Assembly: GCA_016235865.1 (NCBI GenBank)
Contig: JACRIK010000003.1
Span: 62,001 to 126,000 of the forward strand
Length of the DNA: 64,000 nt
Direction: 5' to 3'
Origin: Planctomycetota bacterium
Lineage (GTDB): Bacteria; Planctomycetota; MHYJ01; JACQXL01
Shown piece after piece: positions 1 through 64,000 of the stretch. Below the pieces are notes generated by a model. That model made no database searches, was not told the DNA's origin, and was given only the letters and a program-made list of their open reading frames with translations. A program made the translations under genes and the position numbers. The stretch's first letter is position 1, and the number at the start of each line of letters is the position of its first letter.

Positions 1-92
1 CGTCTGACCGTGCCATTCGGGCAGGTCGGGACGGAGTAGGCAGGGACTACCTTGCCGATGGAGGGCCACAAGATGGTATTGCCAGCCCAATG
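1..92. other. left edge, unassigned
   Basis: I recognise no complete gene here. On the plus strand one frame is open from base 3 to a TGA at 99-101 (about 32 codons), which could be the tail of a gene entering from the left and converging on the minus-strand gene. It is short, shows no recognisable motif, and could equally be non-coding. Confidence 0.2.
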
Positions 93-1211
93 TTATTCTG
101 ACAGATAAAGAATATTGCGGAATGATGCCTTGCATTTTTCAGCGCTTAAGGCCGGCAATCCTTTGAATCGGGTCTGCTTTCCTTCGGGGATGTTAGCCTC
201 AAATTGTAATTCGCCGTTTAAATAACATGAAACCTTTTCTCCTTTTATCATAAACCTCAAGTTATTCCAATCACCGGCTTTGAATGTATCGGGCAACGCC
301 CGGTCGGCCAGCCGGCTTAGGTTTGGAACCGCTTCACCCCTGGATGAATACCTAAACAGACAGATGCTGTTTTCCCGGATAGCATACCAATAAAACGTAT
401 GGTCGTAATCAATCACAGCAAAGGCAATACCGAAAAACTGGTCGCCCGGCGTTTCTTCCAGCCGGACATCCAGGGAAATCACATAATTCCCCTCCAGCAC
501 TCGGGTGTGCTGAAGCTGGATCATTCCCGGCTCCAAATTACCGCCGGTGATGGCGCCATTTTCTACTTTCCACCAGGCCTTCTTGGAGATATCCCATCCG
601 TCCAGGTTATCGCCGTTAAATAAGGGATCCATAAGGTTTTTTTCCTCGTTCATAAGGTTCATCCGGAACAGGTTTAACTGTTCGGTGATTTCTTTTCGGT
701 CTGGTTCCATAGCGGATAGGCGTTCCATAAGACCAAGCAGGTATTCATTGGCGCTCTGCGGGTATTTGCCGGCCAGGTCCAGGAATTTGGTCATGTATTT
801 AGCGTTCATCTCGTCGAATTCGGAACTGATTTTGCCGTATTCATTCAGATAAGTTATGATTTTAGCTGAAAGTTTGGCTTGGGCATCGCTGCGTTTTTCC
901 ATTTTTTCCAGCAGTTCGCTGGCCTTGGTAAAATCCTTGGCGGCCTCGGCCATTTCTTTCATCTGCCAGAAGAATACACCCCGCTCAAAATAAGCGTCCG
1001 GGAAGTCAGGCGCCTCGTCGATGGCTTTCTGGAATAATCCCAGCGCGGCCGGATAGTTCTTTTTCTGGACCTGTTCTTTGGCTTTTTTGAAATAAATCTG
1101 GGCCGATTCCTCGTCCGGGAAGACGTTCAGAATAAAAAATAACCCGATGGCCAGCGGGCTGAGCCAGCGCAAAAACATTCTATCTGGTATCTGTCTCATA
1201 ATCCAGTTCAC
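93..1211 (-). CDS. TPR protein with C-terminal LamG-like / DUF1080-type domain
   Basis: This protein of about 372 residues begins with a hydrophobic segment (residues ~14-30) that is a signal peptide or anchor. TPR-like helices follow (~35-100, with YFKKAKEQVQKKNYPAALGLF). The C-terminal half (~195-372) is a concanavalin-like jelly roll of the 3-keto-disaccharide hydrolase/DUF1080 type; LFNGDNLDGWDI is the usual opening of that fold. The role is unknown; export and ligand or glycan binding are inferences. The predicted GTG start overlaps the stop of the upstream gene as GTGA, which suggests translational coupling; an in-frame ATG four codons later (1199) is an alternative. It is a paralogue of the neighbouring upstream gene. 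Confidence 0.75.
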   Translation of the reverse strand: MNWIMRQIPDRMFLRWLSPLAIGLFFILNVFPDEESAQIYFKKAKEQVQKKNYPAALGLFQKAIDEAPDFPDAYFERGVFFWQMKEMAEAAKDFTKASELLEKMEKRSDAQAKLSAKIITYLNEYGKISSEFDEMNAKYMTKFLDLAGKYPQSANEYLLGLMERLSAMEPDRKEITEQLNLFRMNLMNEEKNLMDPLFNGDNLDGWDISKKAWWKVENGAITGGNLEPGMIQLQHTRVLEGNYVISLDVRLEETPGDQFFGIAFAVIDYDHTFYWYAIRENSICLFRYSSRGEAVPNLSRLADRALPDTFKAGDWNNLRFMIKGEKVSCYLNGELQFEANIPEGKQTRFKGLPALSAEKCKASFRNILYLSE

Positions 1212-2305
1212 TTCAGGAGCTTGATATCCTTAAACCGCACCTGGCAAAGCTGGGCCCAAATGGCCAGGACGCCGCCGCAGACCTCGGTCCGATATTCAAT
1301 CACCAGGTTATTATTGATATATATGCGGTATAAATCACCTTGCGAGATTTCCACCTTCAACTGGTTCCACTCGCCTTTCTTGTAATTATCAGGCAGGGGT
1401 TTGGTGCTGAATTCCTTGCGCTCCTTATTAACGACACCAACTAATTTAACCACTTTTTCGTCCACCACGGATATACCCCGGGTATTCATGCCGGTCCGAT
1501 CACCCAGCATAATACCGGCCGAATACGGCCCGGGCCGGCTTTCCAGGGTTTCGTCAACTCGGAAGTCCAAAGCGACGGTAAAATCACCTTCCAACCATAA
1601 ATCTTTCCGGCGATTGCCGGAGCCTTTATTAAGCAGTTTGGCCACCAAAATATTGCCGTCTTCTATGTCCCAGTCATTCGGGTTTTCGGGCAGCCAGTCC
1701 GCGGCCAGCTCACCCATCGGCAGCGGCTTCCAGCGCGGCAGGAAGACGCCCTGAACTATCTCGTCGTACATCTTTTTCGCCTCGGAGTTTTTGGGGTCCA
1801 GCTTAAGGATCCGTTTGAGCGCCTGTTCGGAGAAAAAATTATCCTTGGCCCGGTTTTTCCTGGTGAAACCCAGTAACTGTTTGATATATTCCTGCTCAAT
1901 CGCCCGGCCCTCGGTTTCTATTAACTTGCTGCTGGGGTCTTCCGCTTTCAGTTTATTCAGGATTTCCTCGGCTTTCTTCTTGAGCTGAATCAGGACCAAG
2001 CTCGGCTTGGCCAGCCCGTCGATAAGTGAAATACATTTTTTGAATGCCTGGCGGCACCGGGGCTTTTCATCCATTTTTAAGTGCGCTTCCCCGATTTTGA
2101 AGTGGACCTCCGGCATTTCCGGGCTTTCCTTGAGGGCTTTCTGGTAGAACTCCAGGGCGCGTGGAAACTCGCCTTTTTTCAGCGACTCATCGCCCTTGGC
2201 TATAAATTCCCGGGCAATCGCATCGTCCGGGAATAAGGAACTGACGGCTAAAAAACAGACAAGAATTATAGTAATGGAAATGATGCAGTATTTTGCATAT
2301 GCCAT
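1208..2305 (-). CDS. TPR protein with C-terminal LamG-like domain (paralogue)
   Basis: This is a 365-residue exported or anchored protein. It has a hydrophobic N-terminus (~8-25), TPR helices (~32-100), a charged helical middle and a C-terminal jelly-roll domain (~195-365) with WNQLKVEISQGD and IYINNNLVIEY, typical of DUF1080/LamG-like domains. Its architecture matches the next gene, so the pair probably arose by tandem duplication and is co-transcribed. A TTGACT box lies at 2337-2342, and a possible TATACA at 2312-2317 would put the transcription start close to the ATG, but the 19-base spacer makes this weak. The function is unknown. Confidence 0.75.
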   Translation of the reverse strand: MAYAKYCIISITIILVCFLAVSSLFPDDAIAREFIAKGDESLKKGEFPRALEFYQKALKESPEMPEVHFKIGEAHLKMDEKPRCRQAFKKCISLIDGLAKPSLVLIQLKKKAEEILNKLKAEDPSSKLIETEGRAIEQEYIKQLLGFTRKNRAKDNFFSEQALKRILKLDPKNSEAKKMYDEIVQGVFLPRWKPLPMGELAADWLPENPNDWDIEDGNILVAKLLNKGSGNRRKDLWLEGDFTVALDFRVDETLESRPGPYSAGIMLGDRTGMNTRGISVVDEKVVKLVGVVNKERKEFSTKPLPDNYKKGEWNQLKVEISQGDLYRIYINNNLVIEYRTEVCGGVLAIWAQLCQVRFKDIKLLK

Positions 2306-2429
2306 ATATTATGTATATGATAGATAAATCATCCAAAGTCAAGAAATTATGACCAACCGGTATAAACTCAGATCAGCCCCTGTAATGACATGACACTTAT
2401 TTCTTTACCCCAGGTTATTCCTACACGGA

Positions 2430-3383
2430 CTAATGAGGAATAAAAAACTTCCGTTCCAGGCCCTTAGACCATTCGGTCCAATTAGAATTCTTGGGCGCGT
2501 TCTGAATCAGCAACTGGTATTCGCCCAGCCGGGCATCGAGGTTGTCCAGATAGTGCAGGACAATCGCCTCCTGAGTCATGGGCAGGACCGGCGCGCCGTA
2601 TTCCCGCTCCCCGTGATGGCTGGCTATGAGATGTTCTAATAATGTCGTGTATTCAGTCGGGAAGCCCTTGATTTTGTTAACCTTCTCATTGAGCATCAGG
2701 ATACCAAAAACCGTGTGGCCGACCAGACGGCCTTCGTCCGTGATTTGCGGCGTGACCTTGGTCTCATACTCCCGGATTTTGCCGATGTCGTGCAGGAATA
2801 TGCCGACGAGAAGCAGGTCCAGATTGAGCGTCTGGTATTGCTGGCCCACGCTAAGCGCCAGATTGGCCATATTTAGGGTATGCTCCATCAGGCCGCCGGT
2901 ATATGGCTGGTGTTTTTCCACCGCGGCCGGCGATTTCTTGAACCGCTCTATAAAATCCTCGTCCTTGACAAATGCCTCTAGGAGTTTGACCAGATGCGGG
3001 TCTTTGACGCGGGCCAGGACATTGGTCAGCCGGTTATAGAGCGCCTCGATGTCCAGCGCCGTGTGCACGGCAAAGAAGTCCGGATTGATGTCCTTATCCG
3101 AGGCCGGGGCAATGGATGAGGTCTTGAGCTGGAGCTCGCCCTGGTATAAATCCACCTGGCCCTTGATGCGGACGAAGGAATATTCGGAGATAGAATCCAA
3201 CTGGGCGATGTTGTCCCAGATGTTAGTCGCCACCTTGCCGGTCTTGTCGCGCAGTTCCAGCCGGAAATAGATGGAGCCGGTCTTGGTCTTGCGCTGCTGC
3301 TTGGTGACCAACTGGAACACCTGGTCTATGGGTTCATAAGCGGCCAGGTCCTTGACGAATTTGTGTCCGATTGAAGTAGCCAT
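2430..3383 (-). CDS. YhaM-like OB-fold/HD-domain 3'-5' exoribonuclease
   Basis: This 317-residue protein resembles the YhaM/CBF1 family of 3'-5' exonucleases. The N-terminal ~95 residues form an OB-fold nucleic-acid-binding domain (KGQVDLYQGELQLK). The HD phosphohydrolase domain follows, with metal ligands in GGLMEHTLNMANLA, LLLVGIFLHDIGK (HD near residue 199) and the paired-His segment LIASHHGERE. The length matches YhaM (~310-315 residues). RNA or DNA end trimming in the cytoplasm is inferred from the family. A good promoter (3390-3418) ends so close to the ATG that the mRNA is probably leaderless. Confidence 0.85.
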   Translation of the reverse strand: MATSIGHKFVKDLAAYEPIDQVFQLVTKQQRKTKTGSIYFRLELRDKTGKVATNIWDNIAQLDSISEYSFVRIKGQVDLYQGELQLKTSSIAPASDKDINPDFFAVHTALDIEALYNRLTNVLARVKDPHLVKLLEAFVKDEDFIERFKKSPAAVEKHQPYTGGLMEHTLNMANLALSVGQQYQTLNLDLLLVGIFLHDIGKIREYETKVTPQITDEGRLVGHTVFGILMLNEKVNKIKGFPTEYTTLLEHLIASHHGEREYGAPVLPMTQEAIVLHYLDNLDARLGEYQLLIQNAPKNSNWTEWSKGLERKFFIPH

Positions 3384-3389
3384 GAACTA

Positions 3390-3418
3390 ATATTAAGAAC
3401 CACGGACATAAAAGTCAA
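3390..3418 (-). promoter_or_regulatory. promoter of the YhaM-like gene, leaderless arrangement
   Basis: On the minus strand TTGACT (3418-3413) is followed by a 17-base spacer and TAATAT (3395-3390). The ATG at 3383 lies six bases past the -10 box, where transcription would start, and there is no Shine-Dalgarno site between them. Confidence 0.6.
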
Positions 3419-3419
3419 G

Positions 3420-3499
3420 AATAATTAAACTCGTATTCACCACAAAGAGCACAAAGGACACAAAGAAATGCAACCACAGATTACACAGATTACCGCAAG
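3420..3499. repeat. degenerate phrase repeat (CACAAAG / ACACAGATT type)
   Basis: This short intergenic stretch is made of near-tandem words (cacaaagagcacaaagg, then cagattacacagatt). The same kind of wording recurs at 4179-4213, 30653-30673 and 62708-62735. No ORF or structured RNA was seen. Confidence 0.5.
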
Positions 3500-4009
3500 T
3501 TAAAGCTGGCGAGTTACCGGGTAAGTGGATAACTTTTTAGCCACCCTAAACCCTATTTCAGCCCATAAAATTGGAGGTATAAACATTGGCAGAAGACAAA
3601 GAAAGCTAATAATTTCCGAATTTACACCCCACCATTCTAACGCATCAATATAAGGCCCCATAGGAAAAAATAACAACCCTAAAGCAGAAATAATACCTCC
3701 GGTAAAAAATATCGTATAAAGCACTTTTTTCGAAGCCATTAATTCAACTCTGTACCCTCTTAAATAAAACCAACCTGTAAAAAAGGATCCGAGTATGCAT
3801 CCTAAAACTGTTGACGACACCACATTAAGAATCCACAGAAATAACGGATCAGTTATATTATGAAATTTATGTGGCCTGTCTGGATATAATAACGTTTCCA
3901 GCAGCACTAATGTTATTGATGCTACGAAAAAACCTACAATAAACAGTATTGGTATGCTTATACGAAAAATAGGCCGCTCATGTTTTTTCTTAGTGTTTTC
4001 TTCGATCAT
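3500..4009 (-). CDS. small four-helix membrane protein
   Basis: This 169-residue protein has four predicted membrane helices: FIVGFFVASITLVLLET, FLWILNVVSSTVLGCILGSF, a third near YTIFFTGGIISALGLLF, and a fourth near IISFLCLLPMFIPPILW. I do not recognise a family. It starts at an ATG preceded by AGAGGT. It stands alone between phrase-repeat stretches, and its base composition is visibly more AT-rich than pnp or the HD nuclease gene, which hints at separate acquisition. Confidence 0.6.
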   Translation of the reverse strand: MIEENTKKKHERPIFRISIPILFIVGFFVASITLVLLETLLYPDRPHKFHNITDPLFLWILNVVSSTVLGCILGSFFTGWFYLRGYRVELMASKKVLYTIFFTGGIISALGLLFFPMGPYIDALEWWGVNSEIISFLCLLPMFIPPILWAEIGFRVAKKLSTYPVTRQL

Positions 4010-4218
4010 ATTTACCTCTAACTAATGGCCTAATACCAGAATTCGAGTTGGGAGGCAAGAAAGAAGATAAGTTCGGTTATGCCGGTTAGGCTGTTTAGAT
4101 GGCTAGGTCGGTTGGGCAGAAGTTCCCTCCGACACACCCCTGAATCCCCTCTTATTAGAGGGGACTACGGAATTTATTCACCACAAAGAATTCTTTGTGC
4201 CCTTTGTGGTGAGTATTC
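4010..4218. repeat. intergenic stretch of degraded repeats
   Basis: This stretch holds GGTTAGGCTGTTTAG-like words, a hairpin around 4142-4166 (cccctcttattagagggg), and a hairpin of ttcaccacaaagaattctttgtg (4178-4200) followed by ccctttgtggtgag. The latter could act as a bidirectional structure at the pnp 3' end. I see no gene. Confidence 0.45.
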
Positions 4219-6408
4219 TTATCTCCTGGGCCGACGGTCGCGGTCATCCCGGCCAAAGGGCCGGCCTCTGCCGCCGCCGCCGCTGCTCGGGGTGCTGGGC
4301 ACATAGGTGCCTTCAGGTACCAACAGCGCCTTGCGGCTGAGTTTGACCTTGCCCATCGGGTCTATGGAAATAACCTTGACCTCAATGGAATCGCCCATCT
4401 TGACCACGTCGGTGACCTGGCCGACAAAGCCATCCGATAGCTCGGAGATATGGACCATGCCTTCGGTGCCGGGCATGATCTCAACGAATGCGCCGAAATC
4501 CTTGATACCAGTAACCGTGCCTTTGTAGGTCTTGCCGATTTCAGCCGTGGCGGTGCATTCCTCGACCATCTTCTTGGTCTTTTCAGTGGCTTCGGCATCG
4601 GCCGCGTAAATCATAACCGTGCCGTCTTCTTCAATTTCAATAGTAGCTCCGGTATCGGCCTGGATTTTCTTGATGTTCTTGCCACCCGGACCGATGAGCG
4701 CTCCGATTTTGTCGGTTGGGATGCGCACCTTGACAAAGCGCGGGGCATACTGTGAAATCTCGGCGCGCGGAGCAGCCAGGATCTTTTTCATCTCAGCCAG
4801 GATGTGAATCCGGCCTTCCTTGGCCTGGGCCAATGCCTGGCGGATGGTGTCTTCGGAGATGCCGCCGATCTTGATATCCATCTGGACGGCCGTGATGCCT
4901 TCGGCTGTGCCGACCACCTTGAAATCCATGTCGCCTAAGTGGTCTTCAGCGCCCAGGATATCGGAAAGGATTCTGACTTCCTTGCCTTCCTGGACCAGGC
5001 CCATGGCAATGCCGGACACGGGTTTTTTCACCGGCACTCCGGCATCCATTAACGCCAGTATGCCGCCGCAAACCGTGGCCATTGAGGACGAGCCGTTGGA
5101 CTGGAGGATATCAGAAACAATGCGGATGGTGTAAGGGAAATCATCCTTGGGAGGCAGGACGGCCTCGATGCCGCGTTCGGCCAGATAGCCGTGCCCGATT
5201 TCCCGGCGGCCCGGGCCGCCCAGGCGCTTGATTTCACCCACCGAAAACGGCGGGAAATTATAATGGAGCATGAAGTGCTTGGTGTATTCCTCAGCCAGGC
5301 CGTCGATTCTCTGTTCGTCCATGGACGAGCCGAGCGTGGCCGAGACCAGCGCCTGGGTCTCGCCCCGCATAAACAGGGCCGAGCCGTGGTTCCGGGGCAG
5401 GAAGCTGACCATACCGGAAATCGGCCGGATTTCCTTCAATGACCGGCCGTCGATGCGCTTGTTGCTCAGGACCAAAGCGCGCAGCGCCTCGCCTTCCAAC
5501 GTGTTCATAGCCGCGCCGATTGACTTGGTCACCGCGGCGATTTCGTCCTTGTCGGTGAGTTTGGCGGTCTTGTCCTTGATGACCGCTTCCTTTATCTTAT
5601 TGAGCGCCTCTTTGCGCTCGGACTTGACCTTGGTCTGGATTTTGGCCTGGATATCCTTGTAAACCGATTTCTTTACTTCATCGTATATGCCGTCGTCCTT
5701 TTTCTCCGCGATGACCATCTTGACCGGTTTGACCTTGGCCTGAAGCTGGACCTGGAGTTCGACCAGTTTCTTGATTTCCTTGTGGGCGAATGCGATAGCC
5801 GAGACAATGACGTCCTCGGGCAGTTCCTTGGAGCCGCCTTCGACCATGACCACGGCGTCCGCCGAGCCGGCTACGATCATATCCAGTTCGCCGGTGTCAA
5901 TTTCACCATAGGACGGATTAATGATGAAGTTATTGCCGATTTTGCCGACCCTCACCGCGGCGATCGGGCCGTTAAATGGGATGTCGGACACGGCCAAAGC
6001 GGCCGAGGCGCCGTTGATGGCCAGAACATCCGGATCGTATTCGTCGTCAGCCGAGATAACCATAACCATCAGCTGAAGTTCGTTGCGGAAGGTATCGGAA
6101 AAGAGCGGCCGCAAGGGCCGGTCAATCAGACGCATGGTCAGGATTTCCTTGGTGGTCGGCCGGCCTTCGCGCTTGAAGAATCCGCCCGGAATCTTGCCGG
6201 CGGCCGAGGTCTTTTCCCGGTAATCGACAGTCAGCGGCAGCATGTCGTTGTCGCTCTCGAATTCCCGTTTCTCGCCGTGCACGATGGTAGCCAGGACCAT
6301 GGAATCGCCGAATGACACCACGGCCGCGCCGTGCGCCAGCTGGGCCAACTGCCCGGTTTCAATAGTAAACTTGCGTCCGCTGATTTCGGTCTCTACTGTG
6401 TGTTTCAT
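4219..6408 (-). CDS. pnp: polyribonucleotide nucleotidyltransferase (PNPase)
   Basis: PNPase degrades RNA 3'-5' by phosphorolysis in the cytoplasmic degradosome. The 729-residue protein has the complete order: RNase PH domain 1 (~10-145), an all-helical linker, RNase PH domain 2 (~310-520, with FPPFSVGEIKRLGGPGRREI), a KH domain with the GxxG loop in IGALIGPGGKNIKKIQ (~570-605), and an S1 domain (~618-690). The tail is rich in Gly, Arg and Asp. The length is typical (~700-730). It lies 88 bases downstream of rpsO in the conserved rpsO-pnp order, so the two are probably one transcription unit. Confidence 0.97.
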   Translation of the reverse strand: MKHTVETEISGRKFTIETGQLAQLAHGAAVVSFGDSMVLATIVHGEKREFESDNDMLPLTVDYREKTSAAGKIPGGFFKREGRPTTKEILTMRLIDRPLRPLFSDTFRNELQLMVMVISADDEYDPDVLAINGASAALAVSDIPFNGPIAAVRVGKIGNNFIINPSYGEIDTGELDMIVAGSADAVVMVEGGSKELPEDVIVSAIAFAHKEIKKLVELQVQLQAKVKPVKMVIAEKKDDGIYDEVKKSVYKDIQAKIQTKVKSERKEALNKIKEAVIKDKTAKLTDKDEIAAVTKSIGAAMNTLEGEALRALVLSNKRIDGRSLKEIRPISGMVSFLPRNHGSALFMRGETQALVSATLGSSMDEQRIDGLAEEYTKHFMLHYNFPPFSVGEIKRLGGPGRREIGHGYLAERGIEAVLPPKDDFPYTIRIVSDILQSNGSSSMATVCGGILALMDAGVPVKKPVSGIAMGLVQEGKEVRILSDILGAEDHLGDMDFKVVGTAEGITAVQMDIKIGGISEDTIRQALAQAKEGRIHILAEMKKILAAPRAEISQYAPRFVKVRIPTDKIGALIGPGGKNIKKIQADTGATIEIEEDGTVMIYAADAEATEKTKKMVEECTATAEIGKTYKGTVTGIKDFGAFVEIMPGTEGMVHISELSDGFVGQVTDVVKMGDSIEVKVISIDPMGKVKLSRKALLVPEGTYVPSTPSSGGGGRGRPFGRDDRDRRPRR

Positions 6409-6496
6409 ATTTCTCTATATTCCTTTTTCTGTGCTCGAGCAGGTATGGTATAAGAATGAAAGTTTGGTGGTTATACTGCCTGCAGGAGGATGCATA

Positions 6497-6766
6497 TTAT
6501 TTCCTGATGTTCAGATCCTTAATTATCTTCTGGTAGCGCTCCGGCTCGTGGTTAGCCAGATACTTAAGGAGTGCGGAACGGTTTCCAATCATCTTCAAGA
6601 GACCGCGGCGGGAGTTATGGTCCTTGGGAAAATGCTGGAAATGGCTGGCCAGGGTATTGATCCGCTCGGTCAGGATAGCGATCTGGACATCGGCCGAACC
6701 GGTGTCCTTCTTGTTCAGCTGGTGCTTCTTGATGACCTTGGTTTTGGCTTCTAAGGTTAATGCCAT
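6497..6766 (-). CDS. rpsO: 30S ribosomal protein S15
   Basis: S15 is a primary 16S rRNA-binding protein of the small subunit. The 89-residue sequence is full length, with GSADVQIAILTERINTLA and HSRRGLLKMIGNRSALL, the S15 signature region. The ATG at 6766 is preceded by AGGAG 11 bases upstream. It heads the rpsO-pnp unit behind a near-consensus promoter (6818-6846). Confidence 0.97.
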   Translation of the reverse strand: MALTLEAKTKVIKKHQLNKKDTGSADVQIAILTERINTLASHFQHFPKDHNSRRGLLKMIGNRSALLKYLANHEPERYQKIIKDLNIRK

Positions 6767-6817
6767 ACTTTCATTTTCTCCTACTCTACACTTTTATTCT
6801 CTCTTTTATTAAAAACG

Positions 6818-6846
6818 ATATTACTACAAAAAGCGCTGGTTGTCAA
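6818..6846 (-). promoter_or_regulatory. sigma70-type promoter of rpsO-pnp
   Basis: The minus strand has a perfect TTGACA (6846-6841), a 17-base spacer and TAATAT (6823-6818). The predicted start near 6811 gives a leader of about 45 bases containing AGGAG. This is the expected strength for a ribosomal protein operon. Confidence 0.75.
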
Positions 6847-6892
6847 GAAAATGCCGGAAATATTTATTATATAGTAAAATCACTCATTTTTC

Positions 6893-6922
6893 TTGGTATT
6901 CCGGATTGGTTTTTGGTATTAT
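6893..6922 (+). promoter_or_regulatory. possible promoter of the FHA-PilM operon
   Basis: TTGGTA (6893-6898), an 18-base spacer and TATTAT (6917-6922) would start transcription near 6929, only about five bases before the ATG at 6934. No Shine-Dalgarno sequence precedes this ATG, so a near-leaderless message fits. The -35 box is weak. Confidence 0.4.
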
Positions 6923-6933
6923 TTGACTATCCT

Positions 6934-9105
6934 ATGACACAGATAATCCTAAAAGATCAGGGCGCGTCCCAAGCCTTTAATATCACCAAGGATATCACGA
7001 CCATCGGGCGAAGCAGCAAGAACGACGTGGTCATCCGCCAGGGCGAACTGTCGCGTTTCCACTGCCAGATCCGCAAGACCGGGGACGACTATGTCATCGT
7101 TGACCTGGACAGCCGGAACGGCATCTATTTTGACGGCAATCGGGTCAAGGAGAAGAAGCTGGTGGCCGGGGACGAGATACAAATCGGCAAGGCCAGCATA
7201 ATATTTGAAAAAGAAATACCCAAGCCGGACCAGCCGCCGGCGCAGGACAAACCCGTTGCCCCGGCAGTTCCCGGACCGGCCGCCGGGTTATCGGCTGACG
7301 AATTCATCGCCCAGGGCCGCAAGAATGCATTTTCTATGCTGGTTAAAGTATTCATTATCGCGGCCATCGTTTTCATTGTCTTCGGTTACGGTTATATTAA
7401 ATTCAAAGAGCTCGCGGGCTTGAAGATGAATATCATCTCAAAAAATTCGTCATTTGAAGAACCGGCCCAGCCGGCCAATCTGCCCAATGGCTGGCTGTCT
7501 CTGACCGATACCAAAGCGCGCGTCACCGTCAGCGACCGGGAATTCCAGGATGGCAAATATTCCCTGTTGGTGGAAAAAATGCCGAACAACGGTGAATTCT
7601 GCACCGAACTCCACCACAGTTCTGTTATCAAGATGCCGTCTTATGACATATCAAGCCAGTACGTGCAGATATACACTTTCAGCGGCTGGGTCAAATCCGA
7701 CCCTTTCAAGAAATCACTGTCCGGTTACCGAATCAGCTGGTTCGACAATAGCCACCAGTTGATCAGGGATGATTACACCGAATTCACCGGCGGGACCAAG
7801 GAATGGCGTAATCTCACCTCCAGCACCAAGCCTCCCGCGGAGGCAGCTTACGGCAAGTTTTCCTGCGTAGTCCTCGGAACGGAATCATTGGTATATTTTG
7901 ATAATGTTTCGGTATTACAAACACTCTCCAACGCGCTTCCCTCATCAGCCAACAAGATTGAACGAGCGGCGCTGGACAACCAATTATTCAAATTGACGGT
8001 TTGGCACTCAGGCATCTGGAAATTGGAAAACAGCCAGTCATCGGAAGGCTTGGACCTGAACGGCGAATTGGTTTTTAAGCCGTCGAACCTGGAATCACGC
8101 CAGAGTTTTTACAACCACAGCAAGATTCTGACTGCAAACAACGAGCGTATCCAGGCCAACGTCCAGATGATCAATCCGCTCTCGCTGGAAATGATTAACG
8201 TCAATGTGGAGAGTTCCATCAGTCCGACCATGACAATGACTTACAATTTCCCGGCGGAATTATACACCTACCTGCGCGATAAATATTTCTCGCTGGTCAG
8301 TGCTATTCCGGCCGGCAATATCAGATACGTAAAACTGATAAGCGACTCGGGCGTAAAGGAAATCTCGTTATATGACAAAACCACGGAAAAGGTGGCCAGC
8401 ATAAATATCGGGCTGACCAACAATATCATTTCTATAAAGTATCTGCAGCCAGTTGAACTAACAATAACCCGTGACTCTGACGTCCTATATTTTACCCAGA
8501 TCTTCCAACCGGCGACTTTCGGGAGCGCCGCCGAACCCAGGCTGTCTTTCGGGCTGGAGTTTGACCTGAAATCATTGACCCAAAGCCAAACGGATTGGGA
8601 ACGGTTCCTAATTCAGGCCCAGGAAGCAGAAAAAAGCAATAATCTGGGCGAAGCCATAGAATTATACCGGACTATCATCATGGGAATAGGTAAAACAGCG
8701 GAAATGACTCCGGCGGTGGAGGCCAAATTAAATACGCTGGAGAATGCCGCCCGGGACCGGGTTCAAAATATCATTGACCTTCTGTCCACGGCCAGATTGC
8801 TTAAGGATTTCGGATTGTACGAGCGGGTATCAAAACTGGCCTGGGAAACATCTAAGACATATAAAAAGACCGAATACGGCGAGCGGGCCAAGGACATTAT
8901 CCAGGAAATAAAAACCGAGACCGACCAGCTAAAAGGCTCTGACACCAAACAGAATGCCGAAAAGATGCTGGCGATTGCGGACGGTTTTGCCAAAGAGAAC
9001 CAGAATAACCTGGCCGGCTGGCTTTACGAAGAAATTATCCAGCGCTATGCCGGAAGCCCGGCGGCCAAGCAGGCCAAAGAAAACCTGGAAAAGATAAAGA
9101 AATAG
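6934..9105 (+). CDS. FHA-domain membrane protein with carbohydrate-binding-like and TPR regions
   Basis: I place the start at 6934, because an FHA domain begins immediately (TIGRSSKNDVV, LSRFHCQI, DLDSRNGIYFDG); an upstream in-frame start at 6760 would add an implausible tail and overlap rpsO. The product is 723 residues: cytoplasmic FHA domain (~1-95) that should bind phosphothreonine, a Pro-rich linker, one membrane helix (~132-155), an extracytoplasmic CBM4/9-like beta domain starting NSSFEEPAQPANLPNGW, and C-terminal helical/TPR repeats (~540-723). It is the first gene of an operon with PilM/N/O-like genes six bases downstream. It may couple Ser/Thr-kinase signalling to an envelope assembly machine; that is inference. 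Confidence 0.8.
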   Translation: MTQIILKDQGASQAFNITKDITTIGRSSKNDVVIRQGELSRFHCQIRKTGDDYVIVDLDSRNGIYFDGNRVKEKKLVAGDEIQIGKASIIFEKEIPKPDQPPAQDKPVAPAVPGPAAGLSADEFIAQGRKNAFSMLVKVFIIAAIVFIVFGYGYIKFKELAGLKMNIISKNSSFEEPAQPANLPNGWLSLTDTKARVTVSDREFQDGKYSLLVEKMPNNGEFCTELHHSSVIKMPSYDISSQYVQIYTFSGWVKSDPFKKSLSGYRISWFDNSHQLIRDDYTEFTGGTKEWRNLTSSTKPPAEAAYGKFSCVVLGTESLVYFDNVSVLQTLSNALPSSANKIERAALDNQLFKLTVWHSGIWKLENSQSSEGLDLNGELVFKPSNLESRQSFYNHSKILTANNERIQANVQMINPLSLEMINVNVESSISPTMTMTYNFPAELYTYLRDKYFSLVSAIPAGNIRYVKLISDSGVKEISLYDKTTEKVASINIGLTNNIISIKYLQPVELTITRDSDVLYFTQIFQPATFGSAAEPRLSFGLEFDLKSLTQSQTDWERFLIQAQEAEKSNNLGEAIELYRTIIMGIGKTAEMTPAVEAKLNTLENAARDRVQNIIDLLSTARLLKDFGLYERVSKLAWETSKTYKKTEYGERAKDIIQEIKTETDQLKGSDTKQNAEKMLAIADGFAKENQNNLAGWLYEEIIQRYAGSPAAKQAKENLEKIKK

Positions 9106-9111
9106 ATAATT

Positions 9112-10797
9112 ATGTGGACCGGTGTTGATGTTGGACATTCGTATATAAAGATAGCGCAGATAGTTCCGTCCTGGGGCGGATTCCGCCTGTTCGGCATTGC
9201 CAAGGTAAAGAATGAACTACCGGCGGATGACTCCAAGACCTCATCCACTATCAGGAGTTTTGCCCGGGCCCAGCTCCAGCGCATCTTCCAGACCACTATC
9301 GTTCCCTCCAGATGTATTATCGGCGTAACCGGCAAGGATATAAATTTAAGAATCGTCCAGATGCCGCCCATTCCGTCGGCCATAAAATTCAGGAAGATGA
9401 TGGAATATGAACTCATCCAGATAGCCGGTAAAAGCGGCGAATCCCTTTATTCCGATTATTGCCGTCTGAATCTGGCCAGCAAGTCGTATCCGGAAATACC
9501 GGTGCTGGTGGGAATGGCCAAAAACACTTTCATCGACGAACAGATAAAACGGATGCGGAAAGCCGGCCTGGCGGTCGAGGATATCAGCCCAAATGCCATC
9601 GCCCTGTCTTATGCCCTGAGGCAAACTGAGATAATCAAGCCGGAGGAAACGGTGCTGCTGGCCGATATCGGCGCGGTCAATACGGAAATCGTCATCCATC
9701 AGGGCAAACACCTGATTTTCGCCCGGAATATTTCGGGCGGCGGCGCGGATTTGACCGAGACCATTCAAAACCGGCTGGGCATCCCAAAACACGAGGCAGA
9801 AAACCTGAAGATAAACGCCGGTAAAATCGTGCCGCGCGAGACCGAAATCAGCGGCGAAGACCGTACGCTCCAGGAAACCCTGAGAAGCGGCGTGGGCCAG
9901 ATCCAGTCTTCCATTGAATCCGCCATCTCATTTGCCATCGCGCAACTGAAGGTGGAAAAACTTTCTCCGGACCGGATCTTCATATCGGGCGGCACGGCCA
10001 AACTTAAGGGCCTGGCCGGATATCTCGGAGAAACGCTCAACAAACCGGTTGAGGTCTTCAAGCCATTCAAGAATATCAAAGCTAACCTGCCGGCGGAAAC
10101 CAAAGACAAGGTCGTGGAAACAGATTGTGATTTCAGCGTTGCATTGGGTCTGGCCTTAAGCGGAGCGGCGTATAACCGGAACACCCATATTTCATTCCTG
10201 CCGCCCCAGATAAACAAAAGAAAGGTTTTTTACCGAGAATCGATTCCGCTCATCGCGGCCGGCATTATCATATTCATCGGTATGGTCATCTGGTTTACCA
10301 GCGTCTATTCGGAACGGGCCCGGGAACTGAATAATATCGCCCAGCTGAAAACGGAGCAGAAGAAATTTACCGACGTACTGAATAAATTTAACCAGGCCAA
10401 GGAACGCGTGAAATCACTGGACGACACCTATCAGAAACTCAACAAGATAACCCAGGCGGCGGATTTGTCGTATATCACCATAAAACTGATATCCCGGCAT
10501 CTGCCGACGGAAGCATGGATTTCCCAAATAACCATGTCCGGCGTTCCAACCCGTGACCCGAAAAAGCCGGCCGACATAGATTCGGCCAGGGAAATCACGG
10601 TAATCGGATACCTGGAGGATGATAATCCGTACAATCTGGAGAACCTCAAGACGTTCGTGGACCAGCTCAACCAGCCCAATGACTACCTGCCTATAGAAGC
10701 CGCCTTGAAACGGTTGGATATTCCCAAGACGGTTATGCCGCGGGCTAAAAAGGAATTTGAAATCAATATAAAAGCCAAGGAAACAGCCGGGAAATAA
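9112..10797 (+). CDS. PilM-PilN fusion, type IV pilus/type II secretion-like inner-membrane assembly protein
   Basis: This 561-residue protein joins two proteins that are usually separate. Residues ~1-350 are a PilM/FtsA-like actin-fold ATPase (WTGVDVGHSYIKIAQIV at the start, the phosphate-binding LLADIGAVNTEIVI, and IFISGGTAKLKGL). Residues ~355-561 are PilN-like, beginning FLPPQINKRKV with a membrane helix at ~376-396, a coiled coil and a ferredoxin-like periplasmic domain. PilM normally binds the short cytoplasmic NLLP-type tail of PilN, so fusion of the two is mechanistically sensible. It is followed three bases later by the PilO-like gene. Confidence 0.85.
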   Translation: MWTGVDVGHSYIKIAQIVPSWGGFRLFGIAKVKNELPADDSKTSSTIRSFARAQLQRIFQTTIVPSRCIIGVTGKDINLRIVQMPPIPSAIKFRKMMEYELIQIAGKSGESLYSDYCRLNLASKSYPEIPVLVGMAKNTFIDEQIKRMRKAGLAVEDISPNAIALSYALRQTEIIKPEETVLLADIGAVNTEIVIHQGKHLIFARNISGGGADLTETIQNRLGIPKHEAENLKINAGKIVPRETEISGEDRTLQETLRSGVGQIQSSIESAISFAIAQLKVEKLSPDRIFISGGTAKLKGLAGYLGETLNKPVEVFKPFKNIKANLPAETKDKVVETDCDFSVALGLALSGAAYNRNTHISFLPPQINKRKVFYRESIPLIAAGIIIFIGMVIWFTSVYSERARELNNIAQLKTEQKKFTDVLNKFNQAKERVKSLDDTYQKLNKITQAADLSYITIKLISRHLPTEAWISQITMSGVPTRDPKKPADIDSAREITVIGYLEDDNPYNLENLKTFVDQLNQPNDYLPIEAALKRLDIPKTVMPRAKKEFEINIKAKETAGK

Positions 10798-10800
10798 ATT

Positions 10801-11583
10801 ATGCATTGGATAGCTGAACATAAAAGATTTGTGGTATTCGTACTGGCGACAATAATTCTTCTGCTCATAGAACAATACTATTTTATCGCCGAGATTAAAA
10901 ACGAAACCAGCGCCCTTCAGGAGCAGCAATATAAACTGCGCTCTGAGATAGAAACCAAGATTAAAAAAGGCCCGTTTATTTCCGAGAAGAGCATTCCGAA
11001 TGTCGAGGAGGAAATAAAATACGCGACGAAAAAGCATTTATATCTCAAAAACCGGATAAATTATAAACCTTTGGCCGGTTATGAGATTCCGGTAACCAAG
11101 CGGCAGGACGAATTGATTGTCAATTTCCAGTCTTTGCTCAAGGACACCCAGAAACGGCTGGAAAAAAACTCCGCCCAAAAAGGCATTCCCATCCCGGCTA
11201 AACTTGAATTCCCGCTCAGCAAGGCATCCGAGGAAACCATCAGGTTTTATTATGAGCGACTTGACATCGTTGAACAACTGATGAATCTAGCCATGGACAG
11301 CAACTGCCTCAAGGTTATTGATTGGGGCGTCAGCGAAAATGACTTCAGGGAATTCAAGGATATTAAAGAAACCGTGTTCAAAGGCCCGTCCGGAACAAAG
11401 AACATGGTATTTATCAGGATAAACGGATCTTTCGGCTCGATAATGCAGTGTATCAACCTGCTCCGTAACGCCGAAAGATTCGTTTCCCTCGAAAGAGTAA
11501 TCATCAGCAATACTAATCCCGACCTTGATAATATCACGGCGACCTTTATTGTAGCCGGAATAAAACTGGAGGAAGTAAAATAA
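10801..11583 (+). CDS. PilO-like inner-membrane assembly protein
   Basis: This 260-residue protein has one N-terminal membrane helix (~8-26), a long coiled coil (~28-130) and a C-terminal alpha/beta domain (~150-260). This is the PilO/GspM plan, and its position directly after PilM-PilN supports the call. It would dimerise with the PilN part in the periplasm to form the alignment complex. The primary sequence is divergent, so the assignment rests on topology and context. Confidence 0.65.
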   Translation: MHWIAEHKRFVVFVLATIILLLIEQYYFIAEIKNETSALQEQQYKLRSEIETKIKKGPFISEKSIPNVEEEIKYATKKHLYLKNRINYKPLAGYEIPVTKRQDELIVNFQSLLKDTQKRLEKNSAQKGIPIPAKLEFPLSKASEETIRFYYERLDIVEQLMNLAMDSNCLKVIDWGVSENDFREFKDIKETVFKGPSGTKNMVFIRINGSFGSIMQCINLLRNAERFVSLERVIISNTNPDLDNITATFIVAGIKLEEVK

Positions 11584-11587
11584 TCCT

Positions 11588-14194
11588 ATGCTCAAGGTAT
11601 CCAAAGAAAAACTGCTGATTATCTTATCCGTTGTATTCCTGGGACTGGTTGTCTGGCTGATTACTTTCAACCAAAGTAAGACGTTAGATGATTGGGCTCT
11701 AAGCCAGAAACCCAAAACATATTATCCCACACCGCTCAAGGATTCATCCGCTGATTTAAACAAGCTCGATATCTCCAACCGCAACCCATTTATCTCTTCG
11801 GTTAAGACCATAGACAACCGCATTGAATTACCACTGCCTGATATCGCGGAAAAGCAATACACCCTCATCGGTTTCCGGCCAATTCCCGATTCGCGATTCT
11901 ATAATAATAAAAGCGTTCTGAAGGTACCGTTCGGTAGACTCTATCCTTATGATGATTCCGCCAGATTAGCCCTGCCCCAGGGCCGGACCCTGCCGCCGGT
12001 AGAAACCCTCAATTCACTGATTAGCACCATCCACGAACCGCCCAAACTGCCGGAAAAATCCTCCGGACAGGTTAAGGAAGACATCATCATAATGAAGAAC
12101 GGCCCCAATGTTCCCGGTAAATATGTCGGCGAGGATAAAGACTGGGTTTATTTTGTCAAATCAGGCCAGGACAAAGTAACCAAGTTCAACAGACAGGATA
12201 TTGCGGACATCCAGCGGGTTTACACCTCCGAGGAATTATATGAAACCGAACTTAATAAGGTCTCAACCAATGACGCTTATTCATGGTATCGCCTGTCGGA
12301 ATGGTGCTTCAAGAACGGTTTGAGCGACAAAGCGGCGGCGGCCCTGAAAGAAGCCATCAAGATTAACGACCACGAACTCAAATTCTATCTGGCCCTGGCT
12401 GATTACTACCTGGGCAAAAATGATTTTGACAGCGAGATTGCCATTTGCCAGACCGCCCTGAAATCATCCCTGCTGGCCAAGGAGGTAATTTATTATCGGC
12501 TGGGCAGGGCCTATGAAAAATTAAAACTCTCAACTGATGCCCGCCTGTATTATGAAAAAGCCGTGTCTTTATCGCCTAATTACACCGAGGCATTATTCAG
12601 GCTGGCCTACCTGTACCGCCAGAAACAAGATTACGAATCAGCTTCAAGGGCCTATGAAAAAATAAGAAACCTCAGGAACCCGGACAGCGCCTATCTCGAA
12701 GGCCTGGCGCTTCTCCAATACCAGATGGGCCAACTAAAAGAAGCCCGGCTGAACATCCAGGAAGCCCAGAAAAACGCCGATGCCTCGTCTGAATCATTCA
12801 ATCTCCTGGGCATGCTGGACGTCCTGGACGGAGATTATAGTAAAGCCTGCGATAAATTCCTGTATTCCATCAACTCCAAACCCGACCTTTCGTCCGGCTG
12901 GGCTAATTTGGGTCTGCTTTACCTGTCCGCCGGCCTTTATGCCGAAGCCGAGATGCTCTTCACGGAATATACCGTCCTCAATCCGATTGATGAAACACCC
13001 TATATCGGACTGGGCTATCTCAAATGGCTCGGCAACAAAACCGATGAAGCGTCATCATTCTTCCAGAAAGCCCTAAAGATGGCGCCGGATAGTTTCAACG
13101 CACACTATGCCCGCGGCCAGTTATATTTTTACCTCCAGCAATATCCCGAAGCCCAGCAGGATTTCCAGTGGTGTTTATCCAATAACCCCTCTTTTACCGA
13201 AACCCTGTATTATCTGGCCACCTTATCGCTCTGCCAAAAGAACACCAAAGAAGCGCTCAAATACTACAAGGCGTACTTCAATCAGACCACCTCCGACCTT
13301 GCCCCAGCCGTGGATGAGTGTAATTTCGTTCTCGCCCTGATAGCATCAGACAATATCAGGCAGGCAAAAAAAATACTGAGCGAATCGGAGCGGCTAAAAA
13401 AGTATGTACCAGCCCTTAATATCTCCGCTTATTTTGATTACAAGGAACTTAATGCCGCGGAGGCGATAAAGAAATTACAGATGGCCTTGTCACTCGACCC
13501 ATCGAACATCTACGCCAGAAATACCCTTGATATCATAACCAAATCATCATCGCAGGCAATCTGGGTTGATGACTTTGCCAGACCCGACAGCAGTGTGCTT
13601 GGGCACGGCTGGAGCGAGGCCGAAAAATATGGCGTGGAAATATCCGTCGCCAACAAGCAATGCCTGTTCAAAGGCATCCAGTCATTGAACAAGGACGGCT
13701 TGACCACCCTGGAAAAGACCGTGGCCCGGGCTTCCTTTATCCGGTTTGAAGCCAGACTCAATCTCGACCTGGAATCAGATGTGGTTGCTGGTATTTATCT
13801 TACCAGCCCGTCAAAGGAACGGACTCTTTTCATCGCCCGCAGAAAAATCGCTCGGCCGGATGGCAGTTCAGGTGGACAAGAAATCATTTACGGGTTTTCC
13901 GCCAAGCCGGACGCGCCGCCTCTTGAATGGTCATCTTTCAAAAAGATGATTGTAATTGCCGAAGACTCCAAAATATCATTAGAAATAATCGGTCCCAGTG
14001 ACCGCCCCACGGAAATCCAGTGTTTCATTGATGATGCTTTGTGCGGCATTATCCCCTTCAAAGGAAATATTATACCCATTGGCCGGGCTCAAGAAACCTC
14101 ATATTTGACCGGCATCTTCGGTTACGGGCCGCTGGGCAGGGAATGGCAGCTGAGCGTGAAAAACGTCCGGGTCTTTGAGGAAAAACTGAAGTAG
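11588..14194 (+). CDS. membrane-anchored TPR protein with C-terminal LamG-like domain, end of the pilus-like operon
   Basis: The product has 868 residues. A membrane helix lies at ~8-27. The following Pro-rich segment with ISNRNPF resembles the PilP N-terminus, but I cannot confirm that. About 12 TPR repeats span ~225-650 (for example LGRAYEKLKLSTDARLYYEK). A beta-rich jelly-roll-like domain (~655-868) starts WVDDFARPDSSVLGHGW. It starts four bases after the PilO-like gene and ends two bases before convergent queF. A periplasmic scaffold role is inferred. The two TPR/LamG-like proteins at the left of the window share this domain combination. Confidence 0.75.
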   Translation: MLKVSKEKLLIILSVVFLGLVVWLITFNQSKTLDDWALSQKPKTYYPTPLKDSSADLNKLDISNRNPFISSVKTIDNRIELPLPDIAEKQYTLIGFRPIPDSRFYNNKSVLKVPFGRLYPYDDSARLALPQGRTLPPVETLNSLISTIHEPPKLPEKSSGQVKEDIIIMKNGPNVPGKYVGEDKDWVYFVKSGQDKVTKFNRQDIADIQRVYTSEELYETELNKVSTNDAYSWYRLSEWCFKNGLSDKAAAALKEAIKINDHELKFYLALADYYLGKNDFDSEIAICQTALKSSLLAKEVIYYRLGRAYEKLKLSTDARLYYEKAVSLSPNYTEALFRLAYLYRQKQDYESASRAYEKIRNLRNPDSAYLEGLALLQYQMGQLKEARLNIQEAQKNADASSESFNLLGMLDVLDGDYSKACDKFLYSINSKPDLSSGWANLGLLYLSAGLYAEAEMLFTEYTVLNPIDETPYIGLGYLKWLGNKTDEASSFFQKALKMAPDSFNAHYARGQLYFYLQQYPEAQQDFQWCLSNNPSFTETLYYLATLSLCQKNTKEALKYYKAYFNQTTSDLAPAVDECNFVLALIASDNIRQAKKILSESERLKKYVPALNISAYFDYKELNAAEAIKKLQMALSLDPSNIYARNTLDIITKSSSQAIWVDDFARPDSSVLGHGWSEAEKYGVEISVANKQCLFKGIQSLNKDGLTTLEKTVARASFIRFEARLNLDLESDVVAGIYLTSPSKERTLFIARRKIARPDGSSGGQEIIYGFSAKPDAPPLEWSSFKKMIVIAEDSKISLEIIGPSDRPTEIQCFIDDALCGIIPFKGNIIPIGRAQETSYLTGIFGYGPLGREWQLSVKNVRVFEEKLK

Positions 14195-14196
14195 CG

Positions 14197-14550
14197 CTAT
14201 CTAATCCTGCCTTTTTTTACAGAACAAGCCGAATCTATACCTCCACGTGTATTATAGACGGTCTTGATGCATAAGTACCTGGGCTTGAGAATCCGGTAAA
14301 TGTCTTTGAAAAGGCGGTTGGTGACGTCTTCCTGGTATATCCCGACATTCCGGTAAGCCAAGAAGTAATACTTGAGAGATTTGAGTTCCAGACAGCATTT
14401 ATCGGGAATGTATTCAATCACCACCGTGGCTATATCCGGCAGGCCGGTACCCGGACAAACCGCCGAAAATTCTCTGGTGGTATACTGGATTAATTGCTTT
14501 TCGCCTTTGTAAGGAAAGGTCTGAATGGTTTTAGGATTTATTTTATCCAT
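14197..14550 (-). CDS. queF: NADPH-dependent 7-cyano-7-deazaguanine reductase
   Basis: QueF reduces preQ0 to preQ1 in queuosine synthesis. The 117-residue protein is the short, unimodular type. It contains the nucleophile Cys in FSAVCPGTGLPD and the substrate/NADPH-binding ELKSLKYYFLAYRN segment with the following GIYQE. The protein is shorter than the ~165-residue Bacillus enzyme but keeps the catalytic Cys and Asp. It lies 9 bases after the KOW-like gene and abuts the convergent TPR gene. Confidence 0.9.
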   Translation of the reverse strand: MDKINPKTIQTFPYKGEKQLIQYTTREFSAVCPGTGLPDIATVVIEYIPDKCCLELKSLKYYFLAYRNVGIYQEDVTNRLFKDIYRILKPRYLCIKTVYNTRGGIDSACSVKKGRIR

Positions 14551-14559
14551 AATCTGCGG

Positions 14560-15690
14560 CTACTCTTCCAAAAGCTCCACATTGGCCCTGGGGATAGTCG
14601 CCACCTTACCGTCCGGAAATTCGGCCTGCAACACCCGGGCCGGACTTTCGGTTTCTATCTTGACCAGCTCGTTAGGCAAGGCCTTGACCTTGGCCAGTTT
14701 GCCGAAATAGGGTTCACGGATAATCCGGATGACGTCGCCTTCTTTCATGGCGCCCCGTTCCCAGCCCTGGTCCACGGCTTTTTCCTTTTCCTTCAATGAC
14801 GGATCGGGGATAATGATTTCCGGCCTGATGACGCCAGCTCGAATCTGGGTGGCTCCGCTGATCGAGGCCTTTTTGCCTTGTTTGGCCACCAGCAGTTCAA
14901 AGGTCTTGCGGGCCATGTTAATCCGGCCGAATCCCTCAGTCAGGACCAAGGTCAAACCAATCTTCTCGGTGCCGGTAATAGCCACGCCCAGGTCATAGCC
15001 CAGCAGGGCCTTGAGGTCTTTGTCGTCAAATCCGCCTACCACAATTCCCTGAACGCCGGTATCAATGGCCTTTTTCAGGGCCAAGGACGAAACATAGGAT
15101 CCGCCGACAATGATTTTATGCTGGTGCACGGGCAGGATTAAATCCGGGGTCAGTTCTTGGCCCGGGTCTTTAACGATGACCTCAATGACACCGTTGGTTT
15201 CGCCGCCGATGCCGAAGATACCCTGGATAAAACTGCAATAGGATTCGACATAAGCGCCCTCTTTGTCCATAATCTCGACCACCTCGCCGTCAATATAGGC
15301 CTTGAGTTCCAAGGGCTGGGGCTCTTCCCTTAACAGCACCTGGCCGGTCACAGCCGAGACGCTTTCCACCGTACCCTTGATGGGCGACTTTATCGAGGTC
15401 TTGAACCACTTGATCAGCGGCTTGCTCTCGGCAATGGTTTCGTCCTTGACTATCGTGTCGCCCGGCTTCTTAAGCATATAATGCTGGATGTCTTCAGGCG
15501 CAATGGAGAGCAGATTGACCACATTAACAGTATGGACCTTGCCGGGCAGTTCGGTCCGGGCAATAATGGTATCGTTAGTCACCTTTTGCCCGACCTTGAC
15601 CTGGACATTGCCCTGGATGGGCAGAATCCGTTTCTTGCGGATAAGAGTCCGTTCGGTCACCCTCAAACCCGGTGTATATGCATGTCCCAT
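14560..15690 (-). CDS. conserved hypothetical protein, barrel-sandwich-like with C-terminal KOW-like segment
   Basis: This is a 376-residue soluble protein. The first ~170 residues contain repeated short beta motifs with KSPIKGTVESVSAVTGQVLL, resembling a barrel-sandwich hybrid (biotinyl/RnfC-like) fold. The middle (~180-265) has a Rossmann-like segment (GVQGIVVGGFDDKDLKALLG), and the C-terminus (~305-376) resembles a KOW/SH3 module (GDVIRIIREPYFGKLAKVKA). I cannot name a function. It starts at an ATG at 15690 preceded by AGAAGGAATT, directly downstream of tRNA-Sec on the same strand. Confidence 0.65.
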   Translation of the reverse strand: MGHAYTPGLRVTERTLIRKKRILPIQGNVQVKVGQKVTNDTIIARTELPGKVHTVNVVNLLSIAPEDIQHYMLKKPGDTIVKDETIAESKPLIKWFKTSIKSPIKGTVESVSAVTGQVLLREEPQPLELKAYIDGEVVEIMDKEGAYVESYCSFIQGIFGIGGETNGVIEVIVKDPGQELTPDLILPVHQHKIIVGGSYVSSLALKKAIDTGVQGIVVGGFDDKDLKALLGYDLGVAITGTEKIGLTLVLTEGFGRINMARKTFELLVAKQGKKASISGATQIRAGVIRPEIIIPDPSLKEKEKAVDQGWERGAMKEGDVIRIIREPYFGKLAKVKALPNELVKIETESPARVLQAEFPDGKVATIPRANVELLEE

Positions 15691-15772
15691 AGATAATTCC
15701 TTCTAATTATAAATTATAATCAAATATTATACCGGCCGCTTCGCACCGGGTCAAGCATTTCTGCTTTAAAAG

Positions 15773-15845
15773 TTATCCCGCATCTATAATTTGGATGAGT
15801 GCGGGATAACTCGCTGTAACGATCCTTCGTCGCTAACAGCGAGTA
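15773..15845 (-). repeat. two-hairpin dispersed repeat, copy 1
   Basis: Read on the minus strand this is ACTCG-CTGTTAG...CGTTACAG-CGAGT, followed by a second hairpin TTATCCCGCA...TGCGGGATAA (15809-15773). It ends two bases from the CCA of tRNA-Sec. The same architecture recurs at 15948, 30702, 32204 and 61604. Confidence 0.7.
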
Positions 15846-15847
15846 AA

Positions 15848-15944
15848 TGGCGGAGGCGTGTAGGAATCGAACCTACCCATCCCGCTTGTGGCGGAATACG
15901 CTGGCTTTGAAGACCAGGAGGGCCACCAGACCCCTTTCACCTCC
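15848..15944 (-). tRNA. selC: tRNA-Sec (UCA)
   Basis: This is the selenocysteine tRNA that SelA charges and SelB delivers to recoded UGA codons. The anticodon loop CTTCAAA presents UCA on a CTGGT/GCCAG stem. The long variable arm forms ATTCCGC/GCGGGAT, the T-arm is GTAGG-TTCGATT-CCTAC, and the acceptor is GGAGGTG/CGCCTCC with discriminator G. CCA is encoded (15850-15848). The length of ~97 with a long extra arm is typical. selB starts on the same strand upstream, and two inverted repeat copies abut both ends. Confidence 0.95.
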
Positions 15945-15947
15945 ATT

Positions 15948-16022
15948 AGAATCTGTTAGTTATTCCGCCACGCAGTGGCGGAATGACGTTACAGATTCTT
16001 ATGTCCCGATAATCATCGGGAC
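15948..16022 (+). repeat. two-hairpin dispersed repeat, copy 2
   Basis: The outer stem AGAAT-CTGTTAG / CGTTACAG-ATTCT (15948-15999) encloses an inner hairpin ttccgccacgcagtggcggaa. It is followed by hairpin GTCCCGAT-aatc-ATCGGGAC (16003-16022). It lies three bases from the 5' end of tRNA-Sec, inverted relative to copy 1, and fills most of the selB-tRNA gap. Confidence 0.7.
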
Positions 16023-16031
16023 AATACACTC

Positions 16032-17954
16032 TTACCTATGCTCCATGTTCGCCAACACCCTTACATCACCTTCCCTTTTAGTCACCTTGATGGTATCCAG
16101 GTATTCTAATAACGGAATCGCGTATTTGCGAGAAGTATTCACCAATCTGGAAAACTCGCCGGCTTTAATATTCGCATTCCGGTTCAGGTGTTCCTTGAGC
16201 GCCTGGGTCGCTTTGATTACGGCCTGGCGGTGCATGACCACACCATCGGACAGGCCCACCAAAATATCCATCTCCTTTAATATATGAATCATCTCCTCCA
16301 AGGCCCTGGGTTTTACATTCAATGCCTTTTCCAGGCCATCAATCCCGGGCGGGCTGAAGAGGTTATCAAGGAAAATCTTTTCCGTCCGCTCCTTAAGTTG
16401 CGCTTGTTTATCGGTCAGTTTAATGGAATATCGGCTGAGTTTGGCGGATTCACCGGTTAATTGCACCGCACCCTCTTCGGATAACCCGGTTAATGCGCTT
16501 TCAATAAAATCATCCGTTATTGCGCTTTTAGCCAATACTGATTTTATCTCCTTGAGCGGGATATTAATTATGGCTGGGTTCTTAAGATAAAAGTCGTTCA
16601 TCTCCTTGATTATCCGGTCTTTGAGCAGCCTGAAATTATCGGCATGCATTATCCGCCGGGCTCTGGCTCCGGCAATAATTACCCGCCCCGCGTCTGATAA
16701 TTTATTGATGGCCTGTTCCACCTCCGGTTCGGGCAGATTGACCTTGGCCAGAATATCTTTGGAATTAACGGAAACGATGCCTGAATTAATCAGCACCTGC
16801 TCCACCGAATCTCCGTCATCAGACACCTCCAGCGCTTCAAGCTGCTCCACAATCTCGGCCTGAAAGCGCTTGTGTTTTACCGGATGGGCATCAATGATAT
16901 GCCCGCCGCCGATGGTAATCATCGGCGCATATAAACGCATCACAAACCGGTCGTCCTTGGCCACGCTCAGCGGCAACTCAGACTTAAACTGGATGAGGCC
17001 GTCCTGTCCCGGCTCAAGTTTATCCTTATCCAGCAGAACAATCCGTCCCAGGAACTCACCGGTGCCGATATGTAGCCGGACCCGGGTAAAGTTCTTGACC
17101 GGACGCGGGCAACCGGGCAGAATCTCTATAGCCGCGTCAAATATGGAGGTCGGGGCAATATAACCCGGCGCAGCCAGGGTATTGCCTCGAATCAGGTCTT
17201 CCTTCTTGATGCCGGCCAGGTTTATACCGGCCCGCTGGCCGGCTGTAATCTGGGCCACCTTGCCGCCGTAGGACTGGATTTGGCGCACCCGGGCCGGAAT
17301 CTTCTGGGGCAACACCTCAAGGATATCATTAACCTTCAATACCCCGCTGACCAATGTGCCGGTAATGACCGTACCCGAACCGCTCATGGTAAAGATACGG
17401 TCTATCGGCAAACGGACCGGCAGGTCTTTATTGCGCTGGGGAATATTGGGCGCCAGGCGGTCTATGGTGTTGATTAATTCGGGCAATCCCGCGCCGGTGA
17501 CTGACGATACTTTGAGCACCGGCGCATTCTCCAGAAAACTGCCTTTGACCAATTCGGAAATCCCAAGCATAGTTTCTTCCAGGCGTTCCGGACTGGTTAT
17601 ATCCACCTTGGTTAGGACAATAATTCCGCTCTTGATAGCCAGCAGATTCAGGATATCAAAATGCTCCCGGGTCTGGGGCTTAACGCCCTCGTTGGCATCA
17701 ACCACAAACAGGACCAGGTCAACGGTATTAACCCCGGCCAGCATATTCTTGATAAAGCGCTCATGACCCGGGACATCAATTATCTGGGCCAGCCGCCCGC
17801 CGGGCAGGAGGAAATTGGCGAACCCGATGTCTATAGTCATCTCCCGCTCTTTTTCCTCTTTGAGCCGGTCCGGGTCAATCCCGCTTAAGGCCTTAATCAG
17901 CGTGCTCTTGCCGTGGTCCACGTGACCGGCTGTGCCAATCAAAACATATTCCAT
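16032..17954 (-). CDS. selB: selenocysteine-specific elongation factor SelB
   Basis: SelB is the GTPase that carries Sec-tRNA to in-frame UGA codons by binding the SECIS hairpin. The 640-residue protein has the P-loop [14 protein letters not shown], switch [14 protein letters not shown] and the guanine-specificity motif TKVD. EF-Tu-like domains II/III follow, then a Sel-specific domain and the C-terminal winged-helix array (~420-640) that binds mRNA. The length equals that of family members (~610-640). It sits between the NapH-like gene and tRNA-Sec on the same strand. Confidence 0.97.
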
Positions 17955-18036
17955 ACAAACTAAAAGACGGAAGAACCTAAGAACTAAAGAACAACCGCTT
18001 GCAGTACTTTCGTCCTTCCGTTCTTTCGTTCTTCAG

Positions 18037-18927
18037 TTAGAAGTACTTATTTTCTATCGCCTCGGTCGGGCATTCTTTCTGGCATTCCAGGCAGCGGGTG
18101 CATTCCGGTGAATTGGGCGAAATGTGAGTATGCACAGCCGTCGGGCAAATATTGTAACACGCCTCGCATTCCGTGCACTTATTCTTGTCTATAGCCAGCT
18201 TGTAGAGGCTGAACTTGTTGAGAAGCGCAAACATGGCGCCAATCGGACACACCGCCCGGCATAACGGACGGCTGATTAACACGAAAAGAACTATAAAAGC
18301 AATCAGTATCCAGAACCTGGGTGATTTCAGCCATATCATCCAGAAACTACTCTTCTGGCCATCCGCACCCTGTCCATCTGTAAACTGCTGGTTTATCGCC
18401 GGAGCAACTTCAGTGGTTTTGGCATCAGCCGGTGTTATAGAAAGCGGCATAAAGGCCTCAAGCGTCCCGGCCGGGCAAAGCCGGCAGAAGAAGAAATCCT
18501 GGGGCGTGGTCTGACCCGGAGTCAGGTCAATCCCGAAAAATAGCGGAATCAGAATGACCATGATAACCAGAGCCGCGTATTTGCCGTATTTCAGGAATGA
18601 CGGCAGATTGAATTTCCGGCCCGGTATCTTATAGAGCAAATCCTGAATAAACCCAAAAGGGCAGACCCAGCCGCAGAGCATCCGGCCCAGGAGCGCGCCG
18701 AAAAGAACAATCGTGCCCAGAACAATAAAGGGGAAAACGCCGTTGGCAAAGAACTGGCCTAAAGCTCCAATCGGGCAGGCGAATGCCGAGACCGGACAGC
18801 CCCAGCAATTCAGTACCGGGAAACAAACCTGGCGATAAGTAAAGAAATAAGGATTAAGCAGAAAGACAAATACGGTTTGGGTTATCCGGCGCCAGAGGTT
18901 GATACTTGATTTCTGCTTTGCAGACAT
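18037..18927 (-). CDS. NapH/YccM-like polyferredoxin membrane protein
   Basis: This 296-residue integral membrane protein has about five helices. Two CxxxCP loops, LCGWVCPFG and LCRAVCPIG, are diagnostic of the NapH/NosR/YccM family. Two C-terminal [4Fe-4S] ferredoxin motifs follow: CTECEACYNICP and CTRCLECQKECP (~245-290). The extra loop motif CRLCPAG could hold another metal centre. The family moves electrons between quinol or ferredoxin and exported redox partners. The gene directly upstream encodes a membrane-anchored CxxU protein, so a transmembrane redox relay is a reasonable inference. Confidence 0.85.
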   Translation of the reverse strand: MSAKQKSSINLWRRITQTVFVFLLNPYFFTYRQVCFPVLNCWGCPVSAFACPIGALGQFFANGVFPFIVLGTIVLFGALLGRMLCGWVCPFGFIQDLLYKIPGRKFNLPSFLKYGKYAALVIMVILIPLFFGIDLTPGQTTPQDFFFCRLCPAGTLEAFMPLSITPADAKTTEVAPAINQQFTDGQGADGQKSSFWMIWLKSPRFWILIAFIVLFVLISRPLCRAVCPIGAMFALLNKFSLYKLAIDKNKCTECEACYNICPTAVHTHISPNSPECTRCLECQKECPTEAIENKYF

Positions 18928-19006
18928 TTACAGTTAATTATGAATTATAAACTATGAGTTATCAGTTAGAATTAATAACTAATAACTCATAATTATTAAC
19001 TATTAT
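18928..19006. repeat. AT-rich imperfect palindrome
   Basis: gttaattatgaattataaac on the left and ataactcataattattaact on the right form a loose inverted repeat built from ATAACT/AGTTAT words. It resembles the CACGAAT phrase elements in layout. No gene is seen. Confidence 0.4.
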
Positions 19007-19026
19007 TACCCCGCACACGGCGGGTA
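19007..19026 (-). promoter_or_regulatory. candidate SECIS hairpin for the small CxxU protein
   Basis: The mRNA hairpin is UACCCGC-CGUGU-GCGGGGUA, a seven-pair stem with one bulged G. It begins 14 bases and reaches its loop 21 bases after the UGA at 19043-19041, and the loop has G at its second position. These values fit the bacterial SECIS consensus (G in the first two loop bases, loop 16-37 nt from UGA). It lies past the UAA stop, which is tolerable because position, not translation, matters. There is no U-run, so a terminator is less likely. Confidence 0.6.
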
Positions 19027-19028
19027 TC

Positions 19029-19283
19029 TTATTTGCTCCCTCAGGTGGAGCAGGCCTTTTCGCGCTCTTTGATAAGCAGGTTACCATCCTTATCCCGGGT
19101 AATGCCGTCATAGCACATCTGGTCCATCAAATCCGGCTCGGTCATTGTAACGGTTTCAGGCAACGCGCCTTCCTTGGCCGGCCCTTTGAGAACGTCATAC
19201 TTGCTGAAACCGAAACCGTAAACCAGTCCGGCCACCGCCGCCATAAGCAGAATTACCGTAAAAACATTAATCACTGATTTCAT
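19029..19283 (-). CDS. small membrane-anchored selenoprotein with C-terminal CxxU (predicted)
   Basis: A conventional reading stops at the TGA at 19043-19041 after residue 80, in the context ACST. Reading the TGA as selenocysteine gives CSTU at residues 78-81, then Gly-Ser-Lys and TAA (84 residues). The protein has an N-terminal membrane anchor or signal (residues ~6-25, FTVILLMAAVAGLVYGFGF) and a short exported domain with one other Cys (DQMCYDG). CxxU is a redox-active pair equivalent to CxxC. A SECIS-like hairpin lies at the right distance. The setting, among selB, selD, selA and next to a NapH-like electron carrier, supports Sec insertion. I do not recognise the family. Confidence 0.7.
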
Positions 19284-19326
19284 AAGCGCTCTTATATTAG
19301 CATTAATTGCCGGTTAGGCAAATATT

Positions 19327-20502
19327 TCAGTCAATCATTTCCAGTAATGCCTGGATGCGCGATTTTAACTGCCCGGAATCAGACGGCGAATAGTTGGTTT
19401 CTATTTTCAGATACGGCAAGCGGTGTTTCTGCTTGATGTGCTTTCGGATAAAGTATGACTCCACATCATAGGTCAGACAGCCCTGCCAGATAAGTTCTAT
19501 AACGGCCTGGGGCTTATATTGCTTTATCAGTCGGTCCAGCGCCTTCAGGCGCCGGGTGTTCGGAGTCATGACCGAACAAGGCAGGTAGAAGTATTTCTCA
19601 GCCAGCGCCTGAATCGGGTCAATGTCCTCGCGCACATCTGTTTCAATTGGCCTTAAGCCGGTGCAGTTTTCCTGGGCCACTACCGCGCCGCCCACGTCCT
19701 CTATAATCCTCATCACCTTTTCCGCCTCGTGCGGCATAGGCACTCCGGTGACCAGGATGCGCGGGCGCCCGTCTTTCTTAGAATCATTTCTTCTGGCCGA
19801 GCTGACTATGGCATCATAGGCCTTGAAATCATCAGGTATGCCGGAGATTAAACTCTTGGCATTGAGGATATCCATGCCGGACAGGAGAGGCGGATTCGAT
19901 TTGGCCAGCTCGGCTATTTGCCGCCTGAGTTGGCGTTCCTGATTCATAACCTTAATCGCAGCTTTCAATCGCTTGTCGGTTATCTTGGTCCCGAATTCCT
20001 TTTCCAGATACTTCCGGAACTTAACCAATTCCTGTTTCCAGTGCTCAAACGCCTGCTTGTCATCTACCTTCTGGGGCAGTTCCAGGATATACATCGGCCT
20101 GGTCTGTCCGAGAATCTCAAACATCTTCTTCTTGCCGTCGCAGGTGGTCTCGCCGACCAGCAAATCAGCCATTTCCAGAAACGGATTGCATTTGAGTTTG
20201 GCGTAGCCGTAGGAACTCTTAATCAGCGGGCAGAGATTAGCCGGCAGGTCCTGCTCAGCCGCCGAGATGGTCTGGTTACTGCCCCCGCACATGCACACCG
20301 GCACGGCATTGGCGGCCATAATGATTTCCCGGGGCGTGTATTCGCAGAATATGCCGACTATTGGTTTGCCCTGTTTCTTGGCCTGACGGGCATACTTGAG
20401 GCAGTTCTCAATCATATGGTCAAAATACGCCAGAGGATTCTGGGTTGGACAACAGGATTTAGCAGATTGAACGGAACAACAAGAGGATTTACTACTAACC
20501 AT
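19327..20502 (-). CDS. 2-hydroxyacyl-CoA dehydratase/double-cubane-cluster family protein
   Basis: The product is 391 residues if the ATG at 20502 is used; a GTG four codons upstream is weaker. It belongs to the HgdB/BcrB/YjiM family: FCEYTPREIIMAANAVPVCMCGG, LVGETTCDGKKKMFEIL, VAQENCTGLRP and QGCLTYD carry the conserved Cys ligands of a low-potential Fe-S cluster. The known enzymes need an ATP-driven activator; such an activator is encoded at 39924-40703. The N-terminus carries two Cys-Cys pairs (SSCCSV, KSCCPT), an unusual extra. Its substrate is unknown, and its place between sel genes suggests a selenium- or redox-linked role (inference). Confidence 0.85.
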   Translation of the reverse strand: MVSSKSSCCSVQSAKSCCPTQNPLAYFDHMIENCLKYARQAKKQGKPIVGIFCEYTPREIIMAANAVPVCMCGGSNQTISAAEQDLPANLCPLIKSSYGYAKLKCNPFLEMADLLVGETTCDGKKKMFEILGQTRPMYILELPQKVDDKQAFEHWKQELVKFRKYLEKEFGTKITDKRLKAAIKVMNQERQLRRQIAELAKSNPPLLSGMDILNAKSLISGIPDDFKAYDAIVSSARRNDSKKDGRPRILVTGVPMPHEAEKVMRIIEDVGGAVVAQENCTGLRPIETDVREDIDPIQALAEKYFYLPCSVMTPNTRRLKALDRLIKQYKPQAVIELIWQGCLTYDVESYFIRKHIKQKHRLPYLKIETNYSPSDSGQLKSRIQALLEMID

Positions 20503-20511
20503 AATATTTAA

Positions 20512-20597
20512 CACGAATCACACGAATAGAACGAATAAGACGAATAAGTAATTACATTCGTACCATTCGCTCCGATTCGTGTCATTCGTGTTCGTAT
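20512..20597. repeat. CACGAAT phrase palindrome
   Basis: aacacgaatcacacgaatagaac on the left is answered by ccgattcgtgtcattcgtgttcg on the right, an imperfect ~85-bp palindrome made of ACGAAT/ATTCGT words between the dehydratase and selD. A sister element lies at 21655-21753. Confidence 0.6.
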
Positions 20598-20599
20598 TC

Positions 20600-21646
20600 C
20601 TATTTACCCAATACAATATGTGATTCCTGATTAGGAATCACCTCGCCGACCACGACCGCATCGCTGACGCCCTGGTTATGCAGTTCTTTAAGCATCTCAT
20701 CCGCCTTGTCCTTGGGCACGGACATCAATAGCCCGCCTGAGGTCTGAGCATCAAACGCGATATTCTGCATCTCTTCAGCCACCCCGTCTTCTATCCGGCT
20801 AAACTGGCCGTAATAGTCCTTATTGCTGAACGACCCGCCTGGCATAATACTGTCCCGGGCAAATGCCCTGGCCTCTTCAAACACCGGAATCTGCTCGGCG
20901 CTGAATCTCAGTGTCACCTGGCTCATCAGCCCGATATTATAAGCGTGGCCTATCAGCCCGAATCCGGTTATATCAGTACAAGCATTCGTTCCTATCTTAA
21001 GCATCACCTCGGACGCGGTCTTGTTGAGCGTGGCCATTGATTTAACTATCCGTTTCATCAGGTCATCAGCCACCTTATCCATGGTGTTAGCCATGGTAAT
21101 AATCCCGATGCCCAGCGGCTTAGTCAGTATCAACACATCGCCGACCCCGGCGCCGGCATTGGTGACTATCCTCTTCGGGTGAATCAGGCCGGTCACAGCC
21201 ATGCCGTATTTAACCTCCGGGTCAATGATGCTGTGCCCGCCCACGATGACCGCGCCGGATTCCTTGACCTTATCCGCCCCACCCTTGAGAATCTGAGCGA
21301 TGACATTGTGGTCCATCTTCTTGGGCGGAAACCCAATGATATTCAGCACGGTCAAAGGCCGGCCGCCCATGGCATAGACATCGCTCAGGGAATTGGCCGC
21401 CACAATCGCGCCGTAGTCATAGGGGTCGTCCACCACCGGCGTAAAGATATCCACGGTCTGGACCAGGGCAATCTCGTCGCTGATGCGATAGACCCCGGCG
21501 TCATCAAGCGTATCACCGCTGACCAGCATATTGGCATCCTCAAATTTGGGCAATTGGCGCAGAACCTGCGCCAGGTCCTTGGGGGACATCTTGCCGGCTC
21601 AGCCCACGCACGAGACAAATTTGGTCAATCTTACTTTTTCTGTCAT
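20600..21646 (-). CDS. selD: selenide, water dikinase, selenocysteine-containing form
   Basis: SelD makes selenophosphate from selenide and ATP. A conventional call would begin at the internal Met at 21589 (MSPKD) and lose the active site. The frame is open upstream to an ATG at 21646 through one TGA (21601-21599), giving VSCVGUAGK with Sec at residue 16, the position of the catalytic Cys of E. coli SelD. The full product is 348 residues, normal for SelD. It keeps the ATP-binding segments SDVYAMGG and VGGHSIIDPE and the NACTDITGFG motif. A hairpin at 21555-21573 is a good SECIS. It is downstream of selA, separated by a phrase palindrome. Confidence 0.9.
21555..21573 (-). promoter_or_regulatory. 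candidate SECIS hairpin in selD
   Basis: The mRNA forms a perfect eight-pair stem, UGGCGCAG-GUU-CUGCGCCA. The loop begins with G 34 bases after the UGA, within the accepted 16-37 nt window for bacterial SECIS elements. A weaker alternative, GUCC-CCCAA-GGAC, lies closer to the UGA but lacks G at the loop start. Confidence 0.65.
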
Positions 21647-21654
21647 ATAAATTC

Positions 21655-21753
21655 TAACACGAATCAGACGAATAATAGCGAATCGTACGAATACCGCAGT
21701 AGCCGCGATAGCGAATTATTCGTGTCATTCGTCCTCATTCGTGCCATTCGTGT
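21655..21753. repeat. CACGAAT phrase palindrome, second copy
   Basis: acacgaatcagacgaataat on the left pairs loosely with attcgtgccattcgtgttta on the right, with a central pair of words attcgtgtcattcgtcc. It fills the selA-selD gap on the minus strand. Confidence 0.6.
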
Positions 21754-23220
21754 TTATCTTATTATCTCTTTCAACGCATTTATTATTTCAGTATCTTCGC
21801 CATCCAAAATAGTCCGCATATCAAAGAGCACCCGGTTATCCTTGAGCCGGGCTAAAATAGGTATCTCGCGCTGCCTGAGTTGGTCGGATAATCTCTGGGC
21901 TGAAATGCCCTTGGGTTTTATTGCCACGGCCTTGGTCGGTATATTGTATCCGGCCAGGGAACCGCTGCCGGCCTGGGAATAGTCGTCAATCACCACTGCG
22001 TCCGCCAACCTGTTCTTAAACGCCTCAGCCCTTTGGCCCAGCGTCTTTCTATCAGTGGTCAGCATCCTCAAGGTCGGGTTGGCCTGCATAACCGTATCCT
22101 TATCCCGGAATAATTTCAGGGTCTCTTCCAGTGCCACCAAGGTAAGTTTACCGGCCCGGAACGCCCGATATAACGGATTCTTCCTGATGACCTCAATATA
22201 TTTCTTCTTGCCGATAATAATGCCGGCCTGGGGACCGCCCATGAGTTTATCAGAGCTGAAGCAAATCACATCAGCTCCGGCCTTGATGCTCTCAGACACC
22301 AGCGGTTCGCCGGTCAGCCCGAAAGAAGACAGGTCAATTAATGCGCCGGAACCGATATCATCTATAACCGGTAGTTTATGCTTATGCCCCAATACGGCCA
22401 GCTCCTTGATATCCACCTCGGAGGTAAATCCGACAATCCGGAAATTACTGGCGTGGACCTTGAGCAGCGCTCCGGTATTGGCGTTAATCGCTTTTTGGTA
22501 ATCCTTGAGATGGGTCCGGTTGGTCGTGCCGATACTCTTCAGGCGTGCGCCGCTGGTCTCCATGATATCCGGAATCCGGAACGAGCCGCCGATTTCCACC
22601 ATCTGGCCGCGCGAGCAGACAACCTCCTTGCCCTTAGCCAGGGTATTGAGAATAAGAATCGTAGCCGCCGCATTGTTATTGACCACGGTCGCGGCCTGGG
22701 CGCCGGTCATCTCGCAAATCAGCCCTTCAATAATCTTATCCCGGTCTTTCCGCAATCCGGTCTTGAGGTCAACCGCCAGGCGCGAATAACCGCTGATATG
22801 ATGCTTGAGCGCATCCACAGCCGAAGCCGGCAGCACAGCCCGGCCCAGACCGGTATGAAGCACAATACCCGTGGCATTGATAGACCGGCGGAACAAAGGC
22901 ATAGTCCGCTGGCGCACCTCTTTCTCCACTAACGAGAATATTCCTTCTGTATCCGGCATCCGGAATCCGGCTATCTCTTCTCTATCCAACGTCCCGATGC
23001 CCTGCGAGGATGCGGGGCGCTCCGTTCGTGAGCATCGGAGCGCCTTGATTGACTGCCGGAGTTTATCTAAAACACTGCGCACGGATTGGACCACCAGGGA
23101 ACGCGGGCAGGCCGCTAAAAGCGCCGCTGTTTTATCGAATTGCAGTATCTCTTCAATGGACGGAATTCCTCTTAGCAAGACGCCTTTACTGTGTTTATCT
23201 GTGTCTATCTGTGGTTTCAT
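21754..23220 (-). CDS. selA: L-seryl-tRNA(Sec) selenium transferase
   Basis: SelA is a PLP enzyme that converts seryl-tRNA(Sec) to selenocysteinyl-tRNA(Sec) with selenophosphate. The 488-residue protein contains the PLP lysine in CFSSDKLMGGPQAG, plus NATGIVLHTGLGRAVL and VVNNNAAATILIL, typical family motifs. An unusual insert at about residues 59-77 (RCSRTERPASSQ region) is encoded by a GC-rich palindrome (23016-23044), GGCGCTCCG...CGGAGCGCC. Its ATG overlaps the stop of the upstream Cys-type SelD by one base (TAATG), so the two are coupled. Confidence 0.96.
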   Translation of the reverse strand: MKPQIDTDKHSKGVLLRGIPSIEEILQFDKTAALLAACPRSLVVQSVRSVLDKLRQSIKALRCSRTERPASSQGIGTLDREEIAGFRMPDTEGIFSLVEKEVRQRTMPLFRRSINATGIVLHTGLGRAVLPASAVDALKHHISGYSRLAVDLKTGLRKDRDKIIEGLICEMTGAQAATVVNNNAAATILILNTLAKGKEVVCSRGQMVEIGGSFRIPDIMETSGARLKSIGTTNRTHLKDYQKAINANTGALLKVHASNFRIVGFTSEVDIKELAVLGHKHKLPVIDDIGSGALIDLSSFGLTGEPLVSESIKAGADVICFSSDKLMGGPQAGIIIGKKKYIEVIRKNPLYRAFRAGKLTLVALEETLKLFRDKDTVMQANPTLRMLTTDRKTLGQRAEAFKNRLADAVVIDDYSQAGSGSLAGYNIPTKAVAIKPKGISAQRLSDQLRQREIPILARLKDNRVLFDMRTILDGEDTEIINALKEIIR

Positions 23221-24260
23221 TATATTACGGTAATTCGCTTCTTTCCCGGTTTTATAACCCTACCAATAATGGTTGCCTCTTTAATACCTTTCGCCCTGAG
23301 TTTTTGCAACAATAATTGCGCCTTATTCTGAGGCACGCTTATCAACAACCCGCCTGAGGTCTGCGGGTCAAAGAGCAGATTAACCATTTCCTCAGGCAGT
23401 CCTTTGGGCATGCTGACATAACGCTGATATGACCGCCGGTTATTGCGGGTGCCGCAGGGCACAAATCCGGCTTTAGACAGCTCCAGCGCCCCGTCAAACA
23501 TTGGCACGGCCTGGTGGTCTATAACCATGCTGACCCTGCTGTTTGACGCCATCAGATAACTATGCCCGATGAACGAAAAACCCGTCACATCCGTGCAGGC
23601 ATTGGCTTTCATCTTTACCGCTATTTCTGATGCAATCCTGTTAAGCGTGAGCATGGATTTAATAACCGGTTTCATCCCGTCCTGCTTAACCCTGCCGGCC
23701 TTGAGCGCCGAGGTAAATACCCCGGTGCCCAGCGGCTTGGTAAGTATCAGGCAATCGCCGGGCCGGGCCTGGGAATTGGTGATAATCTCATCCGGATGGA
23801 CTGTGCCGGTCACGGACAGTCCGTATTTCAGTTCCGTGTCATTGATGGTATGCCCGCCCACCAGGACCGCGCCGGATTCCTGAATCTTGTCCATCCCGCC
23901 CCTAAGCATTTCACGCAGGACATCAAGCGGGAATTTAGAGGCCGGGAAACCGACCACATTCATGGCGGTAATCGGTTTACCGCCCATGGCATAGACATCG
24001 CTCAGGGCATTAGTTGCGGCAATCTGGCCGAAGAGATAGGGCTGGTCCACGATAGGCGGGAAGAAATCCACGGTCTGGATGATGGCTATTTCAGGTGATA
24101 ATTTATATACGCCGGCATCATCAGGCCGGGCCAGGCCGACCAGGAGATTGGGGTGTCTGCTGATGGGCAGATTGCGCAGGGCGCTGGAAAGGATATCCGG
24201 GCTTAGTTTAGCGGCGCAGCCGCCGCTCTGGACCGTGCTGGTAAGCCGGATATTTGACAT
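23220..24260 (-). CDS. selD: selenide, water dikinase, cysteine-containing paralogue
   Basis: This is a second, complete SelD of 346 residues. The catalytic motif is GGCAAK (Cys at residue 15), where the other copy has Sec. ATP/Mg motifs are present: PDDAGVYKL, LSDVYAMGGKP, VGGHTINDTELKYG, NACTDVTGFS. It is clearly diverged from the Sec form, so this is not a recent duplication. It is directly upstream of and coupled to selA. A Sec-independent SelD could start selenophosphate supply before any Sec-SelD can be made (inference). Confidence 0.95.
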   Translation of the reverse strand: MSNIRLTSTVQSGGCAAKLSPDILSSALRNLPISRHPNLLVGLARPDDAGVYKLSPEIAIIQTVDFFPPIVDQPYLFGQIAATNALSDVYAMGGKPITAMNVVGFPASKFPLDVLREMLRGGMDKIQESGAVLVGGHTINDTELKYGLSVTGTVHPDEIITNSQARPGDCLILTKPLGTGVFTSALKAGRVKQDGMKPVIKSMLTLNRIASEIAVKMKANACTDVTGFSFIGHSYLMASNSRVSMVIDHQAVPMFDGALELSKAGFVPCGTRNNRRSYQRYVSMPKGLPEEMVNLLFDPQTSGGLLISVPQNKAQLLLQKLRAKGIKEATIIGRVIKPGKKRITVI

Positions 24261-24268
24261 AGTACTCG

Positions 24269-24348
24269 CCCCGTTAGAAAGCCCCTTAAAGAGCAGATAA
24301 ACCTACATTTCTGCCTAAGAATATCGCGTTTAGAACTTTCTAACGGGG
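24269..24348. repeat. inverted-repeat element, CCCCGTTAGA family, copy 1
   Basis: A perfect 13-bp inverted repeat, CCCCGTTAGAAAG (24269-24281) and CTTTCTAACGGGG (24336-24348), encloses 54 bases. It lies between the Cys-SelD start and the exported selenoprotein. A second copy is at 30945-31057. Confidence 0.7.
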
Positions 24349-24360
24349 TAAAGTGCACAA

Positions 24361-25365
24361 TCATTCCCCTTTCTCTCCTTTCACCTCGCCGAGCAGTTTG
24401 TGGTTGCAGAAGAGTTTCACGCTAAAGGGGCGCTGGGCACCTTTCTTTACTCCACCGGAGTAATCATTAATCGAGCCCCCTCAGCCCACACAGAAGGCGC
24501 CTTTGCTGACCTGGGTTTTCGCGCCATCGAGCACCTCGACCTGGGGGAAAATCTTGGGGCTGAAATTATAGTATTCCTCATCCGCGCTGCCAAAGACCCG
24601 GATGGATTTATAGGTCACCTTGACCTTGTCGTAGTCGTCCACGGAAAAATTAAACTCAAACCTGAATGACGCGCCCCACTGGACGCTGGTCGTGACTATC
24701 TTACCGTCCTTGTCAACCGCCTCGGCCACCTCTATGGGCTTCATCTGGTTCTGCTTGATAGCCGCGTGGCTGGTGCCTTCCTCAATATAGCCCAGCCAGA
24801 GATTATAGGAACCGACCGGCACCAGGGCTTTCTTGTTGCCGGCCACATTAATATAGATATCGCCGGAATTGACGATGAGCAGGTCCACGCCGGTCGGGCA
24901 CTTAAATCCGCCCAGCAGGTCGAGCTCGTTGCATTTGCCTTCGTAGGGCTTGAGCGAGATACTTACGCCCTTGGGGTCGACCTTGCACTCGTAGAGCTTG
25001 TTCTTGAGATTGATGACGCTGCTGACCGGCACGCCGTAGCGGGACTTGTCAAAGACCATCAGGTCGGTACCGATCTCATCATACGAGCCGTTCTTGTTCT
25101 GGTCAATCAGCATCAATTCCACGCCTTCCACCTTGCCGGAACTGAAGACCGGGAAATCATCCGGCACGTGCTTATCCTCCTGAATCAACTGCGGGGTGAG
25201 CACCTTGGCGAACGAAGACGGCCTATTATTGGTGTTGTTGGTCACGGCCATGGGATAGTCCTTGACCTCGACCGACCTGGTGCTGGTATTATCCTGCGAC
25301 CTCAAGTCTGAAGAAACAAGAAATGCCAGGGCCAGAACCGACGAAAGGATGAGAATCTTTTTCAT
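24361..25365 (-). CDS. exported CxxU selenoprotein (predicted, novel)
   Basis: The true start is the ATG at 25365, eight bases after AGGAGG; an in-frame GTG at 25374 overlaps that Shine-Dalgarno site. A signal peptide covers ~1-25 (ILILSSVLALAFLVSS). The conventional frame ends at TGA (24483-24481) right after GAFCVG. Reading it as Sec gives FCVGUGGS (Sec295) followed by 38 more residues, including RPFSVKLFCNHKLLGEV, in the same GC-rich codon style, to a final TGA at 24361. The product is 334 residues. The body is beta-rich, with a DQNKNGSYDE metal-loop-like segment. Its promoter is a perfect consensus (25451-25479). CxxU suggests an exported thiol/selenol redox role; I recognise no family. 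Confidence 0.8.
24447..24463 (-). promoter_or_regulatory. SECIS hairpin of the exported selenoprotein
   Basis: The mRNA contains the perfect hairpin UUACUCC-GGU-GGAGUAA, its loop starting 25 bases after the UGA. The GGU loop recalls the AGGUCU loop of the E. coli fdhF SECIS. The hairpin lies within translated sequence, as usual in bacteria. This is the clearest SECIS of the three in the window. Confidence 0.75.
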
Positions 25366-25450
25366 AGTATGCACCTCCTATTTAGTTTGTTTGCGCGGCG
25401 CCGTAAATGCGCCCTCAATCACAGATGTGGACTCTAAGAATCTATATATT

Positions 25451-25479
25451 ATTATACCCCGTCATTAATCAGATGTCAA
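25451..25479 (-). promoter_or_regulatory. consensus sigma70-type promoter of the exported selenoprotein
   Basis: The minus strand reads TTGACA (25479-25474), a 17-base spacer and TATAAT (25456-25451), both boxes perfect. The leader to the ATG is about 80 bases and ends in AGGAGG. Strong constitutive transcription is expected, possibly extending into selD-selA. Confidence 0.85.
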
Positions 25480-25508
25480 GTAGAATCGTAAAAATATTTA
25501 GCTCTGCT

Positions 25509-25638
25509 GAAAACCCTCTCCCCCATTGCGGAGCGGCAGCGGAGTCCCGATTATTTCGGGGTGGGAGAGGGCAGGGTGCCCCGATGTCCATCGGGGAACC
25601 CCTCCCATCAAGGGAGGGGAAAAATAGAGGGTTCTCTA
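25509..25638. repeat. nested palindromic repeats (AAACCCTCTC element with GGAGTCCCGA insert)
   Basis: The outer ends AAAACCCTCTC and AGAGGGTTCT are inverted. Inside are a copy of the GGAGTCCCGATTATTTCGGG element (25541-25561), a ccccgatgtccatcgggg hairpin and cccctcccatcaagggaggg. The last word and the outer design recur at 46316-46400. No gene is seen between 25480 and 25746. Confidence 0.55.
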
Positions 25639-25746
25639 AAACCAAAATATCTGAATTATTCCAGTTAAGAATCTTTCCGGAAAATACGATAAAAGGTAAC
25701 TAACCCTTAACCTAAGAAATGCGACGCCATAAGAAAGGTCTTACCT

Positions 25747-26130
25747 ATGCCCAAATCCTCTAACACCCCGCCCGACAAGGCGAGGCTCGCCAAAGGCGGT
25801 CAGCCGGACAATACGGAAATGGTGGACACGGAACTGGACTTATCGGCTATCAGGTTATGGCAGTATCTCCAGGCCAACAAGAACGTCTCGGTCAAGGCGC
25901 TCCAGGCCGACTATGCCCAGATAATCACCGTGAAGTTAAGGGAGCTGCTGCCGGCGGAAACCGCGGCCCAGATGGGCATCAAACTGACCCTGGGCCGGCT
26001 CCAGCGCCAGGGCAAGGCCAAAGTCTTCCACGACTCCTATACCAACCAGGACCGGGTCTGCGTGTCCGGGGACTGGGCCTTCAAAAGCAAATGGATGACC
26101 GCCATAGAAATCTCGCCCAATATGTTATAG
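25747..26130 (+). CDS. hypothetical 127-residue protein
   Basis: This is a soluble, mostly helical protein with AAAGG-type Shine-Dalgarno spacing before the ATG. The N-terminal ~28 residues are disordered (PPDKARLAKGGQ). The rest (VSVKALQADYAQIITVKL, KLTLGRLQRQGKAKVF, VCVSGDWAF) could be a winged-helix-like fold, but I cannot assign it. It stands alone upstream of a 22-bp repeat array, so a link with that array is possible but unsupported. Confidence 0.55.
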   Translation: MPKSSNTPPDKARLAKGGQPDNTEMVDTELDLSAIRLWQYLQANKNVSVKALQADYAQIITVKLRELLPAETAAQMGIKLTLGRLQRQGKAKVFHDSYTNQDRVCVSGDWAFKSKWMTAIEISPNML

Positions 26131-26470
26131 GGGCTGTTAGGAGTAAAACGACCTTTACAGTCCCTTATCCCGACATGGGCAGCGTCGGAATTAGGCATTC
26201 TTGAAACGTAGTGATTATTGCTTAATTGTCAACTCTAAATGTCATATTTACTGCAAAATCAGGCATAAAATGCCTATAATCACATATCTGCAGATTCCAT
26301 CTAATTATAGAATGAAATCCGGCTAAAATACGGTCAAAATAGAAGAAATTTGACGGTTTTATAGTGAAAGTGTTGAAAAATTCAACATAGTAATACCCTA
26401 AAATGGTACTACCCCTACTACTCCTCCCCCCGGGGTATACTACCCCCTACCCCCCTCATATATTAACCAT
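26131..26470. other. intergenic, C-rich leader of repeat array
   Basis: No gene is seen. A small palindrome (gttgaaaaattcaac, 26372-26386) is followed by a striking C-rich tract at 26411-26457 (CTCCTCCCCCCGGGG, then ACCCCCTACCCCCCTC). A very similar tract precedes the other 22-bp array at 42413-42452. Confidence 0.5.
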
Positions 26471-26734
26471 AGGTACCGGTTGTCGTATCCATAGGTGTCT
26501 CTTGTCGTATCTCTGGGTGCCGGTTATCGTATCCATGGGTACCAGTTGACGTATCTATGGGTACTGATTGTCGTATCAGTAGGTACTGGTTGTCGTATCA
26601 GTGGATACTGGTTGTCGTATCAGTGGGTATCGGTTGACGTATGAGAGGGTATCTGTTGTCGTATCAGAGGGTATCGGTATTGCTACGAATGGATATCCGG
26701 TAATAATGGAGAGGGTATTGGCTATCGTATCTAT
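26471..26734. repeat. 22-bp tandem repeat array, 12 units
   Basis: Twelve head-to-tail units of exactly 22 bp follow the pattern GGGTACTGGTTGTCGTATCA plus two bases. The central TTGTCGTATC is best kept and the last three units are degraded. There are no spacers and no open frame. It sits between convergent genes. The right flank to 26865 is otherwise empty. Confidence 0.9.
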
Positions 26735-26865
26735 GGGGTCTAAAATTTACACTAATTCAAGTTAGGTGGCACACCTCGGTTTCTATCCCTTTATTTACAC
26801 AGATTATCAGGCACTTTTTTTAGAAACTGGTTACCAAACATTTCCCTTAATGCTTTCGGTGATGG

Positions 26866-28659
26866 TTATGAATAAAGATTAACGGCCTTGGCCCATTTCT
26901 GCAGGGCATTGACCCGGGCGGTCTTTTCTTCAGGCAGCGCCAGCGGACGGCCTCTGGTGTCAATGATAATACCGACTACGCCGCCTTTGACCTTTTTCCT
27001 GACCACCTTGCCTTTGCCTTCACCCATGTCAAAGTTCTTGCTGGGATGGACCTCGATGGTGGCTTCATGGCCGACATTCAACGGATAGAGTTTTATCTCG
27101 CCGAAGGGCATAGAATCAACGGTGGTCTTGCCGTCCGGATAGGTAATCTTGTATTCCACGCACCGGTCGCCGGGTTTGGCCAGTCCGACCGGGCAGATGG
27201 CCGCGCCCAGGTAAACCATACAGTCCCGGTCAAAGACGTCGGTGGCCGCCTTTTCATTGACCGTGGACAAGACGCCCAGGTGCGGCATCATAAAGATGCT
27301 GTCCACGGACAGGTGGGTGATTCCGGCCGGCTGGTAGGAGTCAATCATCATGACCATGGACTGGACCCTTCTGGGGGCGTGCGAGAGTATGCCGCCTGAG
27401 CCGACAATCAGGTGCAGGCGGTTCATGTCAATCAGGGTCTGGCCGCTGGCCGACTGGTCAAAGGCATCGGAAATCGAACGTTCCTGCTGGACGCCTTTTA
27501 GTCCCACGGCCAACTGCTTGTGGTGTTCAAATGCCAGGCGCAGTGCCTCGCGGGCAATGGCCTGTTCTATCTGCAGTTCGTCCCGGGTCTGCGGGATAGT
27601 GGTCGGGCGAATCATCTTGTTCTTGATGCGGTTGCGGATATCCTCTTCCTGGACGTCAAAGGGCACCCAGCGCATAATATTGGGCAGTCCGGCCTCGGCC
27701 AGGACGTTGGAGATAGAGTAACTCATGCCCAGATTGGCGCTGACCGTGCGGTTGAAAATACCGTCAAAGACCGAAAAAGTGTCGGTAGTGGCGCCGCCGA
27801 TATCAACACCGACCACGTTGATGCCCTGCTTCTTGGAGATGGCCTCCATAATGAGACCCACCGCGGCCGGCGTGGGCATAATGGGCGCGCCGGCCCAGGA
27901 CATGAGTTTCTTATAACCGGGTGCCTGGGCCATGACATGCTCCAGGAATAAATCGTGTATCTTGGTCCGGGCCGGAATCAGGTTTTCCCGTTCCAGGGTC
28001 GGCCTGATATTATCAGTAATATACAAAGCCGTCCGCTTGCCGAGAATCCCGTCAATCTGGGTGCGCGCCTCTTTGTTGCCGGCGAATATTACCGGCAGTT
28101 GATAGCCGATGCCGAAGCGCGGCTTGGGGTCGGCCGCGGCCAGGTATTCGGCCAGTTCCACCACGTGGGTGACGGTGCCGCCGTCTGTGCCGCCGGATAA
28201 CAGGACCATATCAGGCCGGAGTTGGCGGATGCGTTCTATCTTTTCATAACCCAGCCGGCCGTCATTGGAGGCCAGGACATCCATAACAATAGAGCCGGCG
28301 CCGAGCGCGGCTCTTTGCGCGCTTTCACCGGTCATGCTCTTGACCGCGCCGGCCACCATCATCTGCAGTCCGCCGCCGGCGCTGCTGGTGGAAACATAAA
28401 GGTCAACCCCGACATTGCCGTTATTGGGATAGATAATCTTTTCGCCGTCCAGGATTTTGCGGCCGGACAATTCCTCTATTTCGGAAATGCCGTTTAACAC
28501 GCCTTTGGTCACATCCTCAAAGGGCGCTTCGACCGTGGTGGGCGCCTCGCCCCGGAAGGTCTGGCGGTATTCGCCGGACGGCATCTTTTCTATTAATATG
28601 GCCTTGGTAGTGGTGCTGCCGCAATCAGTGGCGATAATGACATTAAGTTCTTTGCTCAT
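26866..28659 (-). CDS. MutL/GlmL-like ASKHA ATPase
   Basis: This 597-residue protein belongs to the MutL family found beside coenzyme-B12-dependent glutamate mutase. The actin-fold phosphate loops are visible: ATDCGSTTTKAILIEK near the start, VVGVDIGGATTDTFSVF (~275-290) and LIVGSGGILSHAPRR. No mutase subunit is encoded nearby. Instead it overlaps by 17 bases the upstream 114-residue gene, with a PfkB kinase before that. A chaperone or reactivase role for a partner elsewhere is inferred. Confidence 0.85.
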   Translation of the reverse strand: MSKELNVIIATDCGSTTTKAILIEKMPSGEYRQTFRGEAPTTVEAPFEDVTKGVLNGISEIEELSGRKILDGEKIIYPNNGNVGVDLYVSTSSAGGGLQMMVAGAVKSMTGESAQRAALGAGSIVMDVLASNDGRLGYEKIERIRQLRPDMVLLSGGTDGGTVTHVVELAEYLAAADPKPRFGIGYQLPVIFAGNKEARTQIDGILGKRTALYITDNIRPTLERENLIPARTKIHDLFLEHVMAQAPGYKKLMSWAGAPIMPTPAAVGLIMEAISKKQGINVVGVDIGGATTDTFSVFDGIFNRTVSANLGMSYSISNVLAEAGLPNIMRWVPFDVQEEDIRNRIKNKMIRPTTIPQTRDELQIEQAIAREALRLAFEHHKQLAVGLKGVQQERSISDAFDQSASGQTLIDMNRLHLIVGSGGILSHAPRRVQSMVMMIDSYQPAGITHLSVDSIFMMPHLGVLSTVNEKAATDVFDRDCMVYLGAAICPVGLAKPGDRCVEYKITYPDGKTTVDSMPFGEIKLYPLNVGHEATIEVHPSKNFDMGEGKGKVVRKKVKGGVVGIIIDTRGRPLALPEEKTARVNALQKWAKAVNLYS

Positions 28660-28987
28660 CTTCTCTCTTTTCTATCAATTCTATCAAAAACGGGATGCTC
28701 TTCCGCCGCTCCAGTATCTGGGCCAACAGTTCCACCTCCTTGGTGGAAATCGCCAGCGACACGATGGGCTGGAAGAAGACCATGGCCTGGCTGGACAGGA
28801 AATTCAGGGGCCGGACGCTTTCCAGGAACATCAGGGCCGGGGCGGCCAGCCGCCTTTTGACCACCGCGTCAGCCACCTTGTTAAGCAGTGCCGTTTCCTC
28901 TTCCGAAAACACGGTCTTGGATTCGTCCTCGGTGGCAAAGGCGTATCTCACTTTATCCCAAAAACCCTGTTTAACGTCAGACATCAT
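28643..28987 (-). CDS. conserved helical protein linked to MutL-like gene
   Basis: The protein is 114 residues and mostly helical, with EEETALLNKVADAVVKRRLA and ISTKEVELLAQILERR. I do not recognise the family. It starts five bases after the PfkB gene and its 3' end overlaps the start of the MutL-like gene, so the three are almost certainly co-translated. Confidence 0.65.
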   Translation of the reverse strand: MMSDVKQGFWDKVRYAFATEDESKTVFSEEETALLNKVADAVVKRRLAAPALMFLESVRPLNFLSSQAMVFFQPIVSLAISTKEVELLAQILERRKSIPFLIELIEKREDEQRT

Positions 28988-28992
28988 ATGCT

Positions 28993-29895
28993 CTATACCG
29001 TAATCATAGACAGAAGCTTTTTGTACCGCTCCTGAACCTGTTTACGATTTGTGTCCTTAAGGCCTTCGAGGCCGAATTCCTCGATGGTAAAAGACGCCAC
29101 GACATTACCATAAAGCAGCGCCTGCTTCAAGTTTTTGACCGACAGATTGTCGATCCGGGCCAGGTAACCCATCATGCCGCCGGCAAAGGAATCCCCGGCG
29201 CCGGTCGGGTCGCGGACCACTTCTATCGGGTAACCGGGTATGGCAAAGAAATCGTTCTTGGTAATCAGCAAGGCGCCGTGCTCACCCTTCTTGATGATGA
29301 GCATCTTGGGCCCCCATTTGAGGATGGCCCGGGCCGCGCTGACCGTGTGATGCATCCCGGTCAACTGGTGCACCTCGTCGTTATTGACAATCAGGCCGTC
29401 AATGTGTTCAATCAGTGACAACAACGCCTTTTTCTCGTTGGCAATCCAGTAGTTCATGGTATCGCAGACCACGAATTTGGGACGGCGAATTTGCTTAAGG
29501 ACATTTTTCTGGAGTTTGGGAGAGCCGTTAGCCAGGAAGACGTATCGGGAATCCTGGTAATAAGGGGGAATGACCGGCTGGAAATCGCCGAAGACGCCGA
29601 GCGCGACCGCCCGGGTCTCGGCCCGGCCCATATCGCCGACATACTGGCCGGACCAGCGGAAGGTTTGGCCGGGTTCGGTCTTTAGCCCGCGCAGGTCAAC
29701 CTTACGGCTTTTGAGCAGTTCCAGTTCCTCATCCTGCGCGAAATCGTTACCGACCACGCCGACCAGGCGGACCGGCGAGAAGAATCCGGCGCCGTAGGAG
29801 AAATAGACGGCCGAGCCGCCCAGGATATTCTCCACTTTGCCGTGCGGGGTTTCAATCGTATCAAGAGCCACAGAGCCGACAACTAATAAAGACAT
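28993..29895 (-). CDS. PfkB-family carbohydrate kinase
   Basis: This 300-residue ribokinase-fold kinase has an N-terminal GGSAVYFSYGAGFFSPVRLVG and the catalytic signature DPTGAGDSFAGGMMGYL with the general-base Asp. LIVNNDEVHQLTG is the usual family loop. The substrate (sugar or nucleoside) cannot be told. It is the first gene of a three-gene unit with the 114-residue protein and the MutL-like ATPase. Confidence 0.88.
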   Translation of the reverse strand: MSLLVVGSVALDTIETPHGKVENILGGSAVYFSYGAGFFSPVRLVGVVGNDFAQDEELELLKSRKVDLRGLKTEPGQTFRWSGQYVGDMGRAETRAVALGVFGDFQPVIPPYYQDSRYVFLANGSPKLQKNVLKQIRRPKFVVCDTMNYWIANEKKALLSLIEHIDGLIVNNDEVHQLTGMHHTVSAARAILKWGPKMLIIKKGEHGALLITKNDFFAIPGYPIEVVRDPTGAGDSFAGGMMGYLARIDNLSVKNLKQALLYGNVVASFTIEEFGLEGLKDTNRKQVQERYKKLLSMITV

Positions 29896-29980
29896 ATTTC
29901 ATATATTTACCAAAATCTATTGCTTAACTCAATATTTTTAGTTATAAAGTAAATTGATTTAGCAGATATATCTGATTATT

Positions 29981-30054
29981 GCCCCCGTAGCTCAATTGGA
30001 TAGAGTGGCTGGCTTCGAACCAGAAGGTTCCCCGTTCGAGTCGGGGCGGGGGTA
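29981..30054 (+). tRNA. tRNA-Arg (UCG)
   Basis: The acceptor is GCCCCCG/CGGGGGT with discriminator A, the anticodon loop is CTTCGAA (anticodon UCG), and the T-arm is CCCCG-TTCGAGT-CGGGG. CCA is not encoded. A hairpin (TTCCGCC-aga-GGCGGA, 30068-30083) follows and may help end transcription. Confidence 0.92.
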
Positions 30055-30153
30055 TTGTAAAAGCAGGTTTCCGCCAGAGGCGGATCTGCCTTCGGCATGA
30101 CAAGTCCTGCCGGGGGTATTTTTCTTAATGGTTACGAAAGGTGGCGGTACTTT

Positions 30154-30672
30154 ATGAGGGTTATTTCTATTGTCGGCAAGTCCGGCAGCGGCAAGACCAC
30201 GCTATTAGAAAAGATAGTCCGGGAACTGGCCCGGCGCGGGTATCATATCGGCACCATCAAGCACGATACGCACGGGTTTGAGATTGATTACCCGGGCAAG
30301 GATTCCTACCGGCATTTCCACGCCGGGAGCCAGATGACCATGATTTCCGGCCCGGACCAGATAGCGTTAGTCAAACGGCTGGCCAAGCCGCTGGCTTTGG
30401 ATGAGACGCTCAGGATATTCTTTAAGCCCCATAAATTCGACTTGATTATCACCGAGGGGTTCAAGCGGGAGAACAAGCCCAAGATAGAGATAGTCCGTAA
30501 GGCAATATCAACCGAGCCGATTTGCCGGAATAAAGGCGACCAATTAGCCGCCTTAGCCAGCGATATAAAAATCACGGGTTATTCGGTGCCCCAGTTCGGA
30601 CTGAATGAAATTAAGAAGATAACTGATTTTATAGAAAAAGAGTTTATAGCCACGAAGACACGAAGGCACTAA
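30154..30672 (+). CDS. mobB: molybdopterin-guanine dinucleotide biosynthesis adaptor protein
   Basis: MobB is a P-loop GTPase that assists MobA in adding GMP to molybdopterin. I start it at 30154 (MRVISIVG), where the P-loop GKSGSGKTTLLEKIV follows at once; an upstream in-frame start is not needed. The product is 172 residues with TIKHDTHGFEIDYPGKDSYR and the Walker-B-like FDLIITEGFKRE. The last residues (IATKTRRH) are encoded by a CACGAAGACACGAAGG phrase repeat, so the original C-terminus was replaced or extended. mobA lies about 0.4 kb downstream. Confidence 0.92.
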   Translation: MRVISIVGKSGSGKTTLLEKIVRELARRGYHIGTIKHDTHGFEIDYPGKDSYRHFHAGSQMTMISGPDQIALVKRLAKPLALDETLRIFFKPHKFDLIITEGFKRENKPKIEIVRKAISTEPICRNKGDQLAALASDIKITGYSVPQFGLNEIKKITDFIEKEFIATKTRRH

Positions 30673-30701
30673 GAAACCCCTTTGGATCTTGTGGTAAAAA
30701 G

Positions 30702-30760
30702 CCCCGATGTTCATCGGGGTCTAAGTGGCTGTAACGCTCCTTTGTCGCTAACAGCCACTA
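30702..30760 (-). repeat. two-hairpin dispersed repeat, copy 3
   Basis: On the minus strand this is AGTGG-CTGTTAG...CGTTACAG-CCACT, followed by CCCCGAT-gaac-ATCGGGG. It lies between mobB and the 62-residue gene, ending just before that gene's Shine-Dalgarno. Confidence 0.7.
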
Positions 30761-30774
30761 AGAGAGGATTATTT

Positions 30775-30963
30775 ATGTCCGGAGAAGAAAAGAAGATCGG
30801 CTTAGTACAGGTCAAGGTCAACGGCCAGGTTGTGCCCATCAAGGGTTTTGTCCAGGATTTCATCGGGTTCGCAATCATCGGCATGCTCAAGAGTTTGAAC
30901 GATGTGCCGGAACCGCAGGAAGTGGAAGTAAAGATTAAAGTTCACCCCGTTAGAGATACTTAA
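30775..30963 (+). CDS. 62-residue protein between mobB and mobA
   Basis: The start is the ATG at 30775, preceded by AGAGAGG; longer readings run into the repeat. The sequence has a beta-alpha-beta look (IGLVQVKVNGQVVPIKGF, then FIGFAIIGMLKSL, then VEVKIKV). It has no C-terminal Gly-Gly, so it is not a MoaD-type sulfur carrier. Its final residues (HPVRDT) and stop come from an inverted-repeat element (30945-31057). The function is unknown; its position suggests molybdenum-cofactor metabolism. Confidence 0.6.
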   Translation: MSGEEKKIGLVQVKVNGQVVPIKGFVQDFIGFAIIGMLKSLNDVPEPQEVEVKIKVHPVRDT

Positions 30964-31057
30964 TATAATAAACATATAAATCCACTATATTATTTGTGTA
31001 GAACGGTAAAATAACCTCCTTATTACGGTCGCCCTTGGCGACCTATCTCTAACGGGG
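30945..31057. repeat. inverted-repeat element, CCCCGTTAGA family, copy 2
   Basis: The ends CCCCGTTAGAGAT (30945-30957) and ATCTCTAACGGGG (31045-31057) form a perfect 13-bp inverted repeat around 87 bases. GGGGTAAAG continues on the right, as in copy 1. The left end is inside the 62-residue gene. Confidence 0.7.
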
Positions 31058-31078
31058 TAAAGCCAGAATAAAACACTA

Positions 31079-31645
31079 ATGACTAACAATAAAATAACCG
31101 CCGTGATACTTTGCGGCGGGCAGAGTAAAAGAATTGGCCGGAATAAAGCGTTTCTTAAAATAGATAACAAACCCTTCATTGAAATCATCATCAATAAACT
31201 GCAGGGATTATTTCAGAAGATAATTATTTCCGCCAAGCAACCTGCCCCATACCGGTATCTAAAATCGGCTAAAGTAGTGATTGTCAATGACCGCTCCAAG
31301 ATTCTAGGCAGTCTGGTCGGGATTTATTCGGCATTGAAGAAGTCGCCCACCGAATACATCTTTGTGATTGCCGTCGATATGCCCAATATAGAAACAAAAC
31401 TGATAAAGCGTCTCCTGCGGAATTACAAAGGATACGATGTAGTCATACCTGAAACCAGGAAAGGGTTGGAGCCGCTCTGCGCGGTATATTCCAAGAAATG
31501 CAGCCCCTTCATACAAGAACAAATCAGGCAAGGCAATTACAAGATTATAGATTTCTTTGACAAGGCCAAAGTAAAGACCATCCGGCTGAACCGGGACGGG
31601 CTATTTAATGTAAACACCTTAAAGGATTACTATTTACTCCGGTAA
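31079..31645 (+). CDS. mobA: molybdenum cofactor guanylyltransferase
   Basis: MobA transfers GMP from GTP to molybdopterin, giving the MGD cofactor of DMSO-reductase-family enzymes. The 188-residue protein begins with the nucleotidyltransferase signature ITAVILCGGQSKRIGRNKAFL, and carries VIAVDMPN (metal-binding Asp) and RKGLEPLCAVYSKKC. The length is normal (~190). MGD plus the Sec machinery in this window would suit a Sec-type formate dehydrogenase elsewhere (inference). It overlaps the convergent PEBP gene by 16 bases. Confidence 0.92.
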   Translation: MTNNKITAVILCGGQSKRIGRNKAFLKIDNKPFIEIIINKLQGLFQKIIISAKQPAPYRYLKSAKVVIVNDRSKILGSLVGIYSALKKSPTEYIFVIAVDMPNIETKLIKRLLRNYKGYDVVIPETRKGLEPLCAVYSKKCSPFIQEQIRQGNYKIIDFFDKAKVKTIRLNRDGLFNVNTLKDYYLLR

Positions 31646-32190
31646 GTGCCCATCAATTGCCCCTTGCCGATAATGTGCCCGGCCATGGCATTAACCAAGA
31701 CATCCTTGGTAGTAGTCTTGGGCTCCAACTGAAGCGCGCTATCCAGGGCATAGAGTTTGAAGAAGTAACGGTGCGTGCCTGAAGGCGGAGCCGGGCCGCC
31801 GTAGGCCGGACGCTTGAAGTCACTCTTTCCCTGCTGGGCGCCGTTGTCCAGAACCTCCTGAACAGGAACGCCATCGGGTAATCCGGAAACCGTAACCGGA
31901 ATATTATACATCAACCAGTGAACCCAAGTGCCGCCGGGCGCATCCGGGTCATCGCAGACAAGGACAAACGTCTTGGTACCGGTCGGAACATCAACCCAGG
32001 CCAGGGCCGGAGAAATGTCCTGGCCGTCGGCCGTGTATTTGGCCGGAATCGCTCCCCCATCCCTGAACGCCGGGCTGGTGAGCTTGATAACCGCCTCATT
32101 GCCTTTTACGGCCGGGTCGGCAACATCGTTACGCGAACAACCGATAATCAGGGAAATGCAAATCAATAGCAGGATATTTGTTTCAAACAT
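31630..32190 (-). CDS. YbhB/YbcL-type PEBP lipoprotein
   Basis: This 186-residue protein has a lipoprotein signal (ILLLICISLIIGC, lipobox IIGC) and the phosphatidylethanolamine-binding/Raf-kinase-inhibitor-like fold: SPAFRDGGAIPAKYTADGQD, VCDDPDAPGGTWVHWLMYN and GTHRYFFKLYALD. Bacterial members are periplasmic or cytoplasmic, and their role is unclear. It is tail-to-tail with mobA and stands alone. Confidence 0.9.
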   Translation of the reverse strand: MFETNILLLICISLIIGCSRNDVADPAVKGNEAVIKLTSPAFRDGGAIPAKYTADGQDISPALAWVDVPTGTKTFVLVCDDPDAPGGTWVHWLMYNIPVTVSGLPDGVPVQEVLDNGAQQGKSDFKRPAYGGPAPPSGTHRYFFKLYALDSALQLEPKTTTKDVLVNAMAGHIIGKGQLMGTYRSK

Positions 32191-32203
32191 ATGTTTTCCT
32201 TTT

Positions 32204-32274
32204 ACTCACTGTTAGGTCTCACGCCCGTATGGGCGTAAGAGCGTTACAGTGAGTTATCCCGACGAATGTCGGGA
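32204..32274 (+). repeat. two-hairpin dispersed repeat, copy 4
   Basis: The outer stem is ACTCA-CTGTTAG / CGTTACAG-TGAGT (32204-32254) with inner hairpin acgcccgtatgggcgt, then TCCCGAC-gaat-GTCGGGA (32257-32274). Confidence 0.7.
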
Positions 32275-32313
32275 TTTATTCTTCCCTATGTATACATTTT
32301 ATATCTAACCAAG

Positions 32314-32820
32314 TCAATCAGAATCCGGCATCTTTAACCTAAGCCATTTCATATAGAACCAGCCCATCAGGGCGCTGGCCAGATGAATGATATGATTAAG
32401 CCAGGCGGCCTCGCCGGCCAACTGCCCGGCCATGCGCAGGCCCAGGAAATGGGTGCTCTTTTCCAGTTCCATTATCGTGACCATTACCAATAAACCAACG
32501 ACATATAATATCCTGGTTGCTGTTTGCCTCCAGCGGTAATCCGCCTCTTTCAGGTTATGTGACAGGAACCTATAGAGCAGGAATAAAACCGAGAGGCCGC
32601 AGGGAATGGACAAGAATTTAACCCACTGGACCGACAAGCCGCCCCAGAATGTGCCGTCGGACGGGGCGCGGATGAGATAGCGCAGAAAGGTACCTTCCAG
32701 CGCCTGATACCATCCAGACGAGGCGTCGGTCAACATATCGCTGATAAAGCGCAGGACGCCGAAGGCGGCCAATGGAATGGCGATGACCAGGCTCATTTTA
32801 GTCTGTTTAAGTTTATCCAT
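32314..32820 (-). CDS. small membrane protein
   Basis: This 168-residue protein has about four predicted membrane helices: LVIAIPLAAFGVLRFIS, FLSIPCGLSVLFLLYRF, ILYVVGLLVMVTIMEL and IIHLASALMGWFYMKW. No family is recognised. It has its own promoter (32876-32905). The region between promoter and ATG consists of five GTTAC repeats at 10-bp spacing, which suggests regulated expression. There is no clear Shine-Dalgarno. Confidence 0.65.
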   Translation of the reverse strand: MDKLKQTKMSLVIAIPLAAFGVLRFISDMLTDASSGWYQALEGTFLRYLIRAPSDGTFWGGLSVQWVKFLSIPCGLSVLFLLYRFLSHNLKEADYRWRQTATRILYVVGLLVMVTIMELEKSTHFLGLRMAGQLAGEAAWLNHIIHLASALMGWFYMKWLRLKMPDSD

Positions 32821-32827
32821 TGTTAAT

Positions 32828-32877
32828 GTTACAGAATGTTACAATAGGTTACAGAAAGTTACATACGGTTACGGTAT
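32828..32877. promoter_or_regulatory. five GTTAC direct repeats at exact 10-bp spacing
   Basis: GTTACAGAAT, GTTACAATAG, GTTACAGAAA, GTTACATACG and GTTACGGTAT start at 32828, 32838, 32848, 32858 and 32868. The spacing puts every GTTAC on the same face of the helix. They lie just downstream of the minus-strand start point, the usual place for a repressor operator. Confidence 0.6.
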
Positions 32878-32905
32878 CATAACAGCTTGCTTACTCGTAT
32901 GTCAA
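32876..32905 (-). promoter_or_regulatory. promoter of the 168-residue membrane protein gene
   Basis: The minus strand has TTGACA (32905-32900), an 18-base spacer and TATGAT (32881-32876). The predicted start near 32869 lies within the GTTAC repeat block. Confidence 0.6.
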
Positions 32906-32994
32906 CCATTTTATTCAGCGGTTTTTGTTGCGCTGTATTGTCAAATTAGTAAACTGAATTACTGATTTTTAGGTGTGACAAAGGAAAGGATTTT

Positions 32995-34317
32995 ATGACC
33001 GATAGTTCTATGACCAGCAAAATACGAGTCCGTTTCGCGCCCAGCCCGACCGGGTATCTCCATATCGGCGGCGGCCGGACCGCGCTATACAATTATCTCC
33101 TGGCCCGGCACTATAACGGCACTCTGGTGCTGAGGATAGAGGATACGGACCAGGTCCGCTCGACCGATGAATCCACCAAGGCCATATTCGAGTCGCTCAA
33201 ATGGCTGGGGATTGACTGGGACGAAGGCCCGTTTTACCAGAGCCAGCGCCGGGATACCTATAACCAGTATGCCCAGAAACTGCTGGACGAGGGCAAGGCC
33301 GTCTACCGCGAGGACCCGGGCAAGGGCAAGGCGATTGTCTTTAAGATGCCGCTGGGGCGCAGTTTCGTCTTTGACGACCTGGTACACGGCGCCATCAAGT
33401 TTGAGAGCGACCTGTTGGGCGACCAGGTACTGGTAAAGTCAGACGGATTCCCGACCTATAATTTTGCCTGCGTGATTGACGATTCACTCTTGAATATCAC
33501 GCACGTCATCCGGGGCGACGACCATATCTCCAACACGCCCAAACAGATTGCGCTTTACGAGGCGCTGGGCCAGCCGATACCAAAATTCGGGCATATTCCG
33601 CTGATTATGGGCGAGGACGGCTCGCGCCTGAGCAAGCGGCACGGGCATACCTCAATCGGCGAATACCAGGAACTGGGTTATCTGCCTGAGGCGATGTTTA
33701 ATTTCCTGGCGCTGATGGGCTGGTCGCCCGGAGACGACAAGGAATTGATGACCAAGGACGAGATTATCAAACTGTTCACCATTGAACGGGTCAAGGACAA
33801 ACCGGCCCAGTTCAATCTCAAGAAGCTGACCTGGATGAACAGCCATTACCTGAGACACCTGCCGGTAGAACGGCTTTATCAGTTAACCAAGCCCTATCTG
33901 GAAAAGGCCGGATATGATTTGGCCAAAGCGACTGAAACCAAGGCAATGAAACTGGTCGACCTGTACCGCGAGCGCATCAAACTGCTTTCCGAGATTGCCG
34001 AGGTGACCAGATTCTTCTTCGAGGACAAGATCAATTACCAGGCCGAGGCGGTGGATAAATTCGTCAAGACCGCGGACGGCACGCAGGTCCTGGGGATGGT
34101 CCGTGATGGCCTGGCCAGCGCCGCTGATTTCTCGCATACCTCGCTGGAACCAATCCTGCGCCAGGTGGCCGAGAGCAAGGGACTGAAGTTCCAGGGCGTG
34201 GCCCAGCCGGTCCGGGTGGCGCTGACCGGCACGACCGTTTCGCCCGGCATCTTCGAGGTGATGGAATTGCTGGGCAAGGAACGGGTTCTGGAGCGGATAA
34301 ATGGGTGCCTTTTATAA
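32995..34317 (+). CDS. gltX: glutamyl-tRNA synthetase
   Basis: This class I synthetase charges tRNA-Glu (or both tRNA-Glu and tRNA-Gln). The 440-residue protein has the HIGH-type motif FAPSPTGYLHIGGGRTALYN and the KMSKS-type motif SRLSKRHG. The catalytic fold is standard; the C-terminal anticodon domain is somewhat compact (family ~460-490), though the sequence runs to a natural stop. AAGGAAAGGA precedes the ATG. The phosphoesterase gene overlaps its last 17 bases. Confidence 0.96.
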   Translation: MTDSSMTSKIRVRFAPSPTGYLHIGGGRTALYNYLLARHYNGTLVLRIEDTDQVRSTDESTKAIFESLKWLGIDWDEGPFYQSQRRDTYNQYAQKLLDEGKAVYREDPGKGKAIVFKMPLGRSFVFDDLVHGAIKFESDLLGDQVLVKSDGFPTYNFACVIDDSLLNITHVIRGDDHISNTPKQIALYEALGQPIPKFGHIPLIMGEDGSRLSKRHGHTSIGEYQELGYLPEAMFNFLALMGWSPGDDKELMTKDEIIKLFTIERVKDKPAQFNLKKLTWMNSHYLRHLPVERLYQLTKPYLEKAGYDLAKATETKAMKLVDLYRERIKLLSEIAEVTRFFFEDKINYQAEAVDKFVKTADGTQVLGMVRDGLASAADFSHTSLEPILRQVAESKGLKFQGVAQPVRVALTGTTVSPGIFEVMELLGKERVLERINGCLL

Positions 34318-35206
34318 AGCAGACCTGGCCAGGGCTTTCATATTTAGCGTCATTGTCTTGCTTGTCTATTTTGGAGCATTCCGGATAGTATTCAGGAAGT
34401 TTTACCTCAAGAGAGATATAAGACACTGGGGATGGATTGACCGGCTCATTATCGGACTGGCCATAGCCGGCGTATTCTGCTTTACCTGGGGCTATTTCAT
34501 AGAACCAAACCGCATCGAGGTCATACATCTGACTTTGAAGTCCGATAAGATTATGATGGGGAATTCAATCCGCCTGGTGCATCTCTCGGATTTACATATA
34601 GAAGAGGAGGGTTACCGGGAATTGACCGTTCCGAAACTGGTGGAGCGGGAAAATCCGGACCTGATACTCCTGACCGGCGATTATCTTAATAACCACAATT
34701 CCCAGGAAATATTAAGACGGTTTCTGGAGAAATTAAAAACATCCAGTAAGTTTGGCGTATATGCTGTGGCAGGCAATTTTGACAGATGGTTCCCAAGCCA
34801 TGAGGTATTCAAGGACCTTGGCATAAAACTACTGGACGGAGAATCGGCGGCATTGGATATCCGGGGTTCTCGAGTAATTATTACAGAAACCCATTACAAC
34901 ATTAATAAGCAAACGGGCTATAAGATATACCTGTGCCATTACCCTGATTTTATACCGGAAATAAGCCGGACCGGAGTGGATTTATATCTGTGCGGGCATA
35001 CGCACGGCGGGCAGATAAGGATGCCGCTTTACGGCGCATTGATGACATTTTCCCGTTTGGGCAAACGTTATGAAATGGGCTATTACCGGGAAGGTAATAT
35101 GGACGCCTACGTAACACGCGGAATCGGATTGGAGCCGGGCATACTGGCATCGGCCCGGTTCTTATGCCCGCCGGAAATAACGGTTATTGATATTGAGCCC
35201 AAGTGA
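34301..35206 (+). CDS. membrane-anchored calcineurin-like metallophosphoesterase
   Basis: The product has 301 residues. Two N-terminal membrane helices (~10-28 and ~52-70) precede the phosphoesterase domain. Its metal motifs are visible: LVHLSDLHIEE (DxH), LLTGDYLN (GD), VAGNFDRWF (GN-D, with Asp where many have His) and YLCGHTHGGQIRMP (GHTH). The arrangement matches the YkuE/LpxG-like subgroup, which acts on lipid or nucleotide phosphates at the membrane. It overlaps gltX and is probably co-expressed. Confidence 0.88.
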   Translation: MGAFYKADLARAFIFSVIVLLVYFGAFRIVFRKFYLKRDIRHWGWIDRLIIGLAIAGVFCFTWGYFIEPNRIEVIHLTLKSDKIMMGNSIRLVHLSDLHIEEEGYRELTVPKLVERENPDLILLTGDYLNNHNSQEILRRFLEKLKTSSKFGVYAVAGNFDRWFPSHEVFKDLGIKLLDGESAALDIRGSRVIITETHYNINKQTGYKIYLCHYPDFIPEISRTGVDLYLCGHTHGGQIRMPLYGALMTFSRLGKRYEMGYYREGNMDAYVTRGIGLEPGILASARFLCPPEITVIDIEPK

Positions 35207-35224
35207 TTTTATAGCGGAAAATAC

Positions 35225-35252
35225 TTGATTTTTTATATGCTTTTTCTATACT
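35225..35252 (+). promoter_or_regulatory. promoter of the HEAT/ThuA-like pair
   Basis: TTGATT (35225-35230), a 16-base spacer and TATACT (35247-35252) give a start near 35259 and a ~54-base leader ending in AGAGG before the ATG at 35313. Confidence 0.5.
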
Positions 35253-35312
35253 ATATGCAGTAATTAGCGGCTTTGAAACATTCTATATTATAGAGACGAA
35301 AAGAGGATTTTT

Positions 35313-36950
35313 ATGAAAAAAACATTCTTTATTCCCGTTGCAGGAATGATAGTTATTTCATTCTTCCTGGGCCTGACTCTCTGGGCGGGTAATCCGGCCA
35401 GCGATTTGCAGGACGGCATTAAGAAACCCGACCGTGAACTAGTAAAGAAAGCGGTAGAACAACTGGTGTTACAGAATGACACCAAGGCCTGCGACACCCT
35501 GATTAGTTCCGCGAATTCTACCGAAGACAGCGGCATCTACTGGATACTCTTGGAAGGACTTTCCCGCTTTACCAATACCGAGGTCATTTCCAAGTTAACG
35601 GGTTACATATTAGCCAACAAGTCCAAATCAATCGGCCGTGACTTACTCGGAGCGATGAAGAATAACCGCTCATCCAGCATTCTCCCACTGCTCAAGGAGG
35701 TCATTGAAAAAGGCACTTATGAGATGAGGATTGAATGCATTCATCAACTCAGCGCCATTACCACCAGGGAAGCATTAGAGGTGTTATGCGGATTCCTTAA
35801 AACACTTGACGAAAAGAATGATAAAGAACTGGTAAAGGAAGCTATTGCTTCGCTGAAGAGGATTACCGGCGTGGACCGCGGAAATTATCCGGCCTCCTGG
35901 CTGCAATGGTGGGAGGAAAACAAAAATAAGCAGCTAGGTGACATTATTAAGCCCAAGACCGCGGCGGGCGGCAGTATTGATAATGTAAGCGTATATCGCG
36001 ATATGACCGGCGTGGAGGATTTACCCAAAGACAAGGTAATAGTAATCAGAAATGACTTGTGCGACGAAAAGGCCAAGGTCAGCGGGTTTGACGGTAACTA
36101 CGACCATATCCAGGATATCCTGACCCGACTCGGCATTGCACATACGGTGGTCGGCAAATCAGAATTGGAAAAGGACTCATTTGATTGGGATAATGCCTGG
36201 GTGATACTCTTTAATTGTATGCTTTATAAGGAGCATTGCTGTAATCCCAAGCACAGGGCCGGGAAAACCAAGACCAGCGAACGGCTGGTTAATTGCGAAG
36301 GTGAGGGCGCGCACCAAAACCATAAACCCGAAGTGAGCGATAAAGTAATAAAGAAAATACAGAAATTCGTAGAAACCGGCGGATATCTGTTTACCGAAGA
36401 CATGAATATCAACGAAATAATCGTGCGGGCATTTAAGGGAATAATAGCCTCTCCGAGATTTCTCCCCGCCAAAGATGTTCCGATATTGCCGGCGCCCGGG
36501 GCGGCATTACATCCATATCTGAAATACGTCTTTGAGGCAGCGCCTTCAGGTTCCAGCGATGCACCTGAGACATCGGAAGCAGAAAAATCGGGCGAAACCC
36601 GGTCAGTCAAACCGGGCGAATTCCGTATAGATGCCGAATGGAAGATTGACGAGGACAGCCCCGATATAAAGGTGCTGAAGAAGGACGTAACCGTCCTGAT
36701 AATGAGCCCGAAACTGGTAACTAAATCTAATACCGACGGCGCGGTGGCGGTTACCTTCGGCGTATCGGGCAGCAATATCGTTACAACCGGCACTGAAAAG
36801 GGACCGTCTTATCAGGGAGGCGGCCGGGTTTTACATGTCATGAGCCATTTCGGCCATCAAAAATCCAAGGTGGACGAATTCGCCCTGCAAAATCTGATAC
36901 TTAATTTCATAATGGAACTCAACCAGCGCAGGCCAAAAGGAAAAAAGTAG
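35313..36950 (+). CDS. exported HEAT-repeat protein with ThuA/GATase-like domain, paralogue A
   Basis: The 545-residue product has a signal peptide (~1-26), HEAT-like repeats (~30-200) and, from IDNVSVYRDMTGVEDLPKDK, an alpha/beta domain. That domain has GGYLFTEDMNINEI and VLHVMSHFGHQKSKVDEFAL, recalling DUF4159/ThuA-like glutamine-amidotransferase folds. A Ser/Glu-rich linker lies at ~410-425. The function is unknown. It has a tandem paralogue 25 bases downstream with the same layout. Confidence 0.75.
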   Translation: MKKTFFIPVAGMIVISFFLGLTLWAGNPASDLQDGIKKPDRELVKKAVEQLVLQNDTKACDTLISSANSTEDSGIYWILLEGLSRFTNTEVISKLTGYILANKSKSIGRDLLGAMKNNRSSSILPLLKEVIEKGTYEMRIECIHQLSAITTREALEVLCGFLKTLDEKNDKELVKEAIASLKRITGVDRGNYPASWLQWWEENKNKQLGDIIKPKTAAGGSIDNVSVYRDMTGVEDLPKDKVIVIRNDLCDEKAKVSGFDGNYDHIQDILTRLGIAHTVVGKSELEKDSFDWDNAWVILFNCMLYKEHCCNPKHRAGKTKTSERLVNCEGEGAHQNHKPEVSDKVIKKIQKFVETGGYLFTEDMNINEIIVRAFKGIIASPRFLPAKDVPILPAPGAALHPYLKYVFEAAPSGSSDAPETSEAEKSGETRSVKPGEFRIDAEWKIDEDSPDIKVLKKDVTVLIMSPKLVTKSNTDGAVAVTFGVSGSNIVTTGTEKGPSYQGGGRVLHVMSHFGHQKSKVDEFALQNLILNFIMELNQRRPKGKK

Positions 36951-36975
36951 ATTACCCTACAAGGAGAACACCACG

Positions 36976-38625
36976 ATGCGAAAAGAATTCTTAATTCTGC
37001 TATCAGCTGTCATTTTTCTCTGTATGATATTCAACATCCCGCTGTCGGCAGGTAATCCGACACAGGACCTGCAAAGCGGCGTCCAGAAGAAAGACAGTTC
37101 AAAGGTAAAAAAGGCTGTCGAGGGATTGGTTTTACAGAATGACGTTAAGGCATGCAACACCCTGCTTGATGCCCTGACACCACAGCCTGATACCAATATC
37201 TATTGGCTGATTTTGGAAGGAATATCCCGTTTTAGTAATAGCGAGGCTATTTCCAAGATTACGAATTTTATCCTGAGTAAAAGGGATCAGGACGTCGGCC
37301 GCGACTTATTAGGGGCCATGAAAAGTAACCGTTCGCCTAATATCTTACCCCTGCTCAAAGAGGTTATGGAAAAAGCCCCTGAGGATTTAAAGACCGAGTG
37401 CCTCCATCAATTAGGCGGCATCCAAACCAAAGAGGCGTTAGAGGTGCTGTTTAACTTTCTCGAAACATTGGACGAGAAAAATGACAAGCTGTTAACAAAA
37501 GAAACTATCGGCGCGGTAAAAAGGATTACCGGTCTTGACAAAGGCAATTACCAGGCTTCCTGGCTGGCCTGGTGGAAGGAAAACAAAGACAAGCAAATAA
37601 GCGATATTATTAAGCCCAAAACCGCTGCCGGCGGCAATATTGACAACGTGTCACAGTACCGCGATATGACCGGCGTAGAGGATTTACCAAAAGAGAAGGT
37701 TTTTGTAGTCCGGAACGACCGGTGCGACAAACATTATCAAGGTGACCGCAATTATGATAAAATCCAGGATGTTTTAACCAAAATGGGAGTGGACCATACA
37801 GTGCTTGGTAAATCAGAATTAGAAAGCGATTCTTTTAACTGGAAAGAAGCCTGGGCGCTTGTATTCAATTGTAATTACTATAAAGATTTATGCTGTGGTA
37901 AAGGGTGTGGCAACAGCGGTCAAGCTGTGGGCGCGAGAGTCAATAGATGCGTCAAAAGTGACGATCCTAAGCATGACCATATGACCCATGATACGGAACT
38001 CAGCAAGAAGACTATTCAAAAGATTAAAGAATTCGTGGAATCCGGCGGCTATCTTTTTACTGAAGACTTGAATATCAGAGAAATAACCGGCCGCTCATTT
38101 AAGGGGGTAATTACAGACACCAAGGAGTATTCTGACCGGACGGTGCAGATACTGCCCGCGCCGGGAGCAGTATTACATCCGTACTTGAAATATGTATTTG
38201 AAGCGCCCCCTTCAAGTTCCAGCGATGCACCCGGAATGCCTGGCATGCCGCCGTCAGAAGAAAAATCAGGGGAAACCAGGTCTGTTAAACCAGGCGAATT
38301 TCGCATAGATTCCGAGTGGAAAATCGATAACGGCAGCCCCGACATTAAAATCTTAGGCAAAAACGTCACGGTTTTAATAATGAGCCCTAAACTGGTTGAT
38401 AAATCACACCCGGAAGGCGCGGTAGCCGTTACCTGGGGTGTATCAGGTGAAAATATCGTATCAACTGATGGCAATAAAACCTCTTATTCGGGAGGCGGAC
38501 GGGTTTTACATGTCATGAGCCATTTCGGGCATCAAAGATCTAAGATTGATGAGTTTGCCCTGCAAAACCTACTCTTAAATTTCCTGATTGAGCTCAACCA
38601 GCGTCGCCCAAAAAGCAAAAAATAG
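36976..38625 (+). CDS. exported HEAT-repeat protein with ThuA/GATase-like domain, paralogue B
   Basis: This 549-residue tandem paralogue of the preceding gene is nearly collinear throughout: GNPTQDLQSGV, IIKPKTAAGGNIDNVSQYRD, GGYLFTEDLNIREI, VLHVMSHFGHQRSKIDEF. The Cys-rich insert CCGKGCGNSG and several Cys/His near ~310-340 differ between copies but lie at the same place, suggesting a divergent metal-binding loop. AAGGAGA precedes the ATG. The copies are clearly diverged, so they are maintained as two genes. Confidence 0.75.
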   Translation: MRKEFLILLSAVIFLCMIFNIPLSAGNPTQDLQSGVQKKDSSKVKKAVEGLVLQNDVKACNTLLDALTPQPDTNIYWLILEGISRFSNSEAISKITNFILSKRDQDVGRDLLGAMKSNRSPNILPLLKEVMEKAPEDLKTECLHQLGGIQTKEALEVLFNFLETLDEKNDKLLTKETIGAVKRITGLDKGNYQASWLAWWKENKDKQISDIIKPKTAAGGNIDNVSQYRDMTGVEDLPKEKVFVVRNDRCDKHYQGDRNYDKIQDVLTKMGVDHTVLGKSELESDSFNWKEAWALVFNCNYYKDLCCGKGCGNSGQAVGARVNRCVKSDDPKHDHMTHDTELSKKTIQKIKEFVESGGYLFTEDLNIREITGRSFKGVITDTKEYSDRTVQILPAPGAVLHPYLKYVFEAPPSSSSDAPGMPGMPPSEEKSGETRSVKPGEFRIDSEWKIDNGSPDIKILGKNVTVLIMSPKLVDKSHPEGAVAVTWGVSGENIVSTDGNKTSYSGGGRVLHVMSHFGHQRSKIDEFALQNLLLNFLIELNQRRPKSKK

Positions 38626-38639
38626 GATTATAATAAACA

Positions 38640-39440
38640 TTGAGTTATCAAACCTGTTGGCAAGAAAAAGTAAAGAAGCTTCCCGAAGAAATATTCACTC
38701 GCTTTGAAAAAGTAAACAATCAGTCAACTCCAAAACGCGCTTTACTGGTTGGCAAAGGCATTGAATTGTTACTGCCCAACTTAAACAGATTCCTTGGCAA
38801 ATCAGAATGGAAGCTCTTCATCAGCCAAGCCGAGGACGGATGTGTCCCGTGCTGTCGCGAAACAGGCATATCATCAGATAATTCAGAAACTCCGCCTGAT
38901 AATTTAGTTTACCTTAAGGGCGGATCGGATAAATGCCTATCCTCTTTTCCGGCGGAAATATTTGATCTGGTGTTTTCCTTGTGGGATTTGCCCTCTCAAA
39001 GCCAAAGCAACATCTTTTATACGGACAATCTTTATCGCTTAGTGAAAAAAGGGGGCAAAGTCAGCGTTATTACCTATCTTGACGGCTCGCCTGAATTACC
39101 ACTGGATGTTATAAAGAGAATAATCCGCCGGAAGAAATTACCGCTGAAAATATTTAAATCCGCCCTCCCGGATTCGACCGGAAACCTCAGGAAAATGCTT
39201 AATAAAACCGGCTTTGGTGACGTCCGCATATGGAAAAGCAGTATTGCCTGCGCTTATCAATCAGCGGAAGATCTACACAATGACATCTTCTCAGACGGCG
39301 AAGGAAATCTTTTTATGGCTGACACCACGGATGAACAACGCATTTTTGTAAAGGAAGAGTTTATCAAAGAAGCCAGCGCATATTCATTCCCGCTGGAAAT
39401 AAGTTATGACTTTGCAGGCGGGGTAGGGGTTAAACCCTGA
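38640..39440 (+). CDS. class I SAM-methyltransferase-like protein, TTG start
   Basis: The 266-residue frame begins at TTG (38640), 14 bases after the previous stop and preceded by AGGA; the next in-frame Met would delete most of the protein. It has a Rossmann-like layout (RALLVGKGIELLLPNLN, FDLVFSLWDLP, LVKKGGKVSVITYLDG) that resembles class I methyltransferases. The glycine-rich SAM loop is poor, so activity is doubtful. The 3' end overlaps the convergent gene by 37 bases. Confidence 0.6.
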   Translation: MSYQTCWQEKVKKLPEEIFTRFEKVNNQSTPKRALLVGKGIELLLPNLNRFLGKSEWKLFISQAEDGCVPCCRETGISSDNSETPPDNLVYLKGGSDKCLSSFPAEIFDLVFSLWDLPSQSQSNIFYTDNLYRLVKKGGKVSVITYLDGSPELPLDVIKRIIRRKKLPLKIFKSALPDSTGNLRKMLNKTGFGDVRIWKSSIACAYQSAEDLHNDIFSDGEGNLFMADTTDEQRIFVKEEFIKEASAYSFPLEISYDFAGGVGVKP

Positions 39441-39841
39441 GAAGGTTTTAACAGCGAAACATTTACCTTACGGCTGATAACGGGCTGGCTGTCACAAAGC
39501 AGCTCAAAAACATACATGCCTTCGCTTTCAAAAACGATATTTTTCATGTCAAAGATAAATTCTATGGTGGCTAATGGATTAGGAAATTTAATCGGACCGG
39601 TTAGATTAAGGATGACCTTATTTGACTGCAGATGAGTACATTTTAGAGCCCCATCATATTGGCCGATACCCTCGGTAAGAACGCAATAAACATATAAAGT
39701 TTGATGCCGGCAGGGCAATTCAGCCGCGGCAATGTTGTTAAAGATGCCAATAACACTCTTTTTACCGGTCAGGCGGTCGTCAATAACGCCATCACAAATA
39801 ACCATGGCCAGGGGAATTGGCTTGGGTTTCTGGGTGTTCAT
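39404..39841 (-). CDS. DUF6941-like conserved protein
   Basis: This 145-residue beta-rich protein opens with AMVICDGVIDDRLTGKKSVIG, a pattern I associate with the uncharacterised DUF6941 family (CD-D-TGK-S-IGIF). The remainder is strands ending in an Ig-like pattern (MYVFELLCDSQPVISRKVNV). The function is unknown. It has no near neighbour on its strand; it is divergent from the activase gene by 82 bases and convergent with the methyltransferase-like gene. Confidence 0.6.
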   Translation of the reverse strand: MNTQKPKPIPLAMVICDGVIDDRLTGKKSVIGIFNNIAAAELPCRHQTLYVYCVLTEGIGQYDGALKCTHLQSNKVILNLTGPIKFPNPLATIEFIFDMKNIVFESEGMYVFELLCDSQPVISRKVNVSLLKPSQGLTPTPPAKS

Positions 39842-39923
39842 ATCATTATTATATCAGAATTTTCTTGAACTACAAGTTTTGCATTATATATTACTTCCTA
39901 TATTTACAGAAGGGAGATTTCAA

Positions 39924-40703
39924 ATGATAACAGCCGGTATAGATATGGGCGCCAAAACCATTAAAGCGGTTTTAATCAAGGATAACAAGATAATCGCCAA
40001 AAGCCTGGGCTTAGGCGGTTTTGACCAGCGCGCCTCGGCAGAAAAGGTTTTCAACGAGGCATTATCGCAGGCGAAACTGTCCCGTAATGATATAGAGCAT
40101 ATCACGGTTACCGGCATCGGGCGCAAGGAAATTATTATGCATCCGCCCATTTCGGCTGACCGGGAAGTAACCGAGGTTACCGCCGCGGCAAAGGGCGGTA
40201 CTTATTTATTCCCGCAGGTCAGAACCGTAATTGATGTCGGCGCTGAAGAAGGCCGGGCCATCCGCTGTGATTCAGCCGGCAAGGTAATTGACTTCGCGGT
40301 GAACGAGAAATGCGCCGCCGGCGCCGGCTCTTTTACCGAGGCCATGAGCCGGGCCCTGGAACTCCCTCTGGAACAAATCGGTGAAATATCCCTTACCTCT
40401 CAACAGGTCATCCCAATGAATGCCCAATGCGCGGTATTTGCCGAATCAGAAGTCGTCTCATTAGTCCACGCCAAGACACCCAAAGCGGATATTGCCCGGG
40501 CCGTCAATGATGCTATTGCCAGCCGAATCGCCTCTATGACCAGGCGGATTGGCATGGAAAAAGAGGTCCTGCTAATCGGCGGTGTGGCCAGGAATAAAGG
40601 GTTTGTCAAATCACTCAAGGACAATCTGCAGACTGAAATCATCACGACACCGGATACGGAGTTTGTCGGGGCTATCGGCGCGGCACTGATTGCGGAAAAA
40701 TAG
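39924..40703 (+). CDS. 2-hydroxyacyl-CoA dehydratase activator (HgdC/YjiL family ATPase)
   Basis: I start it at 39924, where AGGGAG precedes ATG; earlier in-frame starts overlap a divergent gene. The product is 259 residues, the family norm. It has the ASKHA loops ITAGIDMGAKTIKAVLI and VIDVGAEEGRAI, and the cluster-ligand Cys in NEKCAAGAGSF and MNAQCAVFAESE. Homologues dimerise around one [4Fe-4S] and use ATP to drive an electron into a dehydratase or double-cubane protein. The natural partner here is the gene at 19327-20502, ~19 kb away. Confidence 0.9.
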   Translation: MITAGIDMGAKTIKAVLIKDNKIIAKSLGLGGFDQRASAEKVFNEALSQAKLSRNDIEHITVTGIGRKEIIMHPPISADREVTEVTAAAKGGTYLFPQVRTVIDVGAEEGRAIRCDSAGKVIDFAVNEKCAAGAGSFTEAMSRALELPLEQIGEISLTSQQVIPMNAQCAVFAESEVVSLVHAKTPKADIARAVNDAIASRIASMTRRIGMEKEVLLIGGVARNKGFVKSLKDNLQTEIITTPDTEFVGAIGAALIAEK

Positions 40704-40710
40704 AGCCTGA

Positions 40711-41181
40711 TTATTTTGCCTGATAACCGGAAATTTTCTGTATCCGCCGCTGGTGGCGTGGATTCCCGGTATCAAACGGAGTTTCCAGCCATATCTTTAC
40801 TATTTCCCTGATATCATTTTCCTTAAGCGCCCGGGCGCCTAAGCATAAGATATTGGCATCGTTATGCTGCCGGGACATCTCGGCGGTAAATTTATCATAT
40901 GGCGTAACTGCTCTAACACCTTTAATCTTATTGGCGGCAATACACATTCCCAACCCGGTGCCGCATATCAAAATGCCTTTTTGATATTCGCCTCCTGAAA
41001 CAGATTCGGCCACCTTAAAGGCGAAATCAGGGTAGTCAACCGAATCTTCATTATTTGTTCCGAAATCGGTAAAATCATATCCCGACTGCTTAAGTACTCC
41101 TTTAACCATCTCCTTGGTCTTATATCCGGCATGGTCAGAGGCAACAGCAATTTTCCCGGCGTTTTTTATTTCATTTAACAT
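40711..41181 (-). CDS. rpiB: ribose-5-phosphate isomerase B
   Basis: RpiB interconverts ribose 5-phosphate and ribulose 5-phosphate. The 156-residue protein carries the RpiB/LacAB signature: IAVASDHAGYKTKEM, GILICGTGLGMCIAANK (with the catalytic Cys) and RQHNDANILCLGARAL. Its start overlaps the end of the TsaC fusion by seven bases. The order TsaC, LMW phosphatase, RpiB matches the ywlC-ywlE-ywlF cluster of Bacillus subtilis. Confidence 0.95.
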   Translation of the reverse strand: MLNEIKNAGKIAVASDHAGYKTKEMVKGVLKQSGYDFTDFGTNNEDSVDYPDFAFKVAESVSGGEYQKGILICGTGLGMCIAANKIKGVRAVTPYDKFTAEMSRQHNDANILCLGARALKENDIREIVKIWLETPFDTGNPRHQRRIQKISGYQAK

Positions 41182-42233
41182 ATAATCTTCTCCAAGGCAT
41201 TTTGTATTTTATCGGCACATTTTCGGTAGCCTTCTTTCCCGGTCATAATCGGGTCTTCAATGTCATTCCCATCCTGGTTAAGAAGCTTCATCCGTTCCGT
41301 AATAAGCGGCGCCCACTCTCTCAATGTGGTAAAATGCCCCCTGGTCATTACGTAAATCTCATCCGCCTCTTCAAGCATCGACAAGGTCACCGGCTGGGAA
41401 AGGTGATTCCTGATATCCACGTCATTCTCCTTCATCAATTCAATGGCCGTGCCCGAAGCCGGGCTATTATAGATTGCCGATGTGCCGGCTGAAATAATCT
41501 TATAACCATTTTCTTCCAGTTTTGAGACGGGTGTTTTTAGACGGGCTGCTAACATCTTCCTGAATAATCCCATGGCCATCGGACTGCGGCAGGTATTACC
41601 TGAACAGACAAAAACAATCATCTTATAAGTCAGGCGCCGGATATTATCTTCAGTGATAGAACCCTGACGCATTATCTCAAATTTGTTATCCGCTGTAACT
41701 TTGACAACCGTGGAAGAGACGCCTATTTTAGATGGACCGGCGTCAATAATAACATCAACTTGCTCATTTAATGTTTTTATAACTGTTTGGGCATCAGCCG
41801 GCGCGGGCCGGTCTGCAAGATTGGCGCTTGAAGCAATCACCACCACTTTAGAGAGTTTAATCAGGTCTTGCGCAATAATATGGTTAGGCACCCTTAAACC
41901 AACCCAGCCGCCTTTGGAATCAGGCAGGACCAGCGTCAGCGGTCCGGGCCAGAACGCCTTCATCAGACGAAGCGCCAGTCGGGGCACGGTCGAGGTATGG
42001 CAATAAACATCATCGGCGGACGCTAAATGAATGGTAAAAGGCCTGGTTTCAGGGCTGTTTTTTGCTTCATAGAGCCGTTTTACGGCCGAAGGGATATTGG
42101 CATTCGTGCCGAGTCCATAAACGGTTTCGGTCGGGAACACCACCAGACCGCCTCCTGAAAGAACCCTTGCCACATTGGATAAAATACCTGTTCGGTAATT
42201 CTTAATGTCTATCTTAATAATTTCTGCTGGCAA
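41175..42233 (-). CDS. fusion of TsaC/YwlC (threonylcarbamoyl-AMP synthase) and YwlE-type phosphatase
   Basis: The product is 352 residues. Residues ~1-200 are a Sua5/YrdC/TsaC domain (VVFPTETVYGLGTNA, KNSPETRPFTIHLA, FWPGPLTLVLP, SSANLADRPAP) that makes threonylcarbamoyl-AMP for the t6A tRNA modification. Residues ~205-352 are a low-molecular-weight phosphatase domain with the P-loop FVCSGNTCRSPMA and the general acid in EDPIMTG. The Thr in GNTC matches YwlE, where that Thr selects phosphoarginine, rather than the Ile common in tyrosine phosphatases. It is coupled to rpiB. Confidence 0.93.
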   Translation of the reverse strand: MPAEIIKIDIKNYRTGILSNVARVLSGGGLVVFPTETVYGLGTNANIPSAVKRLYEAKNSPETRPFTIHLASADDVYCHTSTVPRLALRLMKAFWPGPLTLVLPDSKGGWVGLRVPNHIIAQDLIKLSKVVVIASSANLADRPAPADAQTVIKTLNEQVDVIIDAGPSKIGVSSTVVKVTADNKFEIMRQGSITEDNIRRLTYKMIVFVCSGNTCRSPMAMGLFRKMLAARLKTPVSKLEENGYKIISAGTSAIYNSPASGTAIELMKENDVDIRNHLSQPVTLSMLEEADEIYVMTRGHFTTLREWAPLITERMKLLNQDGNDIEDPIMTGKEGYRKCADKIQNALEKIIC

Positions 42234-42465
42234 AATAAATACTCCTATATGGATTTTATAATACTAACTTTAGCAATCCTGTCAATCTATTTCTCATTCA
42301 ACCGGCCGTATTACCGGGATTAGCCGTTTGAGGTAGCGCTCTTGGGCATTAAGGATGCCATTATTACTCCTCACCACCACTATTATACAAGGTATCAGGA
42401 GACGGTAGATACCCCCTATACCCTACCCCCTCCCCCCGGGTACCCCCCTCCAGTGGCTACTATTT
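42234..42465. other. intergenic, C-rich leader of second repeat array
   Basis: No gene is seen. 42413-42452 is a C-rich tract (ACCCCCTCCCCCCGGG, then TACCCCCCTCC) closely resembling 26411-26457. Confidence 0.5.
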
Positions 42466-42861
42466 GAACCTCCAGCATCCAGTGTTTGAGCATCCTGCAT
42501 ACCCTGGTTAAACCTCCTGCCTACCATGGTTTAACCTCCTGCCTACCCTGGTTAAACCTCCTGCCTACCCTGATTAAACCTCCTGCTTACCATGGTTAAG
42601 CCTACTGCCTACCCTGGTTAAGCCTCCTGCCTACCCCGGTTTAACCTCTTGCCTACCCTGGTTTAACCTCCTGCCTACCCTAGTTAAGCCTCCTGCCTAC
42701 CATGGTTGAGCCTACTGCCTACCCTGGTTAAGCCTCCTGCCTACCCCGGTTTAACCTCCTGCCTACCCTGGTTAAACCTCCTGCCTACCCTGATTAAACC
42801 TCCTGCCTACCCTGATTAAACATCCTGCATACCCTGAGTAAACATCCTGCATACATGGTTT
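42466..42861. repeat. 22-bp tandem repeat array, 18 units
   Basis: Eighteen head-to-tail units of exactly 22 bp follow the pattern AAACCTCCTGCCTACCCTGG plus TT, with the unit junction GGTT-AAACC close to palindromic. The outer units are degraded and the inner ones nearly identical. There are no spacers and no open frame. The ~118 bases after the array, up to kdsA, look empty. Confidence 0.92.
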
Positions 42862-42979
42862 AACCAGTAGCACACCTTGGTAATTTTTATGGATGTTTCA
42901 GCGGCTACTTTAGGAGCTGGTATAAATCATAAACTGATTTATTGACTTATAAAAGGCGGGAAATCACGAAAAACGGCCT

Positions 42980-43789
42980 CTAAGAAACAGTCCGTTTAAT
43001 CTGAATAAGTGTGCTAAGAAGCCCGGGAAGGTCTTTGAGGGCCAGGGAATTCGGGCCGTCGCAGAGCGCTCTATCGGGTTGAGGATAGACCTCAAAGAAC
43101 ACGCCATCTGCCCCGGATGCTACCGCAGCCCGCGCCAAATACGGTATCATCTGCCGGTTACCGCCGGATTTACCCTTTGCCCCACCGGGTATTTGGGCGC
43201 TGTGCGTGGCATCATAAATCACCGGATAACCAAACGCCTTCATTACCGGTATGGCCCGCATATCATTGACCAGGTTATGATAACCGAATGAGGTGCCCCG
43301 TTCCGTAATGATAATCTTATTATTACCAGTGCTTTTTACCTTTTCTATCAGATAGATTATGTCTTCGGGAGCCAGAAACTGGCCTTTTTTGATATTTACC
43401 GGCTTACCGGTTTTACCGGCGGCAATCAGCAAATCGGTCTGCCTGCACAAAAGCGCCGGTATCTGGATTATATCCAGAACCCCGGCGGCCTGTTTTACAT
43501 CTTCCTTGCAATGGACATCAGAAAGCACCGGAATATCTAACTGTTTTTTTACTTTAGCAAGTATCTCTAAACCCTTTTTTAAACCAACTCCGCGATATGA
43601 GCGGTGGCTTAACCGATTGGCTTTATCATAGGACGCCTTAAAGATAAAAGGTATCCTGGTTTCTGAAGCGATGTTTTTAAGCGCCTCGGCTATCTGGAAG
43701 GTGAGTTTTTCATTCTCGATTATACAGGGCCCGGCAATAAGAAATAACCGGGAATCTCCGATTATGGCATCACTTATTTTTATTCTCAT
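42980..43789 (-). CDS. kdsA: 3-deoxy-D-manno-octulosonate 8-phosphate synthase
   Basis: KdsA condenses arabinose 5-phosphate and phosphoenolpyruvate to KDO-8-P for lipid A/LPS inner core, which is the main evidence for an LPS-type outer membrane. The 269-residue protein has LIAGPCIIENEKLTFQIAE, FKASYDKANRLSHRSYRG, PVLSDVHCKED and TERGTSFGYHNLV, all in family order. The retained Cys in GPCIIE is typical of metal-dependent forms but is not decisive. AAGGGGA precedes the ATG. Confidence 0.95.
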   Translation of the reverse strand: MRIKISDAIIGDSRLFLIAGPCIIENEKLTFQIAEALKNIASETRIPFIFKASYDKANRLSHRSYRGVGLKKGLEILAKVKKQLDIPVLSDVHCKEDVKQAAGVLDIIQIPALLCRQTDLLIAAGKTGKPVNIKKGQFLAPEDIIYLIEKVKSTGNNKIIITERGTSFGYHNLVNDMRAIPVMKAFGYPVIYDATHSAQIPGGAKGKSGGNRQMIPYLARAAVASGADGVFFEVYPQPDRALCDGPNSLALKDLPGLLSTLIQIKRTVS

Positions 43790-43820
43790 CTTATTATCCC
43801 CTTCGTTTTACTACTGGATA

Positions 43821-43854
43821 AAAGCCAGTAATTCACTGCGTTCAAACTGGCTTT
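43821..43854 (-). terminator. hairpin at the end of the HEAT lipoprotein gene
   Basis: A perfect nine-pair stem, AAAGCCAGT / ACTGGCTTT, with a 16-base loop is followed on the minus strand by TTTTATCC. The U-tract is short, so this is a weak terminator or a processing structure between purM and kdsA units. Confidence 0.45.
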
Positions 43855-44689
43855 AATCGTCAGGAGGAAACATGAAGGTTGGCGAGTTTTTAAGCCACCA
43901 TTCCTCCCATCGCTTGGTACCGCTTGAAAGTTCGGACTCATTACTATAATATTTATAATCCAGTGTTACGCCGGCAATCTTACTTAAAAGACTAAAGGCA
44001 ATAGCTCTTTTATTGGGATCTGATTTCTTGAGAAAGTCAATCAAAACCGGCACGCCTCTTTTATCTTTCAGCTTAACCAGCGCTTCAGCCACGGCAAATA
44101 TAAAATCATCGTCATCCCCCGAGAGATAGCCGCTTAATTCATCCACTACTGAATAGTTTTTAAGATTGCCCAGGATGCGGGCGGCAGAAATCCTCAAGGA
44201 AAGGTCCTTTAGAGAAGGAAGCAACAGGGGCGTGGCATCATCCACTAAAAGTCCGCTGAAGACCAATTCTACCCGGGTATGATAATCAGGGTCCGGTTTT
44301 TTCAGCGCCTCGATAAGGGCCAAAACCGACCTTTTGCCGAATTTACGCAGTTCAAAAGCAAGCTTATTGGTATCGCAAGACGGATTGGCTAATTCCTGGA
44401 GTAATTTAGTGAGCCGTTCGGTCTGCGATTGTTCGGGTGAAAGAGACGGGGAACGCATCTCCATTAATTCCTTTCGCAAGACCCCCATCTCAAATCTGAG
44501 CGACTCCATATCTTTTTGCTGTTTATTAAAACGCTGGTTTAAATCATATGCCTCTTTGGCGAGAACGGCTATTTTCTGTTCCAATTCCATTGTTCTGTCA
44601 TCCCGCTGCTTAAGCTGATTACTGTAAGAGCAGGAGGCCAGAAGCGTTGAGAGTGCCAATATTACTGCTATAAAAGGCTTGCTGTTCAT
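43853..44689 (-). CDS. lipoprotein with coiled coil and HEAT repeats
   Basis: The 278-residue product has a lipoprotein signal (AVILALSTLLASC, lipobox LLAS-C), a coiled coil (~28-75, DRTMELEQKIAVLAKEAYDL) and then HEAT-like repeats (~85-245, for example LSLRISAARILGNLKNY). The C-terminal WEEWWLKNSP segment resembles the WLQWWEENK ending of the HEAT part of the 35.3-38.6 kb paralogues, so they may share ancestry. Its ATG overlaps the purM stop. The function is unknown. Confidence 0.75.
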   Translation of the reverse strand: MNSKPFIAVILALSTLLASCSYSNQLKQRDDRTMELEQKIAVLAKEAYDLNQRFNKQQKDMESLRFEMGVLRKELMEMRSPSLSPEQSQTERLTKLLQELANPSCDTNKLAFELRKFGKRSVLALIEALKKPDPDYHTRVELVFSGLLVDDATPLLLPSLKDLSLRISAARILGNLKNYSVVDELSGYLSGDDDDFIFAVAEALVKLKDKRGVPVLIDFLKKSDPNKRAIAFSLLSKIAGVTLDYKYYSNESELSSGTKRWEEWWLKNSPTFMFPPDD

Positions 44690-45819
44690 TTAATAACAAC
44701 CTGATTTACCTGTCCCGGTAACTTTCCGGTAACTTTTCCGATATTATAGGCGTTATATTTCACCTTTTTCAACCGGCGAATAATGGCTGAAGCATAGAAT
44801 TTATCGACTATAATAACCAGGCCTATACCCATATTAAAAACCCGTTGCATCTCTTCCGGTGCAATATTGCCGGTCTTTTGAATCAACGAGAAAATAGGCG
44901 GAAGCGGGAAGGCATCGGCATTAATCTCTACGCAGACATTCTTGGGCAATACCCGGGGAATGTTTTCCACCAGCCCGCCGCCGGTAATATGGGCTATTCC
45001 CTTAACTGCCTTTTTACAGCTGTAATTCCGCAAAATATGTTTGACTGCTTTTGCATAAATTATGGTGGGCTTCAGGAGTTCTTCGCCAAGGGTGCAGCCA
45101 AGTTCAGGACTATGTGATTGCAGTTTATTTACCTCCTCTTTATGCGAAAGACCCTCCAGAAAAACCCGCCGTACCAGGGAATAACCATTGGAATGCAGCC
45201 CCGAAGACGATAACCCAATCACCACATCGCCGGGCTTGATGTATTTGCCTGTAATAACCTTATGTTTATCCACCAGGCCCACGGCAAAACCGGCCAAGTC
45301 GTATTCTGATGGCGGATAGAAATCCGGCATTTCAGCGGTCTCGCCGCCCAGAAGAGCACAACCGGATTGCTCACAACCGGCGACAATCCCCTTGATAATA
45401 TCAACGATTATTTTCTCGTTCACCCGGCCACAGGAAATATAATCAAGGAAGAAAAGCGGTTCGGCGCCGGTAACAATCAGGTCGTTGATGCTCATTGCTA
45501 CAAGGTCTATGCCAATTGTGTCGTGTTTATTCAGAAGAAAGGCAATCTTTAATTTCGTCCCAACCCCATCAGAACAGGCCACCAGCGTCGGCGATTTGTA
45601 ACTCCTGGCAAATAACGGTGCAGTGTGGCTTTTGTCCCGGCGTGATACGCCTGTTTTGGGGAATAAAGAAAACAGACCGGCAAAACCCCAGGGATGGTCA
45701 ATCACCCTGGGGTCATAGGTTTTCCGGCTTAGGCGGATAATTTCGTCTATCACACCATCCTTCTTGGTTGTATCAACACCCGCGGACTTATAGGTTAACA
45801 TCTTGGTTATTGTATCCAT
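44686..45819 (-). CDS. purM: phosphoribosylformylglycinamidine cyclo-ligase (AIR synthetase)
   Basis: PurM closes FGAM to AIR in purine synthesis. The 377-residue protein has the family hallmarks: YKSAGVDTTKKDGVI, ACSDGVGTKLKIAFLL, DLVAMSINDLIVTGAEPLFF, GGETAEMPDFY and IAHITGGGLVENIPR. It is slightly longer than the ~345-residue E. coli enzyme. It overlaps genes at both ends (the 158-residue membrane protein upstream and the lipoprotein downstream), forming a compact unit. Confidence 0.96.
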   Translation of the reverse strand: MDTITKMLTYKSAGVDTTKKDGVIDEIIRLSRKTYDPRVIDHPWGFAGLFSLFPKTGVSRRDKSHTAPLFARSYKSPTLVACSDGVGTKLKIAFLLNKHDTIGIDLVAMSINDLIVTGAEPLFFLDYISCGRVNEKIIVDIIKGIVAGCEQSGCALLGGETAEMPDFYPPSEYDLAGFAVGLVDKHKVITGKYIKPGDVVIGLSSSGLHSNGYSLVRRVFLEGLSHKEEVNKLQSHSPELGCTLGEELLKPTIIYAKAVKHILRNYSCKKAVKGIAHITGGGLVENIPRVLPKNVCVEINADAFPLPPIFSLIQKTGNIAPEEMQRVFNMGIGLVIIVDKFYASAIIRRLKKVKYNAYNIGKVTGKLPGQVNQVVIK

Positions 45820-46283
45820 TTTTTATCAAAATCCAATAACGATAATTTATTGAACAGTTGCTTTTCCGTCCCTGCCGCTCCGAGATTTTTTTCTATCCGG
45901 AATAAATAGTATATTATATCTATGTCATCTTTATCAAGTTTTAATGCTCTCTTTAATTCTTTCTGCGCAGCGTATAAATCATTCTGCAAGTAATACTTAA
46001 TCCCCAGCTTCAAAAGGGTTTTCTTTTTCTCCCTGAGTGATTTGCGTTTTCGATAATAAACAGTGTTAAAAATATCCACAAGATTATATACGTATATAAT
46101 AAAGCATGAAGCGAGAAGCACAGAACGCAAAACATGGAACGCCGGGAATAAGAAGGAGATGACAATTAAAGACGTATCAAGCAGAATTACGGCAGAAAAA
46201 AATATGAGCAACCCCTTGAGATACCTGCTTAATAAGATTTGGCCGAGACCGGGGAAGAATACGGAAAGGATAAGAGGGAACAT
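45807..46283 (-). CDS. membrane protein with cytoplasmic TPR-like tail
   Basis: The 158-residue product has two to three membrane helices in the first ~75 residues (SVFFPGLGQILLSRYLKGLL opens like small PFGLGQ-type membrane proteins). A basic segment RKRKSLREKKK and a helical tail with a single TPR-like unit (YYLQNDLYAAQKELKRALKL) follow. The function is unknown. Its 3' end overlaps purM. Confidence 0.65.
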   Translation of the reverse strand: MFPLILSVFFPGLGQILLSRYLKGLLIFFSAVILLDTSLIVISFLFPAFHVLRSVLLASCFIIYVYNLVDIFNTVYYRKRKSLREKKKTLLKLGIKYYLQNDLYAAQKELKRALKLDKDDIDIIYYLFRIEKNLGAAGTEKQLFNKLSLLDFDKKWIQ

Positions 46284-46315
46284 TGAATTGATATAGTTAC
46301 TATATAGTGGACTAA

Positions 46316-46400
46316 AACCCTCTCCCCTTGTGGGAGCGGGCAGGGTGAGGGGGACACCCTCCCCTTAATCCCCTCCCATCAAGGGAGGGGAAAGAGTTTT
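46316..46400. repeat. AAACCCTCTCCCC palindromic element, second copy
   Basis: aaaaccctctccccttgtggg at the left and cccctcccatcaagggaggg at the right match parts of the 25509-25638 element. It separates the membrane protein gene from the giant surface protein. Confidence 0.5.
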
Positions 46401-46414
46401 ATTAGGATATCCTA

Positions 46415-49400
46415 TTATGGTTTATATCTGCTGCCGCTCTGAGTAAATCCGCCGTTAACAGCACCGCCCCAGATCATCATCTCCCTGATAGTGCGATCGT
46501 TATCAGGTCTGATGAAATCCATCCATAACCCCTTATGATAGGTACGGGCGGTTGGGGCGCCTAAAGAGTTAATGGTGGTCCAGCGGTCAAGTGCCGGGTC
46601 ATAATGAGCGCCGTCGTTAAGATAGTTACTGCCGTTCCAGCCGCCCCAGACAACCAATTCAGCGCGACTGCGTCCCTGCCAATCGGTCCATTCGGACCAA
46701 ACCGCATTATGATAGGCCCGGCTGGCCGGCGCATTGAGCGTAGTAATATCTCTCCACGAGTCGGTTACCGGGTCATATATTGCACCGTTATTCAGGTAAT
46801 TAACCCCATCGTATCCGCCCCAAATAAGCACCTTGTTACGCCAGGTCCAGGAATTCGTGGCATATTTAAGGTCGCCATTTCCATTGTCATAGTAACTGAT
46901 ATAACTCTTCTTAGACTGGTCAACAGCTATATTACTATATTGCCCCACGTCACCGGACTCATCAATAATTACCGGGGCATCCCAGGTAGTCGTATATACA
47001 GATGACTTACTGATATACTTGAGTCGCCCATTAGTAGTATCATAGTAACTGATATGGACGGTGGTAGGCGTAGGAGTAATCTTGGAATCTACAGCCAGAG
47101 AGCAATATTGCCCGTGGTCTGCAGGAGTGGAATCCGGCTGGTTTTCTATAACAAATGCGCCGGTCACATTAGAGGCAAACTTAAGCCGGCCATTGGTTAT
47201 ATCATAGTAGCTGATATAGATATTATTAATAGAATCAATACCTATAGAAGAATACAACCCGACATCTCCGGCGCTCTCAACGATAACCGGCGCTAAATAT
47301 GTCCCGGTCGTACTCATAATCGCATATTTAAGGTCGCCAGAGGTCTCATCGTAATAACTGATATACGCCTTATTAAGGTTATCAGCGGCAATAGAGGTGT
47401 ATTTCCCGACCGTAGCGGTGTTGTCAACGGTAACCGGCGCATTCCACGAGCCGGTCACGCCGCTAATATATTTAAGGGCGCTATTAGTCGCATCGTAGTA
47501 ACTGATATGGACTAAATTACCGGTCCCGATAGCAATATCGGTGAACAATCCGACATCACCACCACTATCAAGCGTATCTGTCTGCCAGGTTGCAAAAGCA
47601 GTGCTGCTAATGGCATATTTAAGGTTGCCATTAGTCCGGTCATAATAACTTACATGGAGACGACCGGTAGAATCAATGGCAATACTGGTGTATTCGCCTA
47701 CTCTATTCCCAGCCGGGTCTACATTTACGCCAACCGAATCCCAGGCGCCGCTTTCATTTGTGGTATATTTCAAGTCGCTCGAAGTGTAGTCATAATAAGC
47801 CACATGGGCCCGGCCTGACGGAGACAACACAATAGAAGAATACATTCCGATATCATTAGTAGTAACTGTATTATACGTAGTCCAGCCCTCTTCCGAACCG
47901 GCTCCGGTCCAGGCCGCGGTATGGCCTTCCCGCCCGACAAACCCCAGAGGCGGTGTTGATGTGCTTTGCCAGGTATCGGAAATCGGTATATACCTGCCGC
48001 CGGTGTTAAGGCGGTTATTACTGACGGATTGCCCGCCCCAGACAACCATCTGCATAGGCGTAATGGTATTAGCCCAGACCGCAACATGATTCATCCTTAC
48101 ATCCGGACGGTTAGTGCTGGTTATCGGATACCAGTCCTCTGATTCAAGTTCATAAATAGCGCCATCATTGTAATAATTCGACCCATTATAACCGCCCCAG
48201 ACTATCATTTCGTTACTGTCATTAGGTCCGTCATAAGCCCAGATGGCTGAATGCCATGCCCGAGGCGCTAATGCGGTGGGTGTTAAAGAAGACCAAAGGC
48301 CGCCCCGCCCGACAGCCGGGTCATACCTGCCGCCGGTATTTGTATACGATGTCCCATTAAAACCGCCCCAAACAATCATTGTCGGTGTAATCGTAGTGGT
48401 AATAGGGCCGGTCCAAACAGCCGTTTGCCCGTATCGTGCTGTCGGAGCTCCGGAGTTTTTGAGTAATGACCAATTATCCGTAACCGGATTATATCTGGAG
48501 CCATTACGGAATGCCTTGGCGCCATTCCAGCCGCCCCAGATAATTACCTGCGGGCTGGCTGTGGTAATAATCCAGCTAGTTCCGTCATACCTATAAACGC
48601 TATTTTCATCCTTTACCATTACATACATGCCTGCAACAGGCGTCGTAAAATCCCAGGTGGGCGGACTGTCGTCAATACAAACCGTAAGATAATTCCCATA
48701 CCCTGCCCAAGCGCCAGCCGCCCCTGTGGAAGATATCAAATACCTGTCATTTAGGACAGGTGCCGGGGGAGGGGTTGCTAAATCTTTATCTAAAACCGGT
48801 TTCTGCCAATTAAAGTTAGTGAAGACCATGGTATGGAATTCGCGGCTGACCGGCGGTCCAATCATAGGCGCAGGTACCTCTATCCAGGAATCAGTTGCCG
48901 GATTGTATCTTCCGCCGTCGTCAAGATAGCCATCAACACCCTCGCCGCCCCAGACAATCATTTCCGTACCGGTCCAGACCGCCGTATGCCCTTCGCGGCC
49001 AACCGGGGTTTCAGCCGTTGTAGTCATAACCAGCCAATAATTGCCTGTCGGCCTATAAAGACCACCAGTATTTAAGTAACTGCCATTATACCCTCCCCAG
49101 GTAAGCATCTGGGTACCGGTCCAAAGCGCCGTATGCCCGGTACGGGAAGTAGGACAATTAACTGCCGGTAAGGTCGTCCAGGCATCATTATAAATAGACC
49201 TGTACGTCGGCGGTTCCAACTGTACGACATAATCCCGTGGAGAAGCCGGCGTATATCTGCCGTCAGAGCTGGTAAGGATAGTACCGGTATTAATCGGATA
49301 AAATATACTGCCGGTATTTCCGCCAAAAATACACATCTGGCTTCCGGTCCAGACTGCGGTATGTCCGTTTCTGGCTGCAGGCGTGGAAGACGCTGGATAA

Positions 49401-52400
49401 GTAAATTCATACCAGGCATTATCAGAAGCGTACCAAATACCGCCGGTATCAAGTGTATCCCCAGCAGTATTTATGCCGCCCCAGATAAGTAATCTCCGGT
49501 TTTGCTCATCCCAAACGCCTGTATGACCACCTATGATTTGCAAAGGCAAAGCAATAACCTCGCCGGTCCTCGCAATAGGCGCATCAATTGTTCTGCTAAA
49601 TGGAACAGCTGTTAACACATATTGATAGTTATTCCAAACATTCTGCAAGGTATAATACTGATTTGAACTCTGCAGAGGAAGAGAAGTCCAGGTGTCACTC
49701 CAAATATCATATCGTCCGCCAGAATTAAGACGCTCATATTGAGCCGGGAAATAATCGCTCCGCCAGGTATAACCACCCCAGACAATCATCTGGCCCGATA
49801 CACCTAATCCCGGAGACCAAACCGCAATATGGTTACTTCTTGAGATAGGCGCGTTATCAGGGTCAAGAAGCGGCGTCCAGGTATCATTAGCCGGGCTGTA
49901 TCTTGCCCCGTCATTAAGGAAATCCATATCAGAATTTCTGCCGCCCCATATTATCATTTCGCTGCCGGTCCAGATAGCGGCATGCCCGGTCCTGGTGGAA
50001 GGCGAACCGATATCGTTTATGTAGTCCCACTCATCCATCGTCGGGTTATAACGAACCCCATCTCCAAAATAGGTGACATCGGCTCCCGAGATAACATGTC
50101 CGCCCCAGAGAAGCATCTCTGTCCCGGTCCAAACCGCGGTATGCCCCACCCTTCCTTCAAACATACTGAAACTCGCGTTTGAGTTTGGCTTCCAGGGCGA
50201 GGTGGTGGAATCAACCACCATAGCGAACGGCGCATTGGTGGCAGTTGTATCACCGAAAGCATTTGACGCTTTCACCCGCCAATAATACGTGCCGATATCC
50301 GGCAGGGCGTCTATGGTCAATGTGAAAGACGTGCTATTTCTGGCAATACCAGTTGCGGTATAAACTAGTAAACCGGATGTAAAGGCCGTATTTGTCGCCA
50401 CCTCTATGGTGTAGCCGGTTTCACCCACGCTATCATTCCATGTAAGCATTGGGGTATACGAAAGAATCGTCGAGCCGTTTACCGGCGAGGCAATATTAAA
50501 CGGGTCTGGCGGTGTGCTGGGCACAAAGGTATCAAATACGCTGTAAAAAATCGTCTCATAAGGTTCGATATTATTGGCCGTAGTGGTTCCGTAATCATTA
50601 ACCGCGATTACCCGCCAGTAATAAGTCCGCCTGGTGTTAAGAACGCTCGGTTGCACATTATAAGTATTCGTTACCCCAACCGGTTCATTACGCACAACCG
50701 TCCCGGTAATTGAATCCAAGTATATCTCCACTATATAACCAGTCGCATTAGCTGCATACGTCCAGGTTAATGTCGGTGTTAAATTCACCTCTACGGTCCC
50801 GCTAACCGGCGTGCCTAATTGGAATGCTCCCGGAGGCGCTCCAGCCGTGAATTGGAACGGCGTATTTGTTGCCGTGGTGTTTCCTGAAGCATTCCGGGCT
50901 ATCACCCGCCAATAATATAAGGTAGTGCCAATCAATGTCCCGCCGGGAATAGTAACCGCGGTAGTGCTGGATGAAATTGTCGCATTCTCATAGACTATCG
51001 TTGTCGGAGTAAACGTGGCTGCGGTAGACACCTGCAATGTATAACCGTCTAATATCGTAGATACTGACCACATAAACACCGGTGTCAGCGTATAAATAGT
51101 CTGGCCATTTAATGGTTGTGATAAATTAAAAGCAGTGGGAAGAACCTGGGTGGTAAAGTTAAACGGTCCGTTACTGGCAATGGTCTGTCCCTGCCCCTGG
51201 TCGTTGGAGGCAATCACGCGCCAGTAATATGTCCGGGCTGTTTCTAATATCCCGTTTGGTATCTGGAATGACGTGGCCGAAGTAACCAAAGGAGTCGTGG
51301 TCACAAGAGAGGCAAAAGAAAGGGAGTTGCTTATCTGCAACGTATAGGTAACCACATAAACAGAACTAGTCCAGGTGAAGGTCGGCGCCAGAGAATCCTG
51401 AATGATGCTGTCACTGCTGGGCGAGACAAGATAAAAACTTAACGGAGCCGTAGTTGGCGTAAAGGCATACGGCTGATTTGAAGCGAGTCGCTGGCCATAG
51501 TCATTCACCGCGGTTACCCGCCACCAATAAGTAATCCCCATTTCCAGGGCATTTGACGGAACCGTAAATGATGTTGTGGTGATACCCCGGTTTTCATAGC
51601 GATACGGCTCCACAAAGGTCATGTCATCATCAATCTGCAGATAGTATGTGGTGGCCAGATTAGACGGACCCCACTGAAGTGTTGGTGTCAGCGAACCCAT
51701 TACACTCCCGGAAATCGGCATTGATAAACTAAAAGCCGCCGGCGTTACATTAACAGAGAAAATTAATGGGGCGTTGTATGCCACGCGTCTGGTCGCATCA
51801 GTGGTAAATTCGTTTGCGGCAGATACGCTCCATAAATAATTCTGCCCGCTGGACAGAACACCGCTGGGCAGGGTAAAGGAAGTCGTCGCGATATTAACGT
51901 TTTCATACACCAGCGAGGAAGTGCTGGTAGAGGTAATTTGTAATGCGTAGGTAGTGGCCCGCTCTGAAACGCTCCAGGTAAAAGTAGGCGTAACAACCGT
52001 AAAAACAGTTCCGGTTACCGGCGTAGCCAAAGTAAAACTACGCGGTCCGACATCAACGAAAAATCTATAAGGGGCGTTGGCTGCCGTAGTGGTTATTGGT
52101 GTGTCATTAGATATCGCTATCACCCGCCACCAATACCATTGCTGGTTAACTAATCCGCCGCTTATTGTATACGACGTGGTGGTAATCCCAAGAATAGTTG
52201 CCGGACTATTAAAATCTATATCCGTTGCTATCTGCAGGGTATATTCGTTTGCCAGGTCTGATATCGTCCAGGTAAATGTCGGGGCCAGGGTATCAATCGT
52301 TGTCCCTGAAATAACCGTGGACAAAGTAAAGGCGCGGGGCTTTACATCGGTTCTGAAAGACAACGGCGCATTGGAAGCCGTCCTGGTTACTCCGGTGGTA

Positions 52401-53683
52401 TTATTAGCCATTACCCGCCACCAATAGGTTTGATTATCAGAAAGCCGGCCAGCCGGCAGAGTGTATGCCGCGGAAGTAATGGCCGGAAAAACCATTGTCG
52501 TGGTAAAGGTCATCACCGGCGATACCTCCAGGGTATATTCAGTAGCCAAGTTGGATATGGACCAGGAAAAATCCGGTGTCAGGGTGGAAATCACGCTGGC
52601 GCTTATCGGTGACGACTGATTGAACGACTGCGGAGTGACATCAATCGTAAATGAATAAGGCGGATTAGTATTGGTCGCTGTTGTCTCGCCTACGTTATTA
52701 ACAGCTGTCGCTTTCCAATAATAGGTAGAACCGTTTTGTAGAACGCCTGGGGGAACGCTAAAAGACGTGTCTGTTATGCCGCTATAACTCAAAATAGTTG
52801 GCGTATAAGAAGTATTCAATGATATATCCACTCGATACGTAGTCGCCTGGGTAGCTCCGGTCCATGAAAGAGTCGGCGTTATAGTTTGCTGGGTGCTACT
52901 TATCGCCGGGGCGGAAAGAAGGAAAGAACCCGGAGCGCCAACTACATAGAATGCGGCCGGGGCGTTTGAAGCATATGTAGTTCCACCCGTATTAAAAGCG
53001 CTGACCCGCCAATAATAGGTTACCCCATTGGATAATGTGCCGGGCAATGCGGATGCCATCGAATAGGTGGTTGTTACGGGTAATATAGTTGAATATACCA
53101 CGGGAGGATTAAAAGAGTTTTCCGTATCTATCTCGACAGTGTACCCGCCTGCCTGGGCTGACTCAGACCAGATTAGCGTCGGCGTAGTGCTGTATATTGT
53201 TTCACTCGGAGGAATCGGAGACAGCAAATTAAATTGTCCTGGTGTAATACCGGTATTAAAAGTAAATGGCGCATTGGAAGCCACAGTTGACGTTCCGGTG
53301 TCTCTATCCACCGCAATTACCCGCCAGTAATAGGTGGTGTTTGGCTGTAATGTGCTGGCGCCTATCTGGAACGCAGTTGCATCGCGGCGAATATTGGTGT
53401 TCTGAAAAACCGGTGTGCCGGAAGGATATGCGCTCTGCGTGAAAATCTGTAAGGTATATGAAGTCAAGTCAACCGGGAATGCGGTCCATCGAAATGTCGG
53501 TTGTAACCCTGTCGTGCTACCGGTAGTCGGATCTATCAGAAGAAATTGCCCGCTGCTGCCTCCTATCATTCTTACCTGGCTTTGCGTACCCAGGCATCCG
53601 CCCCCCTGGCCGAATCCGCCTATGCCAAACGAGGCTACCAACATCAATAACATAAACCATACTAATTTATTATGCCTTACCAT
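46415..53683 (-). CDS. giant surface protein: 11 Fn3-like domains, Kelch propeller with inserted seven-repeat propeller
   Basis: The start is the ATG at 53683, eight bases after AGGAGGA; an in-frame start at 53761 lacks a ribosome site. The product is 2,422 residues. A signal peptide with possible lipidation (GGGCLG) is followed by about 11 Fn3/Ig-like repeats (~45-1160) of the form FTLATPVTGT...TPTFTW...YTLQI. Kelch-type repeats (~1165-1930, GHTAVWTGTEMLLWGG and RYNP) come next. One is split near ~1620-1710 by a segment resembling the phage-tail DUF2793 domain (GDRYLI-like LNDRYLISSTGAAGAWAGYG). Seven repeats with HVSYYDRTNGNLKYA (~1935-2270) follow, then the last Kelch blades. A cell-surface adhesive or binding role is inferred. 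Confidence 0.85.
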   Translation of the reverse strand: MVRHNKLVWFMLLMLVASFGIGGFGQGGGCLGTQSQVRMIGGSSGQFLLIDPTTGSTTGLQPTFRWTAFPVDLTSYTLQIFTQSAYPSGTPVFQNTNIRRDATAFQIGASTLQPNTTYYWRVIAVDRDTGTSTVASNAPFTFNTGITPGQFNLLSPIPPSETIYSTTPTLIWSESAQAGGYTVEIDTENSFNPPVVYSTILPVTTTYSMASALPGTLSNGVTYYWRVSAFNTGGTTYASNAPAAFYVVGAPGSFLLSAPAISSTQQTITPTLSWTGATQATTYRVDISLNTSYTPTILSYSGITDTSFSVPPGVLQNGSTYYWKATAVNNVGETTATNTNPPYSFTIDVTPQSFNQSSPISASVISTLTPDFSWSISNLATEYTLEVSPVMTFTTTMVFPAITSAAYTLPAGRLSDNQTYWWRVMANNTTGVTRTASNAPLSFRTDVKPRAFTLSTVISGTTIDTLAPTFTWTISDLANEYTLQIATDIDFNSPATILGITTTSYTISGGLVNQQWYWWRVIAISNDTPITTTAANAPYRFFVDVGPRSFTLATPVTGTVFTVVTPTFTWSVSERATTYALQITSTSTSSLVYENVNIATTSFTLPSGVLSSGQNYLWSVSAANEFTTDATRRVAYNAPLIFSVNVTPAAFSLSMPISGSVMGSLTPTLQWGPSNLATTYYLQIDDDMTFVEPYRYENRGITTTSFTVPSNALEMGITYWWRVTAVNDYGQRLASNQPYAFTPTTAPLSFYLVSPSSDSIIQDSLAPTFTWTSSVYVVTYTLQISNSLSFASLVTTTPLVTSATSFQIPNGILETARTYYWRVIASNDQGQGQTIASNGPFNFTTQVLPTAFNLSQPLNGQTIYTLTPVFMWSVSTILDGYTLQVSTAATFTPTTIVYENATISSSTTAVTIPGGTLIGTTLYYWRVIARNASGNTTATNTPFQFTAGAPPGAFQLGTPVSGTVEVNLTPTLTWTYAANATGYIVEIYLDSITGTVVRNEPVGVTNTYNVQPSVLNTRRTYYWRVIAVNDYGTTTANNIEPYETIFYSVFDTFVPSTPPDPFNIASPVNGSTILSYTPMLTWNDSVGETGYTIEVATNTAFTSGLLVYTATGIARNSTSFTLTIDALPDIGTYYWRVKASNAFGDTTATNAPFAMVVDSTTSPWKPNSNASFSMFEGRVGHTAVWTGTEMLLWGGHVISGADVTYFGDGVRYNPTMDEWDYINDIGSPSTRTGHAAIWTGSEMIIWGGRNSDMDFLNDGARYSPANDTWTPLLDPDNAPISRSNHIAVWSPGLGVSGQMIVWGGYTWRSDYFPAQYERLNSGGRYDIWSDTWTSLPLQSSNQYYTLQNVWNNYQYVLTAVPFSRTIDAPIARTGEVIALPLQIIGGHTGVWDEQNRRLLIWGGINTAGDTLDTGGIWYASDNAWYEFTYPASSTPAARNGHTAVWTGSQMCIFGGNTGSIFYPINTGTILTSSDGRYTPASPRDYVVQLEPPTYRSIYNDAWTTLPAVNCPTSRTGHTALWTGTQMLTWGGYNGSYLNTGGLYRPTGNYWLVMTTTAETPVGREGHTAVWTGTEMIVWGGEGVDGYLDDGGRYNPATDSWIEVPAPMIGPPVSREFHTMVFTNFNWQKPVLDKDLATPPPAPVLNDRYLISSTGAAGAWAGYGNYLTVCIDDSPPTWDFTTPVAGMYVMVKDENSVYRYDGTSWIITTASPQVIIWGGWNGAKAFRNGSRYNPVTDNWSLLKNSGAPTARYGQTAVWTGPITTTITPTMIVWGGFNGTSYTNTGGRYDPAVGRGGLWSSLTPTALAPRAWHSAIWAYDGPNDSNEMIVWGGYNGSNYYNDGAIYELESEDWYPITSTNRPDVRMNHVAVWANTITPMQMVVWGGQSVSNNRLNTGGRYIPISDTWQSTSTPPLGFVGREGHTAAWTGAGSEEGWTTYNTVTTNDIGMYSSIVLSPSGRAHVAYYDYTSSDLKYTTNESGAWDSVGVNVDPAGNRVGEYTSIAIDSTGRLHVSYYDRTNGNLKYAISSTAFATWQTDTLDSGGDVGLFTDIAIGTGNLVHISYYDATNSALKYISGVTGSWNAPVTVDNTATVGKYTSIAADNLNKAYISYYDETSGDLKYAIMSTTGTYLAPVIVESAGDVGLYSSIGIDSINNIYISYYDITNGRLKFASNVTGAFVIENQPDSTPADHGQYCSLAVDSKITPTPTTVHISYYDTTNGRLKYISKSSVYTTTWDAPVIIDESGDVGQYSNIAVDQSKKSYISYYDNGNGDLKYATNSWTWRNKVLIWGGYDGVNYLNNGAIYDPVTDSWRDITTLNAPASRAYHNAVWSEWTDWQGRSRAELVVWGGWNGSNYLNDGAHYDPALDRWTTINSLGAPTARTYHKGLWMDFIRPDNDRTIREMMIWGGAVNGGFTQSGSRYKP

Positions 53684-53875
53684 ATATTCCTCCTCACTGT
53701 AATTATTATCGCTGACGCTAATTAAAGATTCTTTTTCTATCCCAAATAACCAATAAGTCAAGATAAATTATACTAAAAATTAATATTATCCTCCTGAGAG
53801 AGCACTCCCTTCTTTCCGGTTAATCATACCCCTATTTACGGGAAAAGTTGCATTTTATCAAGCACGAAATTATCC

Positions 53876-53903
53876 TTGACTTTCCATTAAATAATGCTAT
53901 ATT
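53876..53903 (+). promoter_or_regulatory. promoter with leaderless arrangement
   Basis: TTGACT (53876-53881), a 16-base spacer and TATATT (53898-53903) put the start at about 53910, exactly the ATG of the next gene. No Shine-Dalgarno is present. Confidence 0.55.
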
Positions 53904-53909
53904 AATACC

Positions 53910-56900
53910 ATGAAAGAGATGCCTCGCCAATATATAGAATCACGGATAAAATCACTGAGGCGAAAAGTGCGACTTTGGTTCCTGGTCGACGGACTGAGCC
54001 GCCTGATTATCTTTCTCTTGCTATATCTTGCCTTTACTTTCTGGGTTGATTACCTTATCCGCAACCTGCCCGCCCCGTTGCGGCTATGCTTCCTTGCCCT
54101 AACCGTTATTATAACCGTTTGGACATTGATAAATAAAACCATTATTCCTGTTATCCGGCTGAATAAAATGCCGAATGACGCCTTGATATTCCTGATAGAG
54201 AAACAATTCCCCGCCCTAAAGGAGCGCCTGATTAACCTCTGGCAGTTATCAGAAAAGACCATAGCGCCGCAATTGGCTCAAGAAGTAACGCCACTTTCCC
54301 GGTCATTTGATTTTACCAAAATCCTGTTCCCTCACCCGGCGCGCAAATTACTCTTAGGCGCCCTCGCATTATTACTGCTTTCTATTATAGCTGTCACTTT
54401 TTATCCGTCTGAATTAGGCATCTGGGGCAAACGTCTTCTGGGCGGCAACGTCAGCTGGCCCAAGCGCACACTTCTGGCCGTAAAGGTGGCGCCTGATTAT
54501 ACCATTGCCAAAGGCCAGAACCTCTCCGTTATTGCCTGGCCTGCCAAAGGGCCACGCCTGAGCGCTGCATATATAATGACTGAAACAGCCGGAATGCCCA
54601 ATAGCAAATGGGAGCGCATGCTCCTGACCCAGGCCAAAGACCGAAAGGCGGAATTCGCTAGCGCGGTCACTGCGGTGTTCAGATACGACTTCTCAAAGGT
54701 GCAATCTCCATTTCGTTTTATGCTCAAAGGCGGCGACGACCAGACCGATTGGATTGAAATTAAGGTGCTCGACGCTCCCTCGTTGGAAAAAATCTCCGTC
54801 AGTTATGATTATCCTCATTATACCGGCATGGAAAACAAGACCGAAACCGGCGGCAATATCAAGGCGCCGGCCGGCACAAAAGCCACCATTAACGCCGTAT
54901 CTAATACCCTATTGAAGTCCGCTTCATTATTGCTGGATTCCAACCCATTACCTCTGGCAGTGGACAACAATACTTCCATATCCACAACCATCACCGTAGC
55001 CAAAGACTCCAAATATTCGCTCAATTTTGTGGGAACCAACAGCCTCAAGAACCTTGATCCCATCGAATACTCCATAAAATCAATTCCGGACAGCCATCCG
55101 GCTATAAAAGTAGTCGAGCCGTCCAACGAGATTCAATATGTCACGCCGGACGCAGCCGTCCCCCTCAGGGCAATCGTCAACGATGATTACGGAATCTCCG
55201 ACTCGCGTATTATCTATATCCGCAGCGATAGCGCATCAGCGCCTGAATCAGATAACTCCGGCGCCATTACAAATGCGTCCCAAACCTTTTACCGCTACGC
55301 CGGCCCTTTCTCAAATAAAATAGAATTATCCACCGCCTTGGACTTAAAACCCCTTAACCTCAGTGACGGCTTGTATCTAACCTTGAACTTTATCGCCACT
55401 GATAATTGCGAAGTCGCAACGGAGTCCCGATTATTTCGGGACGGATTGTCTTCACCGCAAACCACCACCTCTTCGGATTATTCCCTTATCATCATCAGCA
55501 AACCACAAATGGCCCAAAAAATAGAGGAAGCTATAATCCAGCTCAAGGACGACCTCAAGAAGACCGTCCAGATACAGGAAGCCGCCCGGCAGGCGCCGGA
55601 CATCCAGCCGTCCCTGACCAACCAGCGCCGGGTCACCCAGGAACTCAATAACGCCTCGGCCATGCTGGCCAATATCCTCAAGGATATCAGTATAAACAAG
55701 CTCTTCTCGGCTGACACGACCGACAAGCTCGCTTCGGTCCAGGATACCCTTAGTAAACTGGCCAATGCCAAATCTCCGGCCGTCCAGCAATCGCTGGAAA
55801 AGGCATCGGCGACAAAAGACCCCGGGGACGACCAAATCGCCCGCGCCGAGGCCGAGCCAAAACAGGCGGAAATCGCCGACAACCTCAAAACCACACTCAA
55901 CACACTGGAGCAATGGGAGGACTACCAGGAGGTGATCAATAACGTCCGCGACCTCCTGTCCGAAACCCGCAATCTCTCCGAACGGATAAAAAAGCCGCTC
56001 TCAGATGAACCGTCGTCCCGGGAGCTGGAAAAAGACCGACTTAATGAACAGGCCCAAAACCTCCGCAAGGAATCAGATAACCTCTCCAAAAAGATGGCCC
56101 GCGTGGCGGACAAGCTAAAGGACTCGCATCCCTATTACTCGGACAAACTCAAAACCGGACTGGAAAAACTTCAGGCCGATAATAACCTGAATAACAATCT
56201 CCTTTCACTGCTCTCCGATCTGGCCTCATCACTGGCCGGCCAGGCCATAAATGATGCGGGAAACATCCAAAACTCCTTCTCCGCCCTGCTTGATTTCCTG
56301 GAAGATCGGGTCAGCCCGGAAGAAATCCAGAAGAAACTGGCCGAGCTGAAGAAAATGATGGAGCAAGTCAGCGCATTAAAGAATGAAGAAGAGAAGCTCT
56401 TTAATGATACCGCCGGGGTATTGGACCCGACCGGCCGGATATCGGCCGTGGCCCAGGAACTAGATTCGCTCCTACTCGACCAGAAAGCACTGAAAGAGGT
56501 TACTGCCAAAGCCCTGGCCGAAACATCCGGCGAAAAACTGGACGACATACTCAAGAAACTGGCTGAGGAACAACAATCCTTAAAAGACCAGGCCAAAGCT
56601 ATGGCTGACCGACTGACCCAGGCAAACTCACAACTCAAACCAGCCAACCCGGATGTCCAGGAAGCGGGTAAATCCCTGCAGGCATCATCGGATAAAATGT
56701 CCCAGGCCAACCAAGACATGGCCAAATCCGCCCAGCAGCCGACCGCCGAAAACAAGCAACAATCAACCGAAAAACAAAAAGACGCGCTCCAGGACCTGCG
56801 CCAAGCCAGGGAATCATTGAAGAAATTCCTTAACCGCCAGCTGGCTGAAGAGGAAAAACGTAAGCTGGAACGCCTGGCCAAGCGCCAGAAAGAGATAAAA

Positions 56901-57761
56901 GAGGCCACCGAAAAGGCCGCTAAAGAATCAGACAATGATTCCCGGGAAACACTCCAGGGCGCGGCCCAAAAGATGTCCCAGGCCCAGAATAACCTGTCCG
57001 GCTCCAAACCCCAGGACGCCCAGGAGGACGAACAGGCCGCCCTGGAAGAACTGGAACGGCTCTACGAAACGCTGGCCAATAAAATAGACGAACTGGAACA
57101 GCGCAAGAAACAGGACCAGCTCGAGAAACTGTCCACGATGCTTAAGAACATCCTTGACCCACAGGCCGATATTAATATCCGGACATCAGAAATACTTGAT
57201 AAAGCCGAATTGAATCGCCAGGATGCCCTGGCCCTGAAGAAACTATCGACCGAGCAACTCCACCTGGCGGATAACGCCATGGAAATCAAGAAGAAACTTG
57301 ATGCCGAAAAATCTACGGCCTACTCATATGAAACCAACAATATCCGCGACGAGATGCAAACCGTTGCCAAGTTGCTAGCCGGCCCGTCGCCTAAGGACGA
57401 CTCAAACTATATCCGGGAAATCCAAGCCGACATCATTAAAAAAGGCCGGGAACTGCTGACTGGCCTTAAGACCGAAATGAACAACCGCAAACCACTCCAG
57501 GCCGAAGGACAGGGGATGGATGAGGAAGACAAACTGATTTCCGAACTGGCTGAATTGAAGATGACCAAAACCATACAGGAAGAGATCATCTCCCGGACCG
57601 AGGCGCTCAAAAAGGAACTGCTCAAAGACCCGGATAACCCGGACCCGGCCCTGAATGCCCTGTTACAGCGCCTGTCATCCGAACAGGGCCATCTGGCTGA
57701 AATGATTAAAGAGCTGACTAAACTAATCAAGGAGAAAAAAGCCCGGCACCAAAACCCGTAA
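53910..57761 (+). CDS. DUF4175-like membrane protein with very long coiled coil
   Basis: The 1,283-residue product has two adjacent membrane helices (~33-50 and ~57-75) and a third (~148-168, LLLGALALLLLSIIAVTF). Beta-rich extracytoplasmic domains (~175-500) and a long coiled coil rich in Lys, Glu and Gln (~530-1280) follow. This matches the DUF4175 plan, which is often next to MoxR/BatA-type clusters in Planctomycetes-like genomes. A palindromic repeat is embedded in frame (55421-55441, encoding TESRLFRD). The next gene starts 49 bases downstream. A mechanical or scaffolding envelope role is likely but unproven. Confidence 0.75.
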   Translation: MKEMPRQYIESRIKSLRRKVRLWFLVDGLSRLIIFLLLYLAFTFWVDYLIRNLPAPLRLCFLALTVIITVWTLINKTIIPVIRLNKMPNDALIFLIEKQFPALKERLINLWQLSEKTIAPQLAQEVTPLSRSFDFTKILFPHPARKLLLGALALLLLSIIAVTFYPSELGIWGKRLLGGNVSWPKRTLLAVKVAPDYTIAKGQNLSVIAWPAKGPRLSAAYIMTETAGMPNSKWERMLLTQAKDRKAEFASAVTAVFRYDFSKVQSPFRFMLKGGDDQTDWIEIKVLDAPSLEKISVSYDYPHYTGMENKTETGGNIKAPAGTKATINAVSNTLLKSASLLLDSNPLPLAVDNNTSISTTITVAKDSKYSLNFVGTNSLKNLDPIEYSIKSIPDSHPAIKVVEPSNEIQYVTPDAAVPLRAIVNDDYGISDSRIIYIRSDSASAPESDNSGAITNASQTFYRYAGPFSNKIELSTALDLKPLNLSDGLYLTLNFIATDNCEVATESRLFRDGLSSPQTTTSSDYSLIIISKPQMAQKIEEAIIQLKDDLKKTVQIQEAARQAPDIQPSLTNQRRVTQELNNASAMLANILKDISINKLFSADTTDKLASVQDTLSKLANAKSPAVQQSLEKASATKDPGDDQIARAEAEPKQAEIADNLKTTLNTLEQWEDYQEVINNVRDLLSETRNLSERIKKPLSDEPSSRELEKDRLNEQAQNLRKESDNLSKKMARVADKLKDSHPYYSDKLKTGLEKLQADNNLNNNLLSLLSDLASSLAGQAINDAGNIQNSFSALLDFLEDRVSPEEIQKKLAELKKMMEQVSALKNEEEKLFNDTAGVLDPTGRISAVAQELDSLLLDQKALKEVTAKALAETSGEKLDDILKKLAEEQQSLKDQAKAMADRLTQANSQLKPANPDVQEAGKSLQASSDKMSQANQDMAKSAQQPTAENKQQSTEKQKDALQDLRQARESLKKFLNRQLAEEEKRKLERLAKRQKEIKEATEKAAKESDNDSRETLQGAAQKMSQAQNNLSGSKPQDAQEDEQAALEELERLYETLANKIDELEQRKKQDQLEKLSTMLKNILDPQADINIRTSEILDKAELNRQDALALKKLSTEQLHLADNAMEIKKKLDAEKSTAYSYETNNIRDEMQTVAKLLAGPSPKDDSNYIREIQADIIKKGRELLTGLKTEMNNRKPLQAEGQGMDEEDKLISELAELKMTKTIQEEIISRTEALKKELLKDPDNPDPALNALLQRLSSEQGHLAEMIKELTKLIKEKKARHQNP
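55409..55441 (+). repeat. in-coding GGAGTCCCGA palindrome
   Basis: tgcgaagtcgcaac is followed by GGAGTCCCGATTATTTCGGG (55421-55440), the same 33-base two-hairpin unit as at 25529, 58069 and 58495. Here it is read through within the coiled-coil protein gene. Confidence 0.65.
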
Positions 57762-57809
57762 TACTCTCGCTGTGTCATTCCCGCGAAGGCGGGAATCTAC
57801 TTAGATATT

Positions 57810-58520
57810 ATGACAAAACTAATTTACTTTATATTTATTATCAGCGTCCTCTGCGCCTCAGCGATAAATCCGTTATACCCGGCCGATGACGAAAATATCG
57901 ACGACCTCATAGACAACCTGGACAAAAAACTAAAGCCGGCGCCGGTGGAGGAAAAAACGGATATCATTGACACGCTTGCCAAGGTGGTCGACCTGATGGA
58001 ATCAGCCGAGGACCGGCTTTCATCCGCCAGCAACTGGACGCCAAGCACCAAAACCGATACCGCGACGGCGGAGCCGCAGCGGAGTCCCGATAATCTCGGG
58101 GCCGAGAAAAGACAGCAGGAAGCGTTGGACGAACTCAACAAGCTCTTTGACCAGATCAAGAAACTCCAGTCCGAGGCCAGCCAGAACCTGAAAAAGGTCA
58201 TTGACTCAGCCGTGATTATGGAACCCAAAGGCAGTAGTTCGGGCAAGAAACCCAAGCCTAAACCAAAGCCCAAGCCCCAGCCACAACCCAAGGACAAGTC
58301 CGACCAGGACCCGGCCCCGCGCGCCTATGATGCCAAGGCCGACCTGCCTGACCCCTATACCCCGCGCAAATCCGACGGCAAGAAATGGGGTAACCTACCC
58401 CCCAAACTGCGCGATGAAATCATCCAGTCCGCCCAGGAGGAATTCCTGCCCGAATACCAGGACCGGCTATCCCGCTATTACAAAATCCTGGCCGGCGAAG
58501 CCGATACGGAGTCCCGATAA
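57810..58520 (+). CDS. exported proline/lysine-rich protein
   Basis: The 236-residue product has a signal peptide (FIFIISVLCASAINPLYP), an acidic helical part (~25-60), a helical segment (~95-130), a PKPKPKPKPQPQPK spacer and a C-terminal domain (~185-230) with WGNLPPKLRDEIIQSAQEEF, typical of small proteins that accompany DUF4175 genes. Two copies of the palindromic repeat lie inside it: one in the middle (QRSPDNLGA) and one that supplies the last residues (DTESR) and the stop codon. The native C-terminus was therefore probably longer. Confidence 0.75.
   Translation: MTKLIYFIFIISVLCASAINPLYPADDENIDDLIDNLDKKLKPAPVEEKTDIIDTLAKVVDLMESAEDRLSSASNWTPSTKTDTATAEPQRSPDNLGAEKRQQEALDELNKLFDQIKKLQSEASQNLKKVIDSAVIMEPKGSSSGKKPKPKPKPKPQPQPKDKSDQDPAPRAYDAKADLPDPYTPRKSDGKKWGNLPPKLRDEIIQSAQEEFLPEYQDRLSRYYKILAGEADTESR
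58068..58101 (+). repeat. in-coding GGAGTCCCGA palindrome
   Basis: gcggagccgcagc then GGAGTCCCGATAATCTCGGG (58081-58100). It is translated as QRSPDNLG, a different frame from the copy in the upstream gene. Confidence 0.65.
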
Positions 58521-58528
58521 TTTCGGGG
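58495..58528 (+). repeat. GGAGTCCCGA palindrome forming a gene end
   Basis: gcgaagccgatac then GGAGTCCCGATAATTTCGGG (58508-58527). The TAA within the palindrome is the stop codon of the proline-rich protein. Confidence 0.65.
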
Positions 58529-58560
58529 CGAAGAATAAATAAAATTCCACAGTAATTATC

Positions 58561-58589
58561 TTGACAAGGTGTTTTTTACGGGCTAATCT
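58561..58589 (+). promoter_or_regulatory. promoter of the Cys-rich peptide / radical SAM pair
   Basis: A perfect TTGACA (58561-58566), a 17-base spacer and TAATCT (58584-58589) lie 26 bases before the ATG; AAAGGAGG (58601-58608) is the ribosome site. The pair thus has its own start. Confidence 0.6.
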
Positions 58590-58615
58590 TATTCATAATA
58601 AAGGAGGAACGCCTA

Positions 58616-58927
58616 ATGAAAAAGAATAATGACACCTCTAAAGAAAGGGAATCCATTCTCTCTTCAAAAGGCACCAGACGCGACTTCCTCAAGAAAGCCG
58701 GCAAGGTCACCTTGATATCACTCCTGCCGATTTTCACCTCGGTATTCACGCCGGGTTGCGGCCTGCTTTGCAAGGATTGCTGCACCTCCTGCACGGACAG
58801 TTGTACCGGTTGCACCGGCAGCTGCACCGGCTGCACCAGCAATTGCACCGGTTGCACCTACAGTTGCACGGGTTGCACATCCTGCACATCCTGCACTGGT
58901 TGCATCGGCTGCATCACCCTGAGATAA
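58616..58927 (+). CDS. Tat-exported 17-cysteine peptide, likely radical-SAM substrate
   Basis: The 103-residue product has a twin-arginine motif (TRRDFLKKAG, residues ~21-30) and a hydrophobic stretch (VTLISLLPIFTSVF), then Pro-Gly-Cys, which could be lipidated. From there to the end it is almost only Cys, Thr, Ser and Gly: 17 Cys in about 57 residues, mostly as a seven-residue repeat of the type SCTGCTG, ending CTSCTGCIGC. A SPASM-type radical SAM gene starts 28 bases downstream. It is most likely the precursor of a thioether-bridged or otherwise modified exported peptide. A folded metal-binding (metallothionein-like) protein is the alternative. Confidence 0.8.
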   Translation: MKKNNDTSKERESILSSKGTRRDFLKKAGKVTLISLLPIFTSVFTPGCGLLCKDCCTSCTDSCTGCTGSCTGCTSNCTGCTYSCTGCTSCTSCTGCIGCITLR

Positions 58928-58954
58928 TCAGGCCGGGCCGGACGCGGGAATATA

Positions 58955-60388
58955 ATGAAACTTACAAAGTACCTGGTTAAGTTCGAGAGAAACAATTCGC
59001 TCCTGTTATTAAACAGCGCCACGGTCAGCCCCATCCTCATCGAAAAAGGCAAGAACTACATCCTCAATCTCCTCAAGGACGTCAACCGGATAAAAGACAA
59101 GGACATCCTGGACTTCCTGGCTTTCCACAGAATTATCGTGCCGGATGACGACCCGGAGGAGTACGGCATCAAGGCCGTCCATACCAGCTGTCCGCCCGAA
59201 CGGCCGCATGGTCGGTCCGGCGTCACCCTCTACCTGCTCCTGTCCCAGGGCTGCAACCTGGGCTGCATCTATTGCTACAACGGCGAAGAAACCTACGGCA
59301 CCTCCAAAAAACTTATGATGCCGGATGCGGTGGCCTTCAAGGGCATTGACCTGGTGGCCCAAACCGTGCCTAAGGACCAGGAATTCAGCGTGGTCTTCCT
59401 GGGCGGCGAACCGCTCCTCAACTGGTCACTAGCCAAAAAGGTCGTCCTGCACTGCGAGGACAAGGTCAGAAAGGCCAGGCCGGACCTGAAACTCCGCTAC
59501 CACCTGACTAGCAACCTCTCAATGTTGCCTCCAGACCTGATTAAATGGGGCAAGAAATACCAGTTCACCTTCCTATGCGACATTGACGGCGACCGGAAAA
59601 TCCACAACCTCACCCGGCCTTACAAAGACGGCCGCGGCTCGTATGACAAAATCACGGACAATATCCGAACGCTCACTAAAGGCGGCATCAAGGTCGGACT
59701 GCGCTCGACCGTCACAGTCCACAATATGAATGCCATCAAGCGCATCTCCCGACTCCACAAGAAAATCGGCGGCTCCAGCTCGGCCTTTGTGCCGGTCAAT
59801 GCCATCACCTCGGATGAGGACATCCTGCCAAAGAAGTTACTGCCTAATCCAAACATCGTGGCTAAAGGGTTAAGGGACCTGGTCCGGAGCAACCTATGGG
59901 AAAAGGAAAATCTCTTTCCCTTCAACGAATATCTGGAACGCATCCGGCGCCGGGAACGCAACATGTGGTGCTGCGGCGCGCCCCTGGGCAATACCCCGGT
60001 CCTGGACGTCAACGGCGACATCTACGCCTGCCTCTACCTGGTCGGCATCAAGAAATACCGGCTGGGTAACATCTTCTCCAGGGAAAAATACCCGCGCCAG
60101 TCCGTGGTTAATATGATGATGGACGTCATCAATATCGACAACGCGCCTGAATGCCGGGCCTGCAAACTCCGGTATCTCTGCGGCGGCGGCTGCCCGGTCG
60201 GCCGGCTGATTGTCAAAGGCAACGCCAAGGCAGATAAGGACATCGTCAAATATACCAAAGACGTGGCCTGCAAGGCCAACCAGGCCATGATTGAAGAAGC
60301 CCTGTGGTATTACGCCAAGAAGATAAAAGAGAAACCGGCTAGGCTCAAAGCAGCTCCGAATAAAAGAACCCCTGCGCCTGTATCCTAA
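58955..60388 (+). CDS. radical SAM/SPASM peptide maturase
   Basis: The 477-residue product has an N-terminal ~85-residue winged-helix-like part (VKFERNNSLLLLNSATVSPI), comparable to peptide-recognition domains. The radical SAM core has the cluster motif GCNLGCIYCYNGEE (CxxxCxxC) and VVFLGGEPLLNW. A C-terminal SPASM domain carries many Cys (MWCCGAPLG, DIYACLYL, CRACKLRYLCGGGCPVG, KDVACK) for two auxiliary [4Fe-4S] clusters. This is the plan of enzymes that crosslink or epimerise ribosomal peptides, or make anaerobic sulfatases. No sulfatase is nearby, but a Cys-repeat peptide is, so that peptide is the likely substrate. Confidence 0.9.
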   Translation: MKLTKYLVKFERNNSLLLLNSATVSPILIEKGKNYILNLLKDVNRIKDKDILDFLAFHRIIVPDDDPEEYGIKAVHTSCPPERPHGRSGVTLYLLLSQGCNLGCIYCYNGEETYGTSKKLMMPDAVAFKGIDLVAQTVPKDQEFSVVFLGGEPLLNWSLAKKVVLHCEDKVRKARPDLKLRYHLTSNLSMLPPDLIKWGKKYQFTFLCDIDGDRKIHNLTRPYKDGRGSYDKITDNIRTLTKGGIKVGLRSTVTVHNMNAIKRISRLHKKIGGSSSAFVPVNAITSDEDILPKKLLPNPNIVAKGLRDLVRSNLWEKENLFPFNEYLERIRRRERNMWCCGAPLGNTPVLDVNGDIYACLYLVGIKKYRLGNIFSREKYPRQSVVNMMMDVINIDNAPECRACKLRYLCGGGCPVGRLIVKGNAKADKDIVKYTKDVACKANQAMIEEALWYYAKKIKEKPARLKAAPNKRTPAPVS

Positions 60389-60527
60389 AACAATAGCTCC
60401 TGATTTCCTAGCCTCCTTATAAAAGTATTTCTTCCTGCCTTCGTGTCTTAGTGGCGAAATTATTTGACTTTCGCCCTACCCTTTCTATAATCCTAAGTTT
60501 CCGGTAATCGGTTTAATCGGCTGAATG

Positions 60528-60549
60528 CGCTTAATCCGCTTACGCAATT
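60528..60549. repeat. left arm of inverted repeat around arcC
   Basis: The arm CGCTTAATCCGCTTACGCAATT ends five bases before the arcC ATG. Its inverse with one or two mismatches lies at 61548-61570, directly after the arcC stop. Confidence 0.6.
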
Positions 60550-60554
60550 GACTT

Positions 60555-61547
60555 ATGAAAAAATTAGCCCTGATTGCCTTAGGCGGTAACGCCCTCTTGA
60601 AACCCGGCCAAAAGGGCACCATCAGCGAACTGGAACACAACGCGGCCGAGACCTGCCGGTACCTGCTGCCCTTAATCAAGCACGACTGGCAGATAGTCCT
60701 GACCCACGGCAACGGACCCCAGGTCGGCTCCACCCTGATTCAGCACGAGGCGGCCAAGGACCTGGTTCCGGCCATGCCGCTCGATGTCTGCGTGTCCGAA
60801 ACCCAGGGCTCGCTCGGTTACATCTTCCAGCAGGGCATACTGAACGAACTCCGCCGGAATAAAATCGAGCGCTACGTGGTCACCATGATTACCCAGGTGG
60901 TGGTAGACAGCAAGGACAAGGCCTTCAAGGAACCCACCAAACCCATCGGCCCGTTCTATACCAAGAACCAGGCCGAGGCGCTCAAAGCCGAAAAGAAATG
61001 GACCATGATTGAGGACAGTGGCCGGGGCTTCCGTCGGGTCGTGCCCTCGCCCACCCCGGTCAAGATTATCCAGCGCATCATGATAAAGGAACTGGCCCAG
61101 TCCGGCCATATCGTCATTGCCGTGGGCGGCGGCGGCATCCCCATCTACAAGAAAGCCGATAATGACTACGAAGGCATCGAGGCGGTGGTTGACAAGGACC
61201 TGGCCTCGAGCATCCTGGCCGCGGAAATCAAGGCCGGCATGTTCATTATTCTCACCACTGTCCCTAAGGTCTATATCAACTTCGGCAAAGCCAATCAGCA
61301 GGGCATTGTCCGGATGACCGTATCACAGGCAAAAAAGTATCTGGACGAGAACCAGTTCGGCACCGGCAGCATGAAACCCAAGGTGGAATCGGCCATCAAT
61401 TATCTGGCCAAGATTGACGGCAAGGTCATCATCACCTCAGCCGAGAATTTAGCGGAAGCCATGGAAGGCCGCTCCGGCACGACCATTATATCTGATATAA
61501 AGAAGAAAGAGGATGAGGGTAACTTATTACTGGATTTTAATAAATAG
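60555..61547 (+). CDS. arcC: carbamate kinase
   Basis: Carbamate kinase makes ATP from carbamoyl phosphate and ADP (or the reverse). The 330-residue protein starts IALGGNALLKPGQKG, the family signature, with LTHGNGPQVGS, AVGGGGIPIYKK and VVDKDLASSILA. The length is normal (~310-330). With the adjacent ornithine carbamoyltransferase it forms the last two steps of arginine/citrulline fermentation; arginine deiminase is not in the window. It is closely framed by an inverted repeat. Confidence 0.96.
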   Translation: MKKLALIALGGNALLKPGQKGTISELEHNAAETCRYLLPLIKHDWQIVLTHGNGPQVGSTLIQHEAAKDLVPAMPLDVCVSETQGSLGYIFQQGILNELRRNKIERYVVTMITQVVVDSKDKAFKEPTKPIGPFYTKNQAEALKAEKKWTMIEDSGRGFRRVVPSPTPVKIIQRIMIKELAQSGHIVIAVGGGGIPIYKKADNDYEGIEAVVDKDLASSILAAEIKAGMFIILTTVPKVYINFGKANQQGIVRMTVSQAKKYLDENQFGTGSMKPKVESAINYLAKIDGKVIITSAENLAEAMEGRSGTTIISDIKKKEDEGNLLLDFNK

Positions 61548-61570
61548 AATTGCGTAAGCAGATTAAGCGG
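61548..61570. repeat. right arm of inverted repeat around arcC
   Basis: AATTGCGTAAGCAGATTAAG plus CGG, the inverse of 60528-60549. gattaagcgga words repeat just after (61580-61590). Confidence 0.6.
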
Positions 61571-61603
61571 ATATGACTGATTAAGCGGATGGAAAATCTG
61601 TTT

Positions 61604-61654
61604 ACTTGCTGTTAGACTTTAGTCGTTACAGCAAGTTATCCCGATTTATCGGGG
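61604..61654 (+). repeat. two-hairpin dispersed repeat, copy 5
   Basis: The outer stem ACTTG-CTGTTAG / CGTTACAG-CAAGT (61604-61636) is followed by CCCGAT-tt-ATCGGG (61640-61653). It lies between arcC and argF; this is the shortest copy and has no inner hairpin. Confidence 0.7.
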
Positions 61655-61714
61655 CCAATCCGCAAAATCAGCTTAATCCGTGTACAAATAATTATTATTA
61701 GAAAAGGAGTTTTT

Positions 61715-62701
61715 ATGCCAAAGAAGTTATCCCTAAAAGGCCGGGACTTGTTAGCCATGAGCGACCTGTCCACCCCGGAAATCGAACTCATCCTCAAGAC
61801 CGCCCGAACCATCAAGAAGAACCCCAAGAAATACTCATCCGCTCTGAAAGGCAAAAACCTGGGCATGATATTCCAAAAGCCCTCGACCCGAACCCGGGTC
61901 TCATTCGAGGTGGCCATGTATCAGTTGGGCGGCCAGGCCCTGAACCTGAGCGCCAACGAACTCCAGTTGAAGAGAGGCGAGACCGTAGCTGACACGGCCC
62001 GGGTCTTATCGCGCTTCCTGGACGCCATGACCGCCCGGGTCTATTCCCATAACGATGTCCTGGACCTGGCCAAATACGGCACCATCCCGGTCATCAACGC
62101 CCTGTCCGACTACGAACACCCCTGCCAGGCGCTGGCTGATGTCCTGACCATACTGGAACACCGCAGTGACCGCGACGGCGGACGCCGCAGTGGCCGCGGA
62201 AGCGAACATAAGACATCATTACAAGGCCTGAAAATCACCTACATCGGTGACGGCAACAATGTCGCCCATTCGCTGGTCCTGGCCGTGGTGCAATTAGGCG
62301 GCTATATCGAGGTAGCCACGCCCAAGGGTTACGAGATGCAGGATACGCTCATCAATCTGGCGCACCACGTCTCAGCCAAGACCGGCGGCAAACTGGTCAT
62401 CTCCAAAAACGCCCAGGATACGGCGGACCAGGCTGATGTGATATATGCCGATGTCTGGACCAGCATGGGCCAGGAAGAGGAGCACAAAAAGCGCCTGGCC
62501 GATTTCCAGGGCTTCCAGATTAATTCCGAACTGCTGGCCCGGGCCAAAAAGGACTGCATCGTCATGCACTGCCTGCCGGCCCATCGGGGCGAGGAAATCA
62601 CGGACGAGGTGGTGGACGGCAAGAACTCGGTGGTCTGGGACCAGGCCGAGAACCGGCTCCACGCCCAAAAAGCGCTGTTGTATCTGGTGCTGGGCAAATA
62701 A
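61715..62701 (+). CDS. argF: ornithine carbamoyltransferase
   Basis: This enzyme interconverts ornithine plus carbamoyl phosphate and citrulline. The 328-residue protein has the carbamoyl-phosphate motif KPSTRTRVSFE, NALSDYEHPCQALAD, YIGDGNNVAHSL and the ornithine-site MHCLPAHRGEE. Between LTILEH and LKITYIGDG a basic, Gly-rich insert (SDRDGGRRSGRG, about 17 residues, 62164-62216) is not found in usual sequences and is encoded by an internally repeated GC-rich stretch. Next to arcC it may work catabolically (arcB); the sequence alone does not decide. AAAAGGAG precedes the ATG. Confidence 0.95.
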   Translation: MPKKLSLKGRDLLAMSDLSTPEIELILKTARTIKKNPKKYSSALKGKNLGMIFQKPSTRTRVSFEVAMYQLGGQALNLSANELQLKRGETVADTARVLSRFLDAMTARVYSHNDVLDLAKYGTIPVINALSDYEHPCQALADVLTILEHRSDRDGGRRSGRGSEHKTSLQGLKITYIGDGNNVAHSLVLAVVQLGGYIEVATPKGYEMQDTLINLAHHVSAKTGGKLVISKNAQDTADQADVIYADVWTSMGQEEEHKKRLADFQGFQINSELLARAKKDCIVMHCLPAHRGEEITDEVVDGKNSVVWDQAENRLHAQKALLYLVLGK

Positions 62702-62746
62702 CAGGATAGCCACAGAGACACAGAGAGCACGGAGAAAACAGGATTT

Positions 62747-63070
62747 ATGGACTCTGTTACTAAATCTAAAATAATCATTGCAGGTATTGTTTGGGTTTTA
62801 GCCATAATCACCTGGTGGTATGCCATAAAGAAAATACCCTTTAGATTCCTGATACAGGATACAGCAATTGGCTTGGGTGTAATAATAGGCCTATTTGTTA
62901 TGCTCGAGATTGTTTCACGCAAATACAAGTTAGGTGGCATAGAAATAATTAGTGAATGGCCGTCAATGTGGATCGGCTTTGTGTTATTTATATTAGCAGG
63001 CGGAGCTATTATAAGATATCGAAATTTCATTAGAACAAAAGAAACTATAAATACGGAAGAAAAGAAGTAA
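62747..63070 (+). CDS. small membrane protein
   Basis: The 107-residue product has three predicted membrane helices (IIIAGIVWVLAIITWW, IGLGVIIGLFVMLEIV, WIGFVLFILAGGAII) and a charged C-terminus. No family is recognised. It is more AT-rich than argF. The 45-base gap before it is a CACAGAGACACAGAG phrase repeat. Confidence 0.55.
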   Translation: MDSVTKSKIIIAGIVWVLAIITWWYAIKKIPFRFLIQDTAIGLGVIIGLFVMLEIVSRKYKLGGIEIISEWPSMWIGFVLFILAGGAIIRYRNFIRTKETINTEEKK

Positions 63071-63130
63071 TTCTTTGTGACCTTTGTGTCGGAGTTTACA
63101 CTGAGCGCAGCGAATGTGTGGTGAATAATT

Positions 63131-63338
63131 ATGTTGCTATTTGAACTAAGCTCGGCACTGCCGAGCGTGACCACGAGCACCTGCGGAGCGGAGTGAATCT
63201 AAGCGTTTATGTTATTATTTGAACCCCGTAAAGTCGGCCAATTAGAAGCCAAGCCCTGTCCCGATATATATCGGGACTGGTCGGGAGCACCCACTGGAGC
63301 GCACCGGGAGACACCGAAGCGAAGTAAAATAAACATTT
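63131..63338 (+). pseudogene. two truncated copies of the old-yellow-enzyme 5' end
   Basis: ATGTTGCTATTTGAAC (63131) and ATGTTATTATTTGAACC (63209) repeat the start of the full gene at 63339 (ATGTTACTCTTTGAACC). The second copy encodes MLLFEPRKVGQLEAK, matching MLLFEPRRVGNLETK, before it breaks at a palindrome (tcccgatatatatcggga) and non-homologous sequence. Each ATG is preceded by an ATTT/GTTT/AATT-like run. These are remnants of tandem copies; neither can make an enzyme. Confidence 0.7.
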
Positions 63339-64000
63339 ATGTTACTCTTTGAACCCAGACGTGTTGGTAATCTTGAAACCAAGAACCGCCTGATGCGTTC
63401 GGCCACGGCCGAGCGGCTGGTGGACAAGTCAGGCGGCATAACAGACGGCCTAATCGCCTGCTACAAGCGCCTGGCTGAATCAGAGGTCGGCACCATCATC
63501 ACCGGCTACACCTCGATTCATCCCCGGGGCCGGTCCGGCTGGCAGATGATGTCCATAGACCACGACGACTTTATCAAAGGCCTGCAACGGCTCACCAAGA
63601 CCGTGCACGAATACGAGGCGCGCATCCTGGTCCAGCTCTGCCACAGCGGCCGCTATGCGCCTTCCATATTAATCAACGCCCGTCCGCTGGCCGTCTCGGT
63701 CAGCCCGGAGGATATGAAAGGCGACCTACCGCCATCGGAAGCCACGGACAAGGAAATCGAAGAGGTGATTAATGCCTTTGCCCAAAGCGCCTATCGGGCC
63801 CGGGAGGCCGGGTTTGACGGCGTCCAGATTCACGGAGCCCACGGTTATCTGGTCTCCCAGTTCCTGTCACCGGCTATGAACAAACGGACCGACCAATGGG
63901 GTGGAAATGTTGAAAATAGAGCCCGGTTCCTGAAAGAGGTCATCCAGCGCATCCGTCAAAAGGTCGGGACTGACTATCCAATCTGGCTAAAATTAAACTG
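63339..64000 (+). CDS. old yellow enzyme family NADH:flavin oxidoreductase (partial)
   Basis: The gene runs off the right edge after 220 residues. It begins MLLFEPRRVGNLETKNRL, and contains the FMN-barrel motifs LVQLCHSGRYA, AFAQSAYRAREAGFDGVQIH and GAHGYLVSQFLSPAMNKRTD. This places it with 2,4-dienoyl-CoA reductase/NADH oxidase-like OYEs, which may carry an Fe-S cluster in a C-terminal part outside the window. The substrate is unknown. Confidence 0.9.
   Translation, partial: MLLFEPRRVGNLETKNRLMRSATAERLVDKSGGITDGLIACYKRLAESEVGTIITGYTSIHPRGRSGWQMMSIDHDDFIKGLQRLTKTVHEYEARILVQLCHSGRYAPSILINARPLAVSVSPEDMKGDLPPSEATDKEIEEVINAFAQSAYRAREAGFDGVQIHGAHGYLVSQFLSPAMNKRTDQWGGNVENRARFLKEVIQRIRQKVGTDYPIWLKLN

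Follow-up and report, generated by a model that had tools for sequence, protein, structure and literature searches.

On the minus strand of the stretch of Planctomycetota DNA analysed here (64,000 nucleotides; hereafter the window), an open reading frame reaches a TGA codon immediately after the residues GAFCVG and runs on for another 39 codons to a second TGA. This raises the question of whether the first UGA ends the protein or is decoded as selenocysteine (Sec), and of what a selenoprotein of this kind might do. An earlier note on this DNA, from which the strand was missing, had read the frame through the UGA to a product of 334 residues, with AGGAGG and a perfect TTGACA-17-TATAAT promoter in front of it and a perfect hairpin behind the UGA. 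With the ATG placed at 25365, the in-frame TGA at 24483-24481 and the terminal TGA at 24363-24361, each of these elements was recovered, the promoter at 25479-25451 and the ribosome-binding site at 25379-25374:

25451..25479, minus strand: promoter match TTGACA-17-TATAAT, 12 of 12 positions, as a sequence match
25374..25379, minus strand: AGGAGG ribosome-binding site, 8 nt 5' of the ATG
24361..25365, minus strand: putative selenoprotein gene for a product of 334 residues, Sec at 295, closed by the TGA stop; homologues share the UGA and the tail
24481..24483, minus strand: in-frame UGA read as Sec295, context FCVG-U-GGS; U falls in a single alignment column across all Sec members
24447..24463, minus strand: SECIS hairpin TTACTCC-GGT-GGAGTAA, perfect stem, loop beginning 24 nt past the UGA
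24364..24480, minus strand: 39-codon tail 3' of the UGA, conserved, predicted strands of the C-terminal beta domain

The N-terminus of the product, MKKILILSSVLALAFLVSS, reads by eye as a signal peptide, as had been noted before, and from this feature we infer that the protein is exported. Between the gene and the selD gene that follows it lies a strong hairpin (24269-24348; z -5.2) with inverted CCCCGTTAGAAAG/CTTTCTAACGGGG arms. The paired element recurs with unlike interiors on contigs C1, C27 and C29 of the same genome, which also holds single or degenerate copies; it may be a small mobile element or have a regulatory role.

Among the 23 genomes of the window's class, homologues were found that share both the position of the UGA and the tail. 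A profile search of 392 Planctomycetota genomes detected relatives in at least 121, and reading of the loci established the Sec form in at least 51 of the 392 (about one in eight); in one alignment the U column was common to 58 sequences. We also searched genome_contigs, about 85,000 species genomes, for a DNA pattern in which the Sec codon could be TGA, TGC or TGT. The 59 matches comprised one unrelated chance match and 58 family members, every one of which carried TGA and none a Cys form; nearly all were labelled Planctomycetota, and three were complete genomes (Pla163, Pla86, and Poly30). A single-protein scan of genome_contigs found no relatives. Members of the phylum set and of the pattern scan together gave 83 non-identical homologues, in which the UGA occupies one common alignment column and is followed by a conserved tail of 35 to 60 residues. 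Natural Cys forms at the Sec position are rare, the two being GGC-C-GGG in L093 and GGS-C-GEG in L096. The opposite pattern, which that note had named as contrary to its reading, namely homologues that end at the UGA, with no Cys or Sec there and an unconserved tail, is not what the homologues show. Sec-free paralogues continue through the UGA region without a stop, and one of these belongs to the window's own genome (G000:C3:18726-19730). Sec-free relatives also occur in a larger form of about 700 to 830 residues (L059-L062), which shares the C-terminal domain and is common in the phylum. Across 21 close pairs the tail gave a pN/pS of 0.31, an uncorrected value in which the SECIS element also constrains synonymous sites, indicating that the tail evolves as protein.

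The hairpin was assessed at 80 non-redundant homologous UGA sites against shuffled sequences that preserve the protein and codon use. With the loop starting 23 nt past the UGA, the mean energy was -7.95 kcal/mol, compared with -2.14 kcal/mol in the shuffles (z -21.6), and for loop starts of 20 to 25 a value of -5 kcal/mol or lower was reached at 78 of the 80 sites, versus 29.7 in the shuffles (maximum 35). The fold of the window sequence by itself is unremarkable (z -1.05); the hairpin is significant because its position is conserved across homologues. A search for the best hairpin at any position failed to tell real sequences from shuffled ones; with the loop position fixed, the two could be told apart. 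Stem sequences vary while pairing is kept (CTACTCC/GGAGTAG, GTACAC/GTGTAC, GGATATTC/GAATATCC), and the loops of homologues mostly start with CGTG, GGT or GTG. A bacterial SECIS loop is expected 16 to 37 nt past the UGA with a G in its first two positions, and the window has GGT at 24 nt; Rfam held no SECIS family matching the window site. The bacterial SECIS of the earlier note is thereby borne out, together with the conservation of the UGA column, the tail and the hairpin in homologues.

The gene had also been described as heading a selD-selA group. These two are indeed the next genes downstream, and the series continues as follows:

23220..24260, minus strand: first selD, in its Cys form (GGCAAK), immediately 3' of the selenoprotein gene (TIGR00476, 387.7 bits)
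21754..23220, minus strand: selA (TIGR00474, 543.7 bits)
20600..21646, minus strand: second selD, encoding a selenoprotein in its own right (CVG-U-AGK, with the UGA at 21601-21599)
19327..20514, minus strand: double-cubane-cluster anaerobic reductase (NF040772), adjoining the Sec-containing selD
16032..17954, minus strand: selB, Sec-specific elongation factor (TIGR00475, 324.3 bits)
15848..15944, minus strand: tRNA-Sec, anticodon TCA

As selD, selA, selB, and tRNA-Sec are all present, the window carries the complete Sec machinery. Cys-form and Sec-form SelD stand side by side in this one cluster, and by eye the second copy has an 8-bp perfect hairpin with a GUU loop 33 nt past its own UGA.

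The selenoprotein gene lies within a sel gene cluster in six genomes, including that of the window. The order is gene-selD-selA-selB in G007 and gene, selD-AhpD fusion, selA, tRNA-Sec, selB in G317, with a similar arrangement in G143; in G281 the gene adjoins selB, with one selD on the same contig, and in G009 it adjoins selA and a second selD. G009 (L178) also has the same double-cubane-cluster reductase and Sec-containing SelD as neighbours, and the C-terminal AhpD-like domain of the G317 SelD (L160:3345-4991, minus strand) resembles the AhpD parts of known selenoproteins. Most members come from marine lineages, where the gene stands apart from sel genes and has other conserved genes beside it. 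In these lineages the selenoprotein gene is followed directly by a conserved gene for an exported product of about 780 residues (L157:3760-6297 and 44 other loci); the product shows weak TPR matches and, by eye, protease-like motifs, and matches no Pfam or NCBIfam family. Often a membrane protein gene comes next, and some of the loci also have a MoxR-type ATPase. In a quick tree of unknown root, the sel-linked members occupy two separate, well-supported places, which is consistent with an old link between the gene and the sel cluster. A strong tRNA-Sec (E cut-off of 1e-10, chosen once a gap in the values had been seen) was present in 42 of the 51 carrier genomes and in 185 of the 341 others (Fisher p 7.5e-5). 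SelA was found in seven of the nine carriers without a strong tRNA-Sec, so that 49 of 51 carriers have one or the other.

The residues around Sec are less uniform than the Sec itself. Among the 83 members, 62 have CU, eight CxxU (the window protein included), four UU, and one UC; five have a Cys four to six residues after Sec, one has it further off, and two have none near. A Cys or second Sec therefore lies within six residues of Sec in 80 of 83 members, at position -3, -1, +1, or +4 to +6, and, as most members have at most one further Cys in the body preceding Sec, such a nearby partner is the rule even though its position is not fixed. The CVGU motif on which the earlier note had built its redox proposal is present in the window protein; as a hallmark of the family, CxxU was rejected. 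Two adjacent UGA codons, which would give adjacent selenocysteines, occur in L053, L054, L064, and L065, two of these loci being in Pla163; L050 is the UC member.

On this comparative evidence, selenoprotein status is close to certain, and the window gene almost surely encodes a protein with Sec at position 295. An in-frame UGA with conserved coding on both sides, SelA, SelB, SelD and tRNA-Sec in the genome, and Cys homologues that are present but rare are what is expected of a bacterial selenoprotein. Translation table 11 reads UGA as a normal stop, which would make the tail a decaying or chance open frame; we consider this hardly conceivable, given that the tail is conserved in 83 homologues at the pN/pS given above and translated in the Sec-free paralogues, and that the SECIS element is conserved, so that the homologues already refute the stop. 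Decoding as another residue, for instance Trp, or leaky readthrough would account for the tail, as stable UGA readthrough of any kind would preserve it, and it is conserved. Here, however, the SECIS element and the sel-cluster location indicate Sec, as do the Cys forms at the site and the exchanges among CU, UU, and UC, and we rate such decoding as very improbable, if marginally less so than a genuine stop.

AlphaFold modelled the window protein with a pLDDT of 82 overall and about 86 to 91 around and after Sec up to residue 330, and the Poly30 homologue with a pLDDT of 93. In the model of the window protein, the last domain receives beta strands from the tail. The fold is predicted to be all-beta and not thioredoxin-like, with no thioredoxin match in the Sec domain. 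A Foldseek search of the PDB found no structure with an E-value under 0.001; TM-scores normalised to the query reached about 0.2 at most, and no known oxidoreductase was matched. Since matches in the PDB were absent or poor, we do not claim homology of fold. Conserved loops of the D-x-N-x-N-G type, recognised by eye, suggest putative calcium binding, and the family yielded one weak EF-hand and one FG-GAP match.

Association with thioredoxins was observed in two settings only. One member (L058/L063) carries an AhpC-TSA/Redoxin (TlpA-like) domain with WCGPC as a fusion partner, and in eight Rubripirellula-type loci a thioredoxin-EF-hand gene adjoins the selenoprotein gene. Because of this fusion and adjacency we favour a Sec/Cys redox pair served by an exported thioredoxin-like protein. 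In such a scheme, SelB with Sec-tRNA would recognise the hairpin just 3' of the UGA and insert Sec295, and translation would proceed through the 39-codon tail and so complete the final beta-sheet of an all-beta protein with several domains. Sec would then sit in a loop of the C-terminal domain beside a second chalcogen residue, which would be the Cys three positions before it in the window protein and, in most relatives, a directly neighbouring Cys or Sec. Outside the cytoplasm, the pair may alternate between selenol/thiol and selenylsulfide (or diselenide), acting on an oxidant or disulfide of the envelope, and may be re-reduced by the thioredoxin-like protein. The redox role, the partner and the substrate are inferred, and as a full explanation we regard this scheme as reasonably probable. 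Of the exported selenol-disulfide protein proposed earlier, export and Sec are supported, the former by the signal-peptide-like N-terminus, and the redox role is likely. The abundance that the note also proposed for it has the consensus promoter and the ribosome-binding site behind it and is tentative.

The main rival to a redox role is metal or metalloid binding, in which the vicinal Cys-Sec or Sec-Sec of the exported protein would serve as a soft-metal ligand, for mercury or copper for example, and not in catalysis. Several known CU selenoproteins (SaoL, SaoC, HgcA, and MbdU) are tied to the handling of mercury or other metals (PMC13188914), and an exported all-beta scaffold that has no relative among known redox enzymes would suit this role. 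In the loci examined, however, no metal-resistance genes recur beside the selenoprotein gene, the thioredoxin-like fusion or adjacency indicates thiol exchange, and the CxxU and UC arrangements fit an exchangeable selenylsulfide; we therefore consider metal binding unlikely. The presence of the gene in the sel cluster of six genomes from several families could instead reflect an exported protein that binds or delivers selenium for acquisition, storage or sensing. This we find more doubtful still, as in most members, the marine ones, the gene is found apart from sel genes, and one Sec per protein makes a poor store. With the redox pair as the preferred reading, it is tempting to speculate that the family forms an exported non-thioredoxin class with an immunoglobulin-like beta scaffold, nearly always with Sec, in which CU or UU provides an extracytoplasmic redox centre, and that it belonged ancestrally to the Planctomycetota sel operon and may contribute to retention of the Sec trait. 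This wider proposal is tentative, somewhat short of an even chance.

The comparative evidence points to an uncatalogued family of exported selenoproteins, phylum-wide in Planctomycetota, almost Sec-only and, in several lineages, tied to the sel cluster. The family had been called undescribed, and our searches agree: none of 46 distinct members matched any NCBIfam model (June 2026), Pfam gave no family match beyond isolated weak hits to FG-GAP, EF-hand and similar, the PDB offered no counterpart, and the 2026 list of 119 prokaryotic selenoprotein families and subfamilies (PMC13188914) has no entry that fits it. A description of the family was not found in the open-access literature, although a prior entry is possible in table S9 of PMC4807772, which lists candidates from two algal Planctomycetes. 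Predictors that require Cys homologues, a limit that deep-Sep states for itself (PMC12013277), are expected to discard the family because it has almost none, and standard annotation would end these proteins early, at the UGA. The evidence is comparative throughout, with UGA and tail conservation, SECIS, machinery, and fold prediction all computed, and many of the genomes are metagenome assemblies; the complete genomes of the named strains Pla163, Pla86, and Poly30 make the family testable. With it, the known selenoproteins gain a phylum-wide family whose fold is unusual and in which neighbouring Sec-Sec pairs occur naturally, and a reason is suggested why many Planctomycetota retain selenium machinery.

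With the catalogued selenoproteins (PMC13188914, NCBIfam) the family shares Sec at a UGA, a bacterial SECIS close downstream and a CxxU or CU neighbour motif, but differs from them as a non-thioredoxin, exported, multi-domain beta protein with almost no Cys homologues. The Sec-containing SelD of the window shares the tetrapeptide CVGU, with G-rich sequence after it, and belongs to the same gene cluster; its fold and sequence are nevertheless unrelated, SelD being a cytoplasmic kinase with Sec near its N-terminus. Mammalian thioredoxin reductase ends in GCUG, a vicinal Cys-Sec followed by Gly. The same succession occurs in the new family, without homology and, in contrast to the reductase, in a loop that would lie inside an exported beta domain, with UU and UC variants. 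TlpA/ResA-like exported thioredoxins, fused to one member through a WCGPC domain and represented by thioredoxin-type genes adjoining others, have a different fold, which makes them a possible partner of the new family and not a relative.
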